Shown here: positions 1 to 64,000 of the stretch, one piece after another | Layout of the letters: each line of letters begins with the position of its first letter | Numbering within the stretch: the stretch's first letter is position 1 | Source: Pyrinomonas methylaliphatogenes | GTDB lineage: Bacteria > Acidobacteriota > Blastocatellia > Pyrinomonadales > Pyrinomonadaceae | NCBI RefSeq assembly: GCF_000820845.2 | Contig: NZ_CBXV010000006.1 | Coordinates: 186,001 to 250,000, forward strand | Direction of reading: 5' to 3' | DNA: 64,000 nucleotides | The notes under the pieces: model-generated | Database searches by the model: none | What the model was told of the DNA's origin: nothing | What the model saw: only the letters and a program-made list of their open reading frames with translations | Position numbers and translations under genes: made by a program

Positions 1-1400
1 ATGGGCCAGTCGGCGACCGCATCCGATCCATCCTTCATCCCCTCCGTTTCGCGAAAAGGCGAGGCGACCGATCCGGCATCGAGATGATCGCGCCCGATCG
101 CCACCGGCGCCTGAAGTTCGCCGCGCCGGACCAGTTCATTGATCGCTTCGCCCATCTCCGCTCGTTCGCCGTAACCGAGCCAGCAGATGCGCGCCGGCAA
201 CCCTTGAAACCTCACGCGCTCGCGCGCTAACCGCAGCCACCGGGTCAACGTTCGATCCTCAGGGAAAAGCTCGAGCGCCAAATCATCCGTGCGCTGTATG
301 TCGCGCGGATCGCCCGACAGCGCGACCCAGCGGAAGGGACCGCGCCCCTCGCAAAAGAGCGGGCGTATATATTCGGGCACGAATCCCGGAATCTCGAAAG
401 CATCCGCGACGCCAGCATCGAAAGCCTGCTTGCGTATGTTGTTGCCGTAGTCGAAAGCGACGGCTCCAGCCCGCTTCAAAGCGAGCATCGCTTCGACATG
501 CCGCGCGATGGATTCCAAAGATCGTTTGACGTAACCTTGCGGATCGCGCTCACGTAACCGCGCCGCTTCTTCCAAGCTCAACCCAGCCGGGACGTAACCG
601 TTCAGCGGATCGTGCGCGCTCGTCTGATCCGTGACGGCATCGATCGGCACGCCGCGCCGGACCAGTTCGGGAAGAACTTCGGCGCAATTTCCGACGAGGC
701 CGATCGAAAGGGCGCGCTTCCGCTGACGCGCCTCTTCGCACAGACGCAACGCTTCGTCTAAATCCTCGACGAGCAGATCACAGTAACCGGTGCGCACGCG
801 CCGCGCGATCCGTTCGCGCTCCACTTCGATCCCGAGGAAGACTGCGCCGTTCATCGTCGCCGCCAGCGGCTGCGCGCCGCCCATCCCGCCCATGCCCCCC
901 GAGACGATGAGTCTGCCGGAAAGATCGCCGCCAAAATGCTTTTCGCCCATCGCGGCGAACGTCTCGAACGTCCCCTGCACGATGCCCTGCGTGCCGATGT
1001 AGATCCAAGAGCCGGCGGTCATCTGACCGTACATCATCAAACCCTTACGCTCAAGCTCGTGGAAGTGTTCCCAGGTGGCCCACGCGCCGACTAAGTTGGA
1101 ATTGGCGATGAGCACGCGCGGCGCCCAGTCATGCGTGCGAAAGATGGCGACGGGCTTGCCAGATTGGACCAGCAAAGTTTCATCGTTTTCGAGCCTTTGC
1201 AACTCGCGCACGATCGCCTCGAACGACGCCCAATCGCGCGCCGCACGTCCACGCCCGCCGTAGACGACGAGATCTTCGGGCCGCTCGGCGACCTCTGGAT
1301 CGAGGTTGTTCATCAAACAGCGCAGCGCTGCTTCTTGGTGCCACCCTTTGCAACTCAGTTGCGCGCCGCGCGGCGCCCGCACAACCCTTTGCATGGTCAT
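1..1400 (-). CDS. hutU: Urocanate hydratase (C-terminal end beyond the window)
   Basis: Second step of histidine breakdown, converting urocanate to 4-imidazolone-5-propanoate with tightly bound NAD+ in the cytoplasm. The reading frame is open from the Met at 1400 to the window edge, about 466 codons. The family is usually near 550 residues, so the C-terminus lies to the left. Visible signatures are [11 protein letters not shown] near the N-terminus, the glycine-rich NAD region [25 protein letters not shown], and [10 protein letters not shown] with the active-site Cys that defines the family. Two in-frame Met codons (1400 and 1394) follow a GGGGAG ribosome site; 1394 has the better spacing. 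It starts 54 bases after the TPR gene on the same strand, so the two may be cotranscribed, although no functional link is evident. Confidence 0.95.
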
Positions 1401-1454
1401 CGACTCCCCTCTATTACTGCACACTCTGATTTCGCCATCTTCACAACCATCGAG

Positions 1455-2405
1455 TCAAAACGGAAGCGTCCGCTTGCCCGCCGCTTGCTGACGCAATTGC
1501 TCGATGATGGAACGAATCGCTGGAGCGAAGCTCCCATTGGGCGCAAGCTCCAAGTACTTCTCGTAGGCGGCGATGGCCTCTTTATACCTCTCCATCTTCT
1601 CATACGCTGCGCCGAGCAACTGGTAGAGTGCGGGTTCCGTATCGAAGAGCTGCGCGATGGCGCGTTTGAACGACGCTGCGGCTTCTTCATACTTCCCTTG
1701 ATCCTCGAAGATCAGCCCGATGCCGGTATAGGCTTCAGGTTGGAACCCTCGCCCTTCGCGGATCGCGCGCCGGTAAGCAGCGAGCGCGGCCACATAATCG
1801 CCCGTCGCGCGCATGATGCGACCTTCGACCGCCGAGGCTTCCGGATAGATGGGCCGCACGCGACGCGCCGCGTTGATCTCTTCGAGCGCCGCATCGTATT
1901 CGCCAAGCTCCATGGCGACGCGCGCTAGCCCGACGTGAGCTTGCGCGAAACGCGGTCGCAATCTGAGGGCCTGACGGTAAAGCTCTGCGGCGCGGCGTCG
2001 ATCATCTTCGCTCTTCGCCCTCTCGCGGAGCTCCTCGGCTTGTTGAAAGGCGAGTTCCGCTTCATCGTCCGTCGGCACGAGGATGACGCGCACCGGACCG
2101 CGCGTTGGCACGCGCACCTGCAAGGCTTTCTCCTTGAAACCGCGAGCTCGTACGCGCAAAGTGTAAGCGCCGCGCGGGACGCGACGGATGATGAGCGCGC
2201 CCATCGCATCGGTGACGCCACAGCGCACGTCGTTCAACCAAACGACGGCGTTCGGCTGCGTGCGCACGACGAGCGTTGAAACTCCAAGCGGCGCAGCGCT
2301 TTTGCGTTGCGCCGCGCTCGCGCCCCCAAACACGAGCGCGCAACAGATCAGCCCCAAGAGCCGCCCCTTCGAAAAGCTCACTCTCGTCAAGACGTATGCG
2401 CCCAT
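1455..2405 (-). CDS. PEGA-domain and tetratricopeptide-repeat protein
   Basis: A 316-residue exported protein of unknown specific role. The N-terminus has a basic start and a hydrophobic segment (about residues 13-32, ending ASAAQ) that reads as a signal peptide. Residues about 40-110 resemble a PEGA domain (VVRTQPNAVVWLNDVRCG followed by VPRGAYTLRVRARGF), a beta fold found in surface proteins. Residues about 115-305 are tetratricopeptide helices with recurring A..Y..A/L patterns such as YEEAAASFKRAIAQL and YKEAIAAYEKYLELAPN. This suggests a periplasmic protein-binding scaffold. It precedes hutU on the same strand. The start at 2405 is supported by AAAGG upstream. No enzyme motif is seen. Confidence 0.75.
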   Translation of the reverse strand: MGAYVLTRVSFSKGRLLGLICCALVFGGASAAQRKSAAPLGVSTLVVRTQPNAVVWLNDVRCGVTDAMGALIIRRVPRGAYTLRVRARGFKEKALQVRVPTRGPVRVILVPTDDEAELAFQQAEELRERAKSEDDRRRAAELYRQALRLRPRFAQAHVGLARVAMELGEYDAALEEINAARRVRPIYPEASAVEGRIMRATGDYVAALAAYRRAIREGRGFQPEAYTGIGLIFEDQGKYEEAAASFKRAIAQLFDTEPALYQLLGAAYEKMERYKEAIAAYEKYLELAPNGSFAPAIRSIIEQLRQQAAGKRTLPF

Positions 2406-2521
2406 CGCGCCTTTACGATAACCCGTTACGCGGCTTGGATTCCAATGCGGAGACGCCCACTACAAATTGAACTTCCATCTTCCGCTGGCACAATCTGTTG
2501 TATCCACCGACGCCATCCCCC

Positions 2522-2550
2522 TTGACTATGGTGACGCCGTCGTCTATATT
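2522..2550 (+). promoter_or_regulatory. Promoter of the riboswitch-nrdAB-metE transcript
   Basis: TTGACT at 2522-2527 and TATATT at 2545-2550 are separated by exactly 17 bases, a good sigma-70 type match. The expected transcript start near 2557 lies about 25 bases before the first paired base of the cobalamin riboswitch. The position fits and no competing promoter is seen closer. Confidence 0.7.
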
Positions 2551-2581
2551 CATGCGCGCTCTCGTTCTTTAAAACACGAAT

Positions 2582-2773
2582 GCGGTTTGGTGCCCCGTAG
2601 AGGGTGAAAAGGGAATTCCGTGCGATGCGGCGACATCAAATCGGAAGCTGCCCCGCAACTGTGATCTCGATCTCGCGTGCGGCGAGATAAAAGTCCCCGA
2701 TCTCGAAAGCCACTGTCCGCTGGATGGGAAGGCCGATCGGGGATCGAGAAAGCCAGGAGACCTGCCAAACCGC
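2582..2773 (+). promoter_or_regulatory. Cobalamin (vitamin B12) riboswitch aptamer
   Basis: A complete aptamer is readable. The P1 stem is nine perfect pairs, GCGGTTTGG at 2582-2590 with CCAAACCGC at 2765-2773. Inside it are the conserved blocks in the right order: GGTGCC, AGGGTGAAAAGGGAA, GCTGCCCCGCAACTGTGA, AAGCCACTG, and the B12 box AGCCAGGAGACCTGCC at 2751-2766. The class binds adenosylcobalamin-type ligands and usually turns off downstream genes. It lies between a good promoter and an intrinsic terminator, which sits just before the thioesterase-nrdA-nrdB-metE genes. The 170 bases after P1 hold a further hairpin (around GGTTGTCGGG and CCCGACC, 2848-2876) that may take part in switching. 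Confidence 0.96.
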
Positions 2774-2944
2774 CAGAGGCAAAGGCCTTCGAGGGGAGGC
2801 GCTTGCGAGTCTCGATAGCGGGCGACGCTCCGCCATCGCGAGTTTACGGTTGTCGGGCCACACCCCATCCCGACCGGAAGAGGTCACGCCAAAAGGCTCG
2901 ACATAGCACAGGGGCGCGCTCGCAGACGATGAAAGTAAAGCGTG

Positions 2945-2973
2945 GCCCCGCCTCTTTGAAGGCGGGGCTTTTT
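2945..2973 (+). terminator. Intrinsic terminator of the B12 riboswitch expression platform
   Basis: GCCCCGCC (2945-2952) pairs perfectly with GGCGGGGC (2961-2968) around an 8-base loop and is followed by five T residues. It ends 22 bases before the thioesterase start codon. This is the textbook arrangement for transcriptional attenuation by an upstream riboswitch. Confidence 0.92.
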
Positions 2974-2995
2974 CATCTTCAGAGGCGAGGCAAAG

Positions 2996-3436
2996 ATGTT
3001 GGCAGAGACCGAAGCGGGCGAGACGCGAATCGTCGAAATGGTCTTTCCTAATCAAACGAACCACTATGGGACGCTCTTCGGCGGCCACGCCTTGCGTTTG
3101 ATGGACATGGTCGCGTTCATCACCGCTTCGCGCTTCGCCCGGCAAACGATGGTGACCGCCTGTTCGGAGCGCGTGGACTTTCAAGCTCCCATTCGCCAAG
3201 GCCAGATCGTCGAACTCACCGGGCGCGTGATCGCCACAGGGCGCACGTCGGTCACAGTGGAGGTTGAAATGTACGCTGAAGAGCTTCTCACCGGCAAGCG
3301 CGATTTGTGCACGCGCGGGCGTTTCATACTCGTCGCCGTAGATGAGCATCAACGTCCTGTCCCGCTCCGAAAGACCTTGAACTCAAAGACCGCTTCGCTT
3401 TCCGCAACTGAGGGCGCGGACCAGCAATCCACCTAG
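2996..3436 (+). CDS. Acyl-CoA thioesterase, hotdog fold (YciA/BACH type)
   Basis: A 146-residue cytoplasmic hotdog-fold thioesterase, expected to hydrolyse acyl-CoA to free acid and CoA. The N-terminal part shows the family pattern PNQTNHYGTLFGGHALRLMD, where the Asn/Asp and the following helix form the active site, then a beta-strand-rich second half (ERVDFQAPIRQGQIVEL, SVTVEVEMYAE). The ATG at 2996 follows GAGGCGAGG by a few bases. It is the first gene after the B12 riboswitch terminator and ends 11 bases before nrdA, so it should share B12 control. Why a thioesterase should be B12-regulated is not evident; a link to propionyl/methylmalonyl-CoA handling is only a guess. Confidence 0.85.
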   Translation: MLAETEAGETRIVEMVFPNQTNHYGTLFGGHALRLMDMVAFITASRFARQTMVTACSERVDFQAPIRQGQIVELTGRVIATGRTSVTVEVEMYAEELLTGKRDLCTRGRFILVAVDEHQRPVPLRKTLNSKTASLSATEGADQQST

Positions 3437-3447
3437 GAGAAAAGAAG

Positions 3448-6198
3448 ATGCCCATCGAAAAGATCAAGAAACGGACGCAAGAGGTCGTCGATTTCGATCG
3501 CACGAGAATAGAACTGGCGATGAAAAAAGCCTTCATCGCCACGAGAGTGGCCGCCTCCGATGAAGAGATCGCCGCCATCACCGACAAAGTGATCGAGGAT
3601 CTGGAGCGGCGCTTCGTCGAGAGCTTTCCCGGCGTGGAAGATATTCAAGACGTGGTCGAAAGGAAATTGAGCGAAGCCGGCCATTTCGAAGTCGCCAAAG
3701 CATACATCCTCTATCGCAAAGAACGCGAGCGCGTGCGCCTTGCGCGCCGGCGCGAACTGCTGGAGCGACTGCGGCGAAGCGAAATCACCGTTCGCAAACG
3801 TAACGGCGCGGCTGTCCCCTTCGATTTGAGCGAACTTGAGGCGAACGTGCAACGATACGCCTCGCTCTTCCCCGAAGCCAAGATCGATGTCGCGGAGATC
3901 GTCGATGAGACCTGTTTGAACCTGTATGACGGGGTATCGGCGAGCGAGATCAACCGCGCCATCGTCCTTGTGCTCCGCGCGCGCATCGAACGCGATCCCA
4001 TCTATTCGCAACTGGCGGCGCGCGTGCTGTGGAACGATCTTCGCAAAGAAGTGCTCGGCGTAGACGAATTCGCCGCGGAGTTCGCTGACAGGTATCGCCA
4101 ACATTTGAGACGCGCCATCGAATCGGGCGTGCGCGCTCGCCGTATCGATCCGCGGCTTCTCGAATTCGATCTCGAACGTTTGAGCGCAAGCCTAGCTCCG
4201 GAGCGCGATTCGCTCTTTGAGTTCATCGGCGCGCAAACGCTTTACGATCGCTATCTGCTGCGCGACCACGAGCAACGGATCTTGGAACTCCCGCAACATT
4301 TCTGGATGCGCATCGCGATGGGACTGGCGCTCAATGAAGCGGACCGCGAAGGGCGCGCCATCGAATTCTACGACTTGATGTCGAAGCTGCTGTACGTCCC
4401 ATCGACGCCGACGCTCTTTCACGCCGGCACGACCCATCCGCAGATGAGCTCATGTTACATCACGACGGTGGAAGACGATCTCACGCACATCTTCAAGTGC
4501 ATCGGCGATAACGCGCAGCTTTCCAAATGGTCCGGCGGAGTGGGCAATGACTGGACCAACATCCGCGGCACCGGCGCGCTGATCCGCAGCACCAACGTCC
4601 CGAGCCAAGGCGTCGTGCCGTTCCTCAAGATCGTCGATGCGACCACGGCGGCGATCAATCGCAGCGGCAAGCGGCGCGGCGCGACCTGCGTCTATCTGGA
4701 GACGTGGCACTACGACATCGAAGACTTCCTCGAACTCAGAAAGAACACGGGCGACGAGCGCCGTCGCACGCACGACACGAACACGGCCAACTGGATCCCG
4801 GATCTGTTCATGAAGCGCGTCATCGAAGATGGCCAGTGGACGCTTCTTTCGCCCGACGAAGCGCCCGATCTTCATCACACGTATGGACGCGACTTCGAAC
4901 GGCGTTATCTCGAGTATGAGCGGCGCGCCGAGCGCGGCGAGATGCGGCTGTGGCGGCAAGTGTGCGCGCGCGACCTGTGGCGCAAGATGATCAACATGCT
5001 CTTTGAGACGGGCCACCCGTGGATCACTTTCAAGGATCCGTGCAACATACGCTCGCCGCAAGATCACGCCGGCGTGGTCCACTCTTCCAACCTCTGCACG
5101 GAGATCACGCTCAACACATCGCGCGAGGAGACGGCCGTCTGCAACCTCGGTTCGATCAACCTCGCGCGTCACGTCGCAGGCCGGGCGATCGATTGGGCGC
5201 AGCTTGAGCGCACGGTCAAAACAGCCATGCGCATGCTCGATAACGTCATCGACCTGAACTTCTACCCGACCGTGGAAGCCGAACGCGCCAATCTCAAGCA
5301 TCGCCCCGTCGGGCTTGGCATCATGGGGTTGCAGGATGTCCTTTACATGCTCGACTGCGATTTCGAGAGCGAGCGCGCCGTCGCGCTTTCCGACGAATTG
5401 ATGGAGTTCATCTCGTATCACGCCATCCTCGCCTCATCGGAACTGGCGCGCGAACGCGGCGCGTATGAGAGCTATCGCGGCTCGAAGTGGGATCGCGGCC
5501 TGTTCCCGCTCGATACGCTCGAGATGCTGGAGCGAGAGCGCGGGATCGAGACCGGCGTGGAGAAGCGAGCGCGCATGGACTGGGAACCGGTGCGCGAACA
5601 CGTCCGACAGTTCGGCATGCGCAACTCGAACTGTTTGGCCATCGCGCCGACGGCGACCATCGCCAACATCGCCGGCTGCTTCCCGTCGATCGAGCCGATC
5701 TACAAGAACCTCTATGTCAAATCGAACGTCAGCGGCGAATTTACGGTCATCAACCGGTATCTGGTCGAAGATCTGAAGCGGCTCGGATTGTGGGACGAAG
5801 AGATGGTCCGGCGACTCAAACAGCACGACGGCAGCATTCAAAGCTTCACGGATCTACCTCCGCGGCTGCGGCGCAAATACAAAGAGGCATTCGAAATGGA
5901 CGCGCTATGGATCATCCGCCATGCTGCTCACCGTGGTAAGTGGATCGATCAAAGTCAATCGGTCAACATCTTCACGGCGAGCACTTCGGGCCGCTATATC
6001 TCGGACATCTACATCACGGCTTGGAAGATGGGGCTTAAGACGACCTACTACCTGCGCACGCTGGCCGCTTCGGGGATCGAAAAGAGCACGCTCGATGCGG
6101 CGAGCGCGCACGCGGTTCCCGAGACGACCGAAGAAGTGCCGAGCGAGACGACCAGCGCCGTCTGCTCGTTGGATGAAGGGTGTGAAGTCTGCCAGTGA
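3448..6198 (+). CDS. nrdA: Class I ribonucleoside-diphosphate reductase, large subunit, with two ATP-cones
   Basis: Catalytic subunit that reduces ribonucleoside diphosphates to deoxy forms for DNA synthesis. The 916 residues begin with two tandem ATP-cone regulatory domains (about residues 3-95 and 110-205; the second starts EITVRKRNGAAVPFDL). Catalytic residues are readable: Cys336 in SSCYITTVEDD, Asn548-Cys550-Glu552 in NLCTEI (thiyl radical site), Cys565 in AVCNLGSINL, the radical-relay pair Tyr867-Tyr868 in TTYYLRTLAASG, and the C-terminal redox pair Cys912/Cys915 in CEVCQ. AGGAG sits just before the ATG. The gene lies between the thioesterase and nrdB downstream of a B12 riboswitch. The protein is longer than E. 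coli NrdA (about 760 residues), largely because of the extra cone. It should pair with the class Ic NrdB next to it. Confidence 0.97.
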   Translation: MPIEKIKKRTQEVVDFDRTRIELAMKKAFIATRVAASDEEIAAITDKVIEDLERRFVESFPGVEDIQDVVERKLSEAGHFEVAKAYILYRKERERVRLARRRELLERLRRSEITVRKRNGAAVPFDLSELEANVQRYASLFPEAKIDVAEIVDETCLNLYDGVSASEINRAIVLVLRARIERDPIYSQLAARVLWNDLRKEVLGVDEFAAEFADRYRQHLRRAIESGVRARRIDPRLLEFDLERLSASLAPERDSLFEFIGAQTLYDRYLLRDHEQRILELPQHFWMRIAMGLALNEADREGRAIEFYDLMSKLLYVPSTPTLFHAGTTHPQMSSCYITTVEDDLTHIFKCIGDNAQLSKWSGGVGNDWTNIRGTGALIRSTNVPSQGVVPFLKIVDATTAAINRSGKRRGATCVYLETWHYDIEDFLELRKNTGDERRRTHDTNTANWIPDLFMKRVIEDGQWTLLSPDEAPDLHHTYGRDFERRYLEYERRAERGEMRLWRQVCARDLWRKMINMLFETGHPWITFKDPCNIRSPQDHAGVVHSSNLCTEITLNTSREETAVCNLGSINLARHVAGRAIDWAQLERTVKTAMRMLDNVIDLNFYPTVEAERANLKHRPVGLGIMGLQDVLYMLDCDFESERAVALSDELMEFISYHAILASSELARERGAYESYRGSKWDRGLFPLDTLEMLERERGIETGVEKRARMDWEPVREHVRQFGMRNSNCLAIAPTATIANIAGCFPSIEPIYKNLYVKSNVSGEFTVINRYLVEDLKRLGLWDEEMVRRLKQHDGSIQSFTDLPPRLRRKYKEAFEMDALWIIRHAAHRGKWIDQSQSVNIFTASTSGRYISDIYITAWKMGLKTTYYLRTLAASGIEKSTLDAASAHAVPETTEEVPSETTSAVCSLDEGCEVCQ

Positions 6199-6227
6199 AA
6201 GCTCATCGTTTGGAGAGAGAGGCCATC

Positions 6228-7235
6228 ATGATGGAGAAACGGATTCTCAATTGCTCGATCACCGATCCGAACAAGATTCTGCCGATCAAGTACGATTGGG
6301 CGCGCCGGTATTATAAAACGGGCGTGGCGAACAACTGGACGCCCGAAGAGGTGAATATGCAGAAGGACGTTGAGATGTGGCGTTCGCCGACGGCCTTGAC
6401 GCCCGATGAACGGCGCGTCGTGATGTGGAACATGGGCTTCTTTTCGACCGCCGAGAGCCTGACGGCGAACAACATCGTGCTTAGCATCTACAAGCACATC
6501 ACCAATCCGGAATGCCGGCAATATCTGCTCAGGCAAGCCTTTGAAGAAGCCATTCACACCGACACCTTCATCTACTGCTGCGACACGCTCGGACTCGACC
6601 CGGACGAGGTCTATACGATGTACATCAACATCCCGAGCATCCGGCGCAAGGACGAGTTCGTCGTCGAGATGACGCGAAGCCTTCTCGATCCCGGCTTCAC
6701 CACTCGAGGGACGCGCAACATCCAACGCTTCGTGCACGATCTGGTCGGCTACTATCTGATCATGGAAGGGGTCTTCTTCTACGCCGGTTTCGCCATGATG
6801 CTCTCTTTTCTCCGGCGCAACAAGATGGTCGGCGTCGGCGAGCAGTTTCAGTTCATCCTGCGCGATGAATCGGTCCATCTCGCCTTCGGGACGGATTTGA
6901 TCAACACGATCGTCGCCGAGAACCCTGAGATCTGGACCGAGGATTTCCAGAAGGAGATCACGGCAAACATCATCCGCGGCGTCGAACTCGAATGTGAGTA
7001 CGCGCGCGATTGTTTGCCGCGCCCGATCATGGGGTTGAACGCGGAGACGGTTGCGGAATATGTCCGCTACATTGGCGACCGCAGGCTCGAGAAGATCGGG
7101 CTTGACCGCGTCTTCTACGCAGAAAATCCTTTCCCGTGGATGAGCGAGATCATAGACCTGAGGAAGGAGAAGAACTTCTTCGAAACGCGCGTTACAGAGT
7201 ACAAGAGCGCGGGCGCGTTACATTGGGATGATTGA
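6228..7235 (+). CDS. nrdB: Ribonucleotide reductase small subunit, class Ic (Mn/Fe) type
   Basis: Metal-cofactor subunit that generates the oxidant for NrdA. Numbering from the ATG at 6228 (335 residues; RBS GGAGAGAGAGG; an upstream GTG at 6195 overlaps nrdA and is less likely), the metal ligands are Glu76, Glu107, His110, Glu180, Glu214 and His217, with the same spacing as E. coli Asp84/Glu115/His118/Glu204/Glu238/His241. Two changes stand out. The first ligand is Glu instead of Asp, and the residue four after His110, where the radical Tyr normally sits, is Phe114 (EEAIHTDTF). Both are the known signature of class Ic enzymes such as that of Chlamydia trachomatis, which use a Mn(IV)/Fe(III) cofactor in place of a tyrosyl radical. 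Cofactor assignment is inference from these residues. Confidence 0.96.
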   Translation: MMEKRILNCSITDPNKILPIKYDWARRYYKTGVANNWTPEEVNMQKDVEMWRSPTALTPDERRVVMWNMGFFSTAESLTANNIVLSIYKHITNPECRQYLLRQAFEEAIHTDTFIYCCDTLGLDPDEVYTMYINIPSIRRKDEFVVEMTRSLLDPGFTTRGTRNIQRFVHDLVGYYLIMEGVFFYAGFAMMLSFLRRNKMVGVGEQFQFILRDESVHLAFGTDLINTIVAENPEIWTEDFQKEITANIIRGVELECEYARDCLPRPIMGLNAETVAEYVRYIGDRRLEKIGLDRVFYAENPFPWMSEIIDLRKEKNFFETRVTEYKSAGALHWDD

Positions 7236-7329
7236 GAAATCTCAAAGCGAGCGGAAAGGGTTTAGCGCGTCTGACAGAAGCCATCGGTGAGGCAAGCCGA
7301 ACATCGTCGGTCATAAAAAGGAGTTGAAG

Positions 7330-9630
7330 ATGATCATCACGCACACGCTCGGTTTCCCGCGGATCGGACCGCGCCGCGAACTGAAAAGAGCGCTCGAAGC
7401 TTATTGGGCCGGCGCGATCACGGAGAGCGACTTACGCGAAACGGCGGCGACGATTCGCCGCCATAACTGGCTCATGCAGAGGGATGCGGGCATAGATCTC
7501 ATCGCCTCGAACGATTTCTCGCTCTACGATCACGTGTTGGACACGGCGGTGCTCGTCGGCGCCATCCCTGCGCGCTACGGTCGAGATGAAAACTCCCTTT
7601 CGACATACTTCGACATGGCGCGCGGATCCGCTGAACGAGATCTGCCCGCCATGGAGATGACGAAGTGGTTCGACACGAACTATCACTACATCGTCCCCGA
7701 GTTCACTCAAGAGCAAGAGTTCCGCCTCGCTTCGACCAAACCGTTCGACGAATTCGAGGAAGCGAAAGCGCTCGGCATCATCACCAAACCCGTCATCCTA
7801 GGTCCGATGAGTTTCCTCTTGCTCGGCAAGACGAAAGGGGCGCGTTTCGATCGTCTCGCTCTGCTCGATCGCTTGCTGCCGATCTACGCCGAAACGCTCG
7901 CGCGCCTCAGTTCGCTGGGGGCTGAGTGGATCCAGCTGGACGAACCATGCCTTGCGCTCGATCGAACGGCAGAGGAACTCGAAGCATACAAGGCGGCTTA
8001 TGAGACGTTGCGCGAAGCCGTCCCCAACGCGAAGATTCTCCTTGCGACCTATTTCGAGAGGCTCGACGAGAATCTTCCGACCGCTCTCAGCCTGCCGATA
8101 GATGCGCTGCATCTCGATCTCGTCCGCGCGCCGCAACAACTGGAGCAGGCGCTCGCTTCCGTTCCCGAGCGGATCGCCCTCTCTCTCGGCATCGTAGATG
8201 GGCGAAACGTTTGGCGGAACGATCTCCGTTCTTCGCTCGCGCTCATTGAAAGGGCCATTCAGAAGCTATCGCCCGAAAGAGTGCTGATCGCCCCGTCGTG
8301 TTCCCTTCTTCACGTCCCCTATGATCTCGCGCTCGAAACGAAGCTCAGTGAGGAGTTGAGGTCGTGGATGGCGTTCGCCAAACAGAAGCTCGATGAGCTC
8401 TCCTGGCTAAAGCGCGCGGCGAGCGGGAAGGATGGGATAGTCGAAGCCGAGTTCGAACGTAACGCGCGCGCGATGCAAGCGCGGCGTTCGTCGCCAGCGG
8501 TCTACGACCAAAGCCTAAGAGCGCGCGTCAACGAAGCGCGGCGTGATCGGCTTCAACGCCGCGTCTCCTATCCCGAGCGCAAAAGGCGGCAACAGCGGAA
8601 GCTGCGGCTTCCGCTATTGCCAACGACCACGATCGGATCCTTCCCGCAAACCGCAGAGGTGCGCTCATGGCGCGCGAAGCTGAGACGCGGCGAACTGTCG
8701 GTGGAAGAGTATGAGCAACGAATCCGCGCCGAGATCGAACGCACCATACGCTGGCAGGAGAGCGTCGGCTTGGACGTTCTGGTCCACGGCGAATTCGAGC
8801 GAAGCGACATGGTCGAATATTTCGCCGAGCAGCTCGACGGCTTCGTCCTCACTGAAAACGGTTGGGTGCAAAGTTACGGCTCGCGCTGCGTAAGGCCGCC
8901 GATCATCTACGGCGATGTGCGACGGCGCGCGCCGATGACCCTCAAATGGTCCACCTTCGCGCAATCTCTGACGGACAAACCGGTGAAAGGGATGCTGACT
9001 GGTCCGGTCACCATGCTTCAATGGTCGTTCGTCCGCGACGATCAACCGCGCAGCGAAACGGCTTTTCAGATCGCGTTGGCATTGCGCGATGAAGTGAGCG
9101 ATTTGGAACGGGCTGGGATCAACATCATTCAGATAGATGAACCGGCGCTGCGCGAAGGGTTGCCGTTGCGCCAATCCGATCGCCCGGATTATCTAAGCTG
9201 GGCCGTTGACTGCTTCCGCTTCATCATCGCCGCGGCGCATGATGAGACGCAAATACACACGCACATGTGTTATGCGGAGTTCGATGACATCATCGAAGCG
9301 ATCGTCGAAATGGATGTTGATGTCATCTCGATCGAAAGTTCGCGTTCGGCGATGGAATCGCTCGACGCTTTCGTCCGATACGGTTATCCGAACGAGATCG
9401 GCCCAGGAGTCTACGACGTTCACTCCCCGCGCGTCCCCTCGGTGGAGGAGATCCTAACGCTTCTGCGGAAGGCGACGGCGGCATTCGACGCGCATCGCCT
9501 CTGGGTCAATCCCGATTGCGGATTGAAGACCAGGGCGTGGGAGCAGATCAGACCTTCGCTCACCAATATGGTCGCGGCGACCAAACTGCTGCGCGTCGAG
9601 CTGGCCGATAAGGCGAAGCCTGTTGAATGA
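7330..9630 (+). CDS. metE: Cobalamin-independent methionine synthase
   Basis: Transfers the methyl group of 5-methyltetrahydropteroyl-polyglutamate to homocysteine without B12; last step of methionine synthesis, cytoplasmic. At 766 residues from the ATG at 7330 (AGGAG at 7319-7323) it matches the usual length. The N-terminal half begins with THTLGFPRIGPRRELK. The C-terminal half carries the zinc site: His645 and Cys647 in IHTHMCYAEF, Glu in VISIESSRS and Cys in WVNPDCGLKTR, and the LPLLPTTTIGSFPQT linker that starts the second barrel. It follows nrdB after 94 bases with no visible promoter or terminator, so it probably belongs to the B12-riboswitch transcript. This fits a cell that also owns a B12-dependent MetH elsewhere. 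Confidence 0.96.
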   Translation: MIITHTLGFPRIGPRRELKRALEAYWAGAITESDLRETAATIRRHNWLMQRDAGIDLIASNDFSLYDHVLDTAVLVGAIPARYGRDENSLSTYFDMARGSAERDLPAMEMTKWFDTNYHYIVPEFTQEQEFRLASTKPFDEFEEAKALGIITKPVILGPMSFLLLGKTKGARFDRLALLDRLLPIYAETLARLSSLGAEWIQLDEPCLALDRTAEELEAYKAAYETLREAVPNAKILLATYFERLDENLPTALSLPIDALHLDLVRAPQQLEQALASVPERIALSLGIVDGRNVWRNDLRSSLALIERAIQKLSPERVLIAPSCSLLHVPYDLALETKLSEELRSWMAFAKQKLDELSWLKRAASGKDGIVEAEFERNARAMQARRSSPAVYDQSLRARVNEARRDRLQRRVSYPERKRRQQRKLRLPLLPTTTIGSFPQTAEVRSWRAKLRRGELSVEEYEQRIRAEIERTIRWQESVGLDVLVHGEFERSDMVEYFAEQLDGFVLTENGWVQSYGSRCVRPPIIYGDVRRRAPMTLKWSTFAQSLTDKPVKGMLTGPVTMLQWSFVRDDQPRSETAFQIALALRDEVSDLERAGINIIQIDEPALREGLPLRQSDRPDYLSWAVDCFRFIIAAAHDETQIHTHMCYAEFDDIIEAIVEMDVDVISIESSRSAMESLDAFVRYGYPNEIGPGVYDVHSPRVPSVEEILTLLRKATAAFDAHRLWVNPDCGLKTRAWEQIRPSLTNMVAATKLLRVELADKAKPVE

Positions 9631-9639
9631 GGCGCCGAA

Positions 9640-11946
9640 TCACTCTCGCTCTTCCCGCCGCTCATCGGTCAACGCGCGCCTTGCGCGCACAGGCGCGCCG
9701 GTGGGGCTGATGGGCGCGCGCCCGACCTCTGGTCGAAAATTTCCATTTTCATCATAAAGGCGCCTGTACTGTAACATGTTGCGCACGACGCCCTGCACGT
9801 AACCGCGCGTCTCGCTCAGAGGGATGGCTTCGGCCCATTCATCGAGATCGGCGGGCAGAGAGGTCAACCACTGAGCCACACGGTTCGGTCCGGCATTGTA
9901 CGCCGCAGCGGCGTATTCTAATCTCCCGAAACGCGCCATTTGATCTTTGAAGTACGCTGTGCCGAGGCGAATGTTCAGGTTCGGATCGTGAAGCGCATCG
10001 GCATCTATCTGATCCGTCAGCCCATAACGTTTCGACACGAGTCGCGCCGTCGGCACAAGCAACTGCATCAGGCCGCGCGCGTTAGCCCGCGAGACGGCGC
10101 GCGTATCGAAGACCGACTCCTGGCGGATGAGGCCGGCGATCGCGTAAGGATCGAGGCCGCGCGCGCGCGCTTCGCGTTTGATCGTCTCCCAATACATGAG
10201 CGGGTAGAAGATCTCCCACGCCTCGCGCGATAGCTCTTCGGGCTTCATCTGCGCATAATCCGGGTAGCTTTGCCGCAACGCATTGAAGGCTTGAAAGGTC
10301 TCACCGCGCAGCCGATAAAGACGAGCGAGCGCGAGATTGACGCGCGGACTATCGGGAGCTTTCGCTTGAGCCAAGCGCAACTCATCGAACGCCCACTCAT
10401 CGAAACCGAGCGTGGCGAGATTCTCCGCCCGCGCGATGCGCTCATCCTCCGATGGACCAGCGGTCTCCGGCGCAACGCTCACCGTCCCGAGATTCGCGAC
10501 GGCTTTTGCCAGAAGGCCATCGGTCCGCTCTTTTTGCGCCGCGTCTCCCCTCAAGCCCTCAAGACGTTGTCTCGCCAGATAGCCATACCATGTCGCCTCA
10601 TACCGTTCCTGTAAAGCTTCATAAAGGGCGCGAGCTTCGCTCATATGCCCCGTGCGCTCGGCGTCGCGCGCGGCCCAGTAAGCCGCACGACCGCGGAAAT
10701 CGGCGTGCCGATCCGCATAATGCGCTAAGTATTCGACGAATCCAGCAAAAGCCGCCGCGTAATCTTTCGCTTGATGGTCCAGCCATGCGAGCTCGAACTG
10801 CGCCGCGGCAACCTCTTCCGAACCCGGGAAACGCTCGACCGCAATGCGCCAAAACCTTCTGGCTTGCCATTCGTCTTTCGCCTCACGCGCCGCGTATCCG
10901 AGCGCGGTGAACGCGCGGCGCGTCCAAGAGCTTTGAGGGAACAGGCGAAGCATCTCATTCGCAACATCCCAAGCGACACTCCACTGGCGAGTCCGCGCGT
11001 GAACGAGCGCGGTGTAATAGAGCGCCTCCGCTTTCAGCTCGCCAGCCGACGCAGGGACCGCGATGAAGGATGAGAGGGCGCTAGGCAAACGCCCGAGGTT
11101 GAAGGCCGCGATCCCGCGCCGCAAATTCGCCTGCGCATCCAACCTTTGCGGGAAACGAACGGCAAGCTGATCATATGCTTCAGCCGCCTCCTTGAAAAGC
11201 CTCGCTCCGAAGAGGCGGTCGGCGCGCACGTAGGCCTCCTCCGCAGTTTCCGGAGCGAGCGTCCCGTTCAAACGAAGGATGGAAGAGATAGCTTCACCGC
11301 TCTCCGCCGAGGCCGGGGCGAAGAAATAGATGCGGCGATAGAGCGCCAGCGCGCGCGCCAGGTCGCCGCTTCTTTCCAGAGCTTGAGCAGCGAGCAACAA
11401 CGCCGCCGGATCGTCTTGCGACAATAGATCCTTCAAAAAGGTCGGCACCGCGCTCCCCTGGCCGCCCTCCAAAGCGAGCTTCGAAGCGCGTAGCGACGCC
11501 TCTTTGGCGCGCGGAGACGAAGGGAAGCGGCGAACCAGCGCCTCGTAAGCGGCGCGGGCCTCCACAGATCTGCCGGATTCCTCTAGGGCGCGCGCGCGCA
11601 GAAAGAGCGCATAGTCGCCGATCTTCGTCGGCGCGAAGTCGCCATCGAGCAAGGCTGCCGCGCCAGCCCAATCCCTCCGTTCAAAACGAAGGCGCGCGCG
11701 CGCCAATCGCGCCAGCGCTCCCAAAGGCGTCTGCGCATGCGCCACCTCGATCTGTTTGAGCGTCCCTTCATCGGGCAACCGCGAAGCCCGCATCAACGCC
11801 CGCAAGCGGGCCAGATCATCCGCTTCGCTTCCCGGCACCACGTTACAACTGCTCAAAGATGAGCCAAGCAGCAGAGCGCTGATGAAAGAGCCGCAAACGA
11901 GAGTTGAGACCGCCCGAAAGTTAAGTTGTCGAGTGAAGATCAGCAT
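9640..11946 (-). CDS. Lipoprotein soluble-lytic-transglycosylase-like protein (Slt70 type)
   Basis: Cleaves the glycan backbone of peptidoglycan between MurNAc and GlcNAc, leaving 1,6-anhydro ends. The 768 residues start with a hydrophobic leader ending in a lipobox (LGSSLSSCN), so it should be a lipid-anchored periplasmic protein. A long alpha-helical TPR-like superhelix (about residues 40-560) is followed by the SLT catalytic domain (about 575-720), with the catalytic Glu in GLIRQESVFD and the family motifs ANARGLMQLL and AAAAYNAGPNRV. The ATG at 11946 lacks a strong ribosome site; a GTG a few codons on would keep the lipobox. It converges with metE with only nine bases between the stop codons. 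Confidence 0.9.
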   Translation of the reverse strand: MLIFTRQLNFRAVSTLVCGSFISALLLGSSLSSCNVVPGSEADDLARLRALMRASRLPDEGTLKQIEVAHAQTPLGALARLARARLRFERRDWAGAAALLDGDFAPTKIGDYALFLRARALEESGRSVEARAAYEALVRRFPSSPRAKEASLRASKLALEGGQGSAVPTFLKDLLSQDDPAALLLAAQALERSGDLARALALYRRIYFFAPASAESGEAISSILRLNGTLAPETAEEAYVRADRLFGARLFKEAAEAYDQLAVRFPQRLDAQANLRRGIAAFNLGRLPSALSSFIAVPASAGELKAEALYYTALVHARTRQWSVAWDVANEMLRLFPQSSWTRRAFTALGYAAREAKDEWQARRFWRIAVERFPGSEEVAAAQFELAWLDHQAKDYAAAFAGFVEYLAHYADRHADFRGRAAYWAARDAERTGHMSEARALYEALQERYEATWYGYLARQRLEGLRGDAAQKERTDGLLAKAVANLGTVSVAPETAGPSEDERIARAENLATLGFDEWAFDELRLAQAKAPDSPRVNLALARLYRLRGETFQAFNALRQSYPDYAQMKPEELSREAWEIFYPLMYWETIKREARARGLDPYAIAGLIRQESVFDTRAVSRANARGLMQLLVPTARLVSKRYGLTDQIDADALHDPNLNIRLGTAYFKDQMARFGRLEYAAAAYNAGPNRVAQWLTSLPADLDEWAEAIPLSETRGYVQGVVRNMLQYRRLYDENGNFRPEVGRAPISPTGAPVRARRALTDERREERE

Positions 11947-12100
11947 CTGCGTTCGGCGTAAGATCGAAGAAGTTCACGCCCCCTTCGTCGATTAGGATGC
12001 CATTGCCAAAGGGCCCCGTTCGCTTTCGGCGCAAGAGCAAAGCGCGCTTCGCAGCACGTCCCACGAAGCGCGCTTTGAATGCGGCGTCTCTGTCGACCCC

Positions 12101-13408
12101 TCAATTCTGTCCCGGCACCGTGGCCCCCGGATAGTTCGGCCCCAATTTGGATGGATCGCCTTCCGCCAGGGTATTGACCAATTCGTGATGGAAGTAATCG
12201 AACCGCGCCGCGACGGGCGGGGCGACGCGTTTCTCATACATTTGGCGCGAACGCTCTATCTCCTCGCGCAAACGCGTATAGAGATCGCCTCGTTCGCGCC
12301 CTTCGCGCACCTTCTGTTCGTTGTAGAGCTTGATTTCGGAGACGAGCAAGCGCGCGAAACGTCGCGCATCGGTGTGCAAGCGTCGCTCCTCTTCGCCGTG
12401 AACCTCGATCGGAAGATCTATCTCGGCGCTGCTTCGACGGCGCGAGGCGAGCGGTGCCGTGTAACCGGAGAGCGTTCCGGTCTGAGCGGCAGAAGGGGAA
12501 ACGCTCGCCGCCGTGCCGTTCGCTTCAACCGCAACCGGTGAAGGCGCTTCGACCTTTTCGCTTGCCTCAGCAGGAGCGGGCGGAATCTTGTCCTCGCGCT
12601 CCGCGGGCGTTTCCGCTTGCCGCGCGGGCTGCTCGGCGACTTGCGCCGATGCGCGCGTTGGCGTCGTACGCTGCGCGAGCAATTCGACGGCCATGCTCGC
12701 CACGCGCGCCAGCATCTCTAGGGCCTCGAGGTTGATCGCTTCGGAACCGAGAGCGGCCGAATCGGCATAGAGGACGGCGACCGTTTTGCCGCGCGCGACC
12801 AATGGCACGGCGGCGACCCATTCGGGTTTCTCCTCGCCCAATCGGGCGAGTAAAGCCTCATCGCCTTCATGCGCTCCGGGCTTGCCGCTCCAAGCGCGTC
12901 CCGAACGGATCACCGCGCTGAGCAAATTGTTCGCCGTAAGCGGGAAGGAGATCTCGCGCACACGCGCGTCGCCCACCGACCCTTCGAATCCGCGCGCACG
13001 CCATCCTTTGACCTGATCGCCTTTGACGACGAAGAAGGCCACACGCGGCGCGAACGATGCCGCCCGTTCCACCAGCGCCGATAAGACTTCGGCCTGCGTG
13101 CGCCGCGCATTAAACTCCTCGACGGCAGCTTTTAAGATGGCGATATCGCTCGAAGCTTTGGCGCGGGCCGATTCGTTGGCGGCATCCTCTAACCCTTGGT
13201 TATAAGCGGCGCGTAGATGTTCGACGATCGAGAGCGTCAAAGGCGTCCCGCTGCCCGCAACTCCATTCAAACGCTCGAGCGCCTGCGCGAAAGCCTCGTT
13301 GATCTGCCCCTGCAATCGCGCGATCTCGCTCTGCAAGGCGCTCAACCGAGACGCGATGACATCCTCGACCTCGGCGCGCATCCTTTTTTCCAATTCTTCA
13401 CTGACCAC
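12101..13408 (-). CDS. Coiled-coil/GAF-like protein with a conserved C-terminal helical domain
   Basis: Unknown function. From the GTG at 13408 (GGAGGG nine bases upstream) it has 435 residues; the frame stays open to 13513 but without a ribosome site. Residues about 1-110 are coiled coil (EELEKRMRAEVEDVIASRL). Residues about 110-250 look like a degenerate GAF sensor domain (FFVVKGDQVKGWRARGFEG, then WVAAVPLVARGKTVAVLYAD). A low-complexity Pro/Ala/Glu linker follows. The last 110 residues (HTDARRFARLLVSEIKLYNE, then FDYFHHELVNTLAEGDPSKL) look like a conserved helical module often met at the end of acidobacterial and deltaproteobacterial unknowns. No kinase or output enzyme is attached. It may be a scaffold or signalling adaptor. 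Confidence 0.65.
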   Translation of the reverse strand: MVSEELEKRMRAEVEDVIASRLSALQSEIARLQGQINEAFAQALERLNGVAGSGTPLTLSIVEHLRAAYNQGLEDAANESARAKASSDIAILKAAVEEFNARRTQAEVLSALVERAASFAPRVAFFVVKGDQVKGWRARGFEGSVGDARVREISFPLTANNLLSAVIRSGRAWSGKPGAHEGDEALLARLGEEKPEWVAAVPLVARGKTVAVLYADSAALGSEAINLEALEMLARVASMAVELLAQRTTPTRASAQVAEQPARQAETPAEREDKIPPAPAEASEKVEAPSPVAVEANGTAASVSPSAAQTGTLSGYTAPLASRRRSSAEIDLPIEVHGEEERRLHTDARRFARLLVSEIKLYNEQKVREGRERGDLYTRLREEIERSRQMYEKRVAPPVAARFDYFHHELVNTLAEGDPSKLGPNYPGATVPGQN

Positions 13409-13509
13409 TTTGGAGAGCCCTCCGTTAAGGCGTGTGGTGCCGGATGGATCTTCCGCGGCGAAGCCACATAGGCTTCGCGCCGGATTATGCTTGCCCATGA
13501 GGAATGGTG

Positions 13510-13615
13510 TCAAGAGATTTCTTCGCCTTGGATCAACTTCAACGCTTGATTGGCTATTGCGCCAAATATGCGCGTTTATCGCGTCAAGAGATTTCTTCGC
13601 CCTGGATCAACTTCA
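13510..13615. repeat. Imperfect 33-base direct repeat in a divergent intergenic region
   Basis: Positions 13510-13542 and 13583-13615 match at 32 of 33 bases (both begin GTCAAGAGATTTCTTCGCC; the single difference is T versus C at base 20). The last 11 bases (GATCAACTTCA) are repeated once more immediately after the second copy. The repeat fills the gap between the GAF-like gene and the small gene at 13753, where promoters for both would lie. Whether it is regulatory or a local duplication cannot be told. Confidence 0.8.
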
Positions 13616-13752
13616 GATCAACTTCACAACTTCAACCGCGAGCCATTAACCCGAAGATTTGCGCTCAACCTGTAACCGCGATATATTTGCAGACACTCTC
13701 ACTGACCCAGCTTGCGCGCCATCCCTGCCGATTCAAATCTGGAAGGTGAACG

Positions 13753-14037
13753 ATGCGCGAAGAACTTGAAGAAGATGGCGTCAAACTCGCCACCGAAGAG
13801 ATTTTGAGAGCTTACGCGAAGCTTTTCGCCGATGAACGCATCGTGCGGCGCTTTAAGCGCTCGGGCGTCCGCTACATCGAACTCGGCGCCGGGCTGCGCC
13901 TCGTCGAACAGAACCCAAACAAGGAGAGCCGCTGGGCAGCTCTCGCCCGCCAGGGTCATCGCATCGCGTGGGTCATGCGCGATGGCGAATATCTAGCGCG
14001 GATCGTTGATGATTCAATTACGATCCTCAGAGACTGA
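13753..14037 (+). CDS. Small hypothetical protein, 94 residues
   Basis: Not recognised. The ATG is preceded by AAGGTGA at good distance. The protein is soluble and charged, with an N-terminal helix (EELEEDGVKLATEEILRAYA), a basic middle (RIVRRFKRSGVRYIEL) and a probable beta-rich end (HRIAWVMRDGEYLARIVDD). No signal peptide, membrane segment or cysteine is seen. It is flanked by a repeat-bearing intergenic region upstream and converges with a TonB-type gene 29 bases downstream. Coding is supported by the ribosome site and by the absence of any better frame. Confidence 0.55.
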   Translation: MREELEEDGVKLATEEILRAYAKLFADERIVRRFKRSGVRYIELGAGLRLVEQNPNKESRWAALARQGHRIAWVMRDGEYLARIVDDSITILRD

Positions 14038-14066
14038 GGCGATCCTCCTTTGGAGCGATAGACCGC

Positions 14067-15017
14067 TCAGTTGAACTTGATCGGAACCGTAACCCAACCG
14101 CTCTTGCCGCTCGGGTAACGGCGTTGCCGCGCGATGCGGAGAGCCGAAGCCTCATAAGCCTCCATGCCGGGCCGCGAGTTGGCCACCGTCGCCTGTGAGA
14201 CGCGCCCTTGTTCATCGACGAAGACGCGCACGATGACCGTCTGACCGCCGGATGTCTCGACGCGTTTCTGCGCGCTGGCCGTCTCGCCGCTCGTCTGTGC
14301 CGTATCGCGCGCAATCCTTTCCATCTGCCGACGTTCCAACTTCTCGTGCTGGCGCTGAACCGCTTCCGCCCTGCTCGGCTCTGCAGCTTGAGCCTCTTTG
14401 GGCGAAGCTTCCGCAGTTTCGCTCGGCGGCGCAAGCGGCGACGGCGAACTCACCGGCTGTGGCGTGACTGCAGGCGGAGGCGCGACCGAAGCGGCGTTCG
14501 TCCTCTTCAAACCGAACCAGTCGGTCAGAGCTCCCACCGCCGTCGCACAGACCAACACGGCGACGGCTGCCACGCCGACGCCTAAGGCTCGACGCCGCCC
14601 CTCCTCACCGGCGACCGCCGAGAATTCGGTCTCCCCTGTCTCTTCATACTCTTCGCGCAGCCTTTCGATCTCTTCCTCGGTCAATCCGGCAAACGGATCT
14701 CCGACCGGCACGCCTTCGTCCAATCGTCGCAGACCTTCGAGCACCACTTGGGCCCAAGGTTCGTTGATAGTTCTCTCCGGAGCCTCGCGCTGTGGTTGAA
14801 AGTCGAACTTCACGTTAGGCTGGCGCAAAGCGTAATAGACAGCCTCCACCCCTTTGAGCGAACCGATGCGCGCGTCAACTAGCTCGCCATCCTTGATGTA
14901 GAAGATACCGGGCAAAGGCGAGTAAGCGACCTTGAGGCGGCCCGTCTTACGCTGATTGCAGAAGAACTCGATCAGTTCGGCAAGAGAGAGATCGCTCAGT
15001 TGTCCGGTTAGTGCCAT
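14067..15017 (-). CDS. DUF4388-transmembrane-TonB C-terminal domain protein
   Basis: From the ATG at 15017 (AAGGAACGGAAG upstream) the protein has 316 residues. The N-terminal 100 residues match the DUF4388 (PatA-like) pattern: MALTGQLSDLSLAELIEFF, RKTGRLKV, GIFYIKDGELVDA. A single hydrophobic helix follows (about residues 165-185, VAAVAVLVCATAVGAL), then a Pro/Ala/Ser-rich linker and a C-terminal TonB-type domain (VIVRVFVDEQGRVSQATV, ALRIARQRRYPSG). DUF4388 would be cytoplasmic and the TonB-like end periplasmic. This is an unusual joining of a signalling-associated domain to an energy-transducer end. It ends a two-gene pair with the next TonB-like gene upstream (28-base gap). Confidence 0.75.
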   Translation of the reverse strand: MALTGQLSDLSLAELIEFFCNQRKTGRLKVAYSPLPGIFYIKDGELVDARIGSLKGVEAVYYALRQPNVKFDFQPQREAPERTINEPWAQVVLEGLRRLDEGVPVGDPFAGLTEEEIERLREEYEETGETEFSAVAGEEGRRRALGVGVAAVAVLVCATAVGALTDWFGLKRTNAASVAPPPAVTPQPVSSPSPLAPPSETAEASPKEAQAAEPSRAEAVQRQHEKLERRQMERIARDTAQTSGETASAQKRVETSGGQTVIVRVFVDEQGRVSQATVANSRPGMEAYEASALRIARQRRYPSGKSGWVTVPIKFN

Positions 15018-15045
15018 GCGACTTCCGTTCCTTTCCGTAGGGCGT

Positions 15046-16161
15046 TCACTGCTCGTAAACGAAGTTATAGGTGATGACTCCCGCGACCTTGACTGGTTGA
15101 CCGGAAAGCAGAGTCGGCGTAAATCGCGCCTGACGCGCTGCCGCGACAGCGGCCTCATGCAGCAAAGCCGGCCCGCTGACGGCGCGCGCGGAGATCACCC
15201 TACCCGACACATCGACCACAACCTCGACATTGACGACGCCTTGAACATGAGCGCGCCTTGCCGCTTCAGGATAGATGGGCTTCGGCAAGCTGATCGCGCG
15301 CCCGTTCAACACGCCGCCGGAGATCGGTTTGAGCAGAGGTTTGGGCGTCGGCGGGGGCGCATCAGCCTCGACTCGCACCGGAGTCCCGGCATCGGCGGCC
15401 ACCTCGACCGGAACCTTGGGCGCGGGCGCAGGCGTCAACGAAGCCACACGGTCGGGCGAAACCGTGGTCAAAGGCGGAACGGCTTTGCCATCTTTCGCCC
15501 CACCGCGCGAATCAGCGACGGGTTTGTTTGCCATCCCCACTGCCCCCGTAGAGGGCTTGACGGGGGCGACCGTCGGATTGGCGACATTACTGGCAGCGTT
15601 GCTGGCGGCATTATGGCCGGAAGCGAGCGCGCTCGAAGTTTGAACTATCTTGGCGACGTTATCCTCGTAAAAGTAGGTGATCGTCCGGTAGGTCACTTCC
15701 GTCGGCTCATAGGTGATCTTTCCGCCTTCGATGACAGCGACGGATGTCGTCATCTTCACCCAATTTCCCACGGCATCGAACTCGTATGAATAGACCTCCT
15801 TGCTGAGGATCGTCCCATCGCTGTTATAGAGCGTCATCTCCGTGATGTTGCCGCGGTCATCGTATTTATAGACCTCACGGCCCGTCAGATTCGAACTCTC
15901 CACGGAGTAATAGGCGTTGTCGATCTTGTTGCCCTTCAAATCGTAGGTCGCCGTCTCTAAGAGCACGCGCGGCCCTTCGACAACCTTCCCTCCCTTGACG
16001 GCTAACTTTGCCGTTTCAGTGCGCACACGACGCACAGGACCGATCAATCCATCGCGGATCCGGTCGTTGTCGGCCGTCCCTTGCGCCCATGTCATGCCGA
16101 AAAGACCGCCACATACAAACAGAAAGAACAGGGCTGTTATGAGGTTGCTGCGTCCAAACAT
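15046..16161 (-). CDS. Exported TonB-family C-terminal protein with YD-like N-terminal repeats
   Basis: From the ATG at 16161 (AAGGAGAT eight bases upstream) the protein has 371 residues. A signal peptide or membrane anchor is clear at the start (LITALFFLFVCGGLFGMTWAQG). Residues about 40-170 form short beta repeats (YDLKGNKID, YKYDDRGNITEM, YSYEFDAVGNWVKM) that recall YD/RHS-type repeats. A low-complexity linker rich in Ala, Pro, Val and Thr leads to a TonB C-terminal domain (YPEAARRAHVQGVVNVEVVV, AARQARFTPTLLSGQPV). It probably spans or decorates the periplasm and couples to outer-membrane partners. The long leader starts at a good promoter at 16413-16441. Confidence 0.75.
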   Translation of the reverse strand: MFGRSNLITALFFLFVCGGLFGMTWAQGTADNDRIRDGLIGPVRRVRTETAKLAVKGGKVVEGPRVLLETATYDLKGNKIDNAYYSVESSNLTGREVYKYDDRGNITEMTLYNSDGTILSKEVYSYEFDAVGNWVKMTTSVAVIEGGKITYEPTEVTYRTITYFYEDNVAKIVQTSSALASGHNAASNAASNVANPTVAPVKPSTGAVGMANKPVADSRGGAKDGKAVPPLTTVSPDRVASLTPAPAPKVPVEVAADAGTPVRVEADAPPPTPKPLLKPISGGVLNGRAISLPKPIYPEAARRAHVQGVVNVEVVVDVSGRVISARAVSGPALLHEAAVAAARQARFTPTLLSGQPVKVAGVITYNFVYEQ

Positions 16162-16412
16162 CTTGAGAATCTCCTTCCGTTCGTCGGGTGATCCCAAATT
16201 CGCGCTTGAAGACCGATCTCGCAGCGAAAGAGAGCGCTCCGAAGCTAAACGCATCGCGCGATAACTCCGGATGAGGTTCCCATCCCGTTCGATCTTTGAA
16301 AGAACTCGCCGCATAGTGCTGATCTACACGTGGAGAGCACGACGCCGTCTTGGTTAAGAAGTGCCAAACCGTAGGAAGGTCGCGCTGCCGGCACCAAGCA
16401 GCGGCGGGATAA

Positions 16413-16441
16413 TTATTACACCAACAAACCTGTTTTGTCTA
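16413..16441 (-). promoter_or_regulatory. Promoter upstream of the TonB-like gene pair
   Basis: On the minus strand TAGACA (16441-16436) and TAATAA (16418-16413) are separated by exactly 17 bases in an AT-rich pocket of an otherwise GC-rich region. It points toward the gene starting at 16161 and would give a leader of about 245 bases. No gene is seen in the 311 bases from 16162 to 16472. Confidence 0.5.
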
Positions 16442-16472
16442 GTTAAAAATGTTTTGACAAGAGCCCGGATGC

Positions 16473-17507
16473 TCAGCGGCGGAAGAGGTCGGCGGTACGC
16501 GGCGCGGCGAGAAGCTCCCGGACGGCGGCGTGGACCTCTTCGGGCGCGATCTCTTCGATCGCGCGGCTGTAGATCACCCGATTTTTGACGCCGAACGGGA
16601 TGAAGCTATTGGGCGTCGGGCGGTCAAGCAGCATGACGACCGGAGTGCCGACCGCCGTTGCCAGATGCAGTGGACCTGTATCGTTCGAGACGAAGACGGA
16701 GAGGCGGGCCAGCGCCGCGGCGAGTTGTGGAATGCTCAGACGATCGAGGATGATGGTCGATCCCGTGAAACTCTCGCGGATCGTCTTAACCAACGCCCGC
16801 TCTTCCGGTCCGAGGAGAACGACCACCTGCACCTCATCGCTTCGCTCCAATCGCGTCGCCAGTTCGGCGAACCTGTCGAGCGGCCAACGACGCGATGGGT
16901 GGCCCGCGCCGGGGAAGAGTCCGACGAGTGGCACCATCCTCTTCGCCTTCGCCTTAGTCAGCAGCTCCTCGATCGCCTTCTCATCTTCGACGCGCGTGTG
17001 AAGGCGCGGCGTGCGCGAAACGTTCTCGATGCCGAGCGGTTTGAGTACGTCCAGATAACGATCGACGGCGTGTTTGCTGGGATCCTCGATGGGCGGTTGC
17101 GGGCGAAAATTTGAGAGGAAGTCGAGCGACCGCCCCGGGCGTCGGGCATAGAGCCTGACGGGCGCGCCTGACAGATAGCCGAGCAAGTTCGTCTCGTAGA
17201 GGCTATGGAGATCGATGACGAAATCGAATCTCGCTTGTCTGACAGTTTTGACGAGCTGCGCGATGCGCCAGATGGCCATCGGTTTCGGTCCATCGCGCAG
17301 CGCGACGCGATCGACCGCCAACACGCTATCGGCGCACCCGGACAATTCGACGACGGGCGCGCCGGGGCGACCGGCGACGACCGTGATGCGCGCTTGAGCG
17401 AACCGTTCGCGTATCGCGCGCAACGCGGGAAGGCTCAGAACGACATCGCCCAATTGACCGAAGTCGATGACGAGGATGTTTCGCGGCTCGAACTTCACGG
17501 CGCTCAA
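16473..17507 (-). CDS. Glycosyltransferase family 9 (heptosyltransferase-like)
   Basis: Likely inner-membrane-associated ADP-heptose-dependent transferase acting in lipopolysaccharide core assembly. The 344 residues show the family pattern: N-terminal ILVIDFGQLGDVVLSLPALRAIRERF, a central DFVIDLHSLYETN segment, VGLFPGAGHPSRRWPLDRFAELA in the donor-binding half and VSNDTGPLHLATAVGTPVVML. The start is either TTG at 17507 or GTG at 17498; neither has a strong ribosome site, and the gene follows gpmI by only 24 bases, which suggests translational coupling. The acceptor sugar cannot be read from sequence. It is the only sugar transferase placed in the eno-gpmI cluster. Confidence 0.85.
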   Translation of the reverse strand: MSAVKFEPRNILVIDFGQLGDVVLSLPALRAIRERFAQARITVVAGRPGAPVVELSGCADSVLAVDRVALRDGPKPMAIWRIAQLVKTVRQARFDFVIDLHSLYETNLLGYLSGAPVRLYARRPGRSLDFLSNFRPQPPIEDPSKHAVDRYLDVLKPLGIENVSRTPRLHTRVEDEKAIEELLTKAKAKRMVPLVGLFPGAGHPSRRWPLDRFAELATRLERSDEVQVVVLLGPEERALVKTIRESFTGSTIILDRLSIPQLAAALARLSVFVSNDTGPLHLATAVGTPVVMLLDRPTPNSFIPFGVKNRVIYSRAIEEIAPEEVHAAVRELLAAPRTADLFRR

Positions 17508-17531
17508 CGGCGTTCTTCGCGCGTAATCCGT

Positions 17532-19079
17532 CTAAGTTTCACGCAAATCGCGCCCGGTCATCTCCGCGGGCTTATCTATCCCAAGCAATCCTAAGATCGT
17601 CGGCGCGATATCTTCGAGCGCCCCGCCTTCACGAAGCTTGACGCCGCGCGCCTCTTCATCAACGAGGATGAAAGGCACAGGGTTGGTCGTATGCGCCGTA
17701 TGTGGTCCGCCCGTCAGCGGATCGATCATAACTTCAGCGTTACCGTGATCCGCCGTGACGATGCTGCGTCCGCGCACAGCGCGGATCGCTTTCGTGATCC
17801 AACCGATGCACGTATCGACGTACTGGACGGCTTCGATCGTCTTCTCGAGGTTGCCGGTATGTCCGACCATATCGGCATTCGCGAAGTTGACGATGAAAAC
17901 ATCGGTCTCGCCCTCATCTATCGCGCGAAGCACCTTATCCGTTATTTTGAAGGCCGACATCTCCGGTTGCAGATCGTAAGTCGCCACTTTCGGCGAAGGG
18001 ATCAGCAAGCGACGTTCACAGATGAACTCGCGTTCGATCCCGCAGTTGAAGAAGTAGGTGACGTGAGCATATTTTTCCGTCTCGGCCAGACGGTAGTTGC
18101 GCACCGAGGTGCGCGCGAAGACCTCGGCCAAGATGTTACGCGGATGCTCGGGCGGGAAGGCGACCGGGAACGGATAGGTTTTGTCGTACTCCGTAAAACA
18201 GATCATCTCGACCTTCGGTCGGCCATCCACAGGGAAGGCATCGAATCCAGGGAGCGCGAGCGCGCTCGTCAACTGGCGCGCGCGGTCAGCGCGGTAATTG
18301 AAGAAGATGACGGCGTCACCATCCCCGATCGTCGCCACCGGTTCACCTGTTTCGCGACGGATCGAGACCGGTTCGACAAACTCGTCCGTTACGCCGCGTT
18401 CGTATGAGCGCTGGATGGCCGCGATCGGATCGGTTGACGGCTCGCCTTCGCCACGGACCAGAAGATCATACGCGCGTTTGGTTCGTTCCCAACGCTTATC
18501 GCGGTCCATCGCATAGTAACGACCGATGATCGAGGCGACCTCGCCGACTCCAATCTCCTTGCACTTTTCCAGCAACTGTCGCACATAACCGACGCCCGAG
18601 GTCGGCATCGTATCGCGACCATCGAGGAAGGCGTGAACGAAGACGCGCGTCAGACCACGTTCCTTGGCCATGCGCAAGAGCGCGTAAAGATGTTCCTGCG
18701 ACGAATGGACCATTCCGTCAGAAACCAAACCGATCAGATGCAGAGCGCGATCGCGCCGCTTGGCCCCTTCCATCGCTTCGGCGAGCACAGGGTTATGGAA
18801 GAATTCGCCGGTTTCGATGGCGTAATCTATCCGCCCGACATCCGTGCGGATGACGCGACCGGCGCCGATGTTCATGTGGCCGACTTCGGAGTTGCCGATC
18901 ACGCCGCGCGGAAGCCCGACGCGCACGCCCGAAGCCTCTAGCAGCGTGTGCGGATAGTTCGCCATCAGCTCATCGAAATGAGGCGTCTTAGCGAGCGCGA
19001 TAGCATTGCCTTCGCTTTCGGCGCGATATCCCCAACCATCCATGATGATTAAAGCCAAAGGTCCTATCTTGCCGCTCAA
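17532..19079 (-). CDS. gpmI: 2,3-bisphosphoglycerate-independent phosphoglycerate mutase
   Basis: Interconverts 3- and 2-phosphoglycerate in glycolysis using two Mn ions; cytoplasmic. At 515 residues it has the usual length. The N-terminus [12 protein letters not shown] carries the first metal Asp, [14 protein letters not shown] includes the phosphorylated Ser, and the C-terminal metal sites appear in [11 protein letters not shown] and [10 protein letters not shown]. The start is a TTG at 19079 with GGAGGAG upstream. It lies 74 bases after eno on the same strand, so consecutive glycolytic steps are probably cotranscribed. Confidence 0.96.
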
Positions 19080-19153
19080 TTCTTCTCCTCCGTAAAACTA
19101 GATTTCGTTCGAGCTAGACCTCCCCCTTCGACCATCGCCCTTGAAAAGGAAGA

Positions 19154-20904
<1,751 letters not shown>

Positions 20905-21159
20905 ATGACAACGCCACAAACCGCTCTCGCCGAAGAAAGGGTGCGCTCGGATCGAGCTGAAGAGCTATTGCGCACCGTCGATGAATCGACCAAGCCATCT
21001 CTCGGGATAAGCCTTTTTCACCTTCTGACGCTCGGATCGATTGGAGCATCGATAGCTCTCTTCCTCTCAGGGAAGAAAGAGGCGGGGATCTTCGTCGGCC
21101 TCTGGCCGCCGACCTTTCAAGCGCTGAAGTCAGTGGTCGACAAGATGGAGAAGCGATAA
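20905..21159 (+). CDS. Small membrane protein, 84 residues
   Basis: Unknown function. The ATG at 20905 follows a near-perfect AAGGAGGT. The N-terminal 35 residues are soluble and acidic (EERVRSDRAEELLRTVDEST). A transmembrane helix is clear (about residues 35-55, SLFHLLTLGSIGASIALFL), then a charged turn SGKKE, and a second, weaker hydrophobic segment (AGIFVGLWPPTFQALK) before a basic end. The layout suggests a helical hairpin in the inner membrane. A strong bidirectional hairpin terminator follows, so this is a monocistronic unit. Confidence 0.7.
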   Translation: MTTPQTALAEERVRSDRAEELLRTVDESTKPSLGISLFHLLTLGSIGASIALFLSGKKEAGIFVGLWPPTFQALKSVVDKMEKR

Positions 21160-21175
21160 AACCTTTGCGCTTTAT

Positions 21176-21209
21176 GGCGGAAGATTCAACTGGAGCTGAA
21201 TCTTCCGCC
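21176..21209. terminator. Bidirectional hairpin terminator
   Basis: GGCGGAAGATTCA (21176-21188) is a perfect inverted repeat of TGAATCTTCCGCC (21197-21209) around an 8-base loop. It lies between the stop codons of the small membrane protein (21159) and the convergent photolyase gene (21238). The T-run after it is weak on both strands, but the position and 13-base stem support a terminator for both. Confidence 0.75.
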
Positions 21210-21237
21210 GTATTTGAAACGCGCCTCTTTCCCGCCA

Positions 21238-22629
21238 TCATTGCGCGAGACTCTCGGTCCACTCGATATATGCCTGCGCAGCGAATTTCCTGCTCATGCT
21301 GCGCGAAGACATATAACGCACCAGACCGAAGATCGGTCTTTCTGGCCCCCACGGACGATCGTGCTTGCCGAAGCACCAGAGGATGCCAGCGTATGAATTG
21401 GGATCGCGGCCGTCGAGCGCGTACTTGTTGTTCAGATGTTCGAGCAGATGAAACGCTTCGTCGTGCGTCGGGCGCCACTCGATCACCTTTTTGCCCCACA
21501 GCATCCGTACATAGTTGTGTATTTCGCCCGTCCAGAGAAGTTCGCGTTGCGTCGCGTTCCACAACTCATCGTAGGTTTGCGCCTCTTCGATCTGTGCGGG
21601 CGAGATGATTGTTGGACGCGGATCGCCGTCGTGTGCGCGAAGCGTGCGCTTCGCCCAATCCGGCAGCGCTTCGAGCGAAGCATAGCGTGGATTGAAGCGC
21701 GTGAAGTTGTACGCTAGTTCCCGCCGCACGATCAACTCTTCGAGATAAGTCTCCTTGGCCTGCTGTGGCGCATCCGCGGCCTGCACGGCTTCAGCGATCT
21801 CTTGCGCCGACAGATAACCGAAATGGAGGTACGAACTCAGACGCGACGTGCCGTCCACCTCCGGGTGCGTCCGTTGCTCGTGATAGCGCGGCAGGATCTT
21901 CTCGACGAAGTGCTGCAATCGAGCTAGCCCCGCGCGCCGTCCGCCGCGATAGACGGGCGAAGGCGCGACGTTGTGATCGATGGCGCATCGCGCGACGAGC
22001 GCGCCGATCTCGCCATCCTCGAAAACGGTCTCTTCCGGGCAGTTGACCCGCAAGTGTGGATCTTCGACGGCCACTTTCTCTTCGCGAAACGGGACGAAGT
22101 AGCGCGGCAACAGTCGCTTGATCTTGGGACGAATTGTGCGCGCGGCATACTCTTCTTTGGCGAAGGCCGACAGCGGCACTAATCCGTTTGAATCGACGGC
22201 GAAGACAGGGATGCGCACGCGCGCGGCGATGCGCCGGTTGTGTTCCGGGATGATGAAACATGGGAAGTCGTCCGTGACGAGCAAAGCCGCCTCTTCAGCT
22301 AAGCGCGCCACCGTATCGCGCGGATCGCGCTCGTTCTTCTGCAAGTAGAAGACGTAGCGGATGCCGAGGCGTTGAAACTCGCGGCGGTTCTCGTTCACGC
22401 CTTGGAGGATGAAGGTGTGCAAGCGATCGTTCGCCCACGGGTAGTTGTATTTCAGACCTTCGTAAACGACAAGCGGCAAACGTCGTTCGTTAGCTGCGCG
22501 AATGGCGAAACAGAGCGCATGGTTATAGCGCGGACGCTTGTAAACCTGCATCCAATAGAGGATATACCGCGCGCGGCGGTTCTCCTCGCCTCGATTGAGT
22601 TGTCTCACGCGGTCGGTCAGATCAACCAT
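21238..22629 (-). CDS. phr: Class II deoxyribodipyrimidine photolyase
   Basis: Repairs cyclobutane pyrimidine dimers in DNA with blue light and FADH-. The 463 residues begin with the antenna-type Rossmann domain (YILYWMQVYKRPRYNHAL, LPLVVYEGL) and continue with the FAD-binding helical domain. Class II marks are RLSSYLHFGYLSAQEIA, ELIVRRELAYNF, LWNATQRELLWTGEIHNYVRM with the conserved Trp and Asn, and LNNKYALDGRDPNSYAGILWCFGKHDRPW near the end. The ATG at 22629 follows GAGGTTCG. It appears to be a single-gene unit convergent with the small membrane protein. Confidence 0.95.
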   Translation of the reverse strand: MVDLTDRVRQLNRGEENRRARYILYWMQVYKRPRYNHALCFAIRAANERRLPLVVYEGLKYNYPWANDRLHTFILQGVNENRREFQRLGIRYVFYLQKNERDPRDTVARLAEEAALLVTDDFPCFIIPEHNRRIAARVRIPVFAVDSNGLVPLSAFAKEEYAARTIRPKIKRLLPRYFVPFREEKVAVEDPHLRVNCPEETVFEDGEIGALVARCAIDHNVAPSPVYRGGRRAGLARLQHFVEKILPRYHEQRTHPEVDGTSRLSSYLHFGYLSAQEIAEAVQAADAPQQAKETYLEELIVRRELAYNFTRFNPRYASLEALPDWAKRTLRAHDGDPRPTIISPAQIEEAQTYDELWNATQRELLWTGEIHNYVRMLWGKKVIEWRPTHDEAFHLLEHLNNKYALDGRDPNSYAGILWCFGKHDRPWGPERPIFGLVRYMSSRSMSRKFAAQAYIEWTESLAQ

Positions 22630-22733
22630 CGAACCTCAATCGCCCACACTCAGCCTCCACTGTCGGCGTGACGCCCCCACCTCGCACAAGCAAGCGCCGC
22701 GCCGCAACCGCTTTTTCGCCCGCACACAGGGGA

Positions 22734-25163
22734 TCACTTCTCTCCTAGCCGGAAAGTCAGTCCGATCATGACGCTTCGCGGATAACCCGGCGTCGCGTGT
22801 ATCCGCGCTCTTGGCACATCCGCAGGATGCACGCGCGAGACGAAGAAATTTTGCGTCTCGTAGTACCTTTTGTCGAAGAGATTATCTATCGCAAAGTTCA
22901 GGTCCAACCTGCTCAGCAAACGCTTACTCACGTAAACATCCACTATATCCAAACCCGCAGCGCGAATGCCAGCGTCGAGCGGGTCCAGCCGATAGCTGCC
23001 CGCATGCCGGTAGCGAAGCGATCCGGCAAACCCTCGCCAACCGGAAAGCGTAAATCCAGCGTTAGCCACCGTATGCGGAGCGCGATCGACGTATTCGCGC
23101 GGGTTCGTGCCGCGGAAGAAGGCGTTCATCACCTGCGTCAACCCGCCGTTGAAAGATAGATAAGATGATAGGCGAACCGACAGTTTCACTTCGTACCCAT
23201 AAGCGCGGCTCGGGCCAACGAACTCCGTGCTCCCGTCATCCGGCACATAGACCTGTTGATTCGACGTGTCGATCAAGAACAGATCGGTCGTCATCGAAAG
23301 GCGCTTGTAGTTGTGCGAAGTCCCCACCTGGTAAAAATCCGTCGTCGCGACCTTCGGGCCGTTGGGATGCTGGACCACTCCGCGCGCATCTTGACTGCTG
23401 ATGCCGCGCCCGTAATTGAAATGAAAAGTTAACGGCACGCTATCGAACGGAGCATAAGAGACGGCGGCTTTGGGTTGAAAGCGCCCCGCGCTTTCGGCGC
23501 CCGAAAGCTCCGGCGCGATTTTATCATCGACGGCGAAACGAAACAGATCGTAACGCGCACCGCCTACGAGATGCAGTCTTCCGCCGAGCAGGTCCAGCGC
23601 CTGCTGCGCATACCAACCGACGTTTGTCACGCGCGCGTGCGCGCTCGTCAACGGGCAACACTCTTCATCAGGCAAAATGCGCGGCAAAAAGGCGCGAACC
23701 GGATCGCGACCGATGGAAGGATAGAGCCCGACGTTCGTCTGAAAAGCGTTGAAGTTACCGCCGACGGTTAGCACTCCAGTTACTCCAGAAATCCGATCGA
23801 GCCGCACATACTGCAGATTGGCCCCTTGCTGCAAGCGCGAATCATGCTGCTGTATCTCATCCCCGTATTCTGGATCGACGAGGAAGAAAGTGAAATTGGA
23901 CCACAGGTCGAAGAGCGACCGCGTGATGAACCCATCGACCTTGAGGAGATCTCCGCGCGCGTTCTCTCGCCTATAATAAACTCCGATCGTTCCCGCCTCG
24001 ACTTTGCCGCCATTGTCCGGGTCGATGAAACCGAAACGGTCGAGCTCTCCGGCGAAGACCAGATCGAGCGGGATCTGCCCGGAAGAGAAGAAGCTGTTGC
24101 GACCCGCGTTCAACTTCACGCTCACGCTCGATCGCGCGTCAAGCTCCCGCGTGTAATTGCCCGTCACATTATCCCTGTGATACCGAAGGGGGTTCAGGAA
24201 AGGACCATCGGTGCGCGACGCCTCGTAAGCGACGAAAGCGCGCGCGCGCGCAAGCTGCGGACTGTAAGCGAGAAAGCTCCTGAAAGCATCGAACGAACCG
24301 ACTTGTACCCGCGCGCTCAAGACGTTCGGCAAACTCTCCTTCGTGCGGATATGGACGACGCCGAGACCGGAAAAGTCGCCGTACTCGGCGGCGAATGGGC
24401 CGTTTAAGATATCCACATCGGCGATCAACTCCGGCGTCAAGCTCTTCAACGCGCCGAGATACCCTTGCCCATGCCCTTGCGTCGCTTGATTCTGCTGCAC
24501 ATCGTCGACTAAAACTTTCAAACCGCCGAACAGTCCGCCGTGATCTAGATTGAAACCGAAGCGGCGGATTTCGAGCGATTTGCCGCCTCCTTCGTGCTGC
24601 CCGGCGTTGATCCCGGCATCGAGCGTGTGGAACAGTTGATCGTCACGCAAGAAGAGACCTTCGCGATAGATCGCGTCGTTCCTCCGCTCGATGGATGGAT
24701 CAGTGATCGAAGCGACGATGACGACCGATTCGTGAATCGGCGGGGCCAGCAACTCGACCGTGATTCGCAGATCATCCGCCCTCTCGTCAGCGCCGATCTC
24801 GCGCACGGTTCGCTTGATCCCTTTACCTTCGAAGGCGAGCGTTATCGGGCCACTCGGCACTTGCAGCCGGAACCTCCCTTCGGCATCGCTCATCGCCCTC
24901 TGCTCGCCCAAACTCGTGCGCGCCGTGACCGCAACGCCCGGGACCAACTCGTTGCGCTGTGACGTGACCGTGCCGGAGACGATGCGCCACGCACCTCGCT
25001 CCTGTGGCGCGGCGGCAACCCGAAGTCCTAAGAGCAAAACGAGAAGCGCGATGCCTGCCGGCAAGATGAGGCGCGACGCGGATCGACTCGATGATCCCGA
25101 CGCGAGCCCGCTCTCCACCAAATGGTGTCGCTCGCGAAACTTCTTCGAAAACGTTAAAACCAT
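22734..25163 (-). CDS. TonB-dependent outer-membrane receptor, probably for nickel
   Basis: Outer-membrane beta-barrel that imports a scarce ligand using TonB energy. From the ATG at 25163 (GGAGGT seven bases upstream) it has 809 residues: signal peptide, a carboxypeptidase-regulatory-like beta domain (about residues 55-135, VSGTVTSQRNELVPGVAVTA), a plug domain (about 150-270, including VDILNGPFAAEYGDFSGLGV) and a 22-strand-type barrel ending in an aromatic strand (SVMIGLTFRLGEK). His-rich stretches occur in the plug (GQHEGGGK, GHGQGYLG). It lies 97 bases after nikR, and operator-like dyads of the same sequence lie in front of both genes, so nickel is the best guess for the ligand. Cobalt or a metallophore is possible. 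Confidence 0.88.
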   Translation of the reverse strand: MVLTFSKKFRERHHLVESGLASGSSSRSASRLILPAGIALLVLLLGLRVAAAPQERGAWRIVSGTVTSQRNELVPGVAVTARTSLGEQRAMSDAEGRFRLQVPSGPITLAFEGKGIKRTVREIGADERADDLRITVELLAPPIHESVVIVASITDPSIERRNDAIYREGLFLRDDQLFHTLDAGINAGQHEGGGKSLEIRRFGFNLDHGGLFGGLKVLVDDVQQNQATQGHGQGYLGALKSLTPELIADVDILNGPFAAEYGDFSGLGVVHIRTKESLPNVLSARVQVGSFDAFRSFLAYSPQLARARAFVAYEASRTDGPFLNPLRYHRDNVTGNYTRELDARSSVSVKLNAGRNSFFSSGQIPLDLVFAGELDRFGFIDPDNGGKVEAGTIGVYYRRENARGDLLKVDGFITRSLFDLWSNFTFFLVDPEYGDEIQQHDSRLQQGANLQYVRLDRISGVTGVLTVGGNFNAFQTNVGLYPSIGRDPVRAFLPRILPDEECCPLTSAHARVTNVGWYAQQALDLLGGRLHLVGGARYDLFRFAVDDKIAPELSGAESAGRFQPKAAVSYAPFDSVPLTFHFNYGRGISSQDARGVVQHPNGPKVATTDFYQVGTSHNYKRLSMTTDLFLIDTSNQQVYVPDDGSTEFVGPSRAYGYEVKLSVRLSSYLSFNGGLTQVMNAFFRGTNPREYVDRAPHTVANAGFTLSGWRGFAGSLRYRHAGSYRLDPLDAGIRAAGLDIVDVYVSKRLLSRLDLNFAIDNLFDKRYYETQNFFVSRVHPADVPRARIHATPGYPRSVMIGLTFRLGEK

Positions 25164-25181
25164 CGCGAACCTCCGATTTGA

Positions 25182-25207
25182 TAACATTAATTTTAAATTC
25201 GTAATAC
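25182..25207 (-). promoter_or_regulatory. Probable NikR operator before the TonB-dependent receptor
   Basis: A 26-base AT-rich partial dyad matches the element before nikR (25737-25762) at 20 of 26 positions, sharing TAATTT and AATTCGT with TAC at the right end. It ends 19 bases before the receptor's start codon and would block transcription or early elongation when bound. Assignment to NikR is inference from location and duplication. Confidence 0.6.
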
Positions 25208-25260
25208 GAAGATCAAGCACAACCCTCCGCCCGCCAACGATCATCTTGCCCTTTAAATTT

Positions 25261-25698
25261 CTATTTCCTCCGATCCGTGATCTTCTTCGCCGGGATGGTC
25301 AAAAAAAGGCGCCCGTGTTTGACGCCTTTGATGCTGATGAGCGCGTCGGCGAGCGCGCGCACTCTCCTGGCTGGCCCCCTTAGGACGATCACTTCCATGC
25401 AATCATCGTGACTGATGTGAACGTGTAAGACCGAGATGATCAATCGATAGTGGTCGTGCTGTAGGGCCGTGAGGCGGTCAGCGAGATCGGTCGCATGATG
25501 GTCATAGACGATCGTCAGCGTGCCGAGCACATCCGCTGCCTTCGGCCTTTCGTCGAGATGGGCGCGCACGAGCGCGTCGCGCATCAGATCGCGCAGCGCT
25601 TCCGAACGGTTGCCGTATCCTTGTCGCTCGATCAGACGATCGAAGCTTTCGAGCAGGTCATCTTCAACGCTCACGCTGAAACGAACCAACTCTCCCAT
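25261..25698 (-). CDS. nikR: Nickel-responsive ribbon-helix-helix regulator
   Basis: DNA-binding repressor that senses Ni(II). The 145 residues have an N-terminal ribbon-helix-helix (VRFSVSVEDDLLESFDRLIE, NRSEALRDLMRD) and a C-terminal ACT-like metal domain. The four nickel ligands of E. coli NikR are all present with a constant offset of five: His81, His92, His94 and Cys100 (HDHYRLIISVLHVHISHDDC). The ATG at 25698 has an upstream GGAGGAAACGG site. It is immediately followed by the receptor gene, and its own promoter overlaps a dyad at 25737-25762, so autoregulation is likely. Confidence 0.95.
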   Translation of the reverse strand: MGELVRFSVSVEDDLLESFDRLIERQGYGNRSEALRDLMRDALVRAHLDERPKAADVLGTLTIVYDHHATDLADRLTALQHDHYRLIISVLHVHISHDDCMEVIVLRGPARRVRALADALISIKGVKHGRLFLTIPAKKITDRRK

Positions 25699-25736
25699 CC
25701 GTTTCCTCCATCATCTTCCTCGAGCGCATCCCGTTA

Positions 25737-25762
25737 TAGCACTAATTTAGAATTCGTGCTAC
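25737..25762 (-). promoter_or_regulatory. Probable NikR operator overlapping the nikR promoter
   Basis: TAGCAC (25737-25742) and GTGCTA (25756-25761) form a perfect 6-base dyad around a 13-base AT-rich centre. On the minus strand TATAAC follows directly after the dyad's GTGC, a plausible minus-10 box, so binding would cover the promoter. The same element recurs before the receptor gene at 25182-25207. Confidence 0.65.
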
Positions 25763-25967
25763 TGAATTTCGCGCGGACGGCCCATCCCGAGATCTCGATT
25801 TGAGGTGAGCTCGCTTATAGGCGAAGCGATGGCGAGATGTCTTGGAAGCTTTCCGGATCGAGCGTCGCAGGGGTGATTCAAGTTATACAGGCACGGTCAC
25901 GCGCCGAAGGAGCGCGATGTAAGACCGCTTAGCTTCAAAAACTTTGCTGATAATCCTGCCCGAGCCT

Positions 25968-26513
25968 TCAGTGTCCGGCGTTCGCTCCGGCAGCGCGCGC
26001 CCGCGTCGTGCGGCGCGCATGTTTGGCACAGGCTGCCGCCAATGCCTCATCGACACGCTGCACGATATCGCACTCGGGCTTGCGGCAAACGGTGCTCAAT
26101 TCAGAGATGACCAGATAACGGGCCCGCTCCAACATCCGCTGTTCGCGGAAAGAGAGCGGCTTGAACTGACTGAGATACGTCAATGTCTTCAGGACTTCGG
26201 CGACGGCAAAGATATCGCCCGTCCTCATCTTCTCTGAAAACTCCTTGAAACGATCCTTCCAATCGGTCGGCGGCGAGGCGAAATCATCCGCCAGATTCTT
26301 CAAAAGCATCTCCCCTTCAGCCGCCGAGATCGGCGATCGAAGACCAACTTCACGCGCGTTATCGACGGGAACAAGGACGACGGAATTGGTAGACGCAAGA
26401 CGGAGTGTGTAGAAAGGAAGGACTGTTGATCCGATCTGTTTCTGTTCGATCTGTTCGATGATACCAATTCCGTGATTGGGGTAAACGACCTTTTGGCCGA
26501 CCTTGAAACCCAC
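25968..26513 (-). CDS. CarD/CdnL-family RNA polymerase-binding regulator
   Basis: Binds the RNA polymerase beta subunit and stabilises open promoter complexes. From the GTG at 26513 (AGGAGG six bases upstream; the adjacent GTG at 26516 is also possible) the protein has 181 residues. The N-terminal Tudor-like domain is clear (FKVGQKVVYPNHGIGIIEQI, STVLPFYTLRL, NSVVLVPVDNAREVGLR). The helical DNA-binding domain follows (DWKDRFKEFSEKMRTGD, RERVMLERAR-like FREQRMLERARYLVISEL). The C-terminus ends in a basic, low-complexity tail (HARRTTRARAAG). It is a single-gene unit next to the polysaccharide locus. Confidence 0.9.
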   Translation of the reverse strand: MGFKVGQKVVYPNHGIGIIEQIEQKQIGSTVLPFYTLRLASTNSVVLVPVDNAREVGLRSPISAAEGEMLLKNLADDFASPPTDWKDRFKEFSEKMRTGDIFAVAEVLKTLTYLSQFKPLSFREQRMLERARYLVISELSTVCRKPECDIVQRVDEALAAACAKHARRTTRARAAGANAGH

Positions 26514-26682
26514 CACGCACCTCCTGCGGTTGTCCATCAAAATTATAGGGCGAGCCGAAGAGATCCCCAATTTAAGCCCCTCCTTGCTCGCCTCTTGTGT
26601 TGCGACTCTTAATCAGAGTGTAACAATCCGCTCTGCGAGCGTCAAGCTCCTTATTCTAAAAGGCGACGCGGCTTTCCCGAAT

Positions 26683-27516
26683 TCAAATCACATCGGCGAA
26701 ACCTTTTCTCGTCCGCGCAAACCACCAATATCCACCGACGAAGATGATCGTGGCGACCGCGCTCGCGTAGACCAGGCCGCCCCACTCAGGTTCCATCCCA
26801 TCCAAGAAGATGCGCCGATGATTCCTCACGAGCGCGGTGAACGGATTGAGATCGATGAGGGGGCGATACCGCTGCGGAACGACCGTCTCCGGATAGACGA
26901 CCGGCGTCAGGAAGAACCACGCCGTGAGCACCAAACCGAGCGCTTGCGCCGTATCGCGCACGTAGACTCCGAGCGAAGCGATGAACCAACTCACCCCTAA
27001 CATGAGCAAAGCCTGCGGCAACAACAGGAGCGGGAACCAAAGCCAAGTGAGATGCCCCTCGCGCTGAATGGCGAGCGTGGCAGCCAACAGCGCGACCGTC
27101 CCGTACAACTGATTGCCGAGCGCGGCGAGCGCGTGAGCCACGGGGAGCGTCTCGAGCGGGAAGATGACCTTTTTGACCAGATTCGAGTGCGCGACGATCG
27201 TGTTCGCCGAAGTCTGCGCGCTTTCTTGAAAGGCCGTCCATGGCAGCAGTCCGCAGAAGAGGTAAAGCGCATAGCTCCATTTCGAACCGCTCGCGCCGAA
27301 TCGCGCGCCGAAGACGCCGGCGAAGATGAAAGTATAAATCGCGATCATCATCGCCGGAGTAATGATCGCCCAGATCGGTCCAAGCGCTGAACTGCGATAA
27401 CGCGCCAGCAATTCGCGTTTGGTCAACGAGAGGATGAGGTTGGAGTGGCGCGGAAGCTCCACCAGCGCGCGCCACGCGCCGCTTTCCCGTTGCGACTTCG
27501 CCTCCAAACTCACCAT
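26683..27516 (-). CDS. wzm: ABC-2 type polysaccharide export permease
   Basis: Inner-membrane channel of an ABC transporter that moves a lipid-linked polysaccharide to the periplasm. About 277 residues from ATG 27516 (GTG 27522 adds two). The N-terminal amphipathic region SLTKRELLARYRSSALGPIW is the family hallmark, followed by six hydrophobic helices (for example MMIAIYTFIFAGVF, LLPWTAFQESAQTSANTIV, LLLLPQALLMLGVSWFIASLGV, WFFLTPVVYPETVVPQRY). The partner ATPase wzt is divergent, 190 bases away, which is less common than the usual wzm-wzt operon. The 183-base gap must hold both promoters. Confidence 0.9.
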   Translation of the reverse strand: MVSLEAKSQRESGAWRALVELPRHSNLILSLTKRELLARYRSSALGPIWAIITPAMMIAIYTFIFAGVFGARFGASGSKWSYALYLFCGLLPWTAFQESAQTSANTIVAHSNLVKKVIFPLETLPVAHALAALGNQLYGTVALLAATLAIQREGHLTWLWFPLLLLPQALLMLGVSWFIASLGVYVRDTAQALGLVLTAWFFLTPVVYPETVVPQRYRPLIDLNPFTALVRNHRRIFLDGMEPEWGGLVYASAVATIIFVGGYWWFARTRKGFADVI

Positions 27517-27705
27517 ATCCACGGTTGATCATAATGGCGAGAGCGCGCGCGATCAAAATGGCCGCAAGCTAGAACTCTCGCTCCGAGCCTTTAAGCCTTT
27601 GCCGTTGCGTGATGTGAAGAGTTTTTGTAGTATTTCGCCATTCGCGGGATCACCTAACGCCCCGACTTCATCGCCGACGATCGTGCAAAGGGGCGCAAGA
27701 CGACC

Positions 27706-29010
27706 ATGAGCATAGCGCTACGAGTCGAGGGCGTCTCCAAGCAATATCGCATTTACGACCGACCGAGCGATCGGCTGAAAGAGACGCTGACGCGCGGTCT
27801 ATTGAAGCGCCATCGTGAATTTTGGGCGCTGCGCGACGTCTCCTTCGAGGTCGAGCGCGGGACGACCGTCGGGATCATCGGGCCGAACGGCTGCGGCAAA
27901 TCGACTCTTCTTCAGATCATCGCCGGCACGCTCGAGCCGACTCATGGGCGCGTTTGGCGGGATGGGCGCGTCTCCGCGCTGCTGGAACTCGGCGCCGGTT
28001 TCAACCCGGAGTTCACCGGAATCGAGAACATCTTCATGAGCGCGGCGCTGATGGGCTTTTCGCGCGCCGAGACGGAGCGCCTGCTTCCAGCCATCGAACG
28101 CTTCGCCGAGATAGGCGATTTCATCCATCAACCGGTCAAGACCTATTCGAGCGGCATGTACGTGCGCCTGGCCTTCGCCGTCGCCGTCAGCGTCGATCCG
28201 CAGATCCTGCTCGTCGATGAAGCGCTGGCCGTCGGCGACGCCATCTTTCAACACCGCTGCATGCGCCGCATCCGCGAGATGCAAGAACGCGGCACGACGA
28301 TCCTCTTCGTCTCTCATGATCCAGCCGCCGTCCGTCACCTTTGCTCACGCGCTATCCTGCTGAACGACGGTAAGATTATGGCCGACGGTGACCCACGAGA
28401 GACGCTCAGCGTATACAGGCGGCTCATTTTAGATCGCGAGGAACATTACGACAGCGATCAAACCGATCGCGACTCGATCGCAGCAGCCAGCTTCTCTTCC
28501 CCCTCGCTTCGATACGTGCGTCGGCACGGCGACGGAAGCGCCCAGATAATAAACTTGGAGGTGCTTAACTCAGCTCACGTTCCAGTCACTGTCGTAGAAA
28601 CTGGCGAGGAGATCTTGATCCGAGCGCACGTCCACTTCAATCGCGATATAGTCAAACCCGTATTCGGGTTTATCATCATCAATCGCCACGGCGTTCACGT
28701 TTATGGCACGAATACTGAACAGCAAGGGACCGATCTGCACCTAGTGCGCCAAGGTAGCATCGTAGAAGTCACGTTCTCCTTTAACTGCTGGCTCGGAACG
28801 GATATCTACTCGATCTCATTCGCTGTACACAGTAGCGCCCTTTCCGCCAAACCTACGGCATATGACTGGGTTGATGGGGCAGCATTTATCCGCATCACAA
28901 GCCCGATTCTGATCGAAGGATTGGTGAACCTAAACGCTACTGCGACGGCACGCGTGATCAGCAGTACGAATCATTTGCAGGCGGAGCAGCGATGTCTGAA
29001 AACAATTTAA
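27706..29010 (+). CDS. wzt: Polysaccharide export ABC ATPase with C-terminal substrate-recognition domain
   Basis: Powers export with Wzm. The 434 residues contain the nucleotide-binding domain (about 1-240): Walker A GPNGCGKST, signature TYSSGMYVRLAFA, Walker B ILLVDEALAVGD and the switch His in LFVSHDPA. A second domain (about residues 260-425; RYVRRHGDGSAQIINLEVLN, VKPVFGFIIINRHGVHVYGTN) is the Wzt-C jelly roll, which in E. coli O8/O9a recognises the methylated non-reducing end cap of O antigen. Its presence predicts that the exported chain carries a terminal modification before export. The gene overlaps the next one by 19 bases. Confidence 0.93.
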   Translation: MSIALRVEGVSKQYRIYDRPSDRLKETLTRGLLKRHREFWALRDVSFEVERGTTVGIIGPNGCGKSTLLQIIAGTLEPTHGRVWRDGRVSALLELGAGFNPEFTGIENIFMSAALMGFSRAETERLLPAIERFAEIGDFIHQPVKTYSSGMYVRLAFAVAVSVDPQILLVDEALAVGDAIFQHRCMRRIREMQERGTTILFVSHDPAAVRHLCSRAILLNDGKIMADGDPRETLSVYRRLILDREEHYDSDQTDRDSIAAASFSSPSLRYVRRHGDGSAQIINLEVLNSAHVPVTVVETGEEILIRAHVHFNRDIVKPVFGFIIINRHGVHVYGTNTEQQGTDLHLVRQGSIVEVTFSFNCWLGTDIYSISFAVHSSALSAKPTAYDWVDGAAFIRITSPILIEGLVNLNATATARVISSTNHLQAEQRCLKTI

Positions 29011-29600
29011 GTGATCGAGAAATGAGCTCGCACACGCGTGTGGGTGAACGCGACGCGCTTGATCCAGAAAGCGAATTCAATGAGCTTCTGCTTTGTCTAG
29101 AAACGGCTCGGCGTGCTCATGATCAGCTTCCGCCGCTCACCACTTATCGGCATGGTTGGTTGGCACGTTTCGAGATCTGGTTAAAGAGGAAATCCAAGAA
29201 ACTCACGCACTGGTATATCTGGGAACAGATCAATTTCAATTCGGCGCTTTGCGAGGCTCTGGCGCGGATCTCGAGGCTCCTCTACGATCAGGAGCAGCGT
29301 CTGGCCCACTTGCAAAGAATTTTTCCCTTAAAGCAACGCATCAACACCCATGAGGCCGCAGATGTTCCGCGAGACACAGCGCCCAATAAAAGATGGGAAG
29401 AATTAGAACGGGCGATTGGCGAGCGAGATTCGCGCTTTGAAATGTTCCGAGAGGAAAGCAGAGTCCACCTCAAACAGATTTCGCTCGAAATACTAGAGCT
29501 ACACTCTTCCATCAGCGCCCTTCGCGAACAGATCTTCAAACTAGCGCAGGAACTGGAAGAGTTAAAGGCGAATTCGCTCGAGAATTTGAAGAGGCAATGA
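28992..29600 (+). CDS. Coiled-coil protein of the polysaccharide locus
   Basis: Not assigned to a known family. The 202 residues start inside the end of wzt (19-base overlap) and end in an ATGA overlap with the next methyltransferase, so it is translated as part of the same operon. A basic, aromatic patch (TTYRHGWLARFEIWLKRKSKKLTHWYIWEQ, about residues 52-81; similar patches precede coiled coils in other glycan methyltransferases) could touch the membrane. Two coiled-coil stretches follow, the last from about residue 130 to the end (HLKQISLEILELHSSISALR). It could be the rod partner of a chain-terminating enzyme. No catalytic motif is visible. Confidence 0.7.
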   Translation: MSENNLSDREMSSHTRVGERDALDPESEFNELLLCLETARRAHDQLPPLTTYRHGWLARFEIWLKRKSKKLTHWYIWEQINFNSALCEALARISRLLYDQEQRLAHLQRIFPLKQRINTHEAADVPRDTAPNKRWEELERAIGERDSRFEMFREESRVHLKQISLEILELHSSISALREQIFKLAQELEELKANSLENLKRQ

Positions 29601-30907
29601 ATTCCCTCGAAATGTATAAATCGCTCGGGATAGAGGACGTCCCTAGCTTCTACTACAAGCGAGTCTTCACCGGAGGCGTCCTCGATGCTCGTTACTTTGA
29701 CGCTGTCGACCGTTTCAGCATGCGCTTTGCCCGCACCATGTGGGTTTATAACAACGTGCGCCGCGGCGCGTCGGTGCTCGATTTAGGTTGCGGCGAGGGT
29801 CAATTGGCCCTTCTTCGCCGCAAAGGCGTATATATAGCCGGAGTAGACCTCTCTCCCCAATTGGTCGAAATAGCGCGCCGGAACGGGTACGATGCCGTAT
29901 GCGTTGCCTCCCTTCATGCGCTGCCTTTTGCTGATCACTCCTTCGATTATGTGGTAAGTCTCGATGTGCTTGGTCACATCGCGCCAGAAGAGAAACCAGA
30001 GGTACTCAAAGAGATCAAGCGCGTCCTGCGCCCTCGAGGGGTGACCATGCACGGCATAGAGTGCCTTAATCCGACCTTGCATGTAAGACGGGACTCCCCA
30101 AACTACAAAGACTTCGTCAATATAGATGGCCATATAGGCCTCGAAGAGGAAGAGATCACGGCGGCTAGATTCAAATGTCTGTTCGCCAACGTTCAATGGG
30201 AACCACGATACACTCTATGCTTGAGTTGCGAAGAGATAATCAAACAGGCCGAGCGATATGGGATGCGATTTGACGAAGATTTACTTGTGCATCTGCGCAG
30301 CCTCTCTTATAAAGAGAGGCGCGCTTTTGATCTGGCGATGGGATATGTTTTCAATAAAGTTTCAGAGCTAAATCTGAAGCTCCCCTCGAACGGCTTATAC
30401 ATGCTGCTTAAGGCATCTGATGCGCCTTTAGGCCCATTTTATGACGAGCACAAAGACGAATCCCTTCTAACGGCAGAGCGTGCGTCAGGGCGCTCCTTTT
30501 GTCTCGACCGCAGTGGCGCAGCGCAGTTCGATGCGGGCTGGTATGCAGCTAACTACTTGCCGCCCGTCGCCCGCTGGATGAGCGACCGGGCGACGGTTCA
30601 TTTCAGTGCGGAGCGTATATCTAAGATACGCATGGATTTGACTACTCACCTGCCGGATCTCGACGCGCGACCGATGGGATTACAATTTAGATTGAATGGC
30701 GAACTGATCTGTGCTTTTTCTCTCTGTCGCTATGGGTGGCTTGAGCTAGAGATGGATGTTCCCGAGCGCATCAGCGAAAATGGCCGAAACGGCAAACACT
30801 CCCTTGAGATAAGGGCAAATCAGACCTGGAAACCGAGCGATTACGCTGAGGTGAACGATGACAGAGATCTTTCGATCGCCGTCTGTAACATCGAAGTCTT
30901 CACTTAA
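29597..30907 (+). CDS. SAM-dependent methyltransferase with C-terminal beta domain
   Basis: Likely modifies a sugar of the exported polysaccharide. The 436 residues hold a class I methyltransferase domain (about 50-190): SAM motif I VLDLGCGEGQLALL, acidic motif II VDLSPQLVEIAR, and DYVVSLDVLGHI. The last 130 residues (after DRSGAAQFDAGWYAAN) form a beta-rich module ending DDRDLSIAVCNIEVF that is clearly related to the C-terminus of the methyltransferase at 34411-35613 and more loosely to that of the membrane protein at 31040-33205. The ATGA overlap with the coiled-coil gene shows tight coupling. Confidence 0.82.
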   Translation: MNSLEMYKSLGIEDVPSFYYKRVFTGGVLDARYFDAVDRFSMRFARTMWVYNNVRRGASVLDLGCGEGQLALLRRKGVYIAGVDLSPQLVEIARRNGYDAVCVASLHALPFADHSFDYVVSLDVLGHIAPEEKPEVLKEIKRVLRPRGVTMHGIECLNPTLHVRRDSPNYKDFVNIDGHIGLEEEEITAARFKCLFANVQWEPRYTLCLSCEEIIKQAERYGMRFDEDLLVHLRSLSYKERRAFDLAMGYVFNKVSELNLKLPSNGLYMLLKASDAPLGPFYDEHKDESLLTAERASGRSFCLDRSGAAQFDAGWYAANYLPPVARWMSDRATVHFSAERISKIRMDLTTHLPDLDARPMGLQFRLNGELICAFSLCRYGWLELEMDVPERISENGRNGKHSLEIRANQTWKPSDYAEVNDDRDLSIAVCNIEVFT

Positions 30908-31039
30908 AGCTCCCGGCGAGATTGCGGGATCGATTCTTCAGCTCATTCATAACCGGCTTAGCGCAAGAGGATGAGGTCTTCGATGGAACTCGCTCCGTAC
31001 TGATCGGTAAATTTTAACCTTTATCTAGGGTCCACGATA

Positions 31040-33205
31040 ATGAATCGAAGGCTCTGCCTTACCCCAATACTTCCTTACACTCTCGCAGCGGTCTTGAGCA
31101 TCTTAGCCCTCATCTTGGTCCTACGCTTATGGCGCGCTGATCTTCACGTCCCCTTAGCCTATTTCGGCGACGCCATCTACTACTCGGCGCTCATCAAAAC
31201 CATGACGGAAACGGGATGGATATTACACAACGATCGTCTCGGGATGCCGCTCGGATCAGACTTCCACGATTTTCCATCCGCAGATATATTCAACATTTTC
31301 TTGCTCAAGCTTCTGTCTTACCTCATTCACGACCCAATCATCCTCTTCAATCTCTTCTACTTGGCCACATATCCTTTAGCCGCCATCTCTTCGCTTTTCG
31401 TCCTAAAACGTTTCGGAATATCCAATGCAACTGCGATATGCCTATCGATTCTTTACGCTTTCATTCCATTCCATTTTTTGAGTGGATGCGGCCATATGTT
31501 TCTCTCCTCTTACTATATGGTCCCCTTAGCTGTGATGATCGCTTTGTGGATCGCGATGGGAGAGGGCGCGCGCGTTGGACTACGCAACCGAAAAGCCATC
31601 TTCAGCATCGTCTTCTGCCTCATTCTTGGAACGAGCGGCATCTTCTATTATCCATTCTTCGCTTGCTTCTTCTTCCTCATCGCCGGAATATCGGCGACCA
31701 TCTCGAGCAAAAACCTTCGCCCGTTGCTCACCGCTGCCGCTCTCATTCTGCTCGTCCTGACATCGTTGACCATTAGCCTGTTGCCTCAAATCGCCTACTT
31801 GAAGCGCAATGGCGATGTGCGAGCGGCTCGCCGAACAGCCGTGGAAGCAGAAATCTATGGACTGAAGCCCGTGCAGATGATCCTGCCTGTAACCGGGCAC
31901 CGGATATCGAAGCTGGCGGAACTAAAACGTAAATATAATGCTGCTCCTCTTTCACAAGAGAACGATTTTGCATCCATCGGCACCGCTAGCACGATTGGCT
32001 TCCTATTTCTTATCGGCTGGGGGCTCTTCTTCCGCCCGAATTCGACTGAGCGAAAGTTCCAAGTGCTCGATAAGCTCGGCTTATTCAATCTCGCAGCGGT
32101 ACTTTTAGCAACCGTTGGTGGATTCGGCTCATTGTTCGCACTGCTCATCTCGCCGCAGATAAGGGTTTATCACCGAATATGCGTCTTCATCGCCTTCTTC
32201 TCACTCTTTGCGTTAGCGCTCTTCATCGAAATGCATGCCAAGCCGCGGTTCTTCTCGAAAAAGAAGAATTCGATCTTCCACGCATTTCTAATCACCATCA
32301 CTATCCTCGGCTTACTCGACCAAACGACCGATGGGTTCATACCGACCTACGAACAAGATCAGCGAGAAGAAAGAAGCTATCGAGCCTTCATCAATGAAAT
32401 AGAACGCCGAATGCCGTTTCACGCGATGATTTTTCAATTACCATATATGCCTTTCCCCGGCTCGCCGCCAATCAACCAAATGCAAGATTCAGATCACTTC
32501 AAAGCTTATCTCTTATCTAGGACGTTGCGTTGGAGCTACGGAGCGATCAAAGATCGTCCGGCTGATCTCTGGCAACGGCAAGTGGTAACACTGCCAGTTG
32601 AGCGTTTCATCGAAGAGCTATGCGTTGCCGGATTCTCTGGGATTCTCATCAACCGAACTGGCTATGCCGACCATGGAGCGGCTATTGAAGCTCAACTAAG
32701 CTCCTTTCTCGGTCCTCCGCTGGCGAGCGATGACGATAAGCTTTCTTTCTTCAGCTTGCTCGACTACAAGACGAAGCTAAAGGGTCAGATCCCAGATGTT
32801 CTGTGGCAAAAGAGGGAAGACTCAATACTGCATCCGATCAAACTCATCTGGGAAGATGGATTCTCAAATTTAGAGGGAACGCCGGAGAATAACTGGCGAT
32901 GGTGTTCTTCACAGGGCCGACTTCAGATTCGCAACGATCAACCTCGAGCGAGAGAGATCGTCATCGAAATGGAACTAAGCACCGGATACGGGGAAGCTTC
33001 CGATATATGGATCAATGGTCTATCGTTGAACGACCACCTGCGTATAAATGCGGACGAGACTCGATACGTGCGCCGAATCGTCGTCCCTCCGGGCACGCAT
33101 TACTTGGAATTCTCCTGCAATGCGCCGTTAGTAAGAGCGCCGCGCGATGCGCGCGATTTGGTTTTTAAGGCAGGCAACTTTAAACTGACTGAAATCGTTC
33201 AATGA
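31040..33205 (+). CDS. Polytopic GT-C-like membrane protein with extracytoplasmic beta domain
   Basis: Probable lipid-linked sugar transferase or polysaccharide-modifying membrane enzyme; family not certain. The 721 residues hold roughly 11 hydrophobic helices in the first 430 (for example LAAVLSILALILVLRLW, IFSIVFCLILGTSGIFYYPFF, LLTAAALILLVLTSLTISLL). The first periplasmic loop contains FGDAIYYSAL and GSDFHDFPSADI, acidic residues placed as in GT-C enzymes. The remaining 290 residues are soluble and end in a beta module (ASDIWINGLSLNDHLRINAD, THYLEFSCNAPL) related in style to the two methyltransferase tails nearby. The next gene starts in an ATGA overlap, and that GT2 is the type of enzyme that makes polyprenyl-phosphate sugars for GT-C partners. 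Confidence 0.7.
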   Translation: MNRRLCLTPILPYTLAAVLSILALILVLRLWRADLHVPLAYFGDAIYYSALIKTMTETGWILHNDRLGMPLGSDFHDFPSADIFNIFLLKLLSYLIHDPIILFNLFYLATYPLAAISSLFVLKRFGISNATAICLSILYAFIPFHFLSGCGHMFLSSYYMVPLAVMIALWIAMGEGARVGLRNRKAIFSIVFCLILGTSGIFYYPFFACFFFLIAGISATISSKNLRPLLTAAALILLVLTSLTISLLPQIAYLKRNGDVRAARRTAVEAEIYGLKPVQMILPVTGHRISKLAELKRKYNAAPLSQENDFASIGTASTIGFLFLIGWGLFFRPNSTERKFQVLDKLGLFNLAAVLLATVGGFGSLFALLISPQIRVYHRICVFIAFFSLFALALFIEMHAKPRFFSKKKNSIFHAFLITITILGLLDQTTDGFIPTYEQDQREERSYRAFINEIERRMPFHAMIFQLPYMPFPGSPPINQMQDSDHFKAYLLSRTLRWSYGAIKDRPADLWQRQVVTLPVERFIEELCVAGFSGILINRTGYADHGAAIEAQLSSFLGPPLASDDDKLSFFSLLDYKTKLKGQIPDVLWQKREDSILHPIKLIWEDGFSNLEGTPENNWRWCSSQGRLQIRNDQPRAREIVIEMELSTGYGEASDIWINGLSLNDHLRINADETRYVRRIVVPPGTHYLEFSCNAPLVRAPRDARDLVFKAGNFKLTEIVQ

Positions 33206-34215
33206 CTCGAGCAGGCTTTGGAAACATCTCCGAGGATTCGAAGATGTGCGAAGTTGCGGCGCAACGCTCCAGACCGATTCTGGCGATCGTCGTCCCTTGT
33301 TATAACGAAGCCCCCTTGATCGTCGATACCGCCCGAAAGTTGGTGGAAATACTAGAAGAACTCTCCTCACATGGGGAGATAGATAACCAAAGCTTCATCT
33401 ACTTTGTAGATGACGGCAGCCAAGATGAAACTTGGCTGAAGATATGCCATCTGCATCAAATGAATCCGCAGAAGATCAAAGGATTAAAGCTGGCCCGCAA
33501 TTTCGGCAGTCAAAGCGCAATTTTGGCCGGAATCCTAAGCGTTCGCGAGCGGGCTCATTGTGCCATCACGATCGACGCGGATCTGCAACAGGATGAACGC
33601 GCCATCCCGCTTTTTTTAAAATCTTACAAGCGCGGCGCAGAGATCGTCTTCGGCGTGCGGTGCGATCGCAGCGCCGATTCTTTTTGGAAAAAGTCGACGG
33701 CTTTGATCTTTTATAAATGCATGAAGGCGATGGGCGTAAGGATTATAGAGAATCACGCTGACTACAGATTGATCTCACGCAAAGTAATCGATTCGCTGGC
33801 CGAGTTCCGCGAGTACAACCTATTCTTGCGCGGCATATTCGCCGACCTTGGATTTAAAACTGAAACAGTTTACTTCAAAGCTGGAAGACGCCAAATTGGC
33901 GAGACGAAGTTCTCTTTCAAGAAGATGGCATCGCTCGCCTTGAACGGCATCACATCTTTTAGCGTCATGCCACTAAGGTTGATCTCTATCCTAGGAGCAG
34001 GGATTTTCATATTTAGTTGTGTGATGTCAATCTGGATCCTTTTTAAGGCCCTTTTTGGTAAGGTCGTACCCGGTTGGGCCTCAACGCTGATTCCCATATA
34101 CATCCTTGGCGGTTTGCAGATAATGTTGCTGGGGATTTTGGGAGAATATATCGGGCGCATCTATAAAGAAGTCAAGGCGCGTCCCCGCTTCATCAAAGAT
34201 ATAGAACTATTTTGA
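33202..34215 (+). CDS. Glycosyltransferase family 2, polyprenyl-phosphate sugar synthase type (GtrB/DPM1-like)
   Basis: Expected to transfer a sugar from a nucleotide donor to undecaprenyl phosphate on the cytoplasmic face. The 337 residues carry the GT-A core (LAIVVPCYNEAPLIVDTARK, FVDDGSQDETW, KLARNFGSQSAILAGI, TIDADLQQDE with the metal-binding acidic motif) and two C-terminal transmembrane helices (LISILGAGIFIFSCVMSIWI, IPIYILGGLQIMLLGILGEYIGRIY). It overlaps the stop of the GT-C-like gene, which supports a donor-maker/transferase pair. A later Met at 33244 is an alternative start. It is the last gene of the rightward wzt operon. Confidence 0.9.
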   Translation: MTRAGFGNISEDSKMCEVAAQRSRPILAIVVPCYNEAPLIVDTARKLVEILEELSSHGEIDNQSFIYFVDDGSQDETWLKICHLHQMNPQKIKGLKLARNFGSQSAILAGILSVRERAHCAITIDADLQQDERAIPLFLKSYKRGAEIVFGVRCDRSADSFWKKSTALIFYKCMKAMGVRIIENHADYRLISRKVIDSLAEFREYNLFLRGIFADLGFKTETVYFKAGRRQIGETKFSFKKMASLALNGITSFSVMPLRLISILGAGIFIFSCVMSIWILFKALFGKVVPGWASTLIPIYILGGLQIMLLGILGEYIGRIYKEVKARPRFIKDIELF

Positions 34216-34410
34216 ACCGCAGAAACAAAGTGCACCCGCCCAACTGAAACCAAGACCTCCAAGAGCTATTCGAGTTAGCCACCAAAACCCCTTAGACGAA
34301 CGATAATCTCCCAGAGGCCATCTAAAGAATGGCAAAAAGCCGAGGGAACTTTGGCCGAAAAGAAGCTTTAAGCGATAGCTTCTAATCGCAACTTTGAACG
34401 GCGACCTTGA

Positions 34411-35613
34411 CTACTCCAATTGCACGCTGTGTATAGCGATGCCCAACTCCCGCTCATCGTCCGTCCCCAATTCTCGTTTAGGTATCCAGCCCCTTGAAAT
34501 CAGCAACTTAAAGCATGCCTCTCCCAATGTTTCATCACCTTCCAACTCGAAGGTGATCTTGCTCCATCCCGCCCAAGAGATCTCCTTCTCCCCGACGACG
34601 CGATCGTTAAGCAAAAGTTTGATGACGACCGGCAGGGTCTGAACATCAGGGTGATTGCAAAGGGCGTGTATCGAAAGCCTCTTGAATGGTCCCTTAGGCT
34701 TGAGGAATATTTCTGCTTCCCTACCGGTCCACCGGTAGCAGAAGTCGTGCCTTTCTCTTTCATACCAACCGCGCCCAAGATGTCCCATCTCATTGACCCC
34801 CATGACTATTCCTGGATAGAGGACGTTTTTGTATTCATCCATGAGCACATACAACTCTGATGGGAAACCTGTGCATCTCTCCCCTTTTGGTTGAGCGAGA
34901 GCGAAGATCGTGTCTCGCCATGCGGGGGGACAGAGCCAGCGGGTCAAGGCCGAATCGCTATATACATCGCAGAGGTCCAGCCTCTCAATTTCAAATCCAT
35001 TAACGCGCAACAGGTTTCTCAACTCATCGGCTGTATATTCGCGATTATGCCGCCCGTAAATGCCATTGCCGTGGTAACGGTCATACACATTGCGCCCAAA
35101 CAATAAAGCTAGCAGATTCTCCCGGCGCATGACGTTCGGCGTAGTCAACAATAAGTATCCTTCGGGTTTTAAGGTGCGATGTATTTCAGAGAGCATATGG
35201 CTCGGGTTGATCAGCAAATGCTCCAGCAACTCGCAACAGAGGACTAGATCATAAGTGTCGTCATCGAACGGTAAGACGTCTCTTTCGAGGTTCAACGAGA
35301 GATTCTTGAACACGAACTTCTCCCCATACTTACGGCTCTCTACGAGATGTTGCTCCACCTGCGCCCTTTCCACCTCGTAGAAACTAACGGTGTCAACCTG
35401 CAACCCATAATAACGCTTCAATAAAATGGTCAAATAGTAGGGTATCGCGCCGAGTTCGAGGACTTGTGCAGCATCGGTAAGCGGCGGTAAATAATCCAAT
35501 GTCTTGAGGAGTCTTCTGATGTGAGTTTCAACGTACCACTCCCCCTCTTGGGGATTGCCGACATATTTCTCGAAGAAGTCGAAGCTCTTCAGATAGCTCT
35601 TCATCTCTTCCAT
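34411..35613 (-). CDS. SAM-dependent methyltransferase with C-terminal beta domain
   Basis: Class I methyltransferase, probably acting on a glycan. About 400 residues from ATG 35613; a TTG at 35628 directly abuts AGGAG and is less likely. The SAM site is somewhat weak (VLELGAIPYYLTILLKR), followed by DDDTYDLVLCCELLEHLLINP, LKPEGYLLLTTPNVMR and a C-terminal beta module (RLSIHALCNHPDVQTLPVVI, DDERELGIAIHSVQLE) homologous in pattern to that of the methyltransferase at 29597-30907. It is encoded alone on the opposite strand, facing the wzt operon. The 195 bases after the GT2 gene and the 275 upstream bases hold no further gene. Confidence 0.82.
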   Translation of the reverse strand: MEEMKSYLKSFDFFEKYVGNPQEGEWYVETHIRRLLKTLDYLPPLTDAAQVLELGAIPYYLTILLKRYYGLQVDTVSFYEVERAQVEQHLVESRKYGEKFVFKNLSLNLERDVLPFDDDTYDLVLCCELLEHLLINPSHMLSEIHRTLKPEGYLLLTTPNVMRRENLLALLFGRNVYDRYHGNGIYGRHNREYTADELRNLLRVNGFEIERLDLCDVYSDSALTRWLCPPAWRDTIFALAQPKGERCTGFPSELYVLMDEYKNVLYPGIVMGVNEMGHLGRGWYERERHDFCYRWTGREAEIFLKPKGPFKRLSIHALCNHPDVQTLPVVIKLLLNDRVVGEKEISWAGWSKITFELEGDETLGEACFKLLISRGWIPKRELGTDDERELGIAIHSVQLE

Positions 35614-35888
35614 ATCCCGGTTTAACAACTCCTAACTCACCTCCGCATCCTTGGAATAGGTAATTTAAACCGGTCTTGGACGGGATAAACGACTGCCGAA
35701 TTATTAGAGCTAATCTCGGCCCGAGAAGAGTATATTGACAACATTCTTCTCCATAAGTATACTTGGCGCAAGTGGGCAAGCCCCGCCCGCTATTAAAGCC
35801 GCGACAAACGCGCACAATTCCTCACCTGAAAAGTAGCATCTCATAGCTAACTCGATCAATCTTTGTAAGTATGGAGCTGGTCTTAGAG

Positions 35889-36857
35889 ATGAAAAGGTGG
35901 CACTTGATTATCTTGTTCACGCTCTCCATCCTAGCCACGGCACAGGCCCAAAATCCGCCGACGCTTCAAATAGTGAGTGAGGATTCTAACTTGCCCGCCG
36001 AGCTTCGTTATGGGAGCTTGAAGGTCAGGCCCGTCCGTTTGCGGCCCGGAACTAACATTCCCGTAACGATCGACGATCCTGATTTCTTCGTTTTCCAACA
36101 TTACGTCGACTTTCTCGGGCGGGTGCCTGACGCGCCGGGATTAGCGCATTGGACGAGAGAGATAACGATGTGCTCAGACCCAGCTAATCGGCGCCCTGGG
36201 GAGACTGTGGAAAGCTGTGTCGATAGGAAGAGAGAGAATACAAGTGCCGCTTTCTTCCTCTCAGCTGAATTTCAGAACACTGGCTACTTCGTCTATCGCC
36301 TTTACAAAGGCACTTTAGGCAGGATGCCAAGATATGACGAATTTATCCCAGAGATGCGCCAAGTGGCGCGAGGCATCGTCGTCGACAATAGACTCTCGCC
36401 CGATGTGATCAATTCCAACCGCATGAACTATGCGATGCAATTCGTTAACAGGGCTGATTTCAAGGCCATTTACGATGGTCTATCGAACGAGCAGTTCGTC
36501 GATCGGCTTTTCTCTACTACGGGGATCACGCCGACTTCCGATGAGCGAACGGCGTTGATCGATGGGCTCAATTCCGGGGCGGAGACCCGCGGCAGCGTCG
36601 TTTTCAAAGTTATCGACGGATCCCAGTTTCTACCGAACGGACAGATGGCATTCCAAACGAGATATGGCAAAGCATTTTACGATAAAGAGTTCAACGCCGC
36701 CTTTGTTTTGATGGAATATTTCGGCTATCTGCGACGCGATCCGGACCAAGCCGGATATGACCACTGGTTAGGCAAGCTGAACAGATATGGCAATTTCGTT
36801 GATGCTCAGATGGTGCGCGCCTTTATCGTCTCACCTGAATATCGGTTAAGATTCTAA
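35889..36857 (+). CDS. Secreted DUF4214-domain protein
   Basis: From ATG 35889 the protein has 322 residues (ATG 35871 would add six). A signal peptide is clear (WHLIILFTLSILATAQAQ). After a short beta region, residues about 65-322 form a double DUF4214 module: HYVDFLGRVPDAPGLAHWTR at the start and YFGYLRRDPDQAGYDHWLGK near the end, with a pair of cysteines in between (EITMCSDPANRR and ESCVDRKRENTS) likely to form a disulfide. The module is nearly superposable on the C-terminus of the subtilase at 42375-45572. DUF4214 occurs in surface and S-layer-associated proteins; its role here, perhaps attachment to the polysaccharide, is a guess. Confidence 0.8.
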   Translation: MKRWHLIILFTLSILATAQAQNPPTLQIVSEDSNLPAELRYGSLKVRPVRLRPGTNIPVTIDDPDFFVFQHYVDFLGRVPDAPGLAHWTREITMCSDPANRRPGETVESCVDRKRENTSAAFFLSAEFQNTGYFVYRLYKGTLGRMPRYDEFIPEMRQVARGIVVDNRLSPDVINSNRMNYAMQFVNRADFKAIYDGLSNEQFVDRLFSTTGITPTSDERTALIDGLNSGAETRGSVVFKVIDGSQFLPNGQMAFQTRYGKAFYDKEFNAAFVLMEYFGYLRRDPDQAGYDHWLGKLNRYGNFVDAQMVRAFIVSPEYRLRF

Positions 36858-36958
36858 TGCCCGCTCTATCCAAAAGCTTTGCGTTGCCGAATCAGGTCAG
36901 ATCATCATCCCCTCTCGTGATCGGCTTGCCCCGCCGACTCTCGGGTTGACTTTATGGT

Positions 36959-38134
36959 TCATTCCCCAACATCACGCCAAGCCTCTCTCTTTTTGGCAAC
37001 CGATTTCACCTCCTTCAACGCTTCCATATACACATCATAAGTCAGATGGGCCGTCTTCTCCCAAGTGAATAAGCTTGCACGTCTTAGTCCAACGGTGGAT
37101 AAAGACCGCCTTTTACTCTCATCTTTTAGCAATATCGAAATCCCCTCCGATAAGGCTCGAACATCCATCGGATCAATGACCAGCGCAGCTTCTCCTACAG
37201 TCTCCAGAATCGCACTATTGCGGCCAGCGATTACGGGAGCGCCACACGACATCGCCTCTAACAAAGGCAATCCGAATCCCTCATACAGCGAGGGATAGAT
37301 GAAGATCCGGCAAGCTGAATACAAAGCGCGTAGTTCTTCGTCTGACACGTAACCTAACCATTTGACCGTCCCCCTCTCTTTCAGTATTTCTAATCTCTGG
37401 CAAAACTCACCCATCATCCAACCGTAACGCCCGGCGATCACCAATTGTAAATCCTCATCTTTATCTCCGCTTACCAAAAGCTCAAACGCATCGAGGAGCC
37501 GCGACAAATTCTTGCGCGGTTCAATCGTACCAACGAAAAGGACATAGTTCTTCTTGAGCTGAAACCTCTGTAGCAAACGAAACGCCTCTTTTGAGGGCAT
37601 GGGGGTGAAGCATTTGCGCGGAGCTTCCGGTATGATGGCTATCCTCTCGGAGCTCACTTTAAGATAGGAAGTGATTTCGCGTTTCACCGCACTCGTAGGC
37701 ACGATGATGTAAGTAGCGGATTTGATCATCAGGGGCAGTCGCCAGCGAGCGCGGCTAACGACGTGTGGACGATGCGTTTGCGGATAGAGAAGAGTCGACA
37801 GATCATGCACTGTTAGCACGCGCGCCCCGCGAAAGAAGAAAGGCAGATCGAAGTTGGTCCCGTGGAACAACGCGGCTTCGCTTCTAGCCAAGTATAGAGG
37901 AAGCCCCACCGCCCACCAGTGTTTGGTTAAGCGGTTGACCCTCGCCTCTGTGAGAAGCAAATTGTCGGGTTTCATACCAGCACATTTGATGGGTTCTGTA
38001 AATGGGAGCGGGGAGACGACTTCCACTAAATCATCGACAGAGCTAGTCGCCAAAGCATATGCGAGTTCGTACGTGTAACGCCCCACTCCCGTCAACGGCT
38101 CGGTCAGCGGCAATCCATCGAGAACCAATCTCAT
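36959..38134 (-). CDS. Glycosyltransferase family 4
   Basis: Retaining GT-B transferase, most likely adding a sugar (often mannose or a related hexose) to the growing chain on the cytoplasmic face. The 391 residues from ATG 38134 start MRLVLDGLPLTEPLTGVGRY with the acceptor-side glycine loop, continue with LFHGTNFDLPF and VLTVHDLSTLLYPQTH, and hold the donor-site pattern VGTIEPRKNLSRLLDAFELL and FIYPSLYEGFGLPLLEAMSC with the E-x7-E motif. It faces left between convergent DUF4214 and divergent methyltransferase-fusion genes, 105 bases from the latter. Confidence 0.92.
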   Translation of the reverse strand: MRLVLDGLPLTEPLTGVGRYTYELAYALATSSVDDLVEVVSPLPFTEPIKCAGMKPDNLLLTEARVNRLTKHWWAVGLPLYLARSEAALFHGTNFDLPFFFRGARVLTVHDLSTLLYPQTHRPHVVSRARWRLPLMIKSATYIIVPTSAVKREITSYLKVSSERIAIIPEAPRKCFTPMPSKEAFRLLQRFQLKKNYVLFVGTIEPRKNLSRLLDAFELLVSGDKDEDLQLVIAGRYGWMMGEFCQRLEILKERGTVKWLGYVSDEELRALYSACRIFIYPSLYEGFGLPLLEAMSCGAPVIAGRNSAILETVGEAALVIDPMDVRALSEGISILLKDESKRRSLSTVGLRRASLFTWEKTAHLTYDVYMEALKEVKSVAKKREAWRDVGE

Positions 38135-38239
38135 GCCCAACGCGTTGCCTTCAATCTTTCACCTCACCGGTTTGACTTCACAGCTTGGGCAAAGATAATT
38201 TACCCCGATTGATAACGCAAATGCGGAGCTTCTTTTGGC

Positions 38240-39886
38240 GTGGAATGTCCCAAATTCGGAGTCGATAAGCTTAAAGAAGAGATTCTTCTGGCAGTGAAGA
38301 AAGGGAGGCGGGGGCTACCTGTCGACGATGCCATCCCTACCCCCTCGAATGAGGGCATGTTGCGCCTCTCTCGCCTCAAGACCGGATTCGATCACCTTCT
38401 CGAAAGGAAAGATTCTTATAAGCTCGATGATTTAACCCAGTTCTATGGAACATCTTTCCTTAGAAATTCTTACCGGGCTCTTCTCGGAAGAGAGCCTGAT
38501 GAGGAGGGGCAAAAAGGTTATCTTGAGGCGCTACGGACTGGGAAGATAAACAAGGTGGACGTGCTAGCGAGGCTGAATTTCTCCGCTGAAGGTCAGCTCC
38601 AAAGAGTCCGCGTCCACGGGTTATGGGGGCGAGCGCTCATCAGAAAATTTGAACGCATCCCTCTCTTTGGCTATCTCATTCGGCTAATTACCAGCACCCT
38701 GAGGCTCCCCAAGTTAAGCCAAGAACTACAGAAACTCGAATTCTTCTTTTCCGAGCAGATCATCTCGATCACTAACTATCTCAATCAAGGGGTTGATGAG
38801 AGCGCTAATTTTCGATCCGCTTTAAAAGCACGCCTCGAAAGACTCGAGGCCGATCGGCAGAGACTGGAAGGAGAAGTGGCGCAACTACAACGGAAGTTAA
38901 ATTCGGTTTGTGAGACATCGGAGGTCTTGCGAAGCGAACTCTACCGCTTAGAACAGAGTCTTGACCGACTGAGATCCGCAATCGAAGATGAACGCACGGA
39001 ACGAAGAGAGTTGACTGATCATATAAATTCGATCATCGCTCGCTTCGAGCAAATCCAGCGGGGGATGTTTTCACAGTTGCGCGAAGAACTAGAGAATCGA
39101 ATGACCGAGATGAGATCTCAAATCCAGCGATTTCGCACTGAACTGACCGAGCGCGATAACATCTTGGCGACGCGACTGAGGGACACGTCACGGAAGCGAG
39201 AAAAACAGCCAACGTCTGCACCTCAAACCGCCGCCCCATTCTATACGGCACTCACCGATCGATTCCGCGGTAGCACCGCCGAAATCAGAAGAAGATGCCA
39301 ATACTATCTGCCATATGTCCAGAGCGCGCCATCGATTACTGAGGCAACGCCCCTGATAGATCTGGGATGCGGGCGTGGCGAATGGCTTTCACTGCTGCAT
39401 GAAAGAGGCATCAAGGCGATCGGGGTTGATACTAATCCGACCTTCGTTGACCGCTGCCGTGCGGCCGGACTTCAGGTAGCTGAGGGAGACGCGCTTAAAT
39501 ACCTATCTACTCTGCCCGCTGCAGGGGTTGGGGCTATCACCGCTTTTCATCTTTTCGAACACTTATCGCTTGATGAACTGCTTGCCTTGATGTCCGAGAT
39601 CATTCGCGTCCTTCGGCCCGGCGGTTTTCTCCTAATCGAAACGCCTAATCCGGAGAACGTCCTAGTGAGTAGCAACTACTTTTATCTTGATCCGACCCAT
39701 CGGCATCCGATTCCGCCCCAGCTTATGCACTTGATCTTCGAATGGCACGGATTGGATCGCATCGAAACACACTATCTCCACCCTTGGGAATCAGCGAAAT
39801 TCCACTCCGGGGGGGAAGCCGAAGCGCGTTTGAACGAACTTCTCTACGGGCCGATGGATTACGCACTGATCGGTTGGAAAGTCTGA
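38240..39886 (+). CDS. DUF4214-coiled-coil-methyltransferase fusion (possible chain-length ruler)
   Basis: The 548 residues have three parts. Residues about 60-125 match the DUF4214 pattern (FYGTSFLRNSYRALLGREPD, GYLEALRTGKINKVDVLARL). Residues about 155-320 are an almost unbroken coiled coil (RLERLEADRQRLEGEVAQLQ and onward). Residues about 340-548 are a class I methyltransferase with SAM motif PLIDLGCGRGEWLSLLHERG, GVDTNPTFVDRCRAAG and FEHLSLDELLALM. In E. coli O8/O9a, WbdD caps the O antigen by methylation and sets its length with a coiled coil, and Wzt-C reads that cap. The order of parts differs here, so a ruler role is inference. The start is a GTG at 38240. Two GT4 genes follow closely. 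Confidence 0.85.
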   Translation: MECPKFGVDKLKEEILLAVKKGRRGLPVDDAIPTPSNEGMLRLSRLKTGFDHLLERKDSYKLDDLTQFYGTSFLRNSYRALLGREPDEEGQKGYLEALRTGKINKVDVLARLNFSAEGQLQRVRVHGLWGRALIRKFERIPLFGYLIRLITSTLRLPKLSQELQKLEFFFSEQIISITNYLNQGVDESANFRSALKARLERLEADRQRLEGEVAQLQRKLNSVCETSEVLRSELYRLEQSLDRLRSAIEDERTERRELTDHINSIIARFEQIQRGMFSQLREELENRMTEMRSQIQRFRTELTERDNILATRLRDTSRKREKQPTSAPQTAAPFYTALTDRFRGSTAEIRRRCQYYLPYVQSAPSITEATPLIDLGCGRGEWLSLLHERGIKAIGVDTNPTFVDRCRAAGLQVAEGDALKYLSTLPAAGVGAITAFHLFEHLSLDELLALMSEIIRVLRPGGFLLIETPNPENVLVSSNYFYLDPTHRHPIPPQLMHLIFEWHGLDRIETHYLHPWESAKFHSGGEAEARLNELLYGPMDYALIGWKV

Positions 39887-39889
39887 AAA

Positions 39890-40936
39890 ATGAGGATAGT
39901 CATTGCCACAACCCAGATCCCCTTCGTATATGGAGGAGCCGAGGTACACGCCGCGGAGCTTTGCTCAGTTTTGAGGAAGCATGGGCATGAAGCTGAGATC
40001 GTCACCATACCATTCAAATGGTATCCGCCAGAGAAGATTCTCGATCACGTATTAGCATGCCGTCTGCTGGATCTGACCGAAACCAACGGGTTGCCCATCG
40101 ATCTACTGATCGGGCTTCGGTTTCCTGCCTATCTCATCGAGCATCCCAACAAAGTGCTCTGGATATTGCATCAACATAGGTCTGCCTACGAGCTTTGGGA
40201 TCATGAGCTAAGCGACATGGTCCACTATCCTAACGCTCTGTCCATAAGAGACGCTATCAGAGAGATAGACAGACATTTCATCAAACAAGCCAAGGCCGTC
40301 TTCGCCAATTCTCGCAATGTGGCCAATCGGTTAGAGAGATTCTGCGGCATCAAAGCCACGCCTTTATACCATCCACCGCGCAATGCAGAGAAGTTCTACT
40401 CAGCCGACGCAGAAGATTTCTTCTTTTTTCCGAGCAGACTGTGTCGCCCCAAACGACAAGAACTAGTGCTCAGGGCAATGGCGTTGACTCGACATCCCGT
40501 TAAAGTGCGCTTCGCCGGTGTAGCGGATCATCCGCTTTACGGGGAGGAGTTACAAAATCTATCTCGGAGCCTAGGCGTATCGGATCGCGCCACTTGGCTA
40601 GGGCACATCTCGGAAGAAGAGAAAATAGTCAATTACGCTCACGCCCTCGCGATCATATATCCGCCCATCGATGAAGATTACGGCTACGTCACTTTAGAGG
40701 CGATGCTCGCAGCCAAACCGGTCATCACCTGCTCAGATTCAGGCGGACCATTGGAATTCGTCTCAGACGGAGAGACGGGGTTGATCGTTGAACCGACGCC
40801 TGAATCATTGGCTGCGGCGCTCGATCTGCTATGGGAGGATCGAGTTAGAGCGCGACTTCTTGGGGAGCGAGGGCGAGCAAGATATACTGCTTTGGGTATT
40901 TCATGGGATAAGGTTCTCAGCTCACTCCTGTCATGA
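39890..40936 (+). CDS. Glycosyltransferase family 4
   Basis: GT-B transferase of the polysaccharide locus; 348 residues. The N-terminus MRIVIATTQIPFVYGGAEVH has the glycine-rich acceptor loop. The donor half shows FFFFPSRLCRPKRQELVLRA, then IIYPPIDEDYGYVTLEAMLA with the conserved acidic pair, and PVITCSDSGGPLEFV. It starts three bases after the stop of the methyltransferase fusion and overlaps the next glycosyltransferase by ATGA, so the three genes are cotranslated. The sugar and linkage cannot be read from sequence. Confidence 0.92.
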   Translation: MRIVIATTQIPFVYGGAEVHAAELCSVLRKHGHEAEIVTIPFKWYPPEKILDHVLACRLLDLTETNGLPIDLLIGLRFPAYLIEHPNKVLWILHQHRSAYELWDHELSDMVHYPNALSIRDAIREIDRHFIKQAKAVFANSRNVANRLERFCGIKATPLYHPPRNAEKFYSADAEDFFFFPSRLCRPKRQELVLRAMALTRHPVKVRFAGVADHPLYGEELQNLSRSLGVSDRATWLGHISEEEKIVNYAHALAIIYPPIDEDYGYVTLEAMLAAKPVITCSDSGGPLEFVSDGETGLIVEPTPESLAAALDLLWEDRVRARLLGERGRARYTALGISWDKVLSSLLS

Positions 40937-42258
40937 AGATAAATTGGTTCTCGCCGCTACCCCCAGCACGTACAGACATTGCATCCTATACCAAACTCCT
41001 TCTTCCATTCCTTTGTGAACAAGCCGAAGTCTCACTGTGGACGGATCAAAAGGAGGTCGATCCCGACGTCGCTAAACATGCCAGAATACAACGTTTCTCC
41101 GATCTACCAGACTGGCCCACGCTCAATCGAGCGGATATAACTTTTTACAATATGGGCAACAACTACGCCTTTCACGGCTCGACGTGGCGCGTGAGCCAGA
41201 AGCATCAGGGCATCGTGATACTTCACGACCTGTGCTTTCATCACTTCTTCGAGACCATGTATCGCTCAGCGCTCATGGATGAAGAAAGCTATATTGAGTT
41301 AATGCAAGAAGAGTATGGCGAACAAGGGCGGGCCGACGCGTTAAGATTTCTCGCGCATCCGTCCAAATTGATCAATTTCATGGCCGAACGTTATCCGTTA
41401 ACGGAGCGCATAGTTTCAAATGCTTATGGCCTCCTAGTTCATACAACCGAAGCTAGGCGTGCGCTCGAAAAAGAAGGCAGATGGTATATCGCTCAAGCCC
41501 CTTTGCCTTTTCCAACGAAGAAGCGTTCACATCCCCTGAGGATTGACACCCCTCCCTTCAACCTTATCATTTTCGGATACCTGGGCCGCAATCGACGTCT
41601 GCCGCAATTTCTCGAAGCCTTTGCCACATTTCCCGAGAAAGAGAAGTTTCGCTTGAAAATTTATGGTCAGGTCGAAGAAGAGACCACCGTTCGGAATCAG
41701 ATCGAGAAACTTGGCCTCGATTCGCTCGTGAGCCTTAAAGGCTTTGTCTCGGAGGGAGAATTGGAGGCTGCGCTCGATGCAGCTCACCTGGCGATAAATC
41801 TCCGGTATCCAACTATGGGCGAAGTTTCAGGGAGCCAGTTGCGCATCTGGGATCACGCTCTTCCCTCGCTCGTGACGCGCGTCGGATGGTATGCAACCAT
41901 ACCTGAAACGATCGTCGCCCACGTTGATCCACAAAATGAAATTACAGACATTCATAACCATCTCAGATCTTTTTTGCGCAACCCGCGACATTTTGCCGAG
42001 ATGGGCCTCAGGGGACGCGCGTTTCTAGAAAGCGCGCATCGCCCGGAAGACTATGTCAAAATATTGTTCGATCTAGCCGCAGAAGTCACCAAAAGTCGCG
42101 CTTGGTTCAATGCCTTCAAGCTCGCCAGCAGAGTCGGAGCGGAACTTTCGTGCATCACCAATCTGACGCTTCTCGATAAGATTGCCGAAAAAGCGGCCCA
42201 ACAGATAACTGAAGTCTTCGCTGGAGAAACCTGTAGATCTCGTCGCAACCGCCTTTAA
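40933..42258 (+). CDS. Glycosyltransferase family 4 (GT-B fold)
   Basis: Third gene of the small rightward operon, 441 residues, starting in an ATGA overlap. MKINWFSPLPPARTDIASYT is the acceptor-side start. A middle section (IVILHDLCFHHFFETMYRSA, LVHTTEARRALEKEG) is followed by the donor domain (FNLIIFGYLGRNRRLPQFLE, VSLKGFVSEGELEAALDAAH, GEVSGSQLRIWDHALPSLVT). The usual E-x7-E motif is replaced by a variant (GEVSGSQLRIW), so retaining catalysis by this family should be treated with some caution. It converges with the subtilase gene 116 bases further on. Confidence 0.87.
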   Translation: MKINWFSPLPPARTDIASYTKLLLPFLCEQAEVSLWTDQKEVDPDVAKHARIQRFSDLPDWPTLNRADITFYNMGNNYAFHGSTWRVSQKHQGIVILHDLCFHHFFETMYRSALMDEESYIELMQEEYGEQGRADALRFLAHPSKLINFMAERYPLTERIVSNAYGLLVHTTEARRALEKEGRWYIAQAPLPFPTKKRSHPLRIDTPPFNLIIFGYLGRNRRLPQFLEAFATFPEKEKFRLKIYGQVEEETTVRNQIEKLGLDSLVSLKGFVSEGELEAALDAAHLAINLRYPTMGEVSGSQLRIWDHALPSLVTRVGWYATIPETIVAHVDPQNEITDIHNHLRSFLRNPRHFAEMGLRGRAFLESAHRPEDYVKILFDLAAEVTKSRAWFNAFKLASRVGAELSCITNLTLLDKIAEKAAQQITEVFAGETCRSRRNRL

Positions 42259-42374
42259 GTGCCCCGCCATAAAGAGCCGGCTCTTAGCTCCCAAGGCGCC
42301 CCCCCATGATGCTTACTCTCCTCATGAACAAGCTCTCAACCGCTCGACCTTGCTTTCATCCGCAGCCCACGCGG

Positions 42375-45300
42375 TCATGGCGCTCCGAAGCGCGATCGAT
42401 ATTCCGGCGAAACGATGAAGGCGCGGACCATCTGTGCGTCTATGAAGTTCCCGTAGGTGTTTAATTTAGTCAGCCAATAGTTATAACCCGCTGGGTCAGG
42501 ATCCCGCCTCAGGTAACCGAAGTACTGCATCAAGACGAAGGCGTTGTTGAACTCTTTCCGATAGAAAAACTGTCCATAAGAAGTTAGAAATTGCATCGTC
42601 CCATCAGGCAAAAAGGTAGTGCCGTCGATTATTTGGTACACGACTTGTCCGCGAGTCATTGCACCCGTATTCAGCGCATTGATCAACGCAGCGCGCTCGT
42701 CCGACGAAGCGTTGTACGTGATATTCGTAAAGAGCGTATTGACAAAAGTTTCGTTCGACATGGCATCGTATCGAGCTTTGAACTCCGGCCTCGTCACCCA
42801 CTGCTCCGCAAAAGCCCTTTTGTTGGCATTGATCTGATCGGCAAAGAGCCGATTATCGACGACGATGCCCTGCGCTACTTGCCTGACATCAGCCATGAAC
42901 TCCTCATAGTATGGCATACGTCCCAACGTTCCCTTGTAAAATCGGTAAACGAAATAGCCGGTGTTCTGAAACTCTAGGGACAAGAAGAAAGCTCCGCTAG
43001 TATTCTCTCGCTTGCGATCAACGCACATCGCCTCGGTCTCATTCGGGCGGCGATTGCTCGGATCGGCGCACATAGTGATCTCATTTGTCCAGTGATCCCA
43101 TCCAGGTCCATCGGGCTCACGGCTAAGGAAATCTACGTAATGCCATCGAACGAACGTCCGCGCATCATCTATCGGGTTAGGTGGTGGCGGAGTTGAACTG
43201 ACGGCGAAGGGAAAGATCAACACTATCCCCCCGCGTCCCTTTATAATGAGGTTATAGTTGCCCGGATTGAGCTTGCCGAGTTCATAAATGCGAGCAGTGG
43301 AAGTTGTCACTTGCACAGATGAGTTGATGTGACACTCGATGTACAAATCCAAGGTGAAATCGCTATTTGATGAACGAGCCAGCGACTCCCAAGCGACCCT
43401 CCCCTCATACCCAGGGAAGACGAGCTTTACGTAGATGGATGTGACTCCGTTTAACTCCCAATATCTAATCTCCAACTGATTGGGCAACAGATCTATAGCC
43501 TCCCACTGTGGGAGAGAATAGGGCGGCGGAGGAGGGCTAGGGGTCGGGATCGGAGTTGGCGTTGGAGTCGGAGCGACGACCGCGCTGATGGCGGCTGCAG
43601 CATTCAGTTTCCCATAACCGAAACGCGCATCCCAAGTTGACGATCCGGTAAATTGATCGCGAATCGCGGTATTGCGGATAATATCCTTGATCTGTCCGCT
43701 AGTTAAGCTCGAGTTTGCTTGCAACAATAGAGCGACAACGCCTGTGACAACCGGCGTTGACATGCTTGTGCCAGCGGCGCCCGCATGGTAACTATCACCT
43801 GGCGCTGGGTTGCTCGCGCCGAAGTTCGAATCCCCTGACTTCGATGAGTAGAGGAAATAACCGGGCGCGCTGATCTCCGGTTTCGGTCTGCCGTCTGCCG
43901 TCGGCCCAGGGCTGGTGAACGGCGCCGCGCTCCCGATCGGATAGACCGATGAACGCGAGACGAAAGCACCAACTGTGATCGCCCCGCGCGCCGTTCCCGG
44001 AGAGCTCACTCGCTTCGAACCATCGACGTAGGTGAGGAACCGACCGCCCCCCAACCAGGCGTCGAACTGCCCGCCGGATCGCACGTCATCGCCGCGCAGC
44101 GTTATCGTCCAACTTGAGCCAAGATTTTTGGCGCTATCGCTGAAGACGATGAAGATATTGTTCTGATCATTGGTCGGATCGCTATCGCCTTTATCGTCCG
44201 TCGCGTTGTAGATCCTGATATACGGATCGCCCGCCGCACCGTTGATGAATCCGCTTGGGTTATAAGGGACTGGCCCGACGATCACGCCATCGGGGCGCGT
44301 CACCTTGACCGTCATCCGATCATCCTTCGCGTAATAAAGCTCGAGGAAACGCGGCGAGTCGCCCCCGGCATCAACCTGCAACTGGATCTCGGCGCCCAAT
44401 GGGACGCCGCCGCTCGCGTGTATATCTTCATCGCCCTCATTACCCGCCGCTACACAGATGGCGCGTCCCGGCCCACCGCTGACGATCTCATCGATCACGC
44501 GCTCATCAGGGTTGGTCCCATCATGCGGCCCCTGGTGGCCGCCGAGACTCAGATTGATGACAAAGGGCTCGCCCAACTCCATCGCCTTCTGCTGAATGAA
44601 GCGCATCGCGTTGATGATATCCGTCGTGCGAAAGCCATCGCTCCCATCTTCCTTGCGATTAGCCTTGACGACGATGAGATCGGCTTCCGGAGCCATCCCG
44701 GCATACAATCCAGGATTCGGACCAGCGAGCCCGTTTCCCGCAGCGGTGCCGGCGACATGAGTGCCGTGTCCATTACGGTCACGCTCGAGCACATTGCCGC
44801 CCCCTTGCAAAGCGGCGTTGATCTCCGCTTCGGTATAGAGTCTTCCGATCGGCGTCGTCCCACCGGGAAGGACGTAATTCCAACCAGGATCGGTCGTCCC
44901 TCCGCCGTAGACCGTCATATCGAGCAAAGCTTTTATGCGCGTGCGCTGCCCGTTGCTGCCCGGGATGGTGAAATCCGGATGGCGGAAATCGATCCCCGTA
45001 TCTATGATCCCAACGATGACCCCGCGTCCGGTCTGCGAGACGATTCGCTGCCCAGCGCTATTGTCGAGTTGAACGGCTTTGCGCGCCAGATCGTTGAGCG
45101 GTTTATAGACGGCTGCGGCAGAGATCTTGCGCACCGACGAGAGCGCGGCCAATTCGGGCAGCCGTTCGACGTCGGTTTCCACCGTAGCCACATCGCCAAT
45201 TTGCGCCCCGATCTCAAATCCCGATCTCTTCAACTCCTCAGCGCTTCTCGACTTCAAGCGCACGGCGACGCTTACGCGCACTCGTCCGCTGACATCTCGC

Positions 45301-45572
45301 TCGATGGCCGCGACGTCCCTGAGCCGCTCCGTCTCTCCGTTGAAGAAGCGTCCTCTGACGCGGTCTTCGTTCGCCGCGCGTCGCACGATCTTCAGCAACT
45401 TGTCCGACTTTTTAGCGAAGGCCGTCTCCGGATCGGCGGCTTCATCCTGTCGTGCGGCGATGCCGAGCGGCGGGAGGGAAGCGAAGATCAGGAAAAGGGC
45501 GAGCGAAGAAGTGCCGACGACTCTAACGCTTCGCTTCGTTCGGGGATCGATTTTCAGAAGACGAGGCGGCAT
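42375..45572 (-). CDS. Secreted subtilisin-family serine protease with C-terminal DUF4214 module
   Basis: A 1065-residue exported protease. GGAGGAGG precedes the ATG at 45572. A signal peptide (about residues 15-40) leads to a propeptide, then the S8 catalytic domain: Asp191 in VGIIDTGIDFRHPDF, His269 in RNGHGTHVAGTAAG and the Ser in AGTSMSTPVVTGVVALL near residue 600. A long insert between His and Ser contains a beta domain (about 370-490). After a PTPTPTPIPTPSPPPPP linker comes a beta stretch, and the final 260 residues are the double DUF4214 module also found in the secreted protein at 35889-36857, including EITMCADPSNRR and MCVDRKRENTS. The shared module suggests both are kept at the same surface site. 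It may process surface proteins. Confidence 0.93.
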   Translation of the reverse strand: MPPRLLKIDPRTKRSVRVVGTSSLALFLIFASLPPLGIAARQDEAADPETAFAKKSDKLLKIVRRAANEDRVRGRFFNGETERLRDVAAIERDVSGRVRVSVAVRLKSRSAEELKRSGFEIGAQIGDVATVETDVERLPELAALSSVRKISAAAVYKPLNDLARKAVQLDNSAGQRIVSQTGRGVIVGIIDTGIDFRHPDFTIPGSNGQRTRIKALLDMTVYGGGTTDPGWNYVLPGGTTPIGRLYTEAEINAALQGGGNVLERDRNGHGTHVAGTAAGNGLAGPNPGLYAGMAPEADLIVVKANRKEDGSDGFRTTDIINAMRFIQQKAMELGEPFVINLSLGGHQGPHDGTNPDERVIDEIVSGGPGRAICVAAGNEGDEDIHASGGVPLGAEIQLQVDAGGDSPRFLELYYAKDDRMTVKVTRPDGVIVGPVPYNPSGFINGAAGDPYIRIYNATDDKGDSDPTNDQNNIFIVFSDSAKNLGSSWTITLRGDDVRSGGQFDAWLGGGRFLTYVDGSKRVSSPGTARGAITVGAFVSRSSVYPIGSAAPFTSPGPTADGRPKPEISAPGYFLYSSKSGDSNFGASNPAPGDSYHAGAAGTSMSTPVVTGVVALLLQANSSLTSGQIKDIIRNTAIRDQFTGSSTWDARFGYGKLNAAAAISAVVAPTPTPTPIPTPSPPPPPYSLPQWEAIDLLPNQLEIRYWELNGVTSIYVKLVFPGYEGRVAWESLARSSNSDFTLDLYIECHINSSVQVTTSTARIYELGKLNPGNYNLIIKGRGGIVLIFPFAVSSTPPPPNPIDDARTFVRWHYVDFLSREPDGPGWDHWTNEITMCADPSNRRPNETEAMCVDRKRENTSGAFFLSLEFQNTGYFVYRFYKGTLGRMPYYEEFMADVRQVAQGIVVDNRLFADQINANKRAFAEQWVTRPEFKARYDAMSNETFVNTLFTNITYNASSDERAALINALNTGAMTRGQVVYQIIDGTTFLPDGTMQFLTSYGQFFYRKEFNNAFVLMQYFGYLRRDPDPAGYNYWLTKLNTYGNFIDAQMVRAFIVSPEYRSRFGAP

Positions 45573-45947
45573 CGCTTACCTCCTCCACAAGATGGATCGG
45601 GATCAGCTTGGATGAGATTCTCAGTCAAAGACCGATGACGACGCCAGTCGATTGCAGAGGCTGAGGTCCGCGTGCGGTCATCGCGCGGCTTTCGCCGCGC
45701 AGATTATAACGCACATCCCGCAGGTGACGGCAATATTTTCGTCGACCCTTTCCCGCCTGCCCCTAACTGGACAACTGAAAGCTGTCTGAATAGACTGAAA
45801 TTTCCATCATAAGCTCGCTGTCGCTACTGAGGATCTGACCTCTACTGACGAGCGCGGCTCGAAACGAGCCTTAGATCCGTAAAACGTCAAGATCGCGGCG
45901 AGCAAACGCTCGAGAATCTTCGCAAGAATGGGAGTCGATGAAGTCCT
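45573..45947. other. Intergenic region between divergent subtilase and efp genes
   Basis: 375 bases without a convincing gene. It contains a small GC hairpin (GCGCGGC-TTTC-GCCGCGC around 45685-45702) and the two promoters for the flanking divergent genes, which I could not place with confidence. Confidence 0.5.
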
Positions 45948-46511
45948 ATGCCGATGTCCGCTACTCAAATACGTCGTGGGATGATCATCGTCTTTGACGG
46001 TGACCCTTGCAAGGTCTTGGATTTTCGCCACCACACGCCCGGCAACCTGCGCGCGATGGTGCAAACGAAGATGAAGAACCTGCGCACCGGCGTCACGTTC
46101 GAGCATCGTTTTCGTTCTGCCGATACAATCGAGCGCGCGATCCTCGAAGAGCATGAGATGGAATTCCTCTACTCGGACGGATCGCAATATCACTTCATGA
46201 ACACGGAAAATTACGAGCAGATCGCGCTCAGCGAAGAGGACCTAGGGGATGCGGTCCAATGGTTGACTCCGGGCCTACGCATTCAGGTTGAGTTCTACAA
46301 CGGCGAGCCGATCGGCATCAAGCTGCCGCCATCACTCGAGCTGACGGTCATCCAGACCGAGCCAACGATCAAAGGGGCCACCGTCTCGAACGTCAACAAA
46401 CCCGCAGTGCTCGAAAACGGCGTGACGATCCAAGTGCCGCCGTTCATCAACGAGGGCGATCGCATACGCGTCGATCCGACCGAAGGCCGCTATATCGAGC
46501 GCGTCAAGTGA
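45948..46511 (+). CDS. efp: Elongation factor P with an unmodified-type loop
   Basis: Relieves ribosome stalling at polyproline stretches. The 187 residues (Met at 45948 or 45954) have the three-domain EF-P layout: KOW-like N-terminal domain ([20 protein letters not shown]), OB domain and the C-terminal OB domain ([39 protein letters not shown]). In the tip loop, where E. coli has Lys34 and Thermus or Pseudomonas Arg32, the aligned sequence is TPGNLRAMV, with Asn at the modified position. Neither beta-lysylation, rhamnosylation nor 5-aminopentanol addition would be possible there. No modification gene is seen nearby. Ribosome site weak. Confidence 0.95.
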
Positions 46512-46584
46512 ACGGACGATCTGTCTTTAGCTTAAGACTCCGCGGCGCCCGGTGGACTCATTTTTGGATCGATTCGCCGAAATC

Positions 46585-47877
46585 ATGTACCTCCTCTACA
46601 GCGTCATCTTCACGCTAGGCATTCTCTTCTACTTGCCATCCCTTCTGTGGAGGTCATTGCGCCGTGGGAAGGAGATGGGCGATTGGCGCGAGCGATTGGG
46701 CTGCCTCTCGCCAGTGAGAGGCGGGCCAGTCATTTGGGTCCACTGCGTTTCGGTAGGAGAGACGCGCGCGGCTCAACCCTTAATCCGCGCTCTTCGCCAA
46801 CGCTATCCCGATCACGCGATCGTCATTTCGACGATCACTCCGACCGGACAGCGGCTCGCGCGCGCTCTCTTTCAAAAAGAGGCCGCCGCGGTCTTCTACT
46901 TTCCGTTCGACTGGGCGTTCTCCGTGCGCCGCGCGCTCCGCACCATCGCGCCGCGTTTGGTCATAATCATGGAGACGGAGCTTTGGCCGCGCTTCTTGCG
47001 CGAGTGTCGAAGGCGCGGAATCCCAACGGCGCTCGTCAATGGAAGACTTTCGGGACGTTCCTTCAAACGCTATATGCGCGCCCGCTTCCTCTTCCGCCGA
47101 GTCGCCAACGATCTGGCGCTCGCCATCATGCAGACCGAATCCGATGCGGCGAGGATTCGCGCCATTGGATTACCTCGAGCGCGCGTGCGCGTTTCCGGCA
47201 ACCTCAAGTTTGACCTTGAATCGCACGGCGACGCATCCCCGCTCGCCCAAGAGTTAGATTCGCGTTTCGCGCTCAGCGCGACTGATCTGATCATCGCGGC
47301 GAGCACACACGATCCGGAGGAGCGCATCGCGCTCGAAGCGTTCAAAATGGTCCGGCAGCAAATGCGGCGCTTGCGGCTGATACTCGCGCCTCGCCATCCG
47401 GAAAGAGGCGGCGAGATCGCCGCGCTCCTCGAAGGATCTGGTTTCAGTTGGACGCGGCGCACCCTGCCGCCCGCAGATAAGGACCGTGATGTGGATTGCA
47501 TCCTTCTCGACACGATCGGCGAGCTACAAGCGCTCTACCCGTTCGCGACGATCGTCTTCGTCGGCGGCAGCATCGCGCCGATCGGCGGGCATAACATACT
47601 CGAACCGGCGGCGGTGGGCCGGTGCATCGTCATCGGCCCGCATACGTTCAACTTTCAAGCCATCGTGCGCGCTTTCGTCGCCGAAGGGGCGATCCTACAG
47701 CTGCCGATCGTGGCCGATGCTCAGATGAGCGTCGAGCTAGCGCGAACGTTCATCGCTCTTTTGACCGATGATCTGCGCCGCCAACAAATAGGCGCGCGCG
47801 CGCAAGCTCTTTTTGCGCGCAACCGCGGCGCAACCGAACGCACGATCGACGCGCTCGAACCGCTTCTGAGCGGATAG
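46585..47877 (+). CDS. waaA: 3-deoxy-D-manno-octulosonic acid transferase
   Basis: Inner-membrane GT30 enzyme that adds Kdo to lipid IVA. The start is taken as ATG 46585, giving MYLLYSVIFTLGILFYLP with the usual N-terminal anchor; the frame extends to a GTG at 46552. 430 residues. Signatures are VIWVHCVSVGETRAAQPLI with the catalytic Glu, ISTITPTGQRLA, YFPFDWAFSVRRAL, METELWPRFLRECRRRG and NGRLSGRSFKRY, and in the donor half FVGGSIAPIGGHNILEPAA. The gene is followed by lpxK after 63 bases, a common Gram-negative pairing. It establishes a Kdo-bearing lipid A in this organism. Confidence 0.96.
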   Translation: MYLLYSVIFTLGILFYLPSLLWRSLRRGKEMGDWRERLGCLSPVRGGPVIWVHCVSVGETRAAQPLIRALRQRYPDHAIVISTITPTGQRLARALFQKEAAAVFYFPFDWAFSVRRALRTIAPRLVIIMETELWPRFLRECRRRGIPTALVNGRLSGRSFKRYMRARFLFRRVANDLALAIMQTESDAARIRAIGLPRARVRVSGNLKFDLESHGDASPLAQELDSRFALSATDLIIAASTHDPEERIALEAFKMVRQQMRRLRLILAPRHPERGGEIAALLEGSGFSWTRRTLPPADKDRDVDCILLDTIGELQALYPFATIVFVGGSIAPIGGHNILEPAAVGRCIVIGPHTFNFQAIVRAFVAEGAILQLPIVADAQMSVELARTFIALLTDDLRRQQIGARAQALFARNRGATERTIDALEPLLSG

Positions 47878-47940
47878 CGCGAAGTTCCATCAAGCGGCGA
47901 TCTCTATCGTCCCAGAAGACGCAAGCGGTATACTGCCCTT

Positions 47941-49008
47941 ATGTTTGCGCTCGCCCCCTTCAGCCTGCTTTACGGAGCGATCGTCCGCGGGCGCACAGCC
48001 CTTTACCGCGCAGGCGTTTTGCGCACCCATCGCATCGATGTCCCGGTCGTTAGCATCGGCAATATCACGACCGGCGGCACAGGTAAGACTCCTCTCGTCA
48101 TCTGGGTGGCCCGAGCGATGGCTAACGAAGGCCATCGCCCATGCATCCTCACGCGCGGTTATGGACGCCGATCCGCTAACAGGCGAGTTCTGGTCTCCGA
48201 TGGCGAAACGATCTTCGCCGATGCGCTCACTGGCGGAGATGAACCTTTGCTTCTCGCCGAGAAACTGCGCGGGAAAGCCGCAGTCATTAGCGATCGGGAT
48301 CGCGTCGCGGCAGCGCAATGGGCCAGGGAGAATCTAGCGATCGATCTCTTCATCCTCGACGACGGATTCCAACATCTTCGCCTCGCGCGCGATCTTGACA
48401 TCGTAACGCTCGATGCCAGTAACGCTTGGGGTAACGGGCTGCTACCCTACGGGCGAAGACGTGAACCGCTCAGTTCGCTCGCGCGAGCCGATTGCCTGAT
48501 CATCACGCGAGCTGAACAAGCTCATGATCCAGAGAGGCTGCGCGAAGAAGCGAAGCGCTTCGGCAAAGACCGACCGATCCACCTCGCCTACACGCGAACT
48601 GTAGGCGCGCGCGCGCTCGATTCCGCCCTCCAGACTGGACCGACTTCAGATTGGCGAGACCGACAACCGTTCGCGGCCTTCTGCGCGCTCGGCAACCCGG
48701 GGGCCTTCTTCTCACATCTTCGCCGCGAAGGCCTCGCTTTGACTTTGACTTGCGCTTTCGCAGACCACCACATCTACACGCAACAGGAGATCGACCGACT
48801 CACTGAATTGGCGATAAAAAGCGGCGCACGCGCACTCATCACTACGGAAAAGGACGCGGTCAAGCTCCGCGCGTTGCGTTTCGACATCCCATGCTTTGTC
48901 CTCGAAATCGAGGTCGAGATCGAAAGAGCAGAAGATCTACGCGCGATATTGAATGATGCCACATGTCATCGTAGGAAAGCGAACCAATCAGCTCGCGGCA
49001 CAGGCTGA
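47941..49008 (+). CDS. lpxK: Tetraacyldisaccharide 4'-kinase
   Basis: Phosphorylates the 4' position of the lipid A disaccharide at the inner membrane. The 355 residues include a hydrophobic N-terminus (FALAPFSLLYGAIVRG), the P-loop VVSIGNITTGGTGKTPL, LTRGYGRRS, a DEPLLLAEK-like stretch (GGDEPLLLAEKLRG), and LFILDDGFQHLRLARDLDIV. The C-terminal half has FFSHLRREGLAL and ITTEKDAVKLRAL. Together with waaA it makes the lipid A-Kdo unit. The 228 bases after it hold a short AT-rich hairpin (49060-49080) but no gene. Confidence 0.95.
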   Translation: MFALAPFSLLYGAIVRGRTALYRAGVLRTHRIDVPVVSIGNITTGGTGKTPLVIWVARAMANEGHRPCILTRGYGRRSANRRVLVSDGETIFADALTGGDEPLLLAEKLRGKAAVISDRDRVAAAQWARENLAIDLFILDDGFQHLRLARDLDIVTLDASNAWGNGLLPYGRRREPLSSLARADCLIITRAEQAHDPERLREEAKRFGKDRPIHLAYTRTVGARALDSALQTGPTSDWRDRQPFAAFCALGNPGAFFSHLRREGLALTLTCAFADHHIYTQQEIDRLTELAIKSGARALITTEKDAVKLRALRFDIPCFVLEIEVEIERAEDLRAILNDATCHRRKANQSARGTG

Positions 49009-49236
49009 AGAGATAAGCCAATCTCCTGAGCGGTCTCGCGCCCCGTGAGGGTAAATATAGCTCATTTTGATAAAATGGGCCGCTAACTTTCAGTGTCGCC
49101 TGATGGAGCAAAGGCTTTTAGGCCCCGCTGATCAATGCGGGTAATTTACGCGAGCTGCTTCGACGCAATCCCTTCAAAGCCATGCGCCGGCGGCGCCGCG
49201 CTGGTATAACGCTCGTGTGATTTTGTAAGGCAATCA

Positions 49237-50202
49237 ATGATCATCGTTAAAGGACTACAGAAGATTTACAAGCAGAAACGAAACGGTCGTCTGGTCGCGG
49301 AGATCAAAGCCGTCGATGGCATCGATTTCGAGGTCGCTCGCGGCGAGTTCTTCGGCCTGCTCGGGCCAAACGGCGCTGGGAAGACGACGACCATCGGCAT
49401 CTTGACGACGCGCGTGTTGCCGACCGGCGGGATCGCGCTGATCGATGGCATAGACGTGATGCGCGATCCTGTCGCCGTCAAACGGCGCATCGGAGTCGTC
49501 CCGCAAGCGAACAACCTCGACCGCAGCTTGACCGGGCGCGAGAACCTATTGTTTCATGCCGAATACTTCGGCATCGACAAGCGCACGCGCGAAAGGCGTG
49601 CTGCCGAACTACTGGATCTTTTCCAGTTGAGCGAGCGCGCTGATGAGAAGGTCAGCGTCTATTCCGGAGGGATGGCGCAACGGTTGAAGATCGCACGGGC
49701 TTTGATGCACGATCCGGCGATCCTTTTCCTCGATGAGCCGACGACCGGATTGGACCCACAATCGCGCCACGCGCTCTGGCAAATGTTGTTCGAGCTGAAC
49801 GCCAGAGGGCAAACGATCTTTCTGACGACCCATTATATGGAGGAGGCCGATCGCCTCTGTCAACGTGTGGCGATCATGGACCACGGTAAGTTGATCGCGC
49901 TCGACACGCCAAGCAACCTCAAGCGGAGCGTGCCCGGCGGATACCTCATCGAGTTGCGCGTGCGCGCAGCTGAGGAACTGCTTTCCTCTCTCTCCACGGC
50001 TTTACGCAAGCTGCCTAACGTAGTCGATGTGCATTCCATGGATGGACTGATCCGCTTGTATGCCAATAGATCTGAAGGGCTGCTCGCCGACGCAGTTCGG
50101 CTGGCGAACGAGCGCGGCGTCCTGATCACGGATGCGCACGTCGCTGAACCGAGCTTGGAGACGCTGTTCTTGCATCTTACCGGACGCAGTTTGAGAGAGT
50201 GA
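49237..50202 (+). CDS. ABC transporter ATP-binding protein (DrrA/CcmA type)
   Basis: Energy subunit of an ABC-2 exporter for drugs, lipids or polysaccharides. The 321 residues carry Walker A GPNGAGKTT, Q-loop VVPQANNLDRSLTGREN, signature VYSGGMAQRLKIARAL, Walker B ILFLDEPTTGLDPQS and the switch His in FLTTHYMEEADRL. The C-terminal 85 residues form the regulatory domain common in DrrA-like ATPases. The permease gene follows after 102 bases. The substrate is unknown; it is separate from the Wzm/Wzt system. Confidence 0.93.
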   Translation: MIIVKGLQKIYKQKRNGRLVAEIKAVDGIDFEVARGEFFGLLGPNGAGKTTTIGILTTRVLPTGGIALIDGIDVMRDPVAVKRRIGVVPQANNLDRSLTGRENLLFHAEYFGIDKRTRERRAAELLDLFQLSERADEKVSVYSGGMAQRLKIARALMHDPAILFLDEPTTGLDPQSRHALWQMLFELNARGQTIFLTTHYMEEADRLCQRVAIMDHGKLIALDTPSNLKRSVPGGYLIELRVRAAEELLSSLSTALRKLPNVVDVHSMDGLIRLYANRSEGLLADAVRLANERGVLITDAHVAEPSLETLFLHLTGRSLRE

Positions 50203-50304
50203 CAACCTTCGACTTGTTGATTGCGTAACTTGTGCCCTGAACTTTTGGGATATTGAGTCCGAAGCGCGAGATTTGAAACGATTCGACCGTCGGATGAAGA
50301 GGAT

Positions 50305-51078
50305 ATGAACTTGACGACGATGATAGCCCTTCTGCATCGCGATCTGCATGTCGCGCGGCGCGAGCTGGGGAGCTTTTTGCTGCGCGTCGTATTGCAACCG
50401 CTACTGTTCACCTTCATCTTCGGTTTCGTCATGCCGCGTCAAGGCCTAGTCGCACAAAGCTACAGGAGCCTACTGTTGCCCGGCATTGTGGCCTTGAGCA
50501 TGACGCTATCTGGGATGCAAGCGGTGGCGCTGCCCCTTGTGATCGACTTCGGTTGGACGAAGGAGATCGAAGATCGGCTGCTCGCGCCGATCAGCATCCG
50601 CGGAGTTGCTTTGGAGAAGATCATGGTCGGCATGATTCAAGCGATCGTCGCCGGGTTACTGGTTCTGCCGCTCGCCTGGTTTATTATGGGACGCCAAGCT
50701 GAGTTATGGTTTGCGGCGCATCCGGCGCGTTTGATCATCGTCGCAGCGTTGACGAGTTGGTTGTTCGCCGCGTTCGGGTTGTTTCTCGGGACGGCGACCG
50801 AACCGCAACACATCGGCCTTATCTTCAACGTGCTGATCGGACCGATGATCTTTTTCGGATGCACATATTATCCATGGGCGACTTTGGCAACAGTCCGGTG
50901 GTTTCAAGTCTTAGTGCTGATCGATCCACTGGTTTACGCGAGCGAAGGGTTTCGCGCAGCGATGACGCCGCAGCTACCACACATGCCTTCGTGGCTGATC
51001 CTCTCCGGACTGATCGGCTTCTGCGCGCTTTTTACGCTGCTTGGGATACGCCAATTCGAGCGGCGCGCGGTCGATTGA
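50305..51078 (+). CDS. ABC-2 type transporter permease
   Basis: Membrane partner of the preceding ATPase; 257 residues. The N-terminal region ALLHRDLHVARRELGSFLLR is cytoplasmic, followed by six hydrophobic helices (VVLQPLLFTFIFGFVM, LLLPGIVALSMTLSGMQAVA, MIQAIVAGLLVLPLAWFIMG, LIIVAALTSWLFAAFGLFLG, FNVLIGPMIFFGCTYYPWAT, WLILSGLIGFCALFTLLG). The motif GCTYYPWATLATVRWFQVLV is typical of ABC-2 permeases of the NodJ/DrrB group. GAAGAGGAT precedes the ATG. Confidence 0.92.
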   Translation: MNLTTMIALLHRDLHVARRELGSFLLRVVLQPLLFTFIFGFVMPRQGLVAQSYRSLLLPGIVALSMTLSGMQAVALPLVIDFGWTKEIEDRLLAPISIRGVALEKIMVGMIQAIVAGLLVLPLAWFIMGRQAELWFAAHPARLIIVAALTSWLFAAFGLFLGTATEPQHIGLIFNVLIGPMIFFGCTYYPWATLATVRWFQVLVLIDPLVYASEGFRAAMTPQLPHMPSWLILSGLIGFCALFTLLGIRQFERRAVD

Positions 51079-51136
51079 GCGGGCCGGCTGAAAGCGCTCG
51101 AAAGATCTGTGCGTCGCGTCAAGCGGGCAAATGGAA

Positions 51137-51161
51137 ATGGGCGGTTCAGAGAACCGCCCAT
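51137..51161. terminator. Hairpin between the ABC permease and tRNA-Lys genes
   Basis: ATGGGCGGTTC (51137-51147) and GAACCGCCCAT (51151-51161) are perfect inverted repeats around a 3-base loop. It lies 12 bases beyond the 3' end of the leftward tRNA gene and about 58 bases after the rightward permease stop. The T-tract is weak in both directions, so a role as bidirectional terminator is probable but not certain. Confidence 0.65.
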
Positions 51162-51172
51162 ATAATTTCGAT

Positions 51173-51248
51173 TGGTGAGCCGTGGAGGACTCGAACCTCC
51201 GACCCGCTGGTTAAAAGCCAGCTGCTCTACCAACTGAGCTAACGGCCC
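51173..51248 (-). tRNA. tRNA-Lys (anticodon TTT)
   Basis: The minus strand folds into a full cloverleaf: acceptor GGGCCGT with ACGGCTC (one G-T pair), D-arm GCTC/GAGC around AGTTGGTA, anticodon stem GCTGG/CCAGC with loop CTTTTAA reading AAA/AAG, and T-arm GGAGG-TTCGAGT-CCTCC. Discriminator A is followed by an encoded CCA. Seventy-six bases including CCA. Confidence 0.97.
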
Positions 51249-51430
51249 ACTATAGTTCGGAGGAGGTGCTTCATTGGTTATCTTTCCACATTCTACACAG
51301 CATGGGATTTTGAAGCAAGTGATGGGCGATCGAGGCACTCCCCGATCGCTCCAAAACAATGGCAGCGAAACTTCTCAATCCCTGACCAGATGACGCTCCA
51401 TCTTCCCTTTCGCTGAAGGAATCACCGGGA

Positions 51431-51808
51431 TCATGCTAACCGCGCCTTGCGCAGTTTAAGATAGGCTATGATGAAGAGAGCACCGAACATCAAATCAAGC
51501 AAACCCGCCGCAAGGATTTGAGCGCTCAGCCTGTCGCCAGTGAATAGCGTGATCATCGCCACACCGAAACTCAGCTTCTCAACGATCGCCGGAACCATCA
51601 CGGGCCGGTAGCGCATCGGATCTCGCGAGATGATGATGAAAGCGAACTGCCACGCCGCCGCCACACCGATGAAACCATAGTAGTATTCAGGATGTGTGAT
51701 CGGGGGCGGGAAATCGCGTCCGATTCTGGCTTCGAGAAAATATTGCGGAAGCAAGATAGCGAGGCCACATACGCCAGCGATCAAGTAAGTCAAACGCGCA
51801 AATCTCAT
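51431..51808 (-). CDS. Small four-helix membrane protein
   Basis: Unknown function. About 125 residues from ATG 51808 (GTG 51829 would add seven). Four hydrophobic segments are visible: LTYLIAGVCGLAILLPQYFL, YYGFIGVAAAWQFAFIIIS, IVEKLSFGVAMITLFTG, and AAGLLDLMFGALFIIAYLKL. A short extracytoplasmic loop carries RDFPPPITHPEYYYG. The pattern resembles DUF-type membrane proteins widespread in soil bacteria. No ribosome site is strong. It stands alone between tRNA-Lys and the SDR gene. Confidence 0.75.
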   Translation of the reverse strand: MRFARLTYLIAGVCGLAILLPQYFLEARIGRDFPPPITHPEYYYGFIGVAAAWQFAFIIISRDPMRYRPVMVPAIVEKLSFGVAMITLFTGDRLSAQILAAGLLDLMFGALFIIAYLKLRKARLA

Positions 51809-52006
51809 CGCAGTATTCCGCTTGTTCACTTCAAACGCAACGAAATTGAGGTTTAGGCGTCCTCATCAGCTTAAATCGATTAAACGAGCCTGCGCTCGAT
51901 ACATGCTATCAGTTCCCATTCCCCAAAGATCCCAACTATCTCTTGGTCATCTCGACGGTCTGTCTGAAAGGCTCTTTCTCCATCTTCACATTTTCGCTAA
52001 AGACAA

Positions 52007-52951
52007 CTAGTCCAACCCTTCCACGAAACCAATCCGCCAGCTCGGATAGATCGGCTGCCACTTTAGTTCGCCCTTCGCTTTCGTGTTGGCCCCGCCGCGG
52101 CTCTGGGTCATCATCATCACGCCACCTTCGCCGATGAACAGTCGAGCGAGCCAAACCGGCACTCTGCGCGGTGGCTTAGCGCCAAGGGCTTTTGCAAGAT
52201 ATGGAAGCCAGACGGATACAGGGGCCGGATCATCATCGACGATGTTGTAGATCCCAGGCGCACCGTTCGTGATGGCCGCGACGGTCGCGCGCGCAGCATC
52301 TTCGATGTGAACGAAAGACCAGATGCCAGCGCCGTCGCCGACGATCGGGAAGCGACGCTTGCGAATTAGATCGATGAACACGCCATCCTTTGCGATGGCC
52401 GTCCCCGGCCCGTAAAAAAGCCCGTAACGAAGCGCCAGCGCCTCGATATCCGCAGCTTCGCGCACGGCCATTTCGAGATGGCGGATCGCCGCCAGCGTCT
52501 CGCTGAAGCTTGTCGGTGGATTTGGATCAAGCGGATCATCTTCCGTCTTGACTGGTCCACCCTCACGCGCAAACGGCCAACCGCAGAAGCTCTGCGCGAT
52601 GAAACGCCGCGCGCCGACAAGACGCGCGGCGGCAATCAGCGTATCGGTAACTTCGGTCCGGAAGCGATTGGTCAAAGCGAACTCTTCGTCGAACTTCCGG
52701 AAGTTCCCGGTCGCACCGGCGAGCGCTGTCAATTGATGGATGACCACCTCAGGCTTCGCCTTCTTGATTGCCGCAGTCAACTCCTCTTTGTCGAGCGGAT
52801 TGGCGATGCTAATCTTCGCTCCCAGACGCTCAAGCTCTCTACCTTTCTCAGTGCTGCGCGTGAGCGCGACCACCTCAAATCCGTTTTTCAATAACAAAGG
52901 CACGAGGCGTTTACCGATCGCCCCTGTGCTCCCCGCAACAAACACTCTCAT
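52007..52951 (-). CDS. NAD(P)-dependent epimerase/dehydratase family protein (extended SDR)
   Basis: Rossmann-fold enzyme of unknown substrate; 314 residues. The cofactor motif is VFVAGSTGAIGKRLVPLLLK. Further marks are VIHQLTALAGATGNFRKFDE and the C-terminal segment FVHIEDAARATVAAITNGAPGI. In place of the usual YxxxK the active-site region reads SFSETLAAIRHLEM, so the classical catalytic Tyr-Lys pair is not evident. Members of this group are often near ECF41 sigma factors, as here, but no ECF41 promoter precedes it. Confidence 0.85.
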   Translation of the reverse strand: MRVFVAGSTGAIGKRLVPLLLKNGFEVVALTRSTEKGRELERLGAKISIANPLDKEELTAAIKKAKPEVVIHQLTALAGATGNFRKFDEEFALTNRFRTEVTDTLIAAARLVGARRFIAQSFCGWPFAREGGPVKTEDDPLDPNPPTSFSETLAAIRHLEMAVREAADIEALALRYGLFYGPGTAIAKDGVFIDLIRKRRFPIVGDGAGIWSFVHIEDAARATVAAITNGAPGIYNIVDDDPAPVSVWLPYLAKALGAKPPRRVPVWLARLFIGEGGVMMMTQSRGGANTKAKGELKWQPIYPSWRIGFVEGLD

Positions 52952-53034
52952 CTTACGCGCCCCTTGCGAGCGATTCGCGCTTCAACATAGGAAGCAATTT
53001 ATCCTTACTGTCACTTTTGCGCACTCGCTAGCGA

Positions 53035-53916
53035 TCAACCGAGCCCGGCATCTTCGGCACTTCTGCGCGCCAAGCCCGCTGCCCAATCAACCTCTCCCGC
53101 ACCGCGCGCCATGGCTGCAAGCAGCCGATCATGGAGCAAGCTCCCCAACGGCAGCGGCACGACCACAGAATCCGCCGCCGCCAGCACCAAGCGCATATCT
53201 TTCAGTCCTAAACTTAACTTGAATCCAGCCGGTTCAGCTCGGTCTTCGACGATGATCCGTCCGTAGTTGGCGTAGATCGGCGAACCGAAGACCTTGCTGA
53301 CGATCTCGAGAAATTGCCCGGGATCGACTTCCGATTTGCGCACGAGCGTGAACGCTTCTCCGAGCGCTTCAACCATTGAGGCGATTAGGAAATTGCCCGC
53401 AAGCTTCACTAAGTTCGCTCGCTGCGCCTCGGGTCCAACATTGAAGAGGCCCTGCCCCATCGCCTCGAAGAGCGGACGGCATCTTTCTATCTGCTCCGCC
53501 GGCCCGGCAGCGACGATCCACAATTTGGCCGCCTCGGCAGCTTCCGGTCGCCCGAAGACCGGGGCCGCAACGTAAGCTTGACCGGCGGCCTCGTGCGCCG
53601 CGGCCAGTCTTTCGGACAGTGCGACGCTGATCGTGCTCATCGAAACATGCACCGCTCCGGGCCGTAGCGCCTGCAATGCCCCATCTTCGCCGAAGATGAC
53701 TTGTTCCACAGCCGCATCATCCGCGAGCATCGTGATGAGCGCTTCCGCGTCACGCGCCGCTTCGGCTGGACCAGCAGCGACGCGCGCGCCTTCTGCAACG
53801 AGCGCGTCGGCTCGATTGCGCGTGCGATTGAAGACGACGAGTTCATGACCGGCGCGCAACAGATTACGCGCCATCGGCAAGCCCATTCGTCCAAGACCGA
53901 TGAAACCGATCTTCAT
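53035..53916 (-). CDS. NAD(P)-dependent beta-hydroxyacid dehydrogenase family oxidoreductase
   Basis: Member of the 3-hydroxyisobutyrate dehydrogenase/6-phosphogluconate dehydrogenase group; 293 residues. The N-terminal cofactor motif IGFIGLGRMGLPMARNLLRA is exact, followed by VVFNRTRNRADALVAEGARV. The second motif is APVFGRPEAAEAAKLWIVAA, and the catalytic Lys lies in NLVKLAGNFLIASMVEALGE. The C-terminal helical domain closes with GFKLSLGLKDMRLVLAAADS. Substrate not determined. It lies between the SDR gene and the ECF41 sigma gene on the same strand, with 136 bases to the latter. Confidence 0.9.
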   Translation of the reverse strand: MKIGFIGLGRMGLPMARNLLRAGHELVVFNRTRNRADALVAEGARVAAGPAEAARDAEALITMLADDAAVEQVIFGEDGALQALRPGAVHVSMSTISVALSERLAAAHEAAGQAYVAAPVFGRPEAAEAAKLWIVAAGPAEQIERCRPLFEAMGQGLFNVGPEAQRANLVKLAGNFLIASMVEALGEAFTLVRKSEVDPGQFLEIVSKVFGSPIYANYGRIIVEDRAEPAGFKLSLGLKDMRLVLAAADSVVVPLPLGSLLHDRLLAAMARGAGEVDWAAGLARRSAEDAGLG

Positions 53917-54052
53917 ATGCCCTCTTCTCCGATCACGCTTAAGATGCTTTCGTTCGACAGTTTTTCACAGCGCGAGAAAGCTCATCGGCTGTAGACTCAC
54001 CGTTTATATCCTCTGCGTTGCGATTGAAGCGGTCAACTTAGAATCATCCGGC

Positions 54053-54970
54053 TTAATGCTTGATTGGATCGCCAATCGAACGATACGCCTCATTCATCAC
54101 ATGCCGTAGCTTGTCAGGATTCCGTACGACATAAATGGCTGCGATCAAGCCGTGATCGATCTCAAGCGCCGTAGTCTGCCAAGCGTCACCCTGTTCGATG
54201 GAGATGAATCCAGGCAAACCATTGATGAAGCAATAACGGACGAGTTGTGACATCTTTTCGGCAAAAACTAGCCTAAGCGAAGCATGAAGCGCCATCACAG
54301 CTTCGATTCCGACGATGGCTTCTCGGGCGGCTGGCACCTTGCCGCCGCCATCGGCGTAGGCGACGACGTCATCGGCTAGAAGCGACCGCAGCCGTTCTAA
54401 GTCGCCATAGCGGGATGCTTCGAAAAAGGCCGATGCGATCTCTAGCCCGCGCTCTTTCGAAAGAGCGTAACGGGGGCGTGAAGCCCGAACGTGAAAGCGC
54501 GCGCGCCGGGCCAGTTGGCGACATGCCGAAGGCTTACGATCGATGATGCCAGCGATCTCATCAAAGCTGAGACCGAACACGTCATGCAGCAAAAAGGCCG
54601 CGCGCTCCAAAGGCGATAAACGCTCCAACGCCATCAAAAGCGGCAGCGTCACATCATCATCGAAAGACTCTTTCTCTAGATCGATGATCGGCTCTGGCAA
54701 CCATGGCCCGATGTAGCTTTCACGCCGATGCTGTGCGGATTTCAAATGATCGAGACAAAGATTGGTCACGATGCGACTCAAGTAAGCCTCTGGCTCACGC
54801 ACAGCATCGCGATCCGTATCGAGCCAGCGGAGAAATGCCTCTTGAACTATATCCTCGGCGTCCGCCACCGACCCCAACATCCGATAGGCGAGGCGAGTCA
54901 ATCGCTGGCGCGAGCGATCGAAGATCGCAGCGACATCGAGAACTTGCTCCTTCTCCTCCTCATCACTCAT
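54053..54970 (-). CDS. ECF41-type RNA polymerase sigma factor with SnoaL-like C-terminal domain
   Basis: Alternative sigma factor whose own C-terminal extension acts in place of an anti-sigma factor. The 305 residues contain sigma2 (LAYRMLGSVADAEDIVQEAF), a linker with WLPEP (residues 90-94), sigma4 (ALERLSPLERAAFLLHDVFG, GIIDRKPSACRQLARRAR) and a SnoaL-like domain (about 175-305) with DGGGK (207-211) and NPDKL (284-288). WLPEP, DGGGK/R and NPDK are the hallmarks described for ECF41. Exact ECF41 promoter motifs occur before the cotranscribed monooxygenase gene (55412-55438) and before the decarboxylase-like gene (56651-56677), so positive autoregulation is likely. Confidence 0.95.
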   Translation of the reverse strand: MSDEEEKEQVLDVAAIFDRSRQRLTRLAYRMLGSVADAEDIVQEAFLRWLDTDRDAVREPEAYLSRIVTNLCLDHLKSAQHRRESYIGPWLPEPIIDLEKESFDDDVTLPLLMALERLSPLERAAFLLHDVFGLSFDEIAGIIDRKPSACRQLARRARFHVRASRPRYALSKERGLEIASAFFEASRYGDLERLRSLLADDVVAYADGGGKVPAAREAIVGIEAVMALHASLRLVFAEKMSQLVRYCFINGLPGFISIEQGDAWQTTALEIDHGLIAAIYVVRNPDKLRHVMNEAYRSIGDPIKH

Positions 54971-55054
54971 TTGACGTGAATGGCACAGCGCGGAAATTCA
55001 AAGCCTGCTATTCGATAAGGCTTCTCCGCTTCATCACTCATTTGACGTGAATGG
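54960..55054. repeat. Exact 24-base direct repeat around the sigma-factor start
   Basis: Positions 54960-54983 and 55031-55054 are identical (both contain ATCACTCATTTGACGTGAA). The first covers the start codon of the ECF41 gene and its upstream bases; the second covers the stop codon of the monooxygenase gene. A duplication of the junction between the two genes would explain it. Confidence 0.85.
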
Positions 55055-55376
55055 AACTGACCTTGTATAGGGCGGGCGAGACGCTCTTGGCCAAAGCGCC
55101 AAACCGTCTCAATTGCGCTTGAGCCTCAGGGCTTTTTATCATGCGCTCAAAATCTTCCTCCGACGCCCACTGCGCGTAGTTGACCACCCGCGTCCCGTCA
55201 AGGCTGCAATGGATGTTGACCGAGACAAACCCCGGTTGATGTCGCATTACTGTTTCGGTCGCTTCCGCCAAGAGTCGCGCCAGCTCGGCTTGCTTCTCCG
55301 GCGCAACCTCATAGACGTTGATGAGCGTGATCACAGATCGTTCAGTGTCGATGGTTGTAATTGGCCGGTCACTCAT
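55038..55376 (-). CDS. Antibiotic biosynthesis monooxygenase (ABM) family protein
   Basis: Small dimeric alpha/beta-barrel protein of the heme-degradation/quinol-monooxygenase group. From ATG 55376 (GGAGG five bases upstream) it has 112 residues. The core is readable: SVITLINVYEVAPEKQAELA, FVSVNIHCSLDGTRVVNYAQ, WASEEDFERMIKSPEAQAQL. Earlier Met codons at 55394 and 55388 exist but have poorer ribosome sites. An exact ECF41 promoter lies 36 bases upstream, and the sigma gene follows 67 bases downstream, so the two form an autoregulated unit. Substrate unknown. Confidence 0.88.
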   Translation of the reverse strand: MSDRPITTIDTERSVITLINVYEVAPEKQAELARLLAEATETVMRHQPGFVSVNIHCSLDGTRVVNYAQWASEEDFERMIKSPEAQAQLRRFGALAKSVSPALYKVSSIHVK

Positions 55377-55411
55377 ATGATCCTCCATCGTCATCGCGTC
55401 TCACCAACTAT

Positions 55412-55438
55412 GACGAGATAGCTCGCCACGGTGTGACA
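55412..55438 (-). promoter_or_regulatory. ECF41 promoter (monooxygenase-sigma unit)
   Basis: On the minus strand TGTCACA (55438-55432), exactly 16 bases, then CGTC (55415-55412). This equals the published ECF41 consensus TGTCACA-N16-CGTC without mismatch. Start of transcription is expected about 30 bases before the ABM start codon. Confidence 0.92.
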
Positions 55439-55454
55439 TAGCTTTGAGGGATCT

Positions 55455-55949
55455 TCAGGTTGATCCGACGAATGCGCTCGCTTCCTCTCCGCTGCCTGAA
55501 CCACCCCTTTGAGGATCTATCTTCACGGAGAAATGAAAGCTCGTCAGCCGCAATCCTTCGCGCTCGTAGAAGCGATGGGCCTCTTTCCGCCACGTCGCCG
55601 AGTCGAGATGCAATTGCTCGCAACCTTCCTTGGCAGCGAACTCTTTCAACCACGCAAGCAGCTTCGCGCCATAACCTTTGGAGCGGCTCTCGGAGCGCGT
55701 CACGAGATCGTCAACGTAGAGGAAACGCCCCCACGGTAAATTCTCGCCGATGCGAAAGCCTGCGACGGCAACTATCTCCCCCGCATCGCGCAACGCGGCT
55801 AACTTGTAACCCGTCGCCTCGAGCTTTCTGATCCGCGAGATGAACTCTTCTTCACTTATGTGGGGCCGGAGCTCTCGCATGACTGGATAACAAGCCGCTA
55901 TTTCCTCATCCGCGACGACTAAACTGATGACTCCATTCTCCTCGCCCAT
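55455..55949 (-). CDS. GNAT-family N-acetyltransferase
   Basis: Transfers an acetyl group from acetyl-CoA to an amine; substrate unknown. The 164 residues show the GNAT pattern: VISLVVADEEIAACYPVMRE, YKLAALRDAGEIVAVAGFRI, the acetyl-CoA loop RSESRSKGYGAKLLAWLKEF and LHLDSATWRKEAHRFYEREG. The C-terminal 20 residues are low complexity (GGSGSGEEASAFV). GGGGAAAG precedes the ATG. It ends 17 bases before the ECF41 promoter of the next unit, so it is probably not part of that regulon. The 187 bases upstream to the next gene hold nothing recognisable. Confidence 0.92.
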   Translation of the reverse strand: MGEENGVISLVVADEEIAACYPVMRELRPHISEEEFISRIRKLEATGYKLAALRDAGEIVAVAGFRIGENLPWGRFLYVDDLVTRSESRSKGYGAKLLAWLKEFAAKEGCEQLHLDSATWRKEAHRFYEREGLRLTSFHFSVKIDPQRGGSGSGEEASAFVGST

Positions 55950-56136
55950 CTTTCCCCTTCCCCGCCCAGCGGTCTTAAAGTCCTTTCAAGATTCACTCTT
56001 CATTTCCCAATATCGGCGTAAGCTGCGCCTTCGCCAGCGTGACGAACCCGGTCGTCCAGATCACCGATCCGCTTTAGCCGCTCCGGTTTGTAACATCCGC
56101 TTTCCGCCGCTACCTCCGCAACCGAGCTTGCCGAAG

Positions 56137-56598
56137 TTACTTTAATCGCTCAGGTTCATAGCTGCCCGGCACGGCCCGAAAACTGATCGCCAACCTGTTC
56201 CAGCCGTTGATTGCCACTACCGCCATCGTCAAATCGATCAACTCTCGCTCGCTGAACTGTCGGCGCACTCGCTCGAAGACGTCATCCGGAACGTGCCCGT
56301 GCGTGATGAGCGTTACGGCTTCGGCCCATTCTAACGCGGCGCGCTCACGCTCCGTGTAAAAGGGGGCCTCGCGCCAAGCATCGAGAAGATAGATGCGTTG
56401 TTCGCTTTCGCCTTTCGCTCTGGCATCTTTGGCGTGCATGTCTATGCAGAAAGCGCACCCGTTGATCTGTGAAACCCGAATCTTAACGAGTTCGAGCAGA
56501 GACCGCTCGAGACCAGATTCGCGCACATATTTTTCGAGCTGACGCATGGCCTGAAGCGCGCCCGGCGCGATTTCATCATATCGTATGCGCGGTTCCAT
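56137..56598 (-). CDS. Carboxymuconolactone decarboxylase/AhpD-like protein
   Basis: Alkylhydroperoxidase-like small protein, usually a peroxide- or electrophile-handling enzyme. The 153 residues carry the active-site pair CxxC with its helix (SQINGCAFCIDMHAKDARAK) and the downstream His and Glu (WAEAVTLITHGHVPDDVFE). This is the standard partner of ECF41 sigma factors, and an exact ECF41 promoter lies 53 bases upstream. GAGGAGATACAT precedes the ATG. It is separated from the sigma unit by the GNAT gene. Confidence 0.94.
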   Translation of the reverse strand: MEPRIRYDEIAPGALQAMRQLEKYVRESGLERSLLELVKIRVSQINGCAFCIDMHAKDARAKGESEQRIYLLDAWREAPFYTERERAALEWAEAVTLITHGHVPDDVFERVRRQFSERELIDLTMAVVAINGWNRLAISFRAVPGSYEPERLK

Positions 56599-56650
56599 AT
56601 GTATCTCCTCTCCCTAAAGATCGATGGAATGCCTTCCGTCACTTAATCAT

Positions 56651-56677
56651 GACGAGGCAGATCGTCTCAGTGTGACA
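56651..56677 (-). promoter_or_regulatory. ECF41 promoter (AhpD-like gene)
   Basis: TGTCACA (56677-56671), 16 bases, CGTC (56654-56651) on the minus strand: a second exact match to the ECF41 consensus, with transcription expected to start about 47 bases before the AhpD-like start codon. Confidence 0.92.
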
Positions 56678-56707
56678 AATCTCGAACCGCCGCCCTCTTC
56701 CGCACCT

Positions 56708-57346
56708 TCACAAAGCCATATGCTCGCCGGTCAAATCTGCCCTGCCACCCGTGCGCGCCATCGCTGCCAATGCTTTCCTCGGACAGATCGCCTCTTTGAT
56801 GTAATCCAATAACGCCGTGCCGACGCTGCGAATGAGCCTCTCCGACTCAGTATCGAGGCAATTTCCCTTCTCGTCGAAGATCTCCTGCACCCGCGCGACT
56901 GAGACGGGATTCGGAAGCACAATCGCGCCAACATGTGAACAGACGCTACGCAGATGCTCCAACGCCTTGATGGCGCCGATTCGACCATAGGCGACTCCTA
57001 ATAGGGATATCGGTTTGCCGGCCAGCGCGCTCGGAAATCCGAGATTTTCGATCGCCAATTTGATGACGCTGCTGAAACTGCCGTGATACTCCGGCGTTGC
57101 GATCACAATGCCAGATGCTTTTTCGACCTCTTCAATGAAGCGTTCCGTGGTCGAGTCTCGACCGGCTTTGCCGGGAAGAGGCAACGCGATCCGATCGAGA
57201 TCGATCTCAATGACCTCAACTCCCGAATGCTTCCGAAGCTCATCGTTCACGATGGCTAAAGCTTTCGAGGTGTAGTTGCCAGGACGCACGCTGCCGCAAA
57301 TGGTAACGATTCGAATATGCGCTGTTTGATCGCTTGAGTCGATCAT
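56708..57346 (-). CDS. NADPH-dependent FMN reductase family protein
   Basis: Flavodoxin-like oxidoreductase that reduces FMN, quinones or related compounds with NAD(P)H. From ATG 57346 (GGGAGG seven bases upstream) it has 212 residues; the frame remains open to 57418 but that stretch contains the promoter. Key parts are HIRIVTICGSVRPGNYTSKA (phosphate-binding loop), DSTTERFIEEVEKASGIVIA, TPEYHGSFSSVIKLAIENLG and KPISLLGVAYGRIGAIKALE. The C-terminus is extended by an Ala/Arg-rich tail. An operator-like perfect palindrome overlaps its promoter, which implies control by a dedicated repressor not seen in this window. Confidence 0.92.
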   Translation of the reverse strand: MIDSSDQTAHIRIVTICGSVRPGNYTSKALAIVNDELRKHSGVEVIEIDLDRIALPLPGKAGRDSTTERFIEEVEKASGIVIATPEYHGSFSSVIKLAIENLGFPSALAGKPISLLGVAYGRIGAIKALEHLRSVCSHVGAIVLPNPVSVARVQEIFDEKGNCLDTESERLIRSVGTALLDYIKEAICPRKALAAMARTGGRADLTGEHMAL

Positions 57347-57383
57347 ATCACAACCTCCCGAGTCGATTATGATCAAAAACCGG

Positions 57384-57418
57384 ATTGTAACATTACATGT
57401 TACAATTTCTTTTGTCAA
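57384..57418 (-). promoter_or_regulatory. Sigma-70 promoter overlapped by a perfect palindromic operator
   Basis: On the minus strand TTGACA (57418-57413), 17 bases, TAATGT (57395-57390) is a near-ideal promoter for the FMN-reductase gene. The palindrome ATTGTAACAT-TAC-ATGTTACAAT (57384-57406, ten-base arms) covers the minus-10 box and part of the spacer. Such placement is typical of repressor operators of the MarR, TetR or HxlR families; which one cannot be told. Confidence 0.85.
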
Positions 57419-57794
57419 TAGCTTACCGCCAATTTATAATCAACGGCGCGAGCCGTCTCGGGAAGATCGCCGCATTCATCGGAAGCGATCTGCATCGAAT
57501 TTCGAAACGGGTGGCAACTCTCAGGCGCTCTATACCTCTACTTTCCGGGACGTTTCATGTCTTGCGCGCTATGATTCTCCGCCAGTTTGGGATCGAGCGT
57601 CGCAGTTATGAACTCATCCCCGCCGATACGAAAAAGAGTCCTCTTCACCAAACTTTCAAAACCGCCCTCATTGTGCCCCTCATCAATGTTGGGCGATTAT
57701 GGCTAGGAGTCAGCTCAAAGATAGCCAAGGCTGAAGGGGAATCTGGCCGGAAAAGGTATTTAAGCTTCTACTCTTTAGGAACAAGTCAGTAGTT
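57419..57794. other. Intergenic region between FMN-reductase promoter and DUF4188 gene
   Basis: 376 bases with no supported gene. An open frame runs rightward but starts within the palindrome and resembles nothing known. Around 57727-57772 the sequence resembles a stretch at about 34340-34385 (shared GGCCG, AAAAG, TTTAAGC and TTCTA in the same order). Confidence 0.45.
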
Positions 57795-58337
57795 CTACTC
57801 CGATCCTCTGGCCTTACCGTAGATATCATCCTCCTTAACCGGCACTTCGATTTGCGCCTGCCCACCCAACTTCAAGCGATCGCGCGCCGTGAACATCCCA
57901 CCGCGCGCCGATTGCAAGGGAGCAAAGTGCATGAAGCCGATCGGGACTGTCAGGTCATCGTAGATGGCTTCCATGCCGCCTCGCTTGAAATATGTCTCAT
58001 GCCAGAAGCCGGTGCCACCTGAATCGCGCAAAAACTCCCGCCACCACGCTTGATGCGGGAGCGATCGCGCCCACCGCTCAAGCGATTCGAAATCTCGCCA
58101 GTATTGCCTCATCCCGAAGTGCGGCGGAAAGAACGAGAAGATCATGTCCTCGTGCAAAAGGAGTCCATCCGGGCGTTCGGCGACCGCTTCTCGAATCTTT
58201 CGGCCAAAACTTAACAACGTCCGCACTCCTTTGAGTCGGTTGACTCTCATCCCAAGATAGATCACCACGAGATCCGGATAACCGGAAAGATCGACCGTTT
58301 GTCGTGCCACTCGACTCTTCGTGTCACTCAATCTCAT
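57795..58337 (-). CDS. DUF4188 family protein
   Basis: A 180-residue protein of a heme/monooxygenase-like family annotated as DUF4188; biochemical role not established. The pattern is LVVIYLGMRVNRLKGVRTLL, LLHEDMIFSFFPPHFGMRQY, WRDFESLERWARSLPHQAWW and GTGFWHETYFKRGGMEAIYD, VPIGFMHFAPLQSARGGMFT. It is soluble with many aromatic residues. GAGGAGG lies five bases before the ATG. The region upstream preserves what may be the end of an older hydrolase gene in another frame. Confidence 0.85.
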   Translation of the reverse strand: MRLSDTKSRVARQTVDLSGYPDLVVIYLGMRVNRLKGVRTLLSFGRKIREAVAERPDGLLLHEDMIFSFFPPHFGMRQYWRDFESLERWARSLPHQAWWREFLRDSGGTGFWHETYFKRGGMEAIYDDLTVPIGFMHFAPLQSARGGMFTARDRLKLGGQAQIEVPVKEDDIYGKARGSE

Positions 58338-58428
58338 CTCGCCTCCTCAGATAACGCGCGATCAATTCTGCCACTGCATCAGGTCGCTCTTCAGACCAAT
58401 AATGCTTGGCTTGCCTTGCGCCAGCGAT
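58324..58428 (-). pseudogene. Possible remnant of an alpha/beta-hydrolase C-terminus
   Basis: A short open stretch of 34 codons between stops reads AGARQAKHYWSEERPDAVAE followed by LIARYLRRR, which resembles the end of alpha/beta hydrolases (His before a [E/P]ERP..V...I..FL helix). It has no start codon and nothing recognisable precedes it, so if real it is a fragment. It overlaps the DUF4188 start by 14 bases. Confidence 0.3.
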
Positions 58429-58925
58429 CTAGCAGGTAAACATTAACCGGAAGATCGCAGTCACAGAACCGCCACAGATGAAAGGTGGCATCTTTTCGCC
58501 CCTGCGCGGGATGTACGAAGCTCAGTCCGAGCGAAGGTGGGTGATCTGCTGCGATCGTGCAGTTAAGGCTCATTTGTTTACCTGATAGCGTTACGGCGAG
58601 CGTGGCTTTTTATCGCGCTATTTAAACAAGGCAATCTCGCCGTGCCGACCGAGCGCTTCGCTTTCGGGTGATAACTCTTTGCGCCGCCTCGAACGCTTCG
58701 GGCAAGTCATGCTGAGATGCCTGTCGCGCTCGCGATGGGTTCATGCTGAACCGCTTCCCGAATGTGTCAATGAGAGAGCAGCCGCGCTCGGAGTTGCTGC
58801 GCCACTCCGAGTCAATGATCGTCCGCCGCGTTTCATATAATCTCCCGTGGATTCCATCAATATTCTCTCAAGAACATGTGCTCCGATTCCAGCTTCGTCG
58901 CGGCTTCATACCACACGGCGAAGCG
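58429..58925. other. Gene-free stretch left of the cassette array
   Basis: About 500 bases with only short open frames that match nothing I recognise. GC content and frame structure vary, as in decayed sequence. It lies between the hydrolase remnant and the degenerate attC-like element. Confidence 0.5.
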
Positions 58926-59010
58926 GCCGAACGGCCAAGCTCAGCCATCCGCCGGAGCGCTAGCGGGAGGCGAGTCGGCTGCAGCGGGTGTGAGGCGGCT
59001 TCTTCATTGT
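58926..59010 (-). other. Degenerate attC-like element
   Basis: GCCGAAC at 58926-58932 followed by GCTCA-containing sequence resembles the left arm of the sites at 60270 and 60874, and it sits where the fourth cassette's attC is expected. The opposite core box is not recognisable. Low confidence. Confidence 0.25.
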
Positions 59011-59053
59011 ATGGACAACCTCTCCAGATAGTCCCAACAAGTACGCCTATCGC

Positions 59054-59281
59054 TTAGCTTCCCATCGCCATCAACACTTGCTTTACTCTCTCTGGCAGTT
59101 CCACGGGTACAAACATGGACGCCGGATAAAGATACCCATCTGGCTCCGATAAATCCTCATCCACGATGCGAATCATATCGTGCGCCTCCGCTTCGGGATC
59201 TGGCAGTCTACGGTACACTTTCCCGACAATCAGGCTTGCCGGATTGCCCTCATTGTTGATGCAGATTACAAATTCGCTCAT
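59054..59281 (-). CDS. Small hypothetical protein, 75 residues
   Basis: Not recognised by function. The protein starts MSEFVICINNEGNPASLIVG and continues KVYRRLPDPEAEAHDMIRIV, DEDLSEPDGYLYPASMFVPV; acidic, beta-rich, no membrane segment. Proteins of this general type (a short beta-hairpin start followed by an acidic segment) occur widely as orphan small genes. It overlaps the upstream small gene by four bases (ATGA), so the two are cotranslated within one cassette. Confidence 0.7.
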   Translation of the reverse strand: MSEFVICINNEGNPASLIVGKVYRRLPDPEAEAHDMIRIVDEDLSEPDGYLYPASMFVPVELPERVKQVLMAMGS

Positions 59282-59517
59282 CGGATCACCCTCTTGATCT
59301 TGAAATCCTTACGGCCTATGCCGTGAGCTTCATACCAGTGAACCTCGGCCTCACATATTGTACCATCCGCCAGTTCTACAGTGGCTATGCCTTTCATCTT
59401 CCGCCATCGTCCCCGGCCGTAAGTGCGCTCCAGATAGCGTCGGATGTACACACCTCGGCCCGATGCAATGGTCTCGATGTCTCTGATTTCGCCGATAATC
59501 TTGAATCTTGGGTTCAT
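59278..59517 (-). CDS. Small hypothetical protein, 79 residues
   Basis: Not recognised by function. The sequence is basic: MNPRFKIIGEIRDIETIASG, RGVYIRRYLERTYGRGRWRK, GIATVELADGTICEAEVHWY, EAHGIGRKDFKIKRVIR. It resembles small DNA- or toxin-associated proteins in charge pattern, but no motif is decisive. It overlaps the next gene by ATGA; a basic protein followed by an acidic one in tight overlap is the layout of many toxin-antitoxin pairs, which cannot be confirmed here. The start lies 92 bases after the attC of the previous cassette. Confidence 0.7.
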   Translation of the reverse strand: MNPRFKIIGEIRDIETIASGRGVYIRRYLERTYGRGRWRKMKGIATVELADGTICEAEVHWYEAHGIGRKDFKIKRVIR

Positions 59518-59608
59518 CCATCATACTCATGTGCCGATTGGGGTCAGACTTGCTCTTTGCTTGTGCTCTTCAATGGGTGACGCACCCTCTTCGACCACTG
59601 GCGCGTCC

Positions 59609-59695
59609 GCCTAACGTCCAGATTCACCGGCGCTGCGCGAGCAACTGAGATCAACCGCACACGCTCCGCTGCATCCGGTGCAATCCTAGTTCGGC
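59609..59695 (-). other. attC-like recombination site 1
   Basis: 87 bases. Outer boxes GCCTAAC (59609-59615) and GTTCGGC (59689-59695) pair at six of seven positions. Inner arms GATTCACCGG (59621-59630) and CCGGTG-C-AATC (59675-59685) pair perfectly apart from one bulged base, the extrahelical base expected of attC. On the minus strand the 3' box is GTTAGGC, a perfect GTTRRRY core. The stop codon of the membrane-protein gene lies inside the site. Confidence 0.8.
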
Positions 59696-60234
59696 CGCTG
59701 TTGCGGTAGCAGCAGACCGAGCGTGACCATTGCCATTGCGAGAACGAACATCGCCCCGAGTACCCAGCTAAGCCAGCGCCGATCGGGATTCCGAACCCAC
59801 ACATACAGCACGCTCGAGAGCAGAAGCGATTGCACGAGTACCTCCGGGAGTCCTCGGACTTGCGCCGGCCACGGAACCCGCGTGTAGACCAACCCTTCGA
59901 CCGACGCCGGTGCCGGACCGAATGTCGAGAAGACACCGATCGCCACCAGAATCCACCACATCGCGAGCCACCCGCGATCCTGCAAAAACAGCCGCTCGCG
60001 CAGGATGAAGAACACGCTCGCGAATAGCATCCCTCGCAACGGTTGAAACAGCGGCCCGGCCATTACCCACCGGTCGCCGATCGGGCGCATGAAGCACGAC
60101 AGCTCAGGAAGCGCGAAGAGGTCTTTGTACCCGAGCACGGCCGCCGCGATGGCACCGACGACAATGTAAGTGAGCGTGTGAACCACGACCGTGCGAGCGG
60201 CGAGTGACCGAAAGCTCAGGTTCTCAGTCTGCAC
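59686..60234 (-). CDS. Five-helix membrane protein of a gene cassette
   Basis: Unknown function. From the GTG at 60234 (GGGAGG four bases upstream) it has 182 residues; an upstream GTG at 60282 lies inside the previous attC site and is unlikely. About five hydrophobic helices are seen: VVVHTLTYIVVGAIAAAVLG, LFQPLRGMLFASVFFIL, WLAMWWILVAIGVFSTFG, VLVQSLLLSSVLYVWV, LSWVLGAMFVLAMAMVTLGL. The stop codon is within an attC site, as usual for cassette genes. No family recognised. Confidence 0.75.
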   Translation of the reverse strand: MQTENLSFRSLAARTVVVHTLTYIVVGAIAAAVLGYKDLFALPELSCFMRPIGDRWVMAGPLFQPLRGMLFASVFFILRERLFLQDRGWLAMWWILVAIGVFSTFGPAPASVEGLVYTRVPWPAQVRGLPEVLVQSLLLSSVLYVWVRNPDRRWLSWVLGAMFVLAMAMVTLGLLLPQQRPN

Positions 60235-60269
60235 ACTGCCTCCCAAGTATGCCGCGCTCAAGGCGGACC

Positions 60270-60357
60270 GCCGAACGCTCACGATAACCAGCGCGCAGGC
60301 TTTTTGCGGGATAAAGAGTACGCTCGCTGGCGCGTCCGGTTCATCGTATTGTTCGAT
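60270..60357 (-). other. attC-like recombination site 2
   Basis: 88 bases. Outer boxes GCCGAAC (60270-60276) and GTTCGAT (60351-60357). Inner arms ACGATAACC (60281-60289) and GGTT-C-ATCGT (60338-60347) pair perfectly with a single bulged base at the same place as in site 1. The central part shares ATAAAGAGTACGCTC (60311-60325) with site 3. It follows the broken GAF gene on the minus strand. Confidence 0.78.
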
Positions 60358-60393
60358 AGCGCCCCTCGCCTGTCAACAGACCTCGCTACTCCT

Positions 60394-60850
60394 TCACTGC
60401 CATAACCCCAGCAATGCACGGGCACATGCCTCTAGCTCCGCTTGATCCTCAGCAGTAAACGCCACCTTTTGCTCGCTCTCAACATCGAGCGTCCCAAGCA
60501 CACGATTACTCCGCAGCTCGATCACCGGCACGATGATCTCCGATTGGGTACTACCGAAGGCTGTCAGGTATCGGGGGATTTTTCGTGACGTCATTGGAGA
60601 CGACGGTGCTTCTCGATGCCACCGCTTGGCCACTTAATCCCTGCGTTACGGGAAAGCGCGGGTAAGCCGTTGCTCCGATCCTGCTCCAGGCGATGACGGC
60701 GATCTCCTCATCATTGACATCATAGATGCCGACCCAACGGTAGTTGTCAGCGGCACGGATCATTTCGGCAATGCGTTGCGCTTTGGTGATGCGATCAATC
60801 GGTAGATGGATGGTCTCTGTGATCTACTGCCTGATGTGATCGGTATTCAC
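60394..60850 (-). pseudogene. Broken GAF-domain gene in a cassette
   Basis: From a GTG at 60850 (AAAGGAGAT upstream) the frame reads VNTDHIRQ, then an in-frame TAG, and continues ITETIHLPIDRITKAQRIAE, MIRAADNYRWVGIYDVNDEE, GLSGQAVASRSTVVSNDVTK. At a run of five Cs (60573-60577) the frame is lost; one C fewer restores PRYLTAFGSTQSEIIVPVIE, then VLGTLDVESEQKVAFTAEDQ to the stop at 60394. The intact product would be a GAF protein near 150 residues, similar to free-methionine-R-sulfoxide reductase-like sensors. With both a stop and a frameshift it is likely inactive, though homopolymer sequencing error could explain the second. Confidence 0.8.
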
Positions 60851-60873
60851 CTAATCTCCTTTACACGAAAGCC

Positions 60874-60957
60874 ACCGAACGCTCACACTCGGCGCGCCGG
60901 GCCGCTGAATATAAAGAGTACGCTCATCGGCGTGTCCGGTTGAATGTGTTGTTGGGT
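60874..60957 (-). other. attC-like recombination site 3
   Basis: 84 bases. On the minus strand the outer boxes are ACCCAAC (5', a perfect RYYYAAC) and GTTCGGT (3'). Inner arms are less regular than in sites 1 and 2 (ACACTC with GAATGT, separated by a small bulge). It carries the same central ATAAAGAGTACGCTC (60911-60925) as site 2 and starts 11 bases after the SnoaL-like stop codon. Confidence 0.7.
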
Positions 60958-60967
60958 GGCCCCTCCG

Positions 60968-61435
60968 CTATCCATTCGATCTAACCGCCTCCTGATATGC
61001 TGCCAGCAACTCTGCGTCATCTATCGAACCATGATGATGCACCTGCCGCCATTCTCCTTCTATTCGCCGGAAGACCCTGGTTGTCCTAATCGCTATCTTC
61101 AACACTCGATCGCCTGTTCGATACTCACCTCGTTCTCTGCCCACTACATAGAAGATCTCCCCTGCTTCATGATAGCTGTAGTCGTAGAACTCAAACCAAT
61201 ATGGCTGAGGACTGGGGAAGACGCGCTCGTAGACGGCTCTGATCTCCTCCCAGCCGCGCTTAATGCCGCCGACAGGGTTATCCATTACCGCTTCGTCCGT
61301 TTGCGCCCAATTACTCGCCATCTTCTGCATGTCCCTGGTATTGAGAGCTTCATAGAACTCAGACAGTGCCTTCGTGGGGGCTGATAGGAGACTCTTCTCT
61401 TCTTTTCCAGTGATAGTTTTTTGTTCAAGCTGCAT
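60968..61435 (-). CDS. SnoaL/NTF2-like protein of a gene cassette
   Basis: A 155-residue protein of the ketosteroid-isomerase-like NTF2 fold, likely binding or acting on a small hydrophobic molecule. The pattern is clear: ALSEFYEALNTRDMQKMASN, WAQTDEAVMDNPVGGIKRGW, EEIRAVYERVFPSPQPYWFE, RTTRVFRRIEGEWRQVHHHG. No signal peptide. A site-3 attC follows the stop codon by a few bases, marking it as a cassette gene. The ATG at 61435 has GAGG about ten bases upstream. Confidence 0.88.
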   Translation of the reverse strand: MQLEQKTITGKEEKSLLSAPTKALSEFYEALNTRDMQKMASNWAQTDEAVMDNPVGGIKRGWEEIRAVYERVFPSPQPYWFEFYDYSYHEAGEIFYVVGRERGEYRTGDRVLKIAIRTTRVFRRIEGEWRQVHHHGSIDDAELLAAYQEAVRSNG

Positions 61436-61810
61436 TACAGTAAAACCTCACTCCAAACAAGATGGAACTGTACATACTTGGACGAATATCGCCAAGCGGC
61501 GTGCGTACCAGCACGAAGAAACGTTCCGGTTTAGCGGCGGCGCGCAATACTATCTGCTGCAACCGGTTGCTAATTTTCACTCCCCGAATGCGCGCCACGA
61601 TGCCTCTGTGCTCGGGAAAACGAACAAGCAACTTCACCCTCTCACGACACACAAGCCCGCTGTTCTGAACAAGAGCTGGAAGACAAAGGAGGTACGGGCG
61701 AAAACCGCATCTCTCACGACACGCAAGCTCGCCGCTCTGAACAAGAGCAGCCAGCGCCCCTGATTCGGACAACGCTCCTGGATGAGGCGGGGCAGCGTCT
61801 TTGCCGCTCA
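61436..61810. repeat. Intergenic region with an imperfect 38-base direct repeat
   Basis: Positions 61639-61676 and 61711-61748 agree at 34 of 38 bases (both start CTCTCACGACAC and end CTGAACAAGAGC). No gene is supported; a leftward open frame here reads through the repeats and resembles nothing. The region separates the cassette cluster from the methyltransferase gene. Confidence 0.7.
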
Positions 61811-62632
61811 TCATGCTTCTATTTTCTTTCCCACAAACAGAAAGTGATCGCTGTGGCCAAGGCCTTCGGGCGTCGCTCCCGTTCGCTCCACCAGATCGAG
61901 CCACGCTTCGCGCTCATCCGCCGAAAGCTCATTCAACTTCGCCTGCCACACGGTCGTGAATGATTCTGTGCCTACCAGAGCCTGCTCCTCGAAGCGTTCC
62001 GTCAGCAGCGATCGGAACTCCTCCACGGTCGTCAGATGTGCATACCCGATCGGCGCAGCGCGCTCGGGATCGAGCTTTCCAGCCTGCAAATACTCTTCGT
62101 GAAACGCCTGTCGCTTGACGCCCTCCTTCGGGTTCTCGCAGAAAAGATCGCGCAAGTACGCCAACCGATTGATCCCTGCGGCGAACAAGATGCCCCCCTC
62201 TTTCAACACACGATGCGCTTCGTTGACCGCCTGTCGTCGCGCAGGTAATTCTCGAAGATGATAGAGCGGTCCGAGCATGAGAACCGCATCGCAGCTCTCA
62301 TTGCCGAGGCAACCTAGATCGGTCGCTGATGTTTGAACAACGGCTCTGATCCTGTGGCCGAGCTCTGCTCGCTCCAAACGCTCGCGCGCTGCATCGAGCA
62401 ATCTTGCGCTCACATCGATGAGATAAATGCTGCACCCTCTCTTCGCCAGAAAAGCCGCATAGTGACCGGCGCCAGATCCAATATCAACTACAACGGCCTC
62501 CTTCGGGATATATCGATCCAAGTAACGGCAGGTAATGGCATATTCTACCGGGCAATGTTTCTCCAGCCGTTCCAGTTCAAACTGAAACGCGGCATTATCG
62601 TAGTGTTCAGCTACATTTTGTTCGGTGTACAT
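61811..62632 (-). CDS. SAM-dependent methyltransferase (class I)
   Basis: A 273-residue methyltransferase; acceptor unknown. The SAM motif is VVVDIGSGAGHYAAFLAKRG, then LIDVSARLLDAARERL, and the post-I block CDAVLMLGPLYHLRELPARR with the conserved YHL. The C-terminal half includes LKEGGILFAAGINRLAYLRD, VGTESFTTVWQAKLNELSAD and GLGHSDHFLFVGKK. Such proteins act on small molecules in resistance or secondary metabolism. ATG at 62632; ribosome site weak. It lies between the cassette cluster and the DinB genes on the same strand. Confidence 0.9.
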   Translation of the reverse strand: MYTEQNVAEHYDNAAFQFELERLEKHCPVEYAITCRYLDRYIPKEAVVVDIGSGAGHYAAFLAKRGCSIYLIDVSARLLDAARERLERAELGHRIRAVVQTSATDLGCLGNESCDAVLMLGPLYHLRELPARRQAVNEAHRVLKEGGILFAAGINRLAYLRDLFCENPKEGVKRQAFHEEYLQAGKLDPERAAPIGYAHLTTVEEFRSLLTERFEEQALVGTESFTTVWQAKLNELSADEREAWLDLVERTGATPEGLGHSDHFLFVGKKIEA

Positions 62633-62798
62633 ATCTTCAATATTAACATTCGATCGTCAGAAGACAGGAATACAGCCCAAATGAACAGATGGCCCATTTC
62701 ACCATTGGCGAATCCCTTTTTCGTCCTTCGGGGCGGACGTCCGTTCACGGGCGATTCCCCAGCCGGGCACCCCTGGGGACCCTGTAGGCGAGATGTCT

Positions 62799-63287
62799 TC
62801 ACGCAGTGGGAAAATCGCCCGACGGACCGTAGATCGCAGGCACGCGCCCGCCCATCGGGCGAATGTAGACGCTCAGTTGACCGCGATGGTGAATCAGGTC
62901 GAACAGATACCCCCAGGCCATCTCGCGAAAAGGCGCTTCCCAAACCAGCTCGCCTTGAGCCAGCAGTCGGCCCGTCCATCCATCCCAGCGACCGTCATCC
63001 GCCTTCGCAAGCTCCTGAGCGACAGCCTGAGACGCCCGCTCGTATGCCGAAACGATCCCTTCGAGAGAAGCCGGAGGCGCGTGCAACTCCCAGTGAGCTT
63101 CCCCCGTACCGAGAAACTTCGCCAGCAGCGACGTCACATCGGCGATCGTCCAAGCCAGCTCACGAGCCGAACGCGACCTCTCGTGAGGCCGAAAGTCCAA
63201 TTGATCTTCGGGCAGCGCCTCCAGCACCCGTCGAAATCGGGGCGCTTCATCTTGCCAGAAACGCGCGAAGAGTTCGCGATCGTTCAT
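62799..63287 (-). CDS. DinB-family protein
   Basis: Four-helix-bundle metal-binding protein of the DinB/YfiT superfamily, often thiol-transferase or stress related. From ATG 63287 (AAGGAGGAGAACA) it has 162 residues. Helix 1 starts ELFARFWQDEAPRFRRVLEA; the metal-site His pair lies in YLFDLIHHRGQLSVYIRPMG near the end; the third metal His (usually in helix 2, here TIADVTSLLAKFLG) is not evident, so metal binding may be altered. The 166 bases before the methyltransferase start contain a GC hairpin near 62748 but no gene. Confidence 0.85.
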   Translation of the reverse strand: MNDRELFARFWQDEAPRFRRVLEALPEDQLDFRPHERSRSARELAWTIADVTSLLAKFLGTGEAHWELHAPPASLEGIVSAYERASQAVAQELAKADDGRWDGWTGRLLAQGELVWEAPFREMAWGYLFDLIHHRGQLSVYIRPMGGRVPAIYGPSGDFPTA

Positions 63288-63501
63288 TGTTCTCCTCCTT
63301 ACTTTATTGAGCCGAAGATGTACGAACGAGCTTCGGCGCAAGTTCCAAGATCTCAGAAAACCCTTCCCCTCCTTCTCGTCATATCCGTCGTGCCAGCGGA
63401 TTCTCATGAGCCTCACAGAGTTGATGAGACGCGAAACGCTCAGCAGGAAGCCCCTCTGCCAGCGATGGACTCTCCACTCTATTATGCGCTCTTTGTGAAG
63501 C

Positions 63502-63981
63502 TCAATAGGACCGAGCCCACCCAATGAAATCGGTTACCGCAGGCTCCCCGCCCAACTGCCGAACGAGAAGCGCTATCTGCCCGCGATGATACGCCCCATG
63601 ACCGAACAGGTGCGTGATGATCTCTTCGAGCGTGTTGTTGTACCAAACCCCAGAAGTCGTCTGATAGCGCACCGTGCGTCCCAGATCCTCGGGATTCAAC
63701 TGGGCGAGGTAGCCTTCCCATCGGTCAAGGACCTGGCCGATGCGATGCCCCGCTTCTTCCAGGGACAGGTCGGCTGGGAACAACTCGACCGCAGCCTGTC
63801 TGTTTTCCACCCGCGCAAGCCAGACTTCGAGGGCTGCGGCCAGGTGTCCCAACAAGGTGACGGCCCGCTGATACGGCGGCTCACGCCTGCGGGCTTCCGG
63901 CACGCTCCGCAGGGCTTCCACGACCGCTCTGGCGCAGTAGCGCTCGTAGGCCAGCCAGCGCGAGCACCGGTTCTTAAACAT
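63502..63981 (-). CDS. DinB-family protein
   Basis: A second, more typical DinB-like protein of 159 residues from ATG 63981 (AGGAGG six bases upstream). Helix 1: RCSRWLAYERYCARAVVEAL. The metal site appears complete: His in TLLGHLAAALEVWLARV, and the HGAYHRGQ pattern of the last helix (LFGHGAYHRGQIALLVRQLG) supplies the other two. It is the parental type of the gene at 62799-63287, which suggests a local pair from an old duplication, although identity between the two is low. 214 bases separate them, with nothing recognisable in between. Confidence 0.9.
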   Translation of the reverse strand: MFKNRCSRWLAYERYCARAVVEALRSVPEARRREPPYQRAVTLLGHLAAALEVWLARVENRQAAVELFPADLSLEEAGHRIGQVLDRWEGYLAQLNPEDLGRTVRYQTTSGVWYNNTLEEIITHLFGHGAYHRGQIALLVRQLGGEPAVTDFIGWARSY

Positions 63982-64000
63982 CACGCACCTCCTGTAGAGT

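Follow-up and report, generated by a model that had tools for sequence, protein, structure and literature searches.

Gene locus and the NikR protein

When a gene for a nickel-responsive repressor stands beside one for a TonB-dependent outer-membrane receptor, does the repressor control the receptor, and does the receptor bring in nickel? This question is raised by a locus of the heat-loving soil bacterium Pyrinomonas methylaliphatogenes, whose genome measures 3.79 Mb; the locus lies in a stretch of 64 kb, here called the window (G000:C6:186001-250000). Both genes are on the minus strand: nikR (25698-25261, 145 amino acids) comes first and, after a gap of 97 nt, the receptor gene (25163-22734, 809 amino acids). 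Translation of nikR starts at ATG 25698, behind a Shine-Dalgarno sequence GGAGG at 25705-25709, and that of the receptor at ATG 25163, preceded by GGAGG at 25174-25170. Pfam identifies the gene upstream (25968-26534) as encoding a CarD-type regulator and the one downstream as encoding a photolyase. A second Pyrinomonas genome (L029/L133) has the same locus, again with a photolyase gene 3' of the receptor. An earlier note on this DNA had proposed that two matching operators define a nickel regulon here.

The 145-residue product has the composition of a NikR repressor, with an N-terminal ribbon-helix-helix domain (PF01402) and a C-terminal NikR_C domain (PF08753), both above cut-off. It scores 185.6 bits against NF003381 (cut-off 105) and 150 against NF002815 (cut-off 83), and 128 against TIGR02793, which is under that profile's cut-off of 175. 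It is related to an archaeal NikR in the PDB (2bj1, E 1e-38). Alignment places His81, His92, His94 and Cys100 at the nickel ligands of the Escherichia coli protein (His76, His87, His89 and Cys95), in agreement with the earlier note, and the four ligands are kept in every complete NikR aligned.

Form and position of the operators

The two 26-mers first noticed, at 25182-25207 and 25737-25762, are indeed equal at 20/26 positions, an agreement that none of 2 million random 26-mer pairs from the window reaches. Comparison with relatives gives a better unit of 27 bp, made up of two 7-bp half-sites GTRNYAC with 13 bp between them. On the minus strand, the box of the receptor gene (25181-25207) reads GTATTAC-N13-ATGTTAT and that of nikR (25736-25762) GTAGCAC-N13-GTGCTAT. 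Both had been described as dyads; the description fits the nikR site, which is self-complementary at 20/27 positions with diverging half-sites, but not the receptor site, where the figure is 16/27 and the 7-mers stand in tandem. Because the degenerate half-site consensus reads alike on both strands, half-sites may stand in tandem, converging or diverging, and the 39 boxes found ahead of receptor orthologues divide into 26 tandem, 8 diverging and 5 converging ones. Such free orientation would be explained if one dimer of the known ribbon-helix-helix fold read each half-site with two-fold symmetry.

Both boxes lie before their genes, as had been claimed. The receptor operator stops 17 nt short of its start codon, ATG 25163, and the corresponding distance for the nikR operator, to ATG 25698, is 37 nt. 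The 3' half of the nikR box overlaps TATAAC (25738-25733), a hexamer resembling a -10 element that may serve as such in the nikR promoter. A scan of 24900-26000 for sigma-70 promoters and terminators gave no match. The E. coli-type site GTATGA-N10-16-TCATAC was also considered for the locus and rejected, its sole match in the genome being on another contig.

The Pyrinomonas boxes are off consensus at outer half-site positions, and the protein also has a peculiarity of its own. The DNA-reading strand of NikR from Geobacter uraniireducens is reportedly Arg-Gly-Ser, and Arg-Gly-Ser (RFGVS) also occurs in nearly all acidobacterial relatives. Pyrinomonas NikR differs in having Arg-Ser-Ser (RFSVS), as in archaeal 2bj1 by alignment.

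Specificity of the box

A matrix was built from 19 sites of relatives, all Blastocatellia, with the sites of the window left out. Within the 64 kb it ranks these two sites first and second, at 27.1 bits (receptor) and 23.3 bits (nikR), and the next locus reaches 5.8. A genome-wide motif search, which the earlier note had suggested, returned the same two places at E <= 1 (E 0.017 for the receptor, 0.034 for nikR) and no third. Over 97 genomes, the model finds matches with E < 0.07 in 19, all of which encode NikR, a concordance that is partly circular because most of those genomes supplied training sites. That the matrix transfers beyond its training set is shown by 78 regions lying 5' of receptor orthologues, of which many come from Terriglobia, outside the set. 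Their scores are sharply bimodal: 43 are at least 15 bits, one is 11.7 and the remainder are at most 7.4. In 801 kb of those loci, approximately one match of at least 15 bits falls outside the regions upstream of receptor genes and nikR. As a detector of NikR sites in Acidobacteriota, the matrix gives almost no false matches. Although both operator cores are AT-rich (AATT, AAATT), the idea that the two sites are a chance resemblance in intergenic DNA is already refuted, since a matrix trained without them places them as the best two in 64 kb, 780 dinucleotide shuffles of the upstream regions give a maximum of 10.5 bits, and orthologous loci show a box of this 27-bp form in the equivalent position.

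Co-occurrence of box and NikR across Acidobacteriota

The pairing of nikR with the receptor gene is conserved in about 20 Blastocatellia, nearly all of which have the box ahead of the receptor, and the box is also found there in two genomes (G032 and G061) whose nikR sits on another contig. A set of 25 genomes with the box and another of 25 without it were chosen before NikR was sought; NikR was present in 24/25 of the former and 5/25 of the latter (Fisher p 4e-8), and three of these five do have boxes, though weaker ones (11.7 to 16.8 bits). Including the adjacent cases, box and NikR occur together in 39 of 70 genomes and are both missing from 28, leaving 3 that are discordant. The labels for box and NikR switch many times on the receptor tree. 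Phylogenetically independent pairs with unlike box status typically show the matching difference in NikR, in 8/8 cases (an average of 7.5 of 8 across random pairings; median p of the sign test 0.008).

These patterns bear on whether the boxes might belong to another regulator, the adjacency of nikR being fortuitous. Such a reading could appeal to half-sites that are unlike the E. coli NikR site and to the tandem, not dyadic, form of one operator. Against it, the NikR boxes of delta-proteobacteria share GTGTTAC half-sites 13-14 bp apart in a box of 27-28 bp (PMC545781), and the presence of the box tracks NikR, in trans as well as in all eight independent pairs. Control by another regulator is thus highly improbable, and because of this tracking NikR is very probably the regulator of the box.

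The circuit is not uniform within the phylum. Neither box nor NikR accompanies approximately 40% of the receptor orthologues examined, so the receptor is not coupled to NikR everywhere; in NikR-less genomes such as L134, L143, L153 and L200, a receptor orthologue is present and the box absent. Boxes upstream of nikR occur in both Pyrinomonas genomes (L029 having the same arrangement), in G012 and G079 and, in weak form, in G028, while in most other relatives the receptor alone is boxed. Autoregulation of nikR would therefore be limited to certain lineages.

The receptor

The receptor gene encodes an N-terminal CarboxypepD_reg domain (PF13620, residues 62-128), a plug (PF07715) and a beta-barrel (PF00593), all above cut-off, and has orthologues across Acidobacteriota. 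The nearest named profiles, those of siderophore, haem and PqqU receptors, all score far under cut-off. The extra N-terminal domain is real, as the earlier note had it, but the different domain architecture is not meaningful. It is ruled out as the mark of a special nickel receptor by orthologues in Bryobacterales (L178, L182) that carry the box and lack CarboxypepD_reg, and the argument from architecture is weak for this reason. In the AlphaFold2 model (mean pLDDT 68.7) the barrel is confident and the plug, residues 139-262, is mostly below 50. Four histidines are invariant, three in the plug (190, 208 and 231) and one in the barrel (440), and these residues would fit a role as metal ligands.

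In many Pyrinomonadaceae, the receptor gene is followed, directly or at a short distance, by one for a class I/II aminotransferase (PF00155; L041-L046, L154, L155, L159, L161-L163, L206).

Nickel-related genes in relatives and in Pyrinomonas

Genes linked to nickel recur around the receptor in relatives. The string nicO-nikR-receptor is found in G008, where nicO and nikR overlap by 4 bp, in G028 and in L135, where the small subunit of a [NiFe] hydrogenase is encoded downstream of it. At L034, hydrogenase genes including that of the small subunit lie about 4-5 kb from the nikR-receptor pair. The association extends to genomes without NikR: the receptor occurs together with NicO in G015 and G065, and NicO or HupE/UreJ_2 genes adjoin it in L094, L091, L142, L151 and L164; in the last three of these, HupE/UreJ_2 is the gene directly upstream. 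In some genomes with NikR and receptor (for example G020, G023 and G033), no clear match to hydrogenase or urease was obtained. Full urease matches were confined to G028 and G055 among the relatives searched.

A recurring cassette in relatives comprises a DUF4331 protein (PF14224), a TPR protein, NicO or HupE/UreJ_2, the receptor and sometimes NikR (L086, L142, L094, L039, L091, L147, L153, L200, L151, L164). There are 75 DUF4331 loci in 97 relatives, 35 of them (in 32 genomes) at most 5 kb from a NicO match. No mention of DUF4331 was found in the open literature searched, and the cassette is absent from the Pyrinomonas genome of the window.

That genome encodes a [NiFe] hydrogenase (L130:14255-17205), described as a group 5-type enzyme for which tropospheric hydrogen is a possible substrate (PMC4644332). 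A second gene resembling that of a hydrogenase small subunit (L130:9402-10427, G000:C8 about 935400-936430; 341 amino acids) lies about 4-5 kb upstream of the small/large pair, with sensor kinase and response regulator genes between. The sole nickel-permease candidate found is a short NicO homologue (L132:9196-9933), which is unlinked to the receptor, has no box and could be an exporter; CbiM/NikM was sought in the genome and not found. A search for urease matched only 42 of 121 model positions, in a frame of 561 amino acids that was read as a related amidohydrolase and rejected as a urease. For energy coupling, tonB-exbB-exbD-exbD has been reported in P. methylaliphatogenes (PMC4644332), and the genome gives eight TonB_C matches. 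Two adjoining minus-strand proteins with a C-terminal TonB_C (14067-15158 and 15046-16314) are encoded about 6-9 kb from the receptor gene and have no box.

Proposed mechanism and the question of cargo

The earlier proposal of a nickel regulon with a TonB-dependent receptor is upheld by independent sequence evidence as to the identity of NikR, the operators and the regulon, and a nickel regulon of nikR and the receptor gene is well supported. On the fuller explanation, which is considered likely, this two-gene NikR regulon serves a receptor that imports nickel, probably as a chelate. With sufficient nickel in the cytoplasm, Ni-loaded NikR tetramers would sit on the 27-bp boxes over the nikR and receptor promoters, placing one ribbon-helix-helix dimer on each GTRNYAC half-site, the two being 13 bp apart. 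Ni-NikR would thereby occlude the promoters and turn both genes off, with negative autoregulation of nikR; repression by occlusion is the simplest reading of the box positions. When nickel is scarce, the repressor would leave the boxes and the TonB-dependent receptor would be made, which would carry nickel, probably chelated, over the outer membrane. The unlinked NicO-family permease may move it further inward, and the main visible consumer in the genome would be the [NiFe] hydrogenase.

The main rival reading accepts control by NikR but takes nickel as a regulatory signal only, the main cargo being cobalt or a corrinoid, or a ferric siderophore. It is consistent with the siderophore, haem and PqqU profiles nearest to the receptor, although all are far under cut-off, with the ability of NicO and HupE families to move cobalt too, and with the retention of the receptor without NikR or box in 28/70 genomes. 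However, the neighbours of the receptor (NicO, HupE/UreJ, hydrogenase, NikR) are nickel-linked, and NikR-controlled uptake genes elsewhere are nickel transporters (PMC545781, PMC5317091). A cargo other than nickel is accordingly judged unlikely, and the recurrence of the circuit of sensor, site and receptor over the phylum makes the receptor a good candidate for nickel uptake.

A broader reading starts from nickel as the cargo and is offered only tentatively, being rather doubtful as it stands. The receptor might act at the outer membrane for an as yet undescribed nickel acquisition module of Acidobacteriota, whose other parts would be a NicO/HupE-type permease, a TPR protein and a DUF4331 protein and which some lineages would have brought under NikR control or released from it. 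Such a module might take up chelated nickel and, among other uses, feed hydrogenases that oxidise atmospheric hydrogen.

Relation to known systems

The closest precedent for the box is the NikR regulon of delta-proteobacteria, which shares its length and GTGTTAC-type half-sites as well as the placing of nickel uptake genes under NikR (PMC545781). There the half-sites mostly converge (in Desulfotalea they diverge), whereas acidobacterial boxes are mostly tandem and the two in the window are one tandem site and one diverging dyad. The delta-proteobacterial targets are mainly nikMNQO transporters, in contrast to the TonB-dependent receptor targeted here. A comparison by function is offered by FrpB4 and FecA3 of Helicobacter pylori, NikR-repressed outer-membrane proteins of TonB-energised nickel transport, whose genes likewise have a NikR site ahead of them; they differ from the Pyrinomonas receptor, known here from its sequence, in the N-terminal domain. 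Caldithrix abyssi, also from a non-proteobacterial phylum, has nikR, TonB-dependent receptors and a predicted shared NikR-like motif, but its loci contain NikMNQO-type permease genes (PMC5317091), unlike Pyrinomonas, where the permease candidate is unlinked.

Receptor-mediated nickel uptake, which the earlier note considered known in few bacteria, is commoner than that. In addition to FrpB4 and FecA3, a section of the review PMC11247825 names CntO, NikH, Bll6948, Daro_3944 and Rgel01002199 as nickel receptors, and for Caldithrix control of receptors by NikR has been predicted (PMC5317091). Since such receptors are already on record, the phylum-wide acidobacterial circuit adds to a known kind. 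A NikR-receptor link in Acidobacteriota was not found described in the open literature searched; in the literature compared, this receptor family, the phylum and the mostly tandem form of the box were not met.

The natural gain and loss of NikR together with its box on one receptor family constitutes a clean case of co-evolution between a regulator and its operator. For Acidobacteriota, a major soil phylum, the receptor is a likely outer-membrane route of nickel entry. Some members of the phylum have hydrogenases of high affinity whose presumed substrate is atmospheric hydrogen (PMC8027828, PMC4644332), and Pyrinomonas, a cultured genus, makes direct testing of nickel-limited hydrogen oxidation possible.
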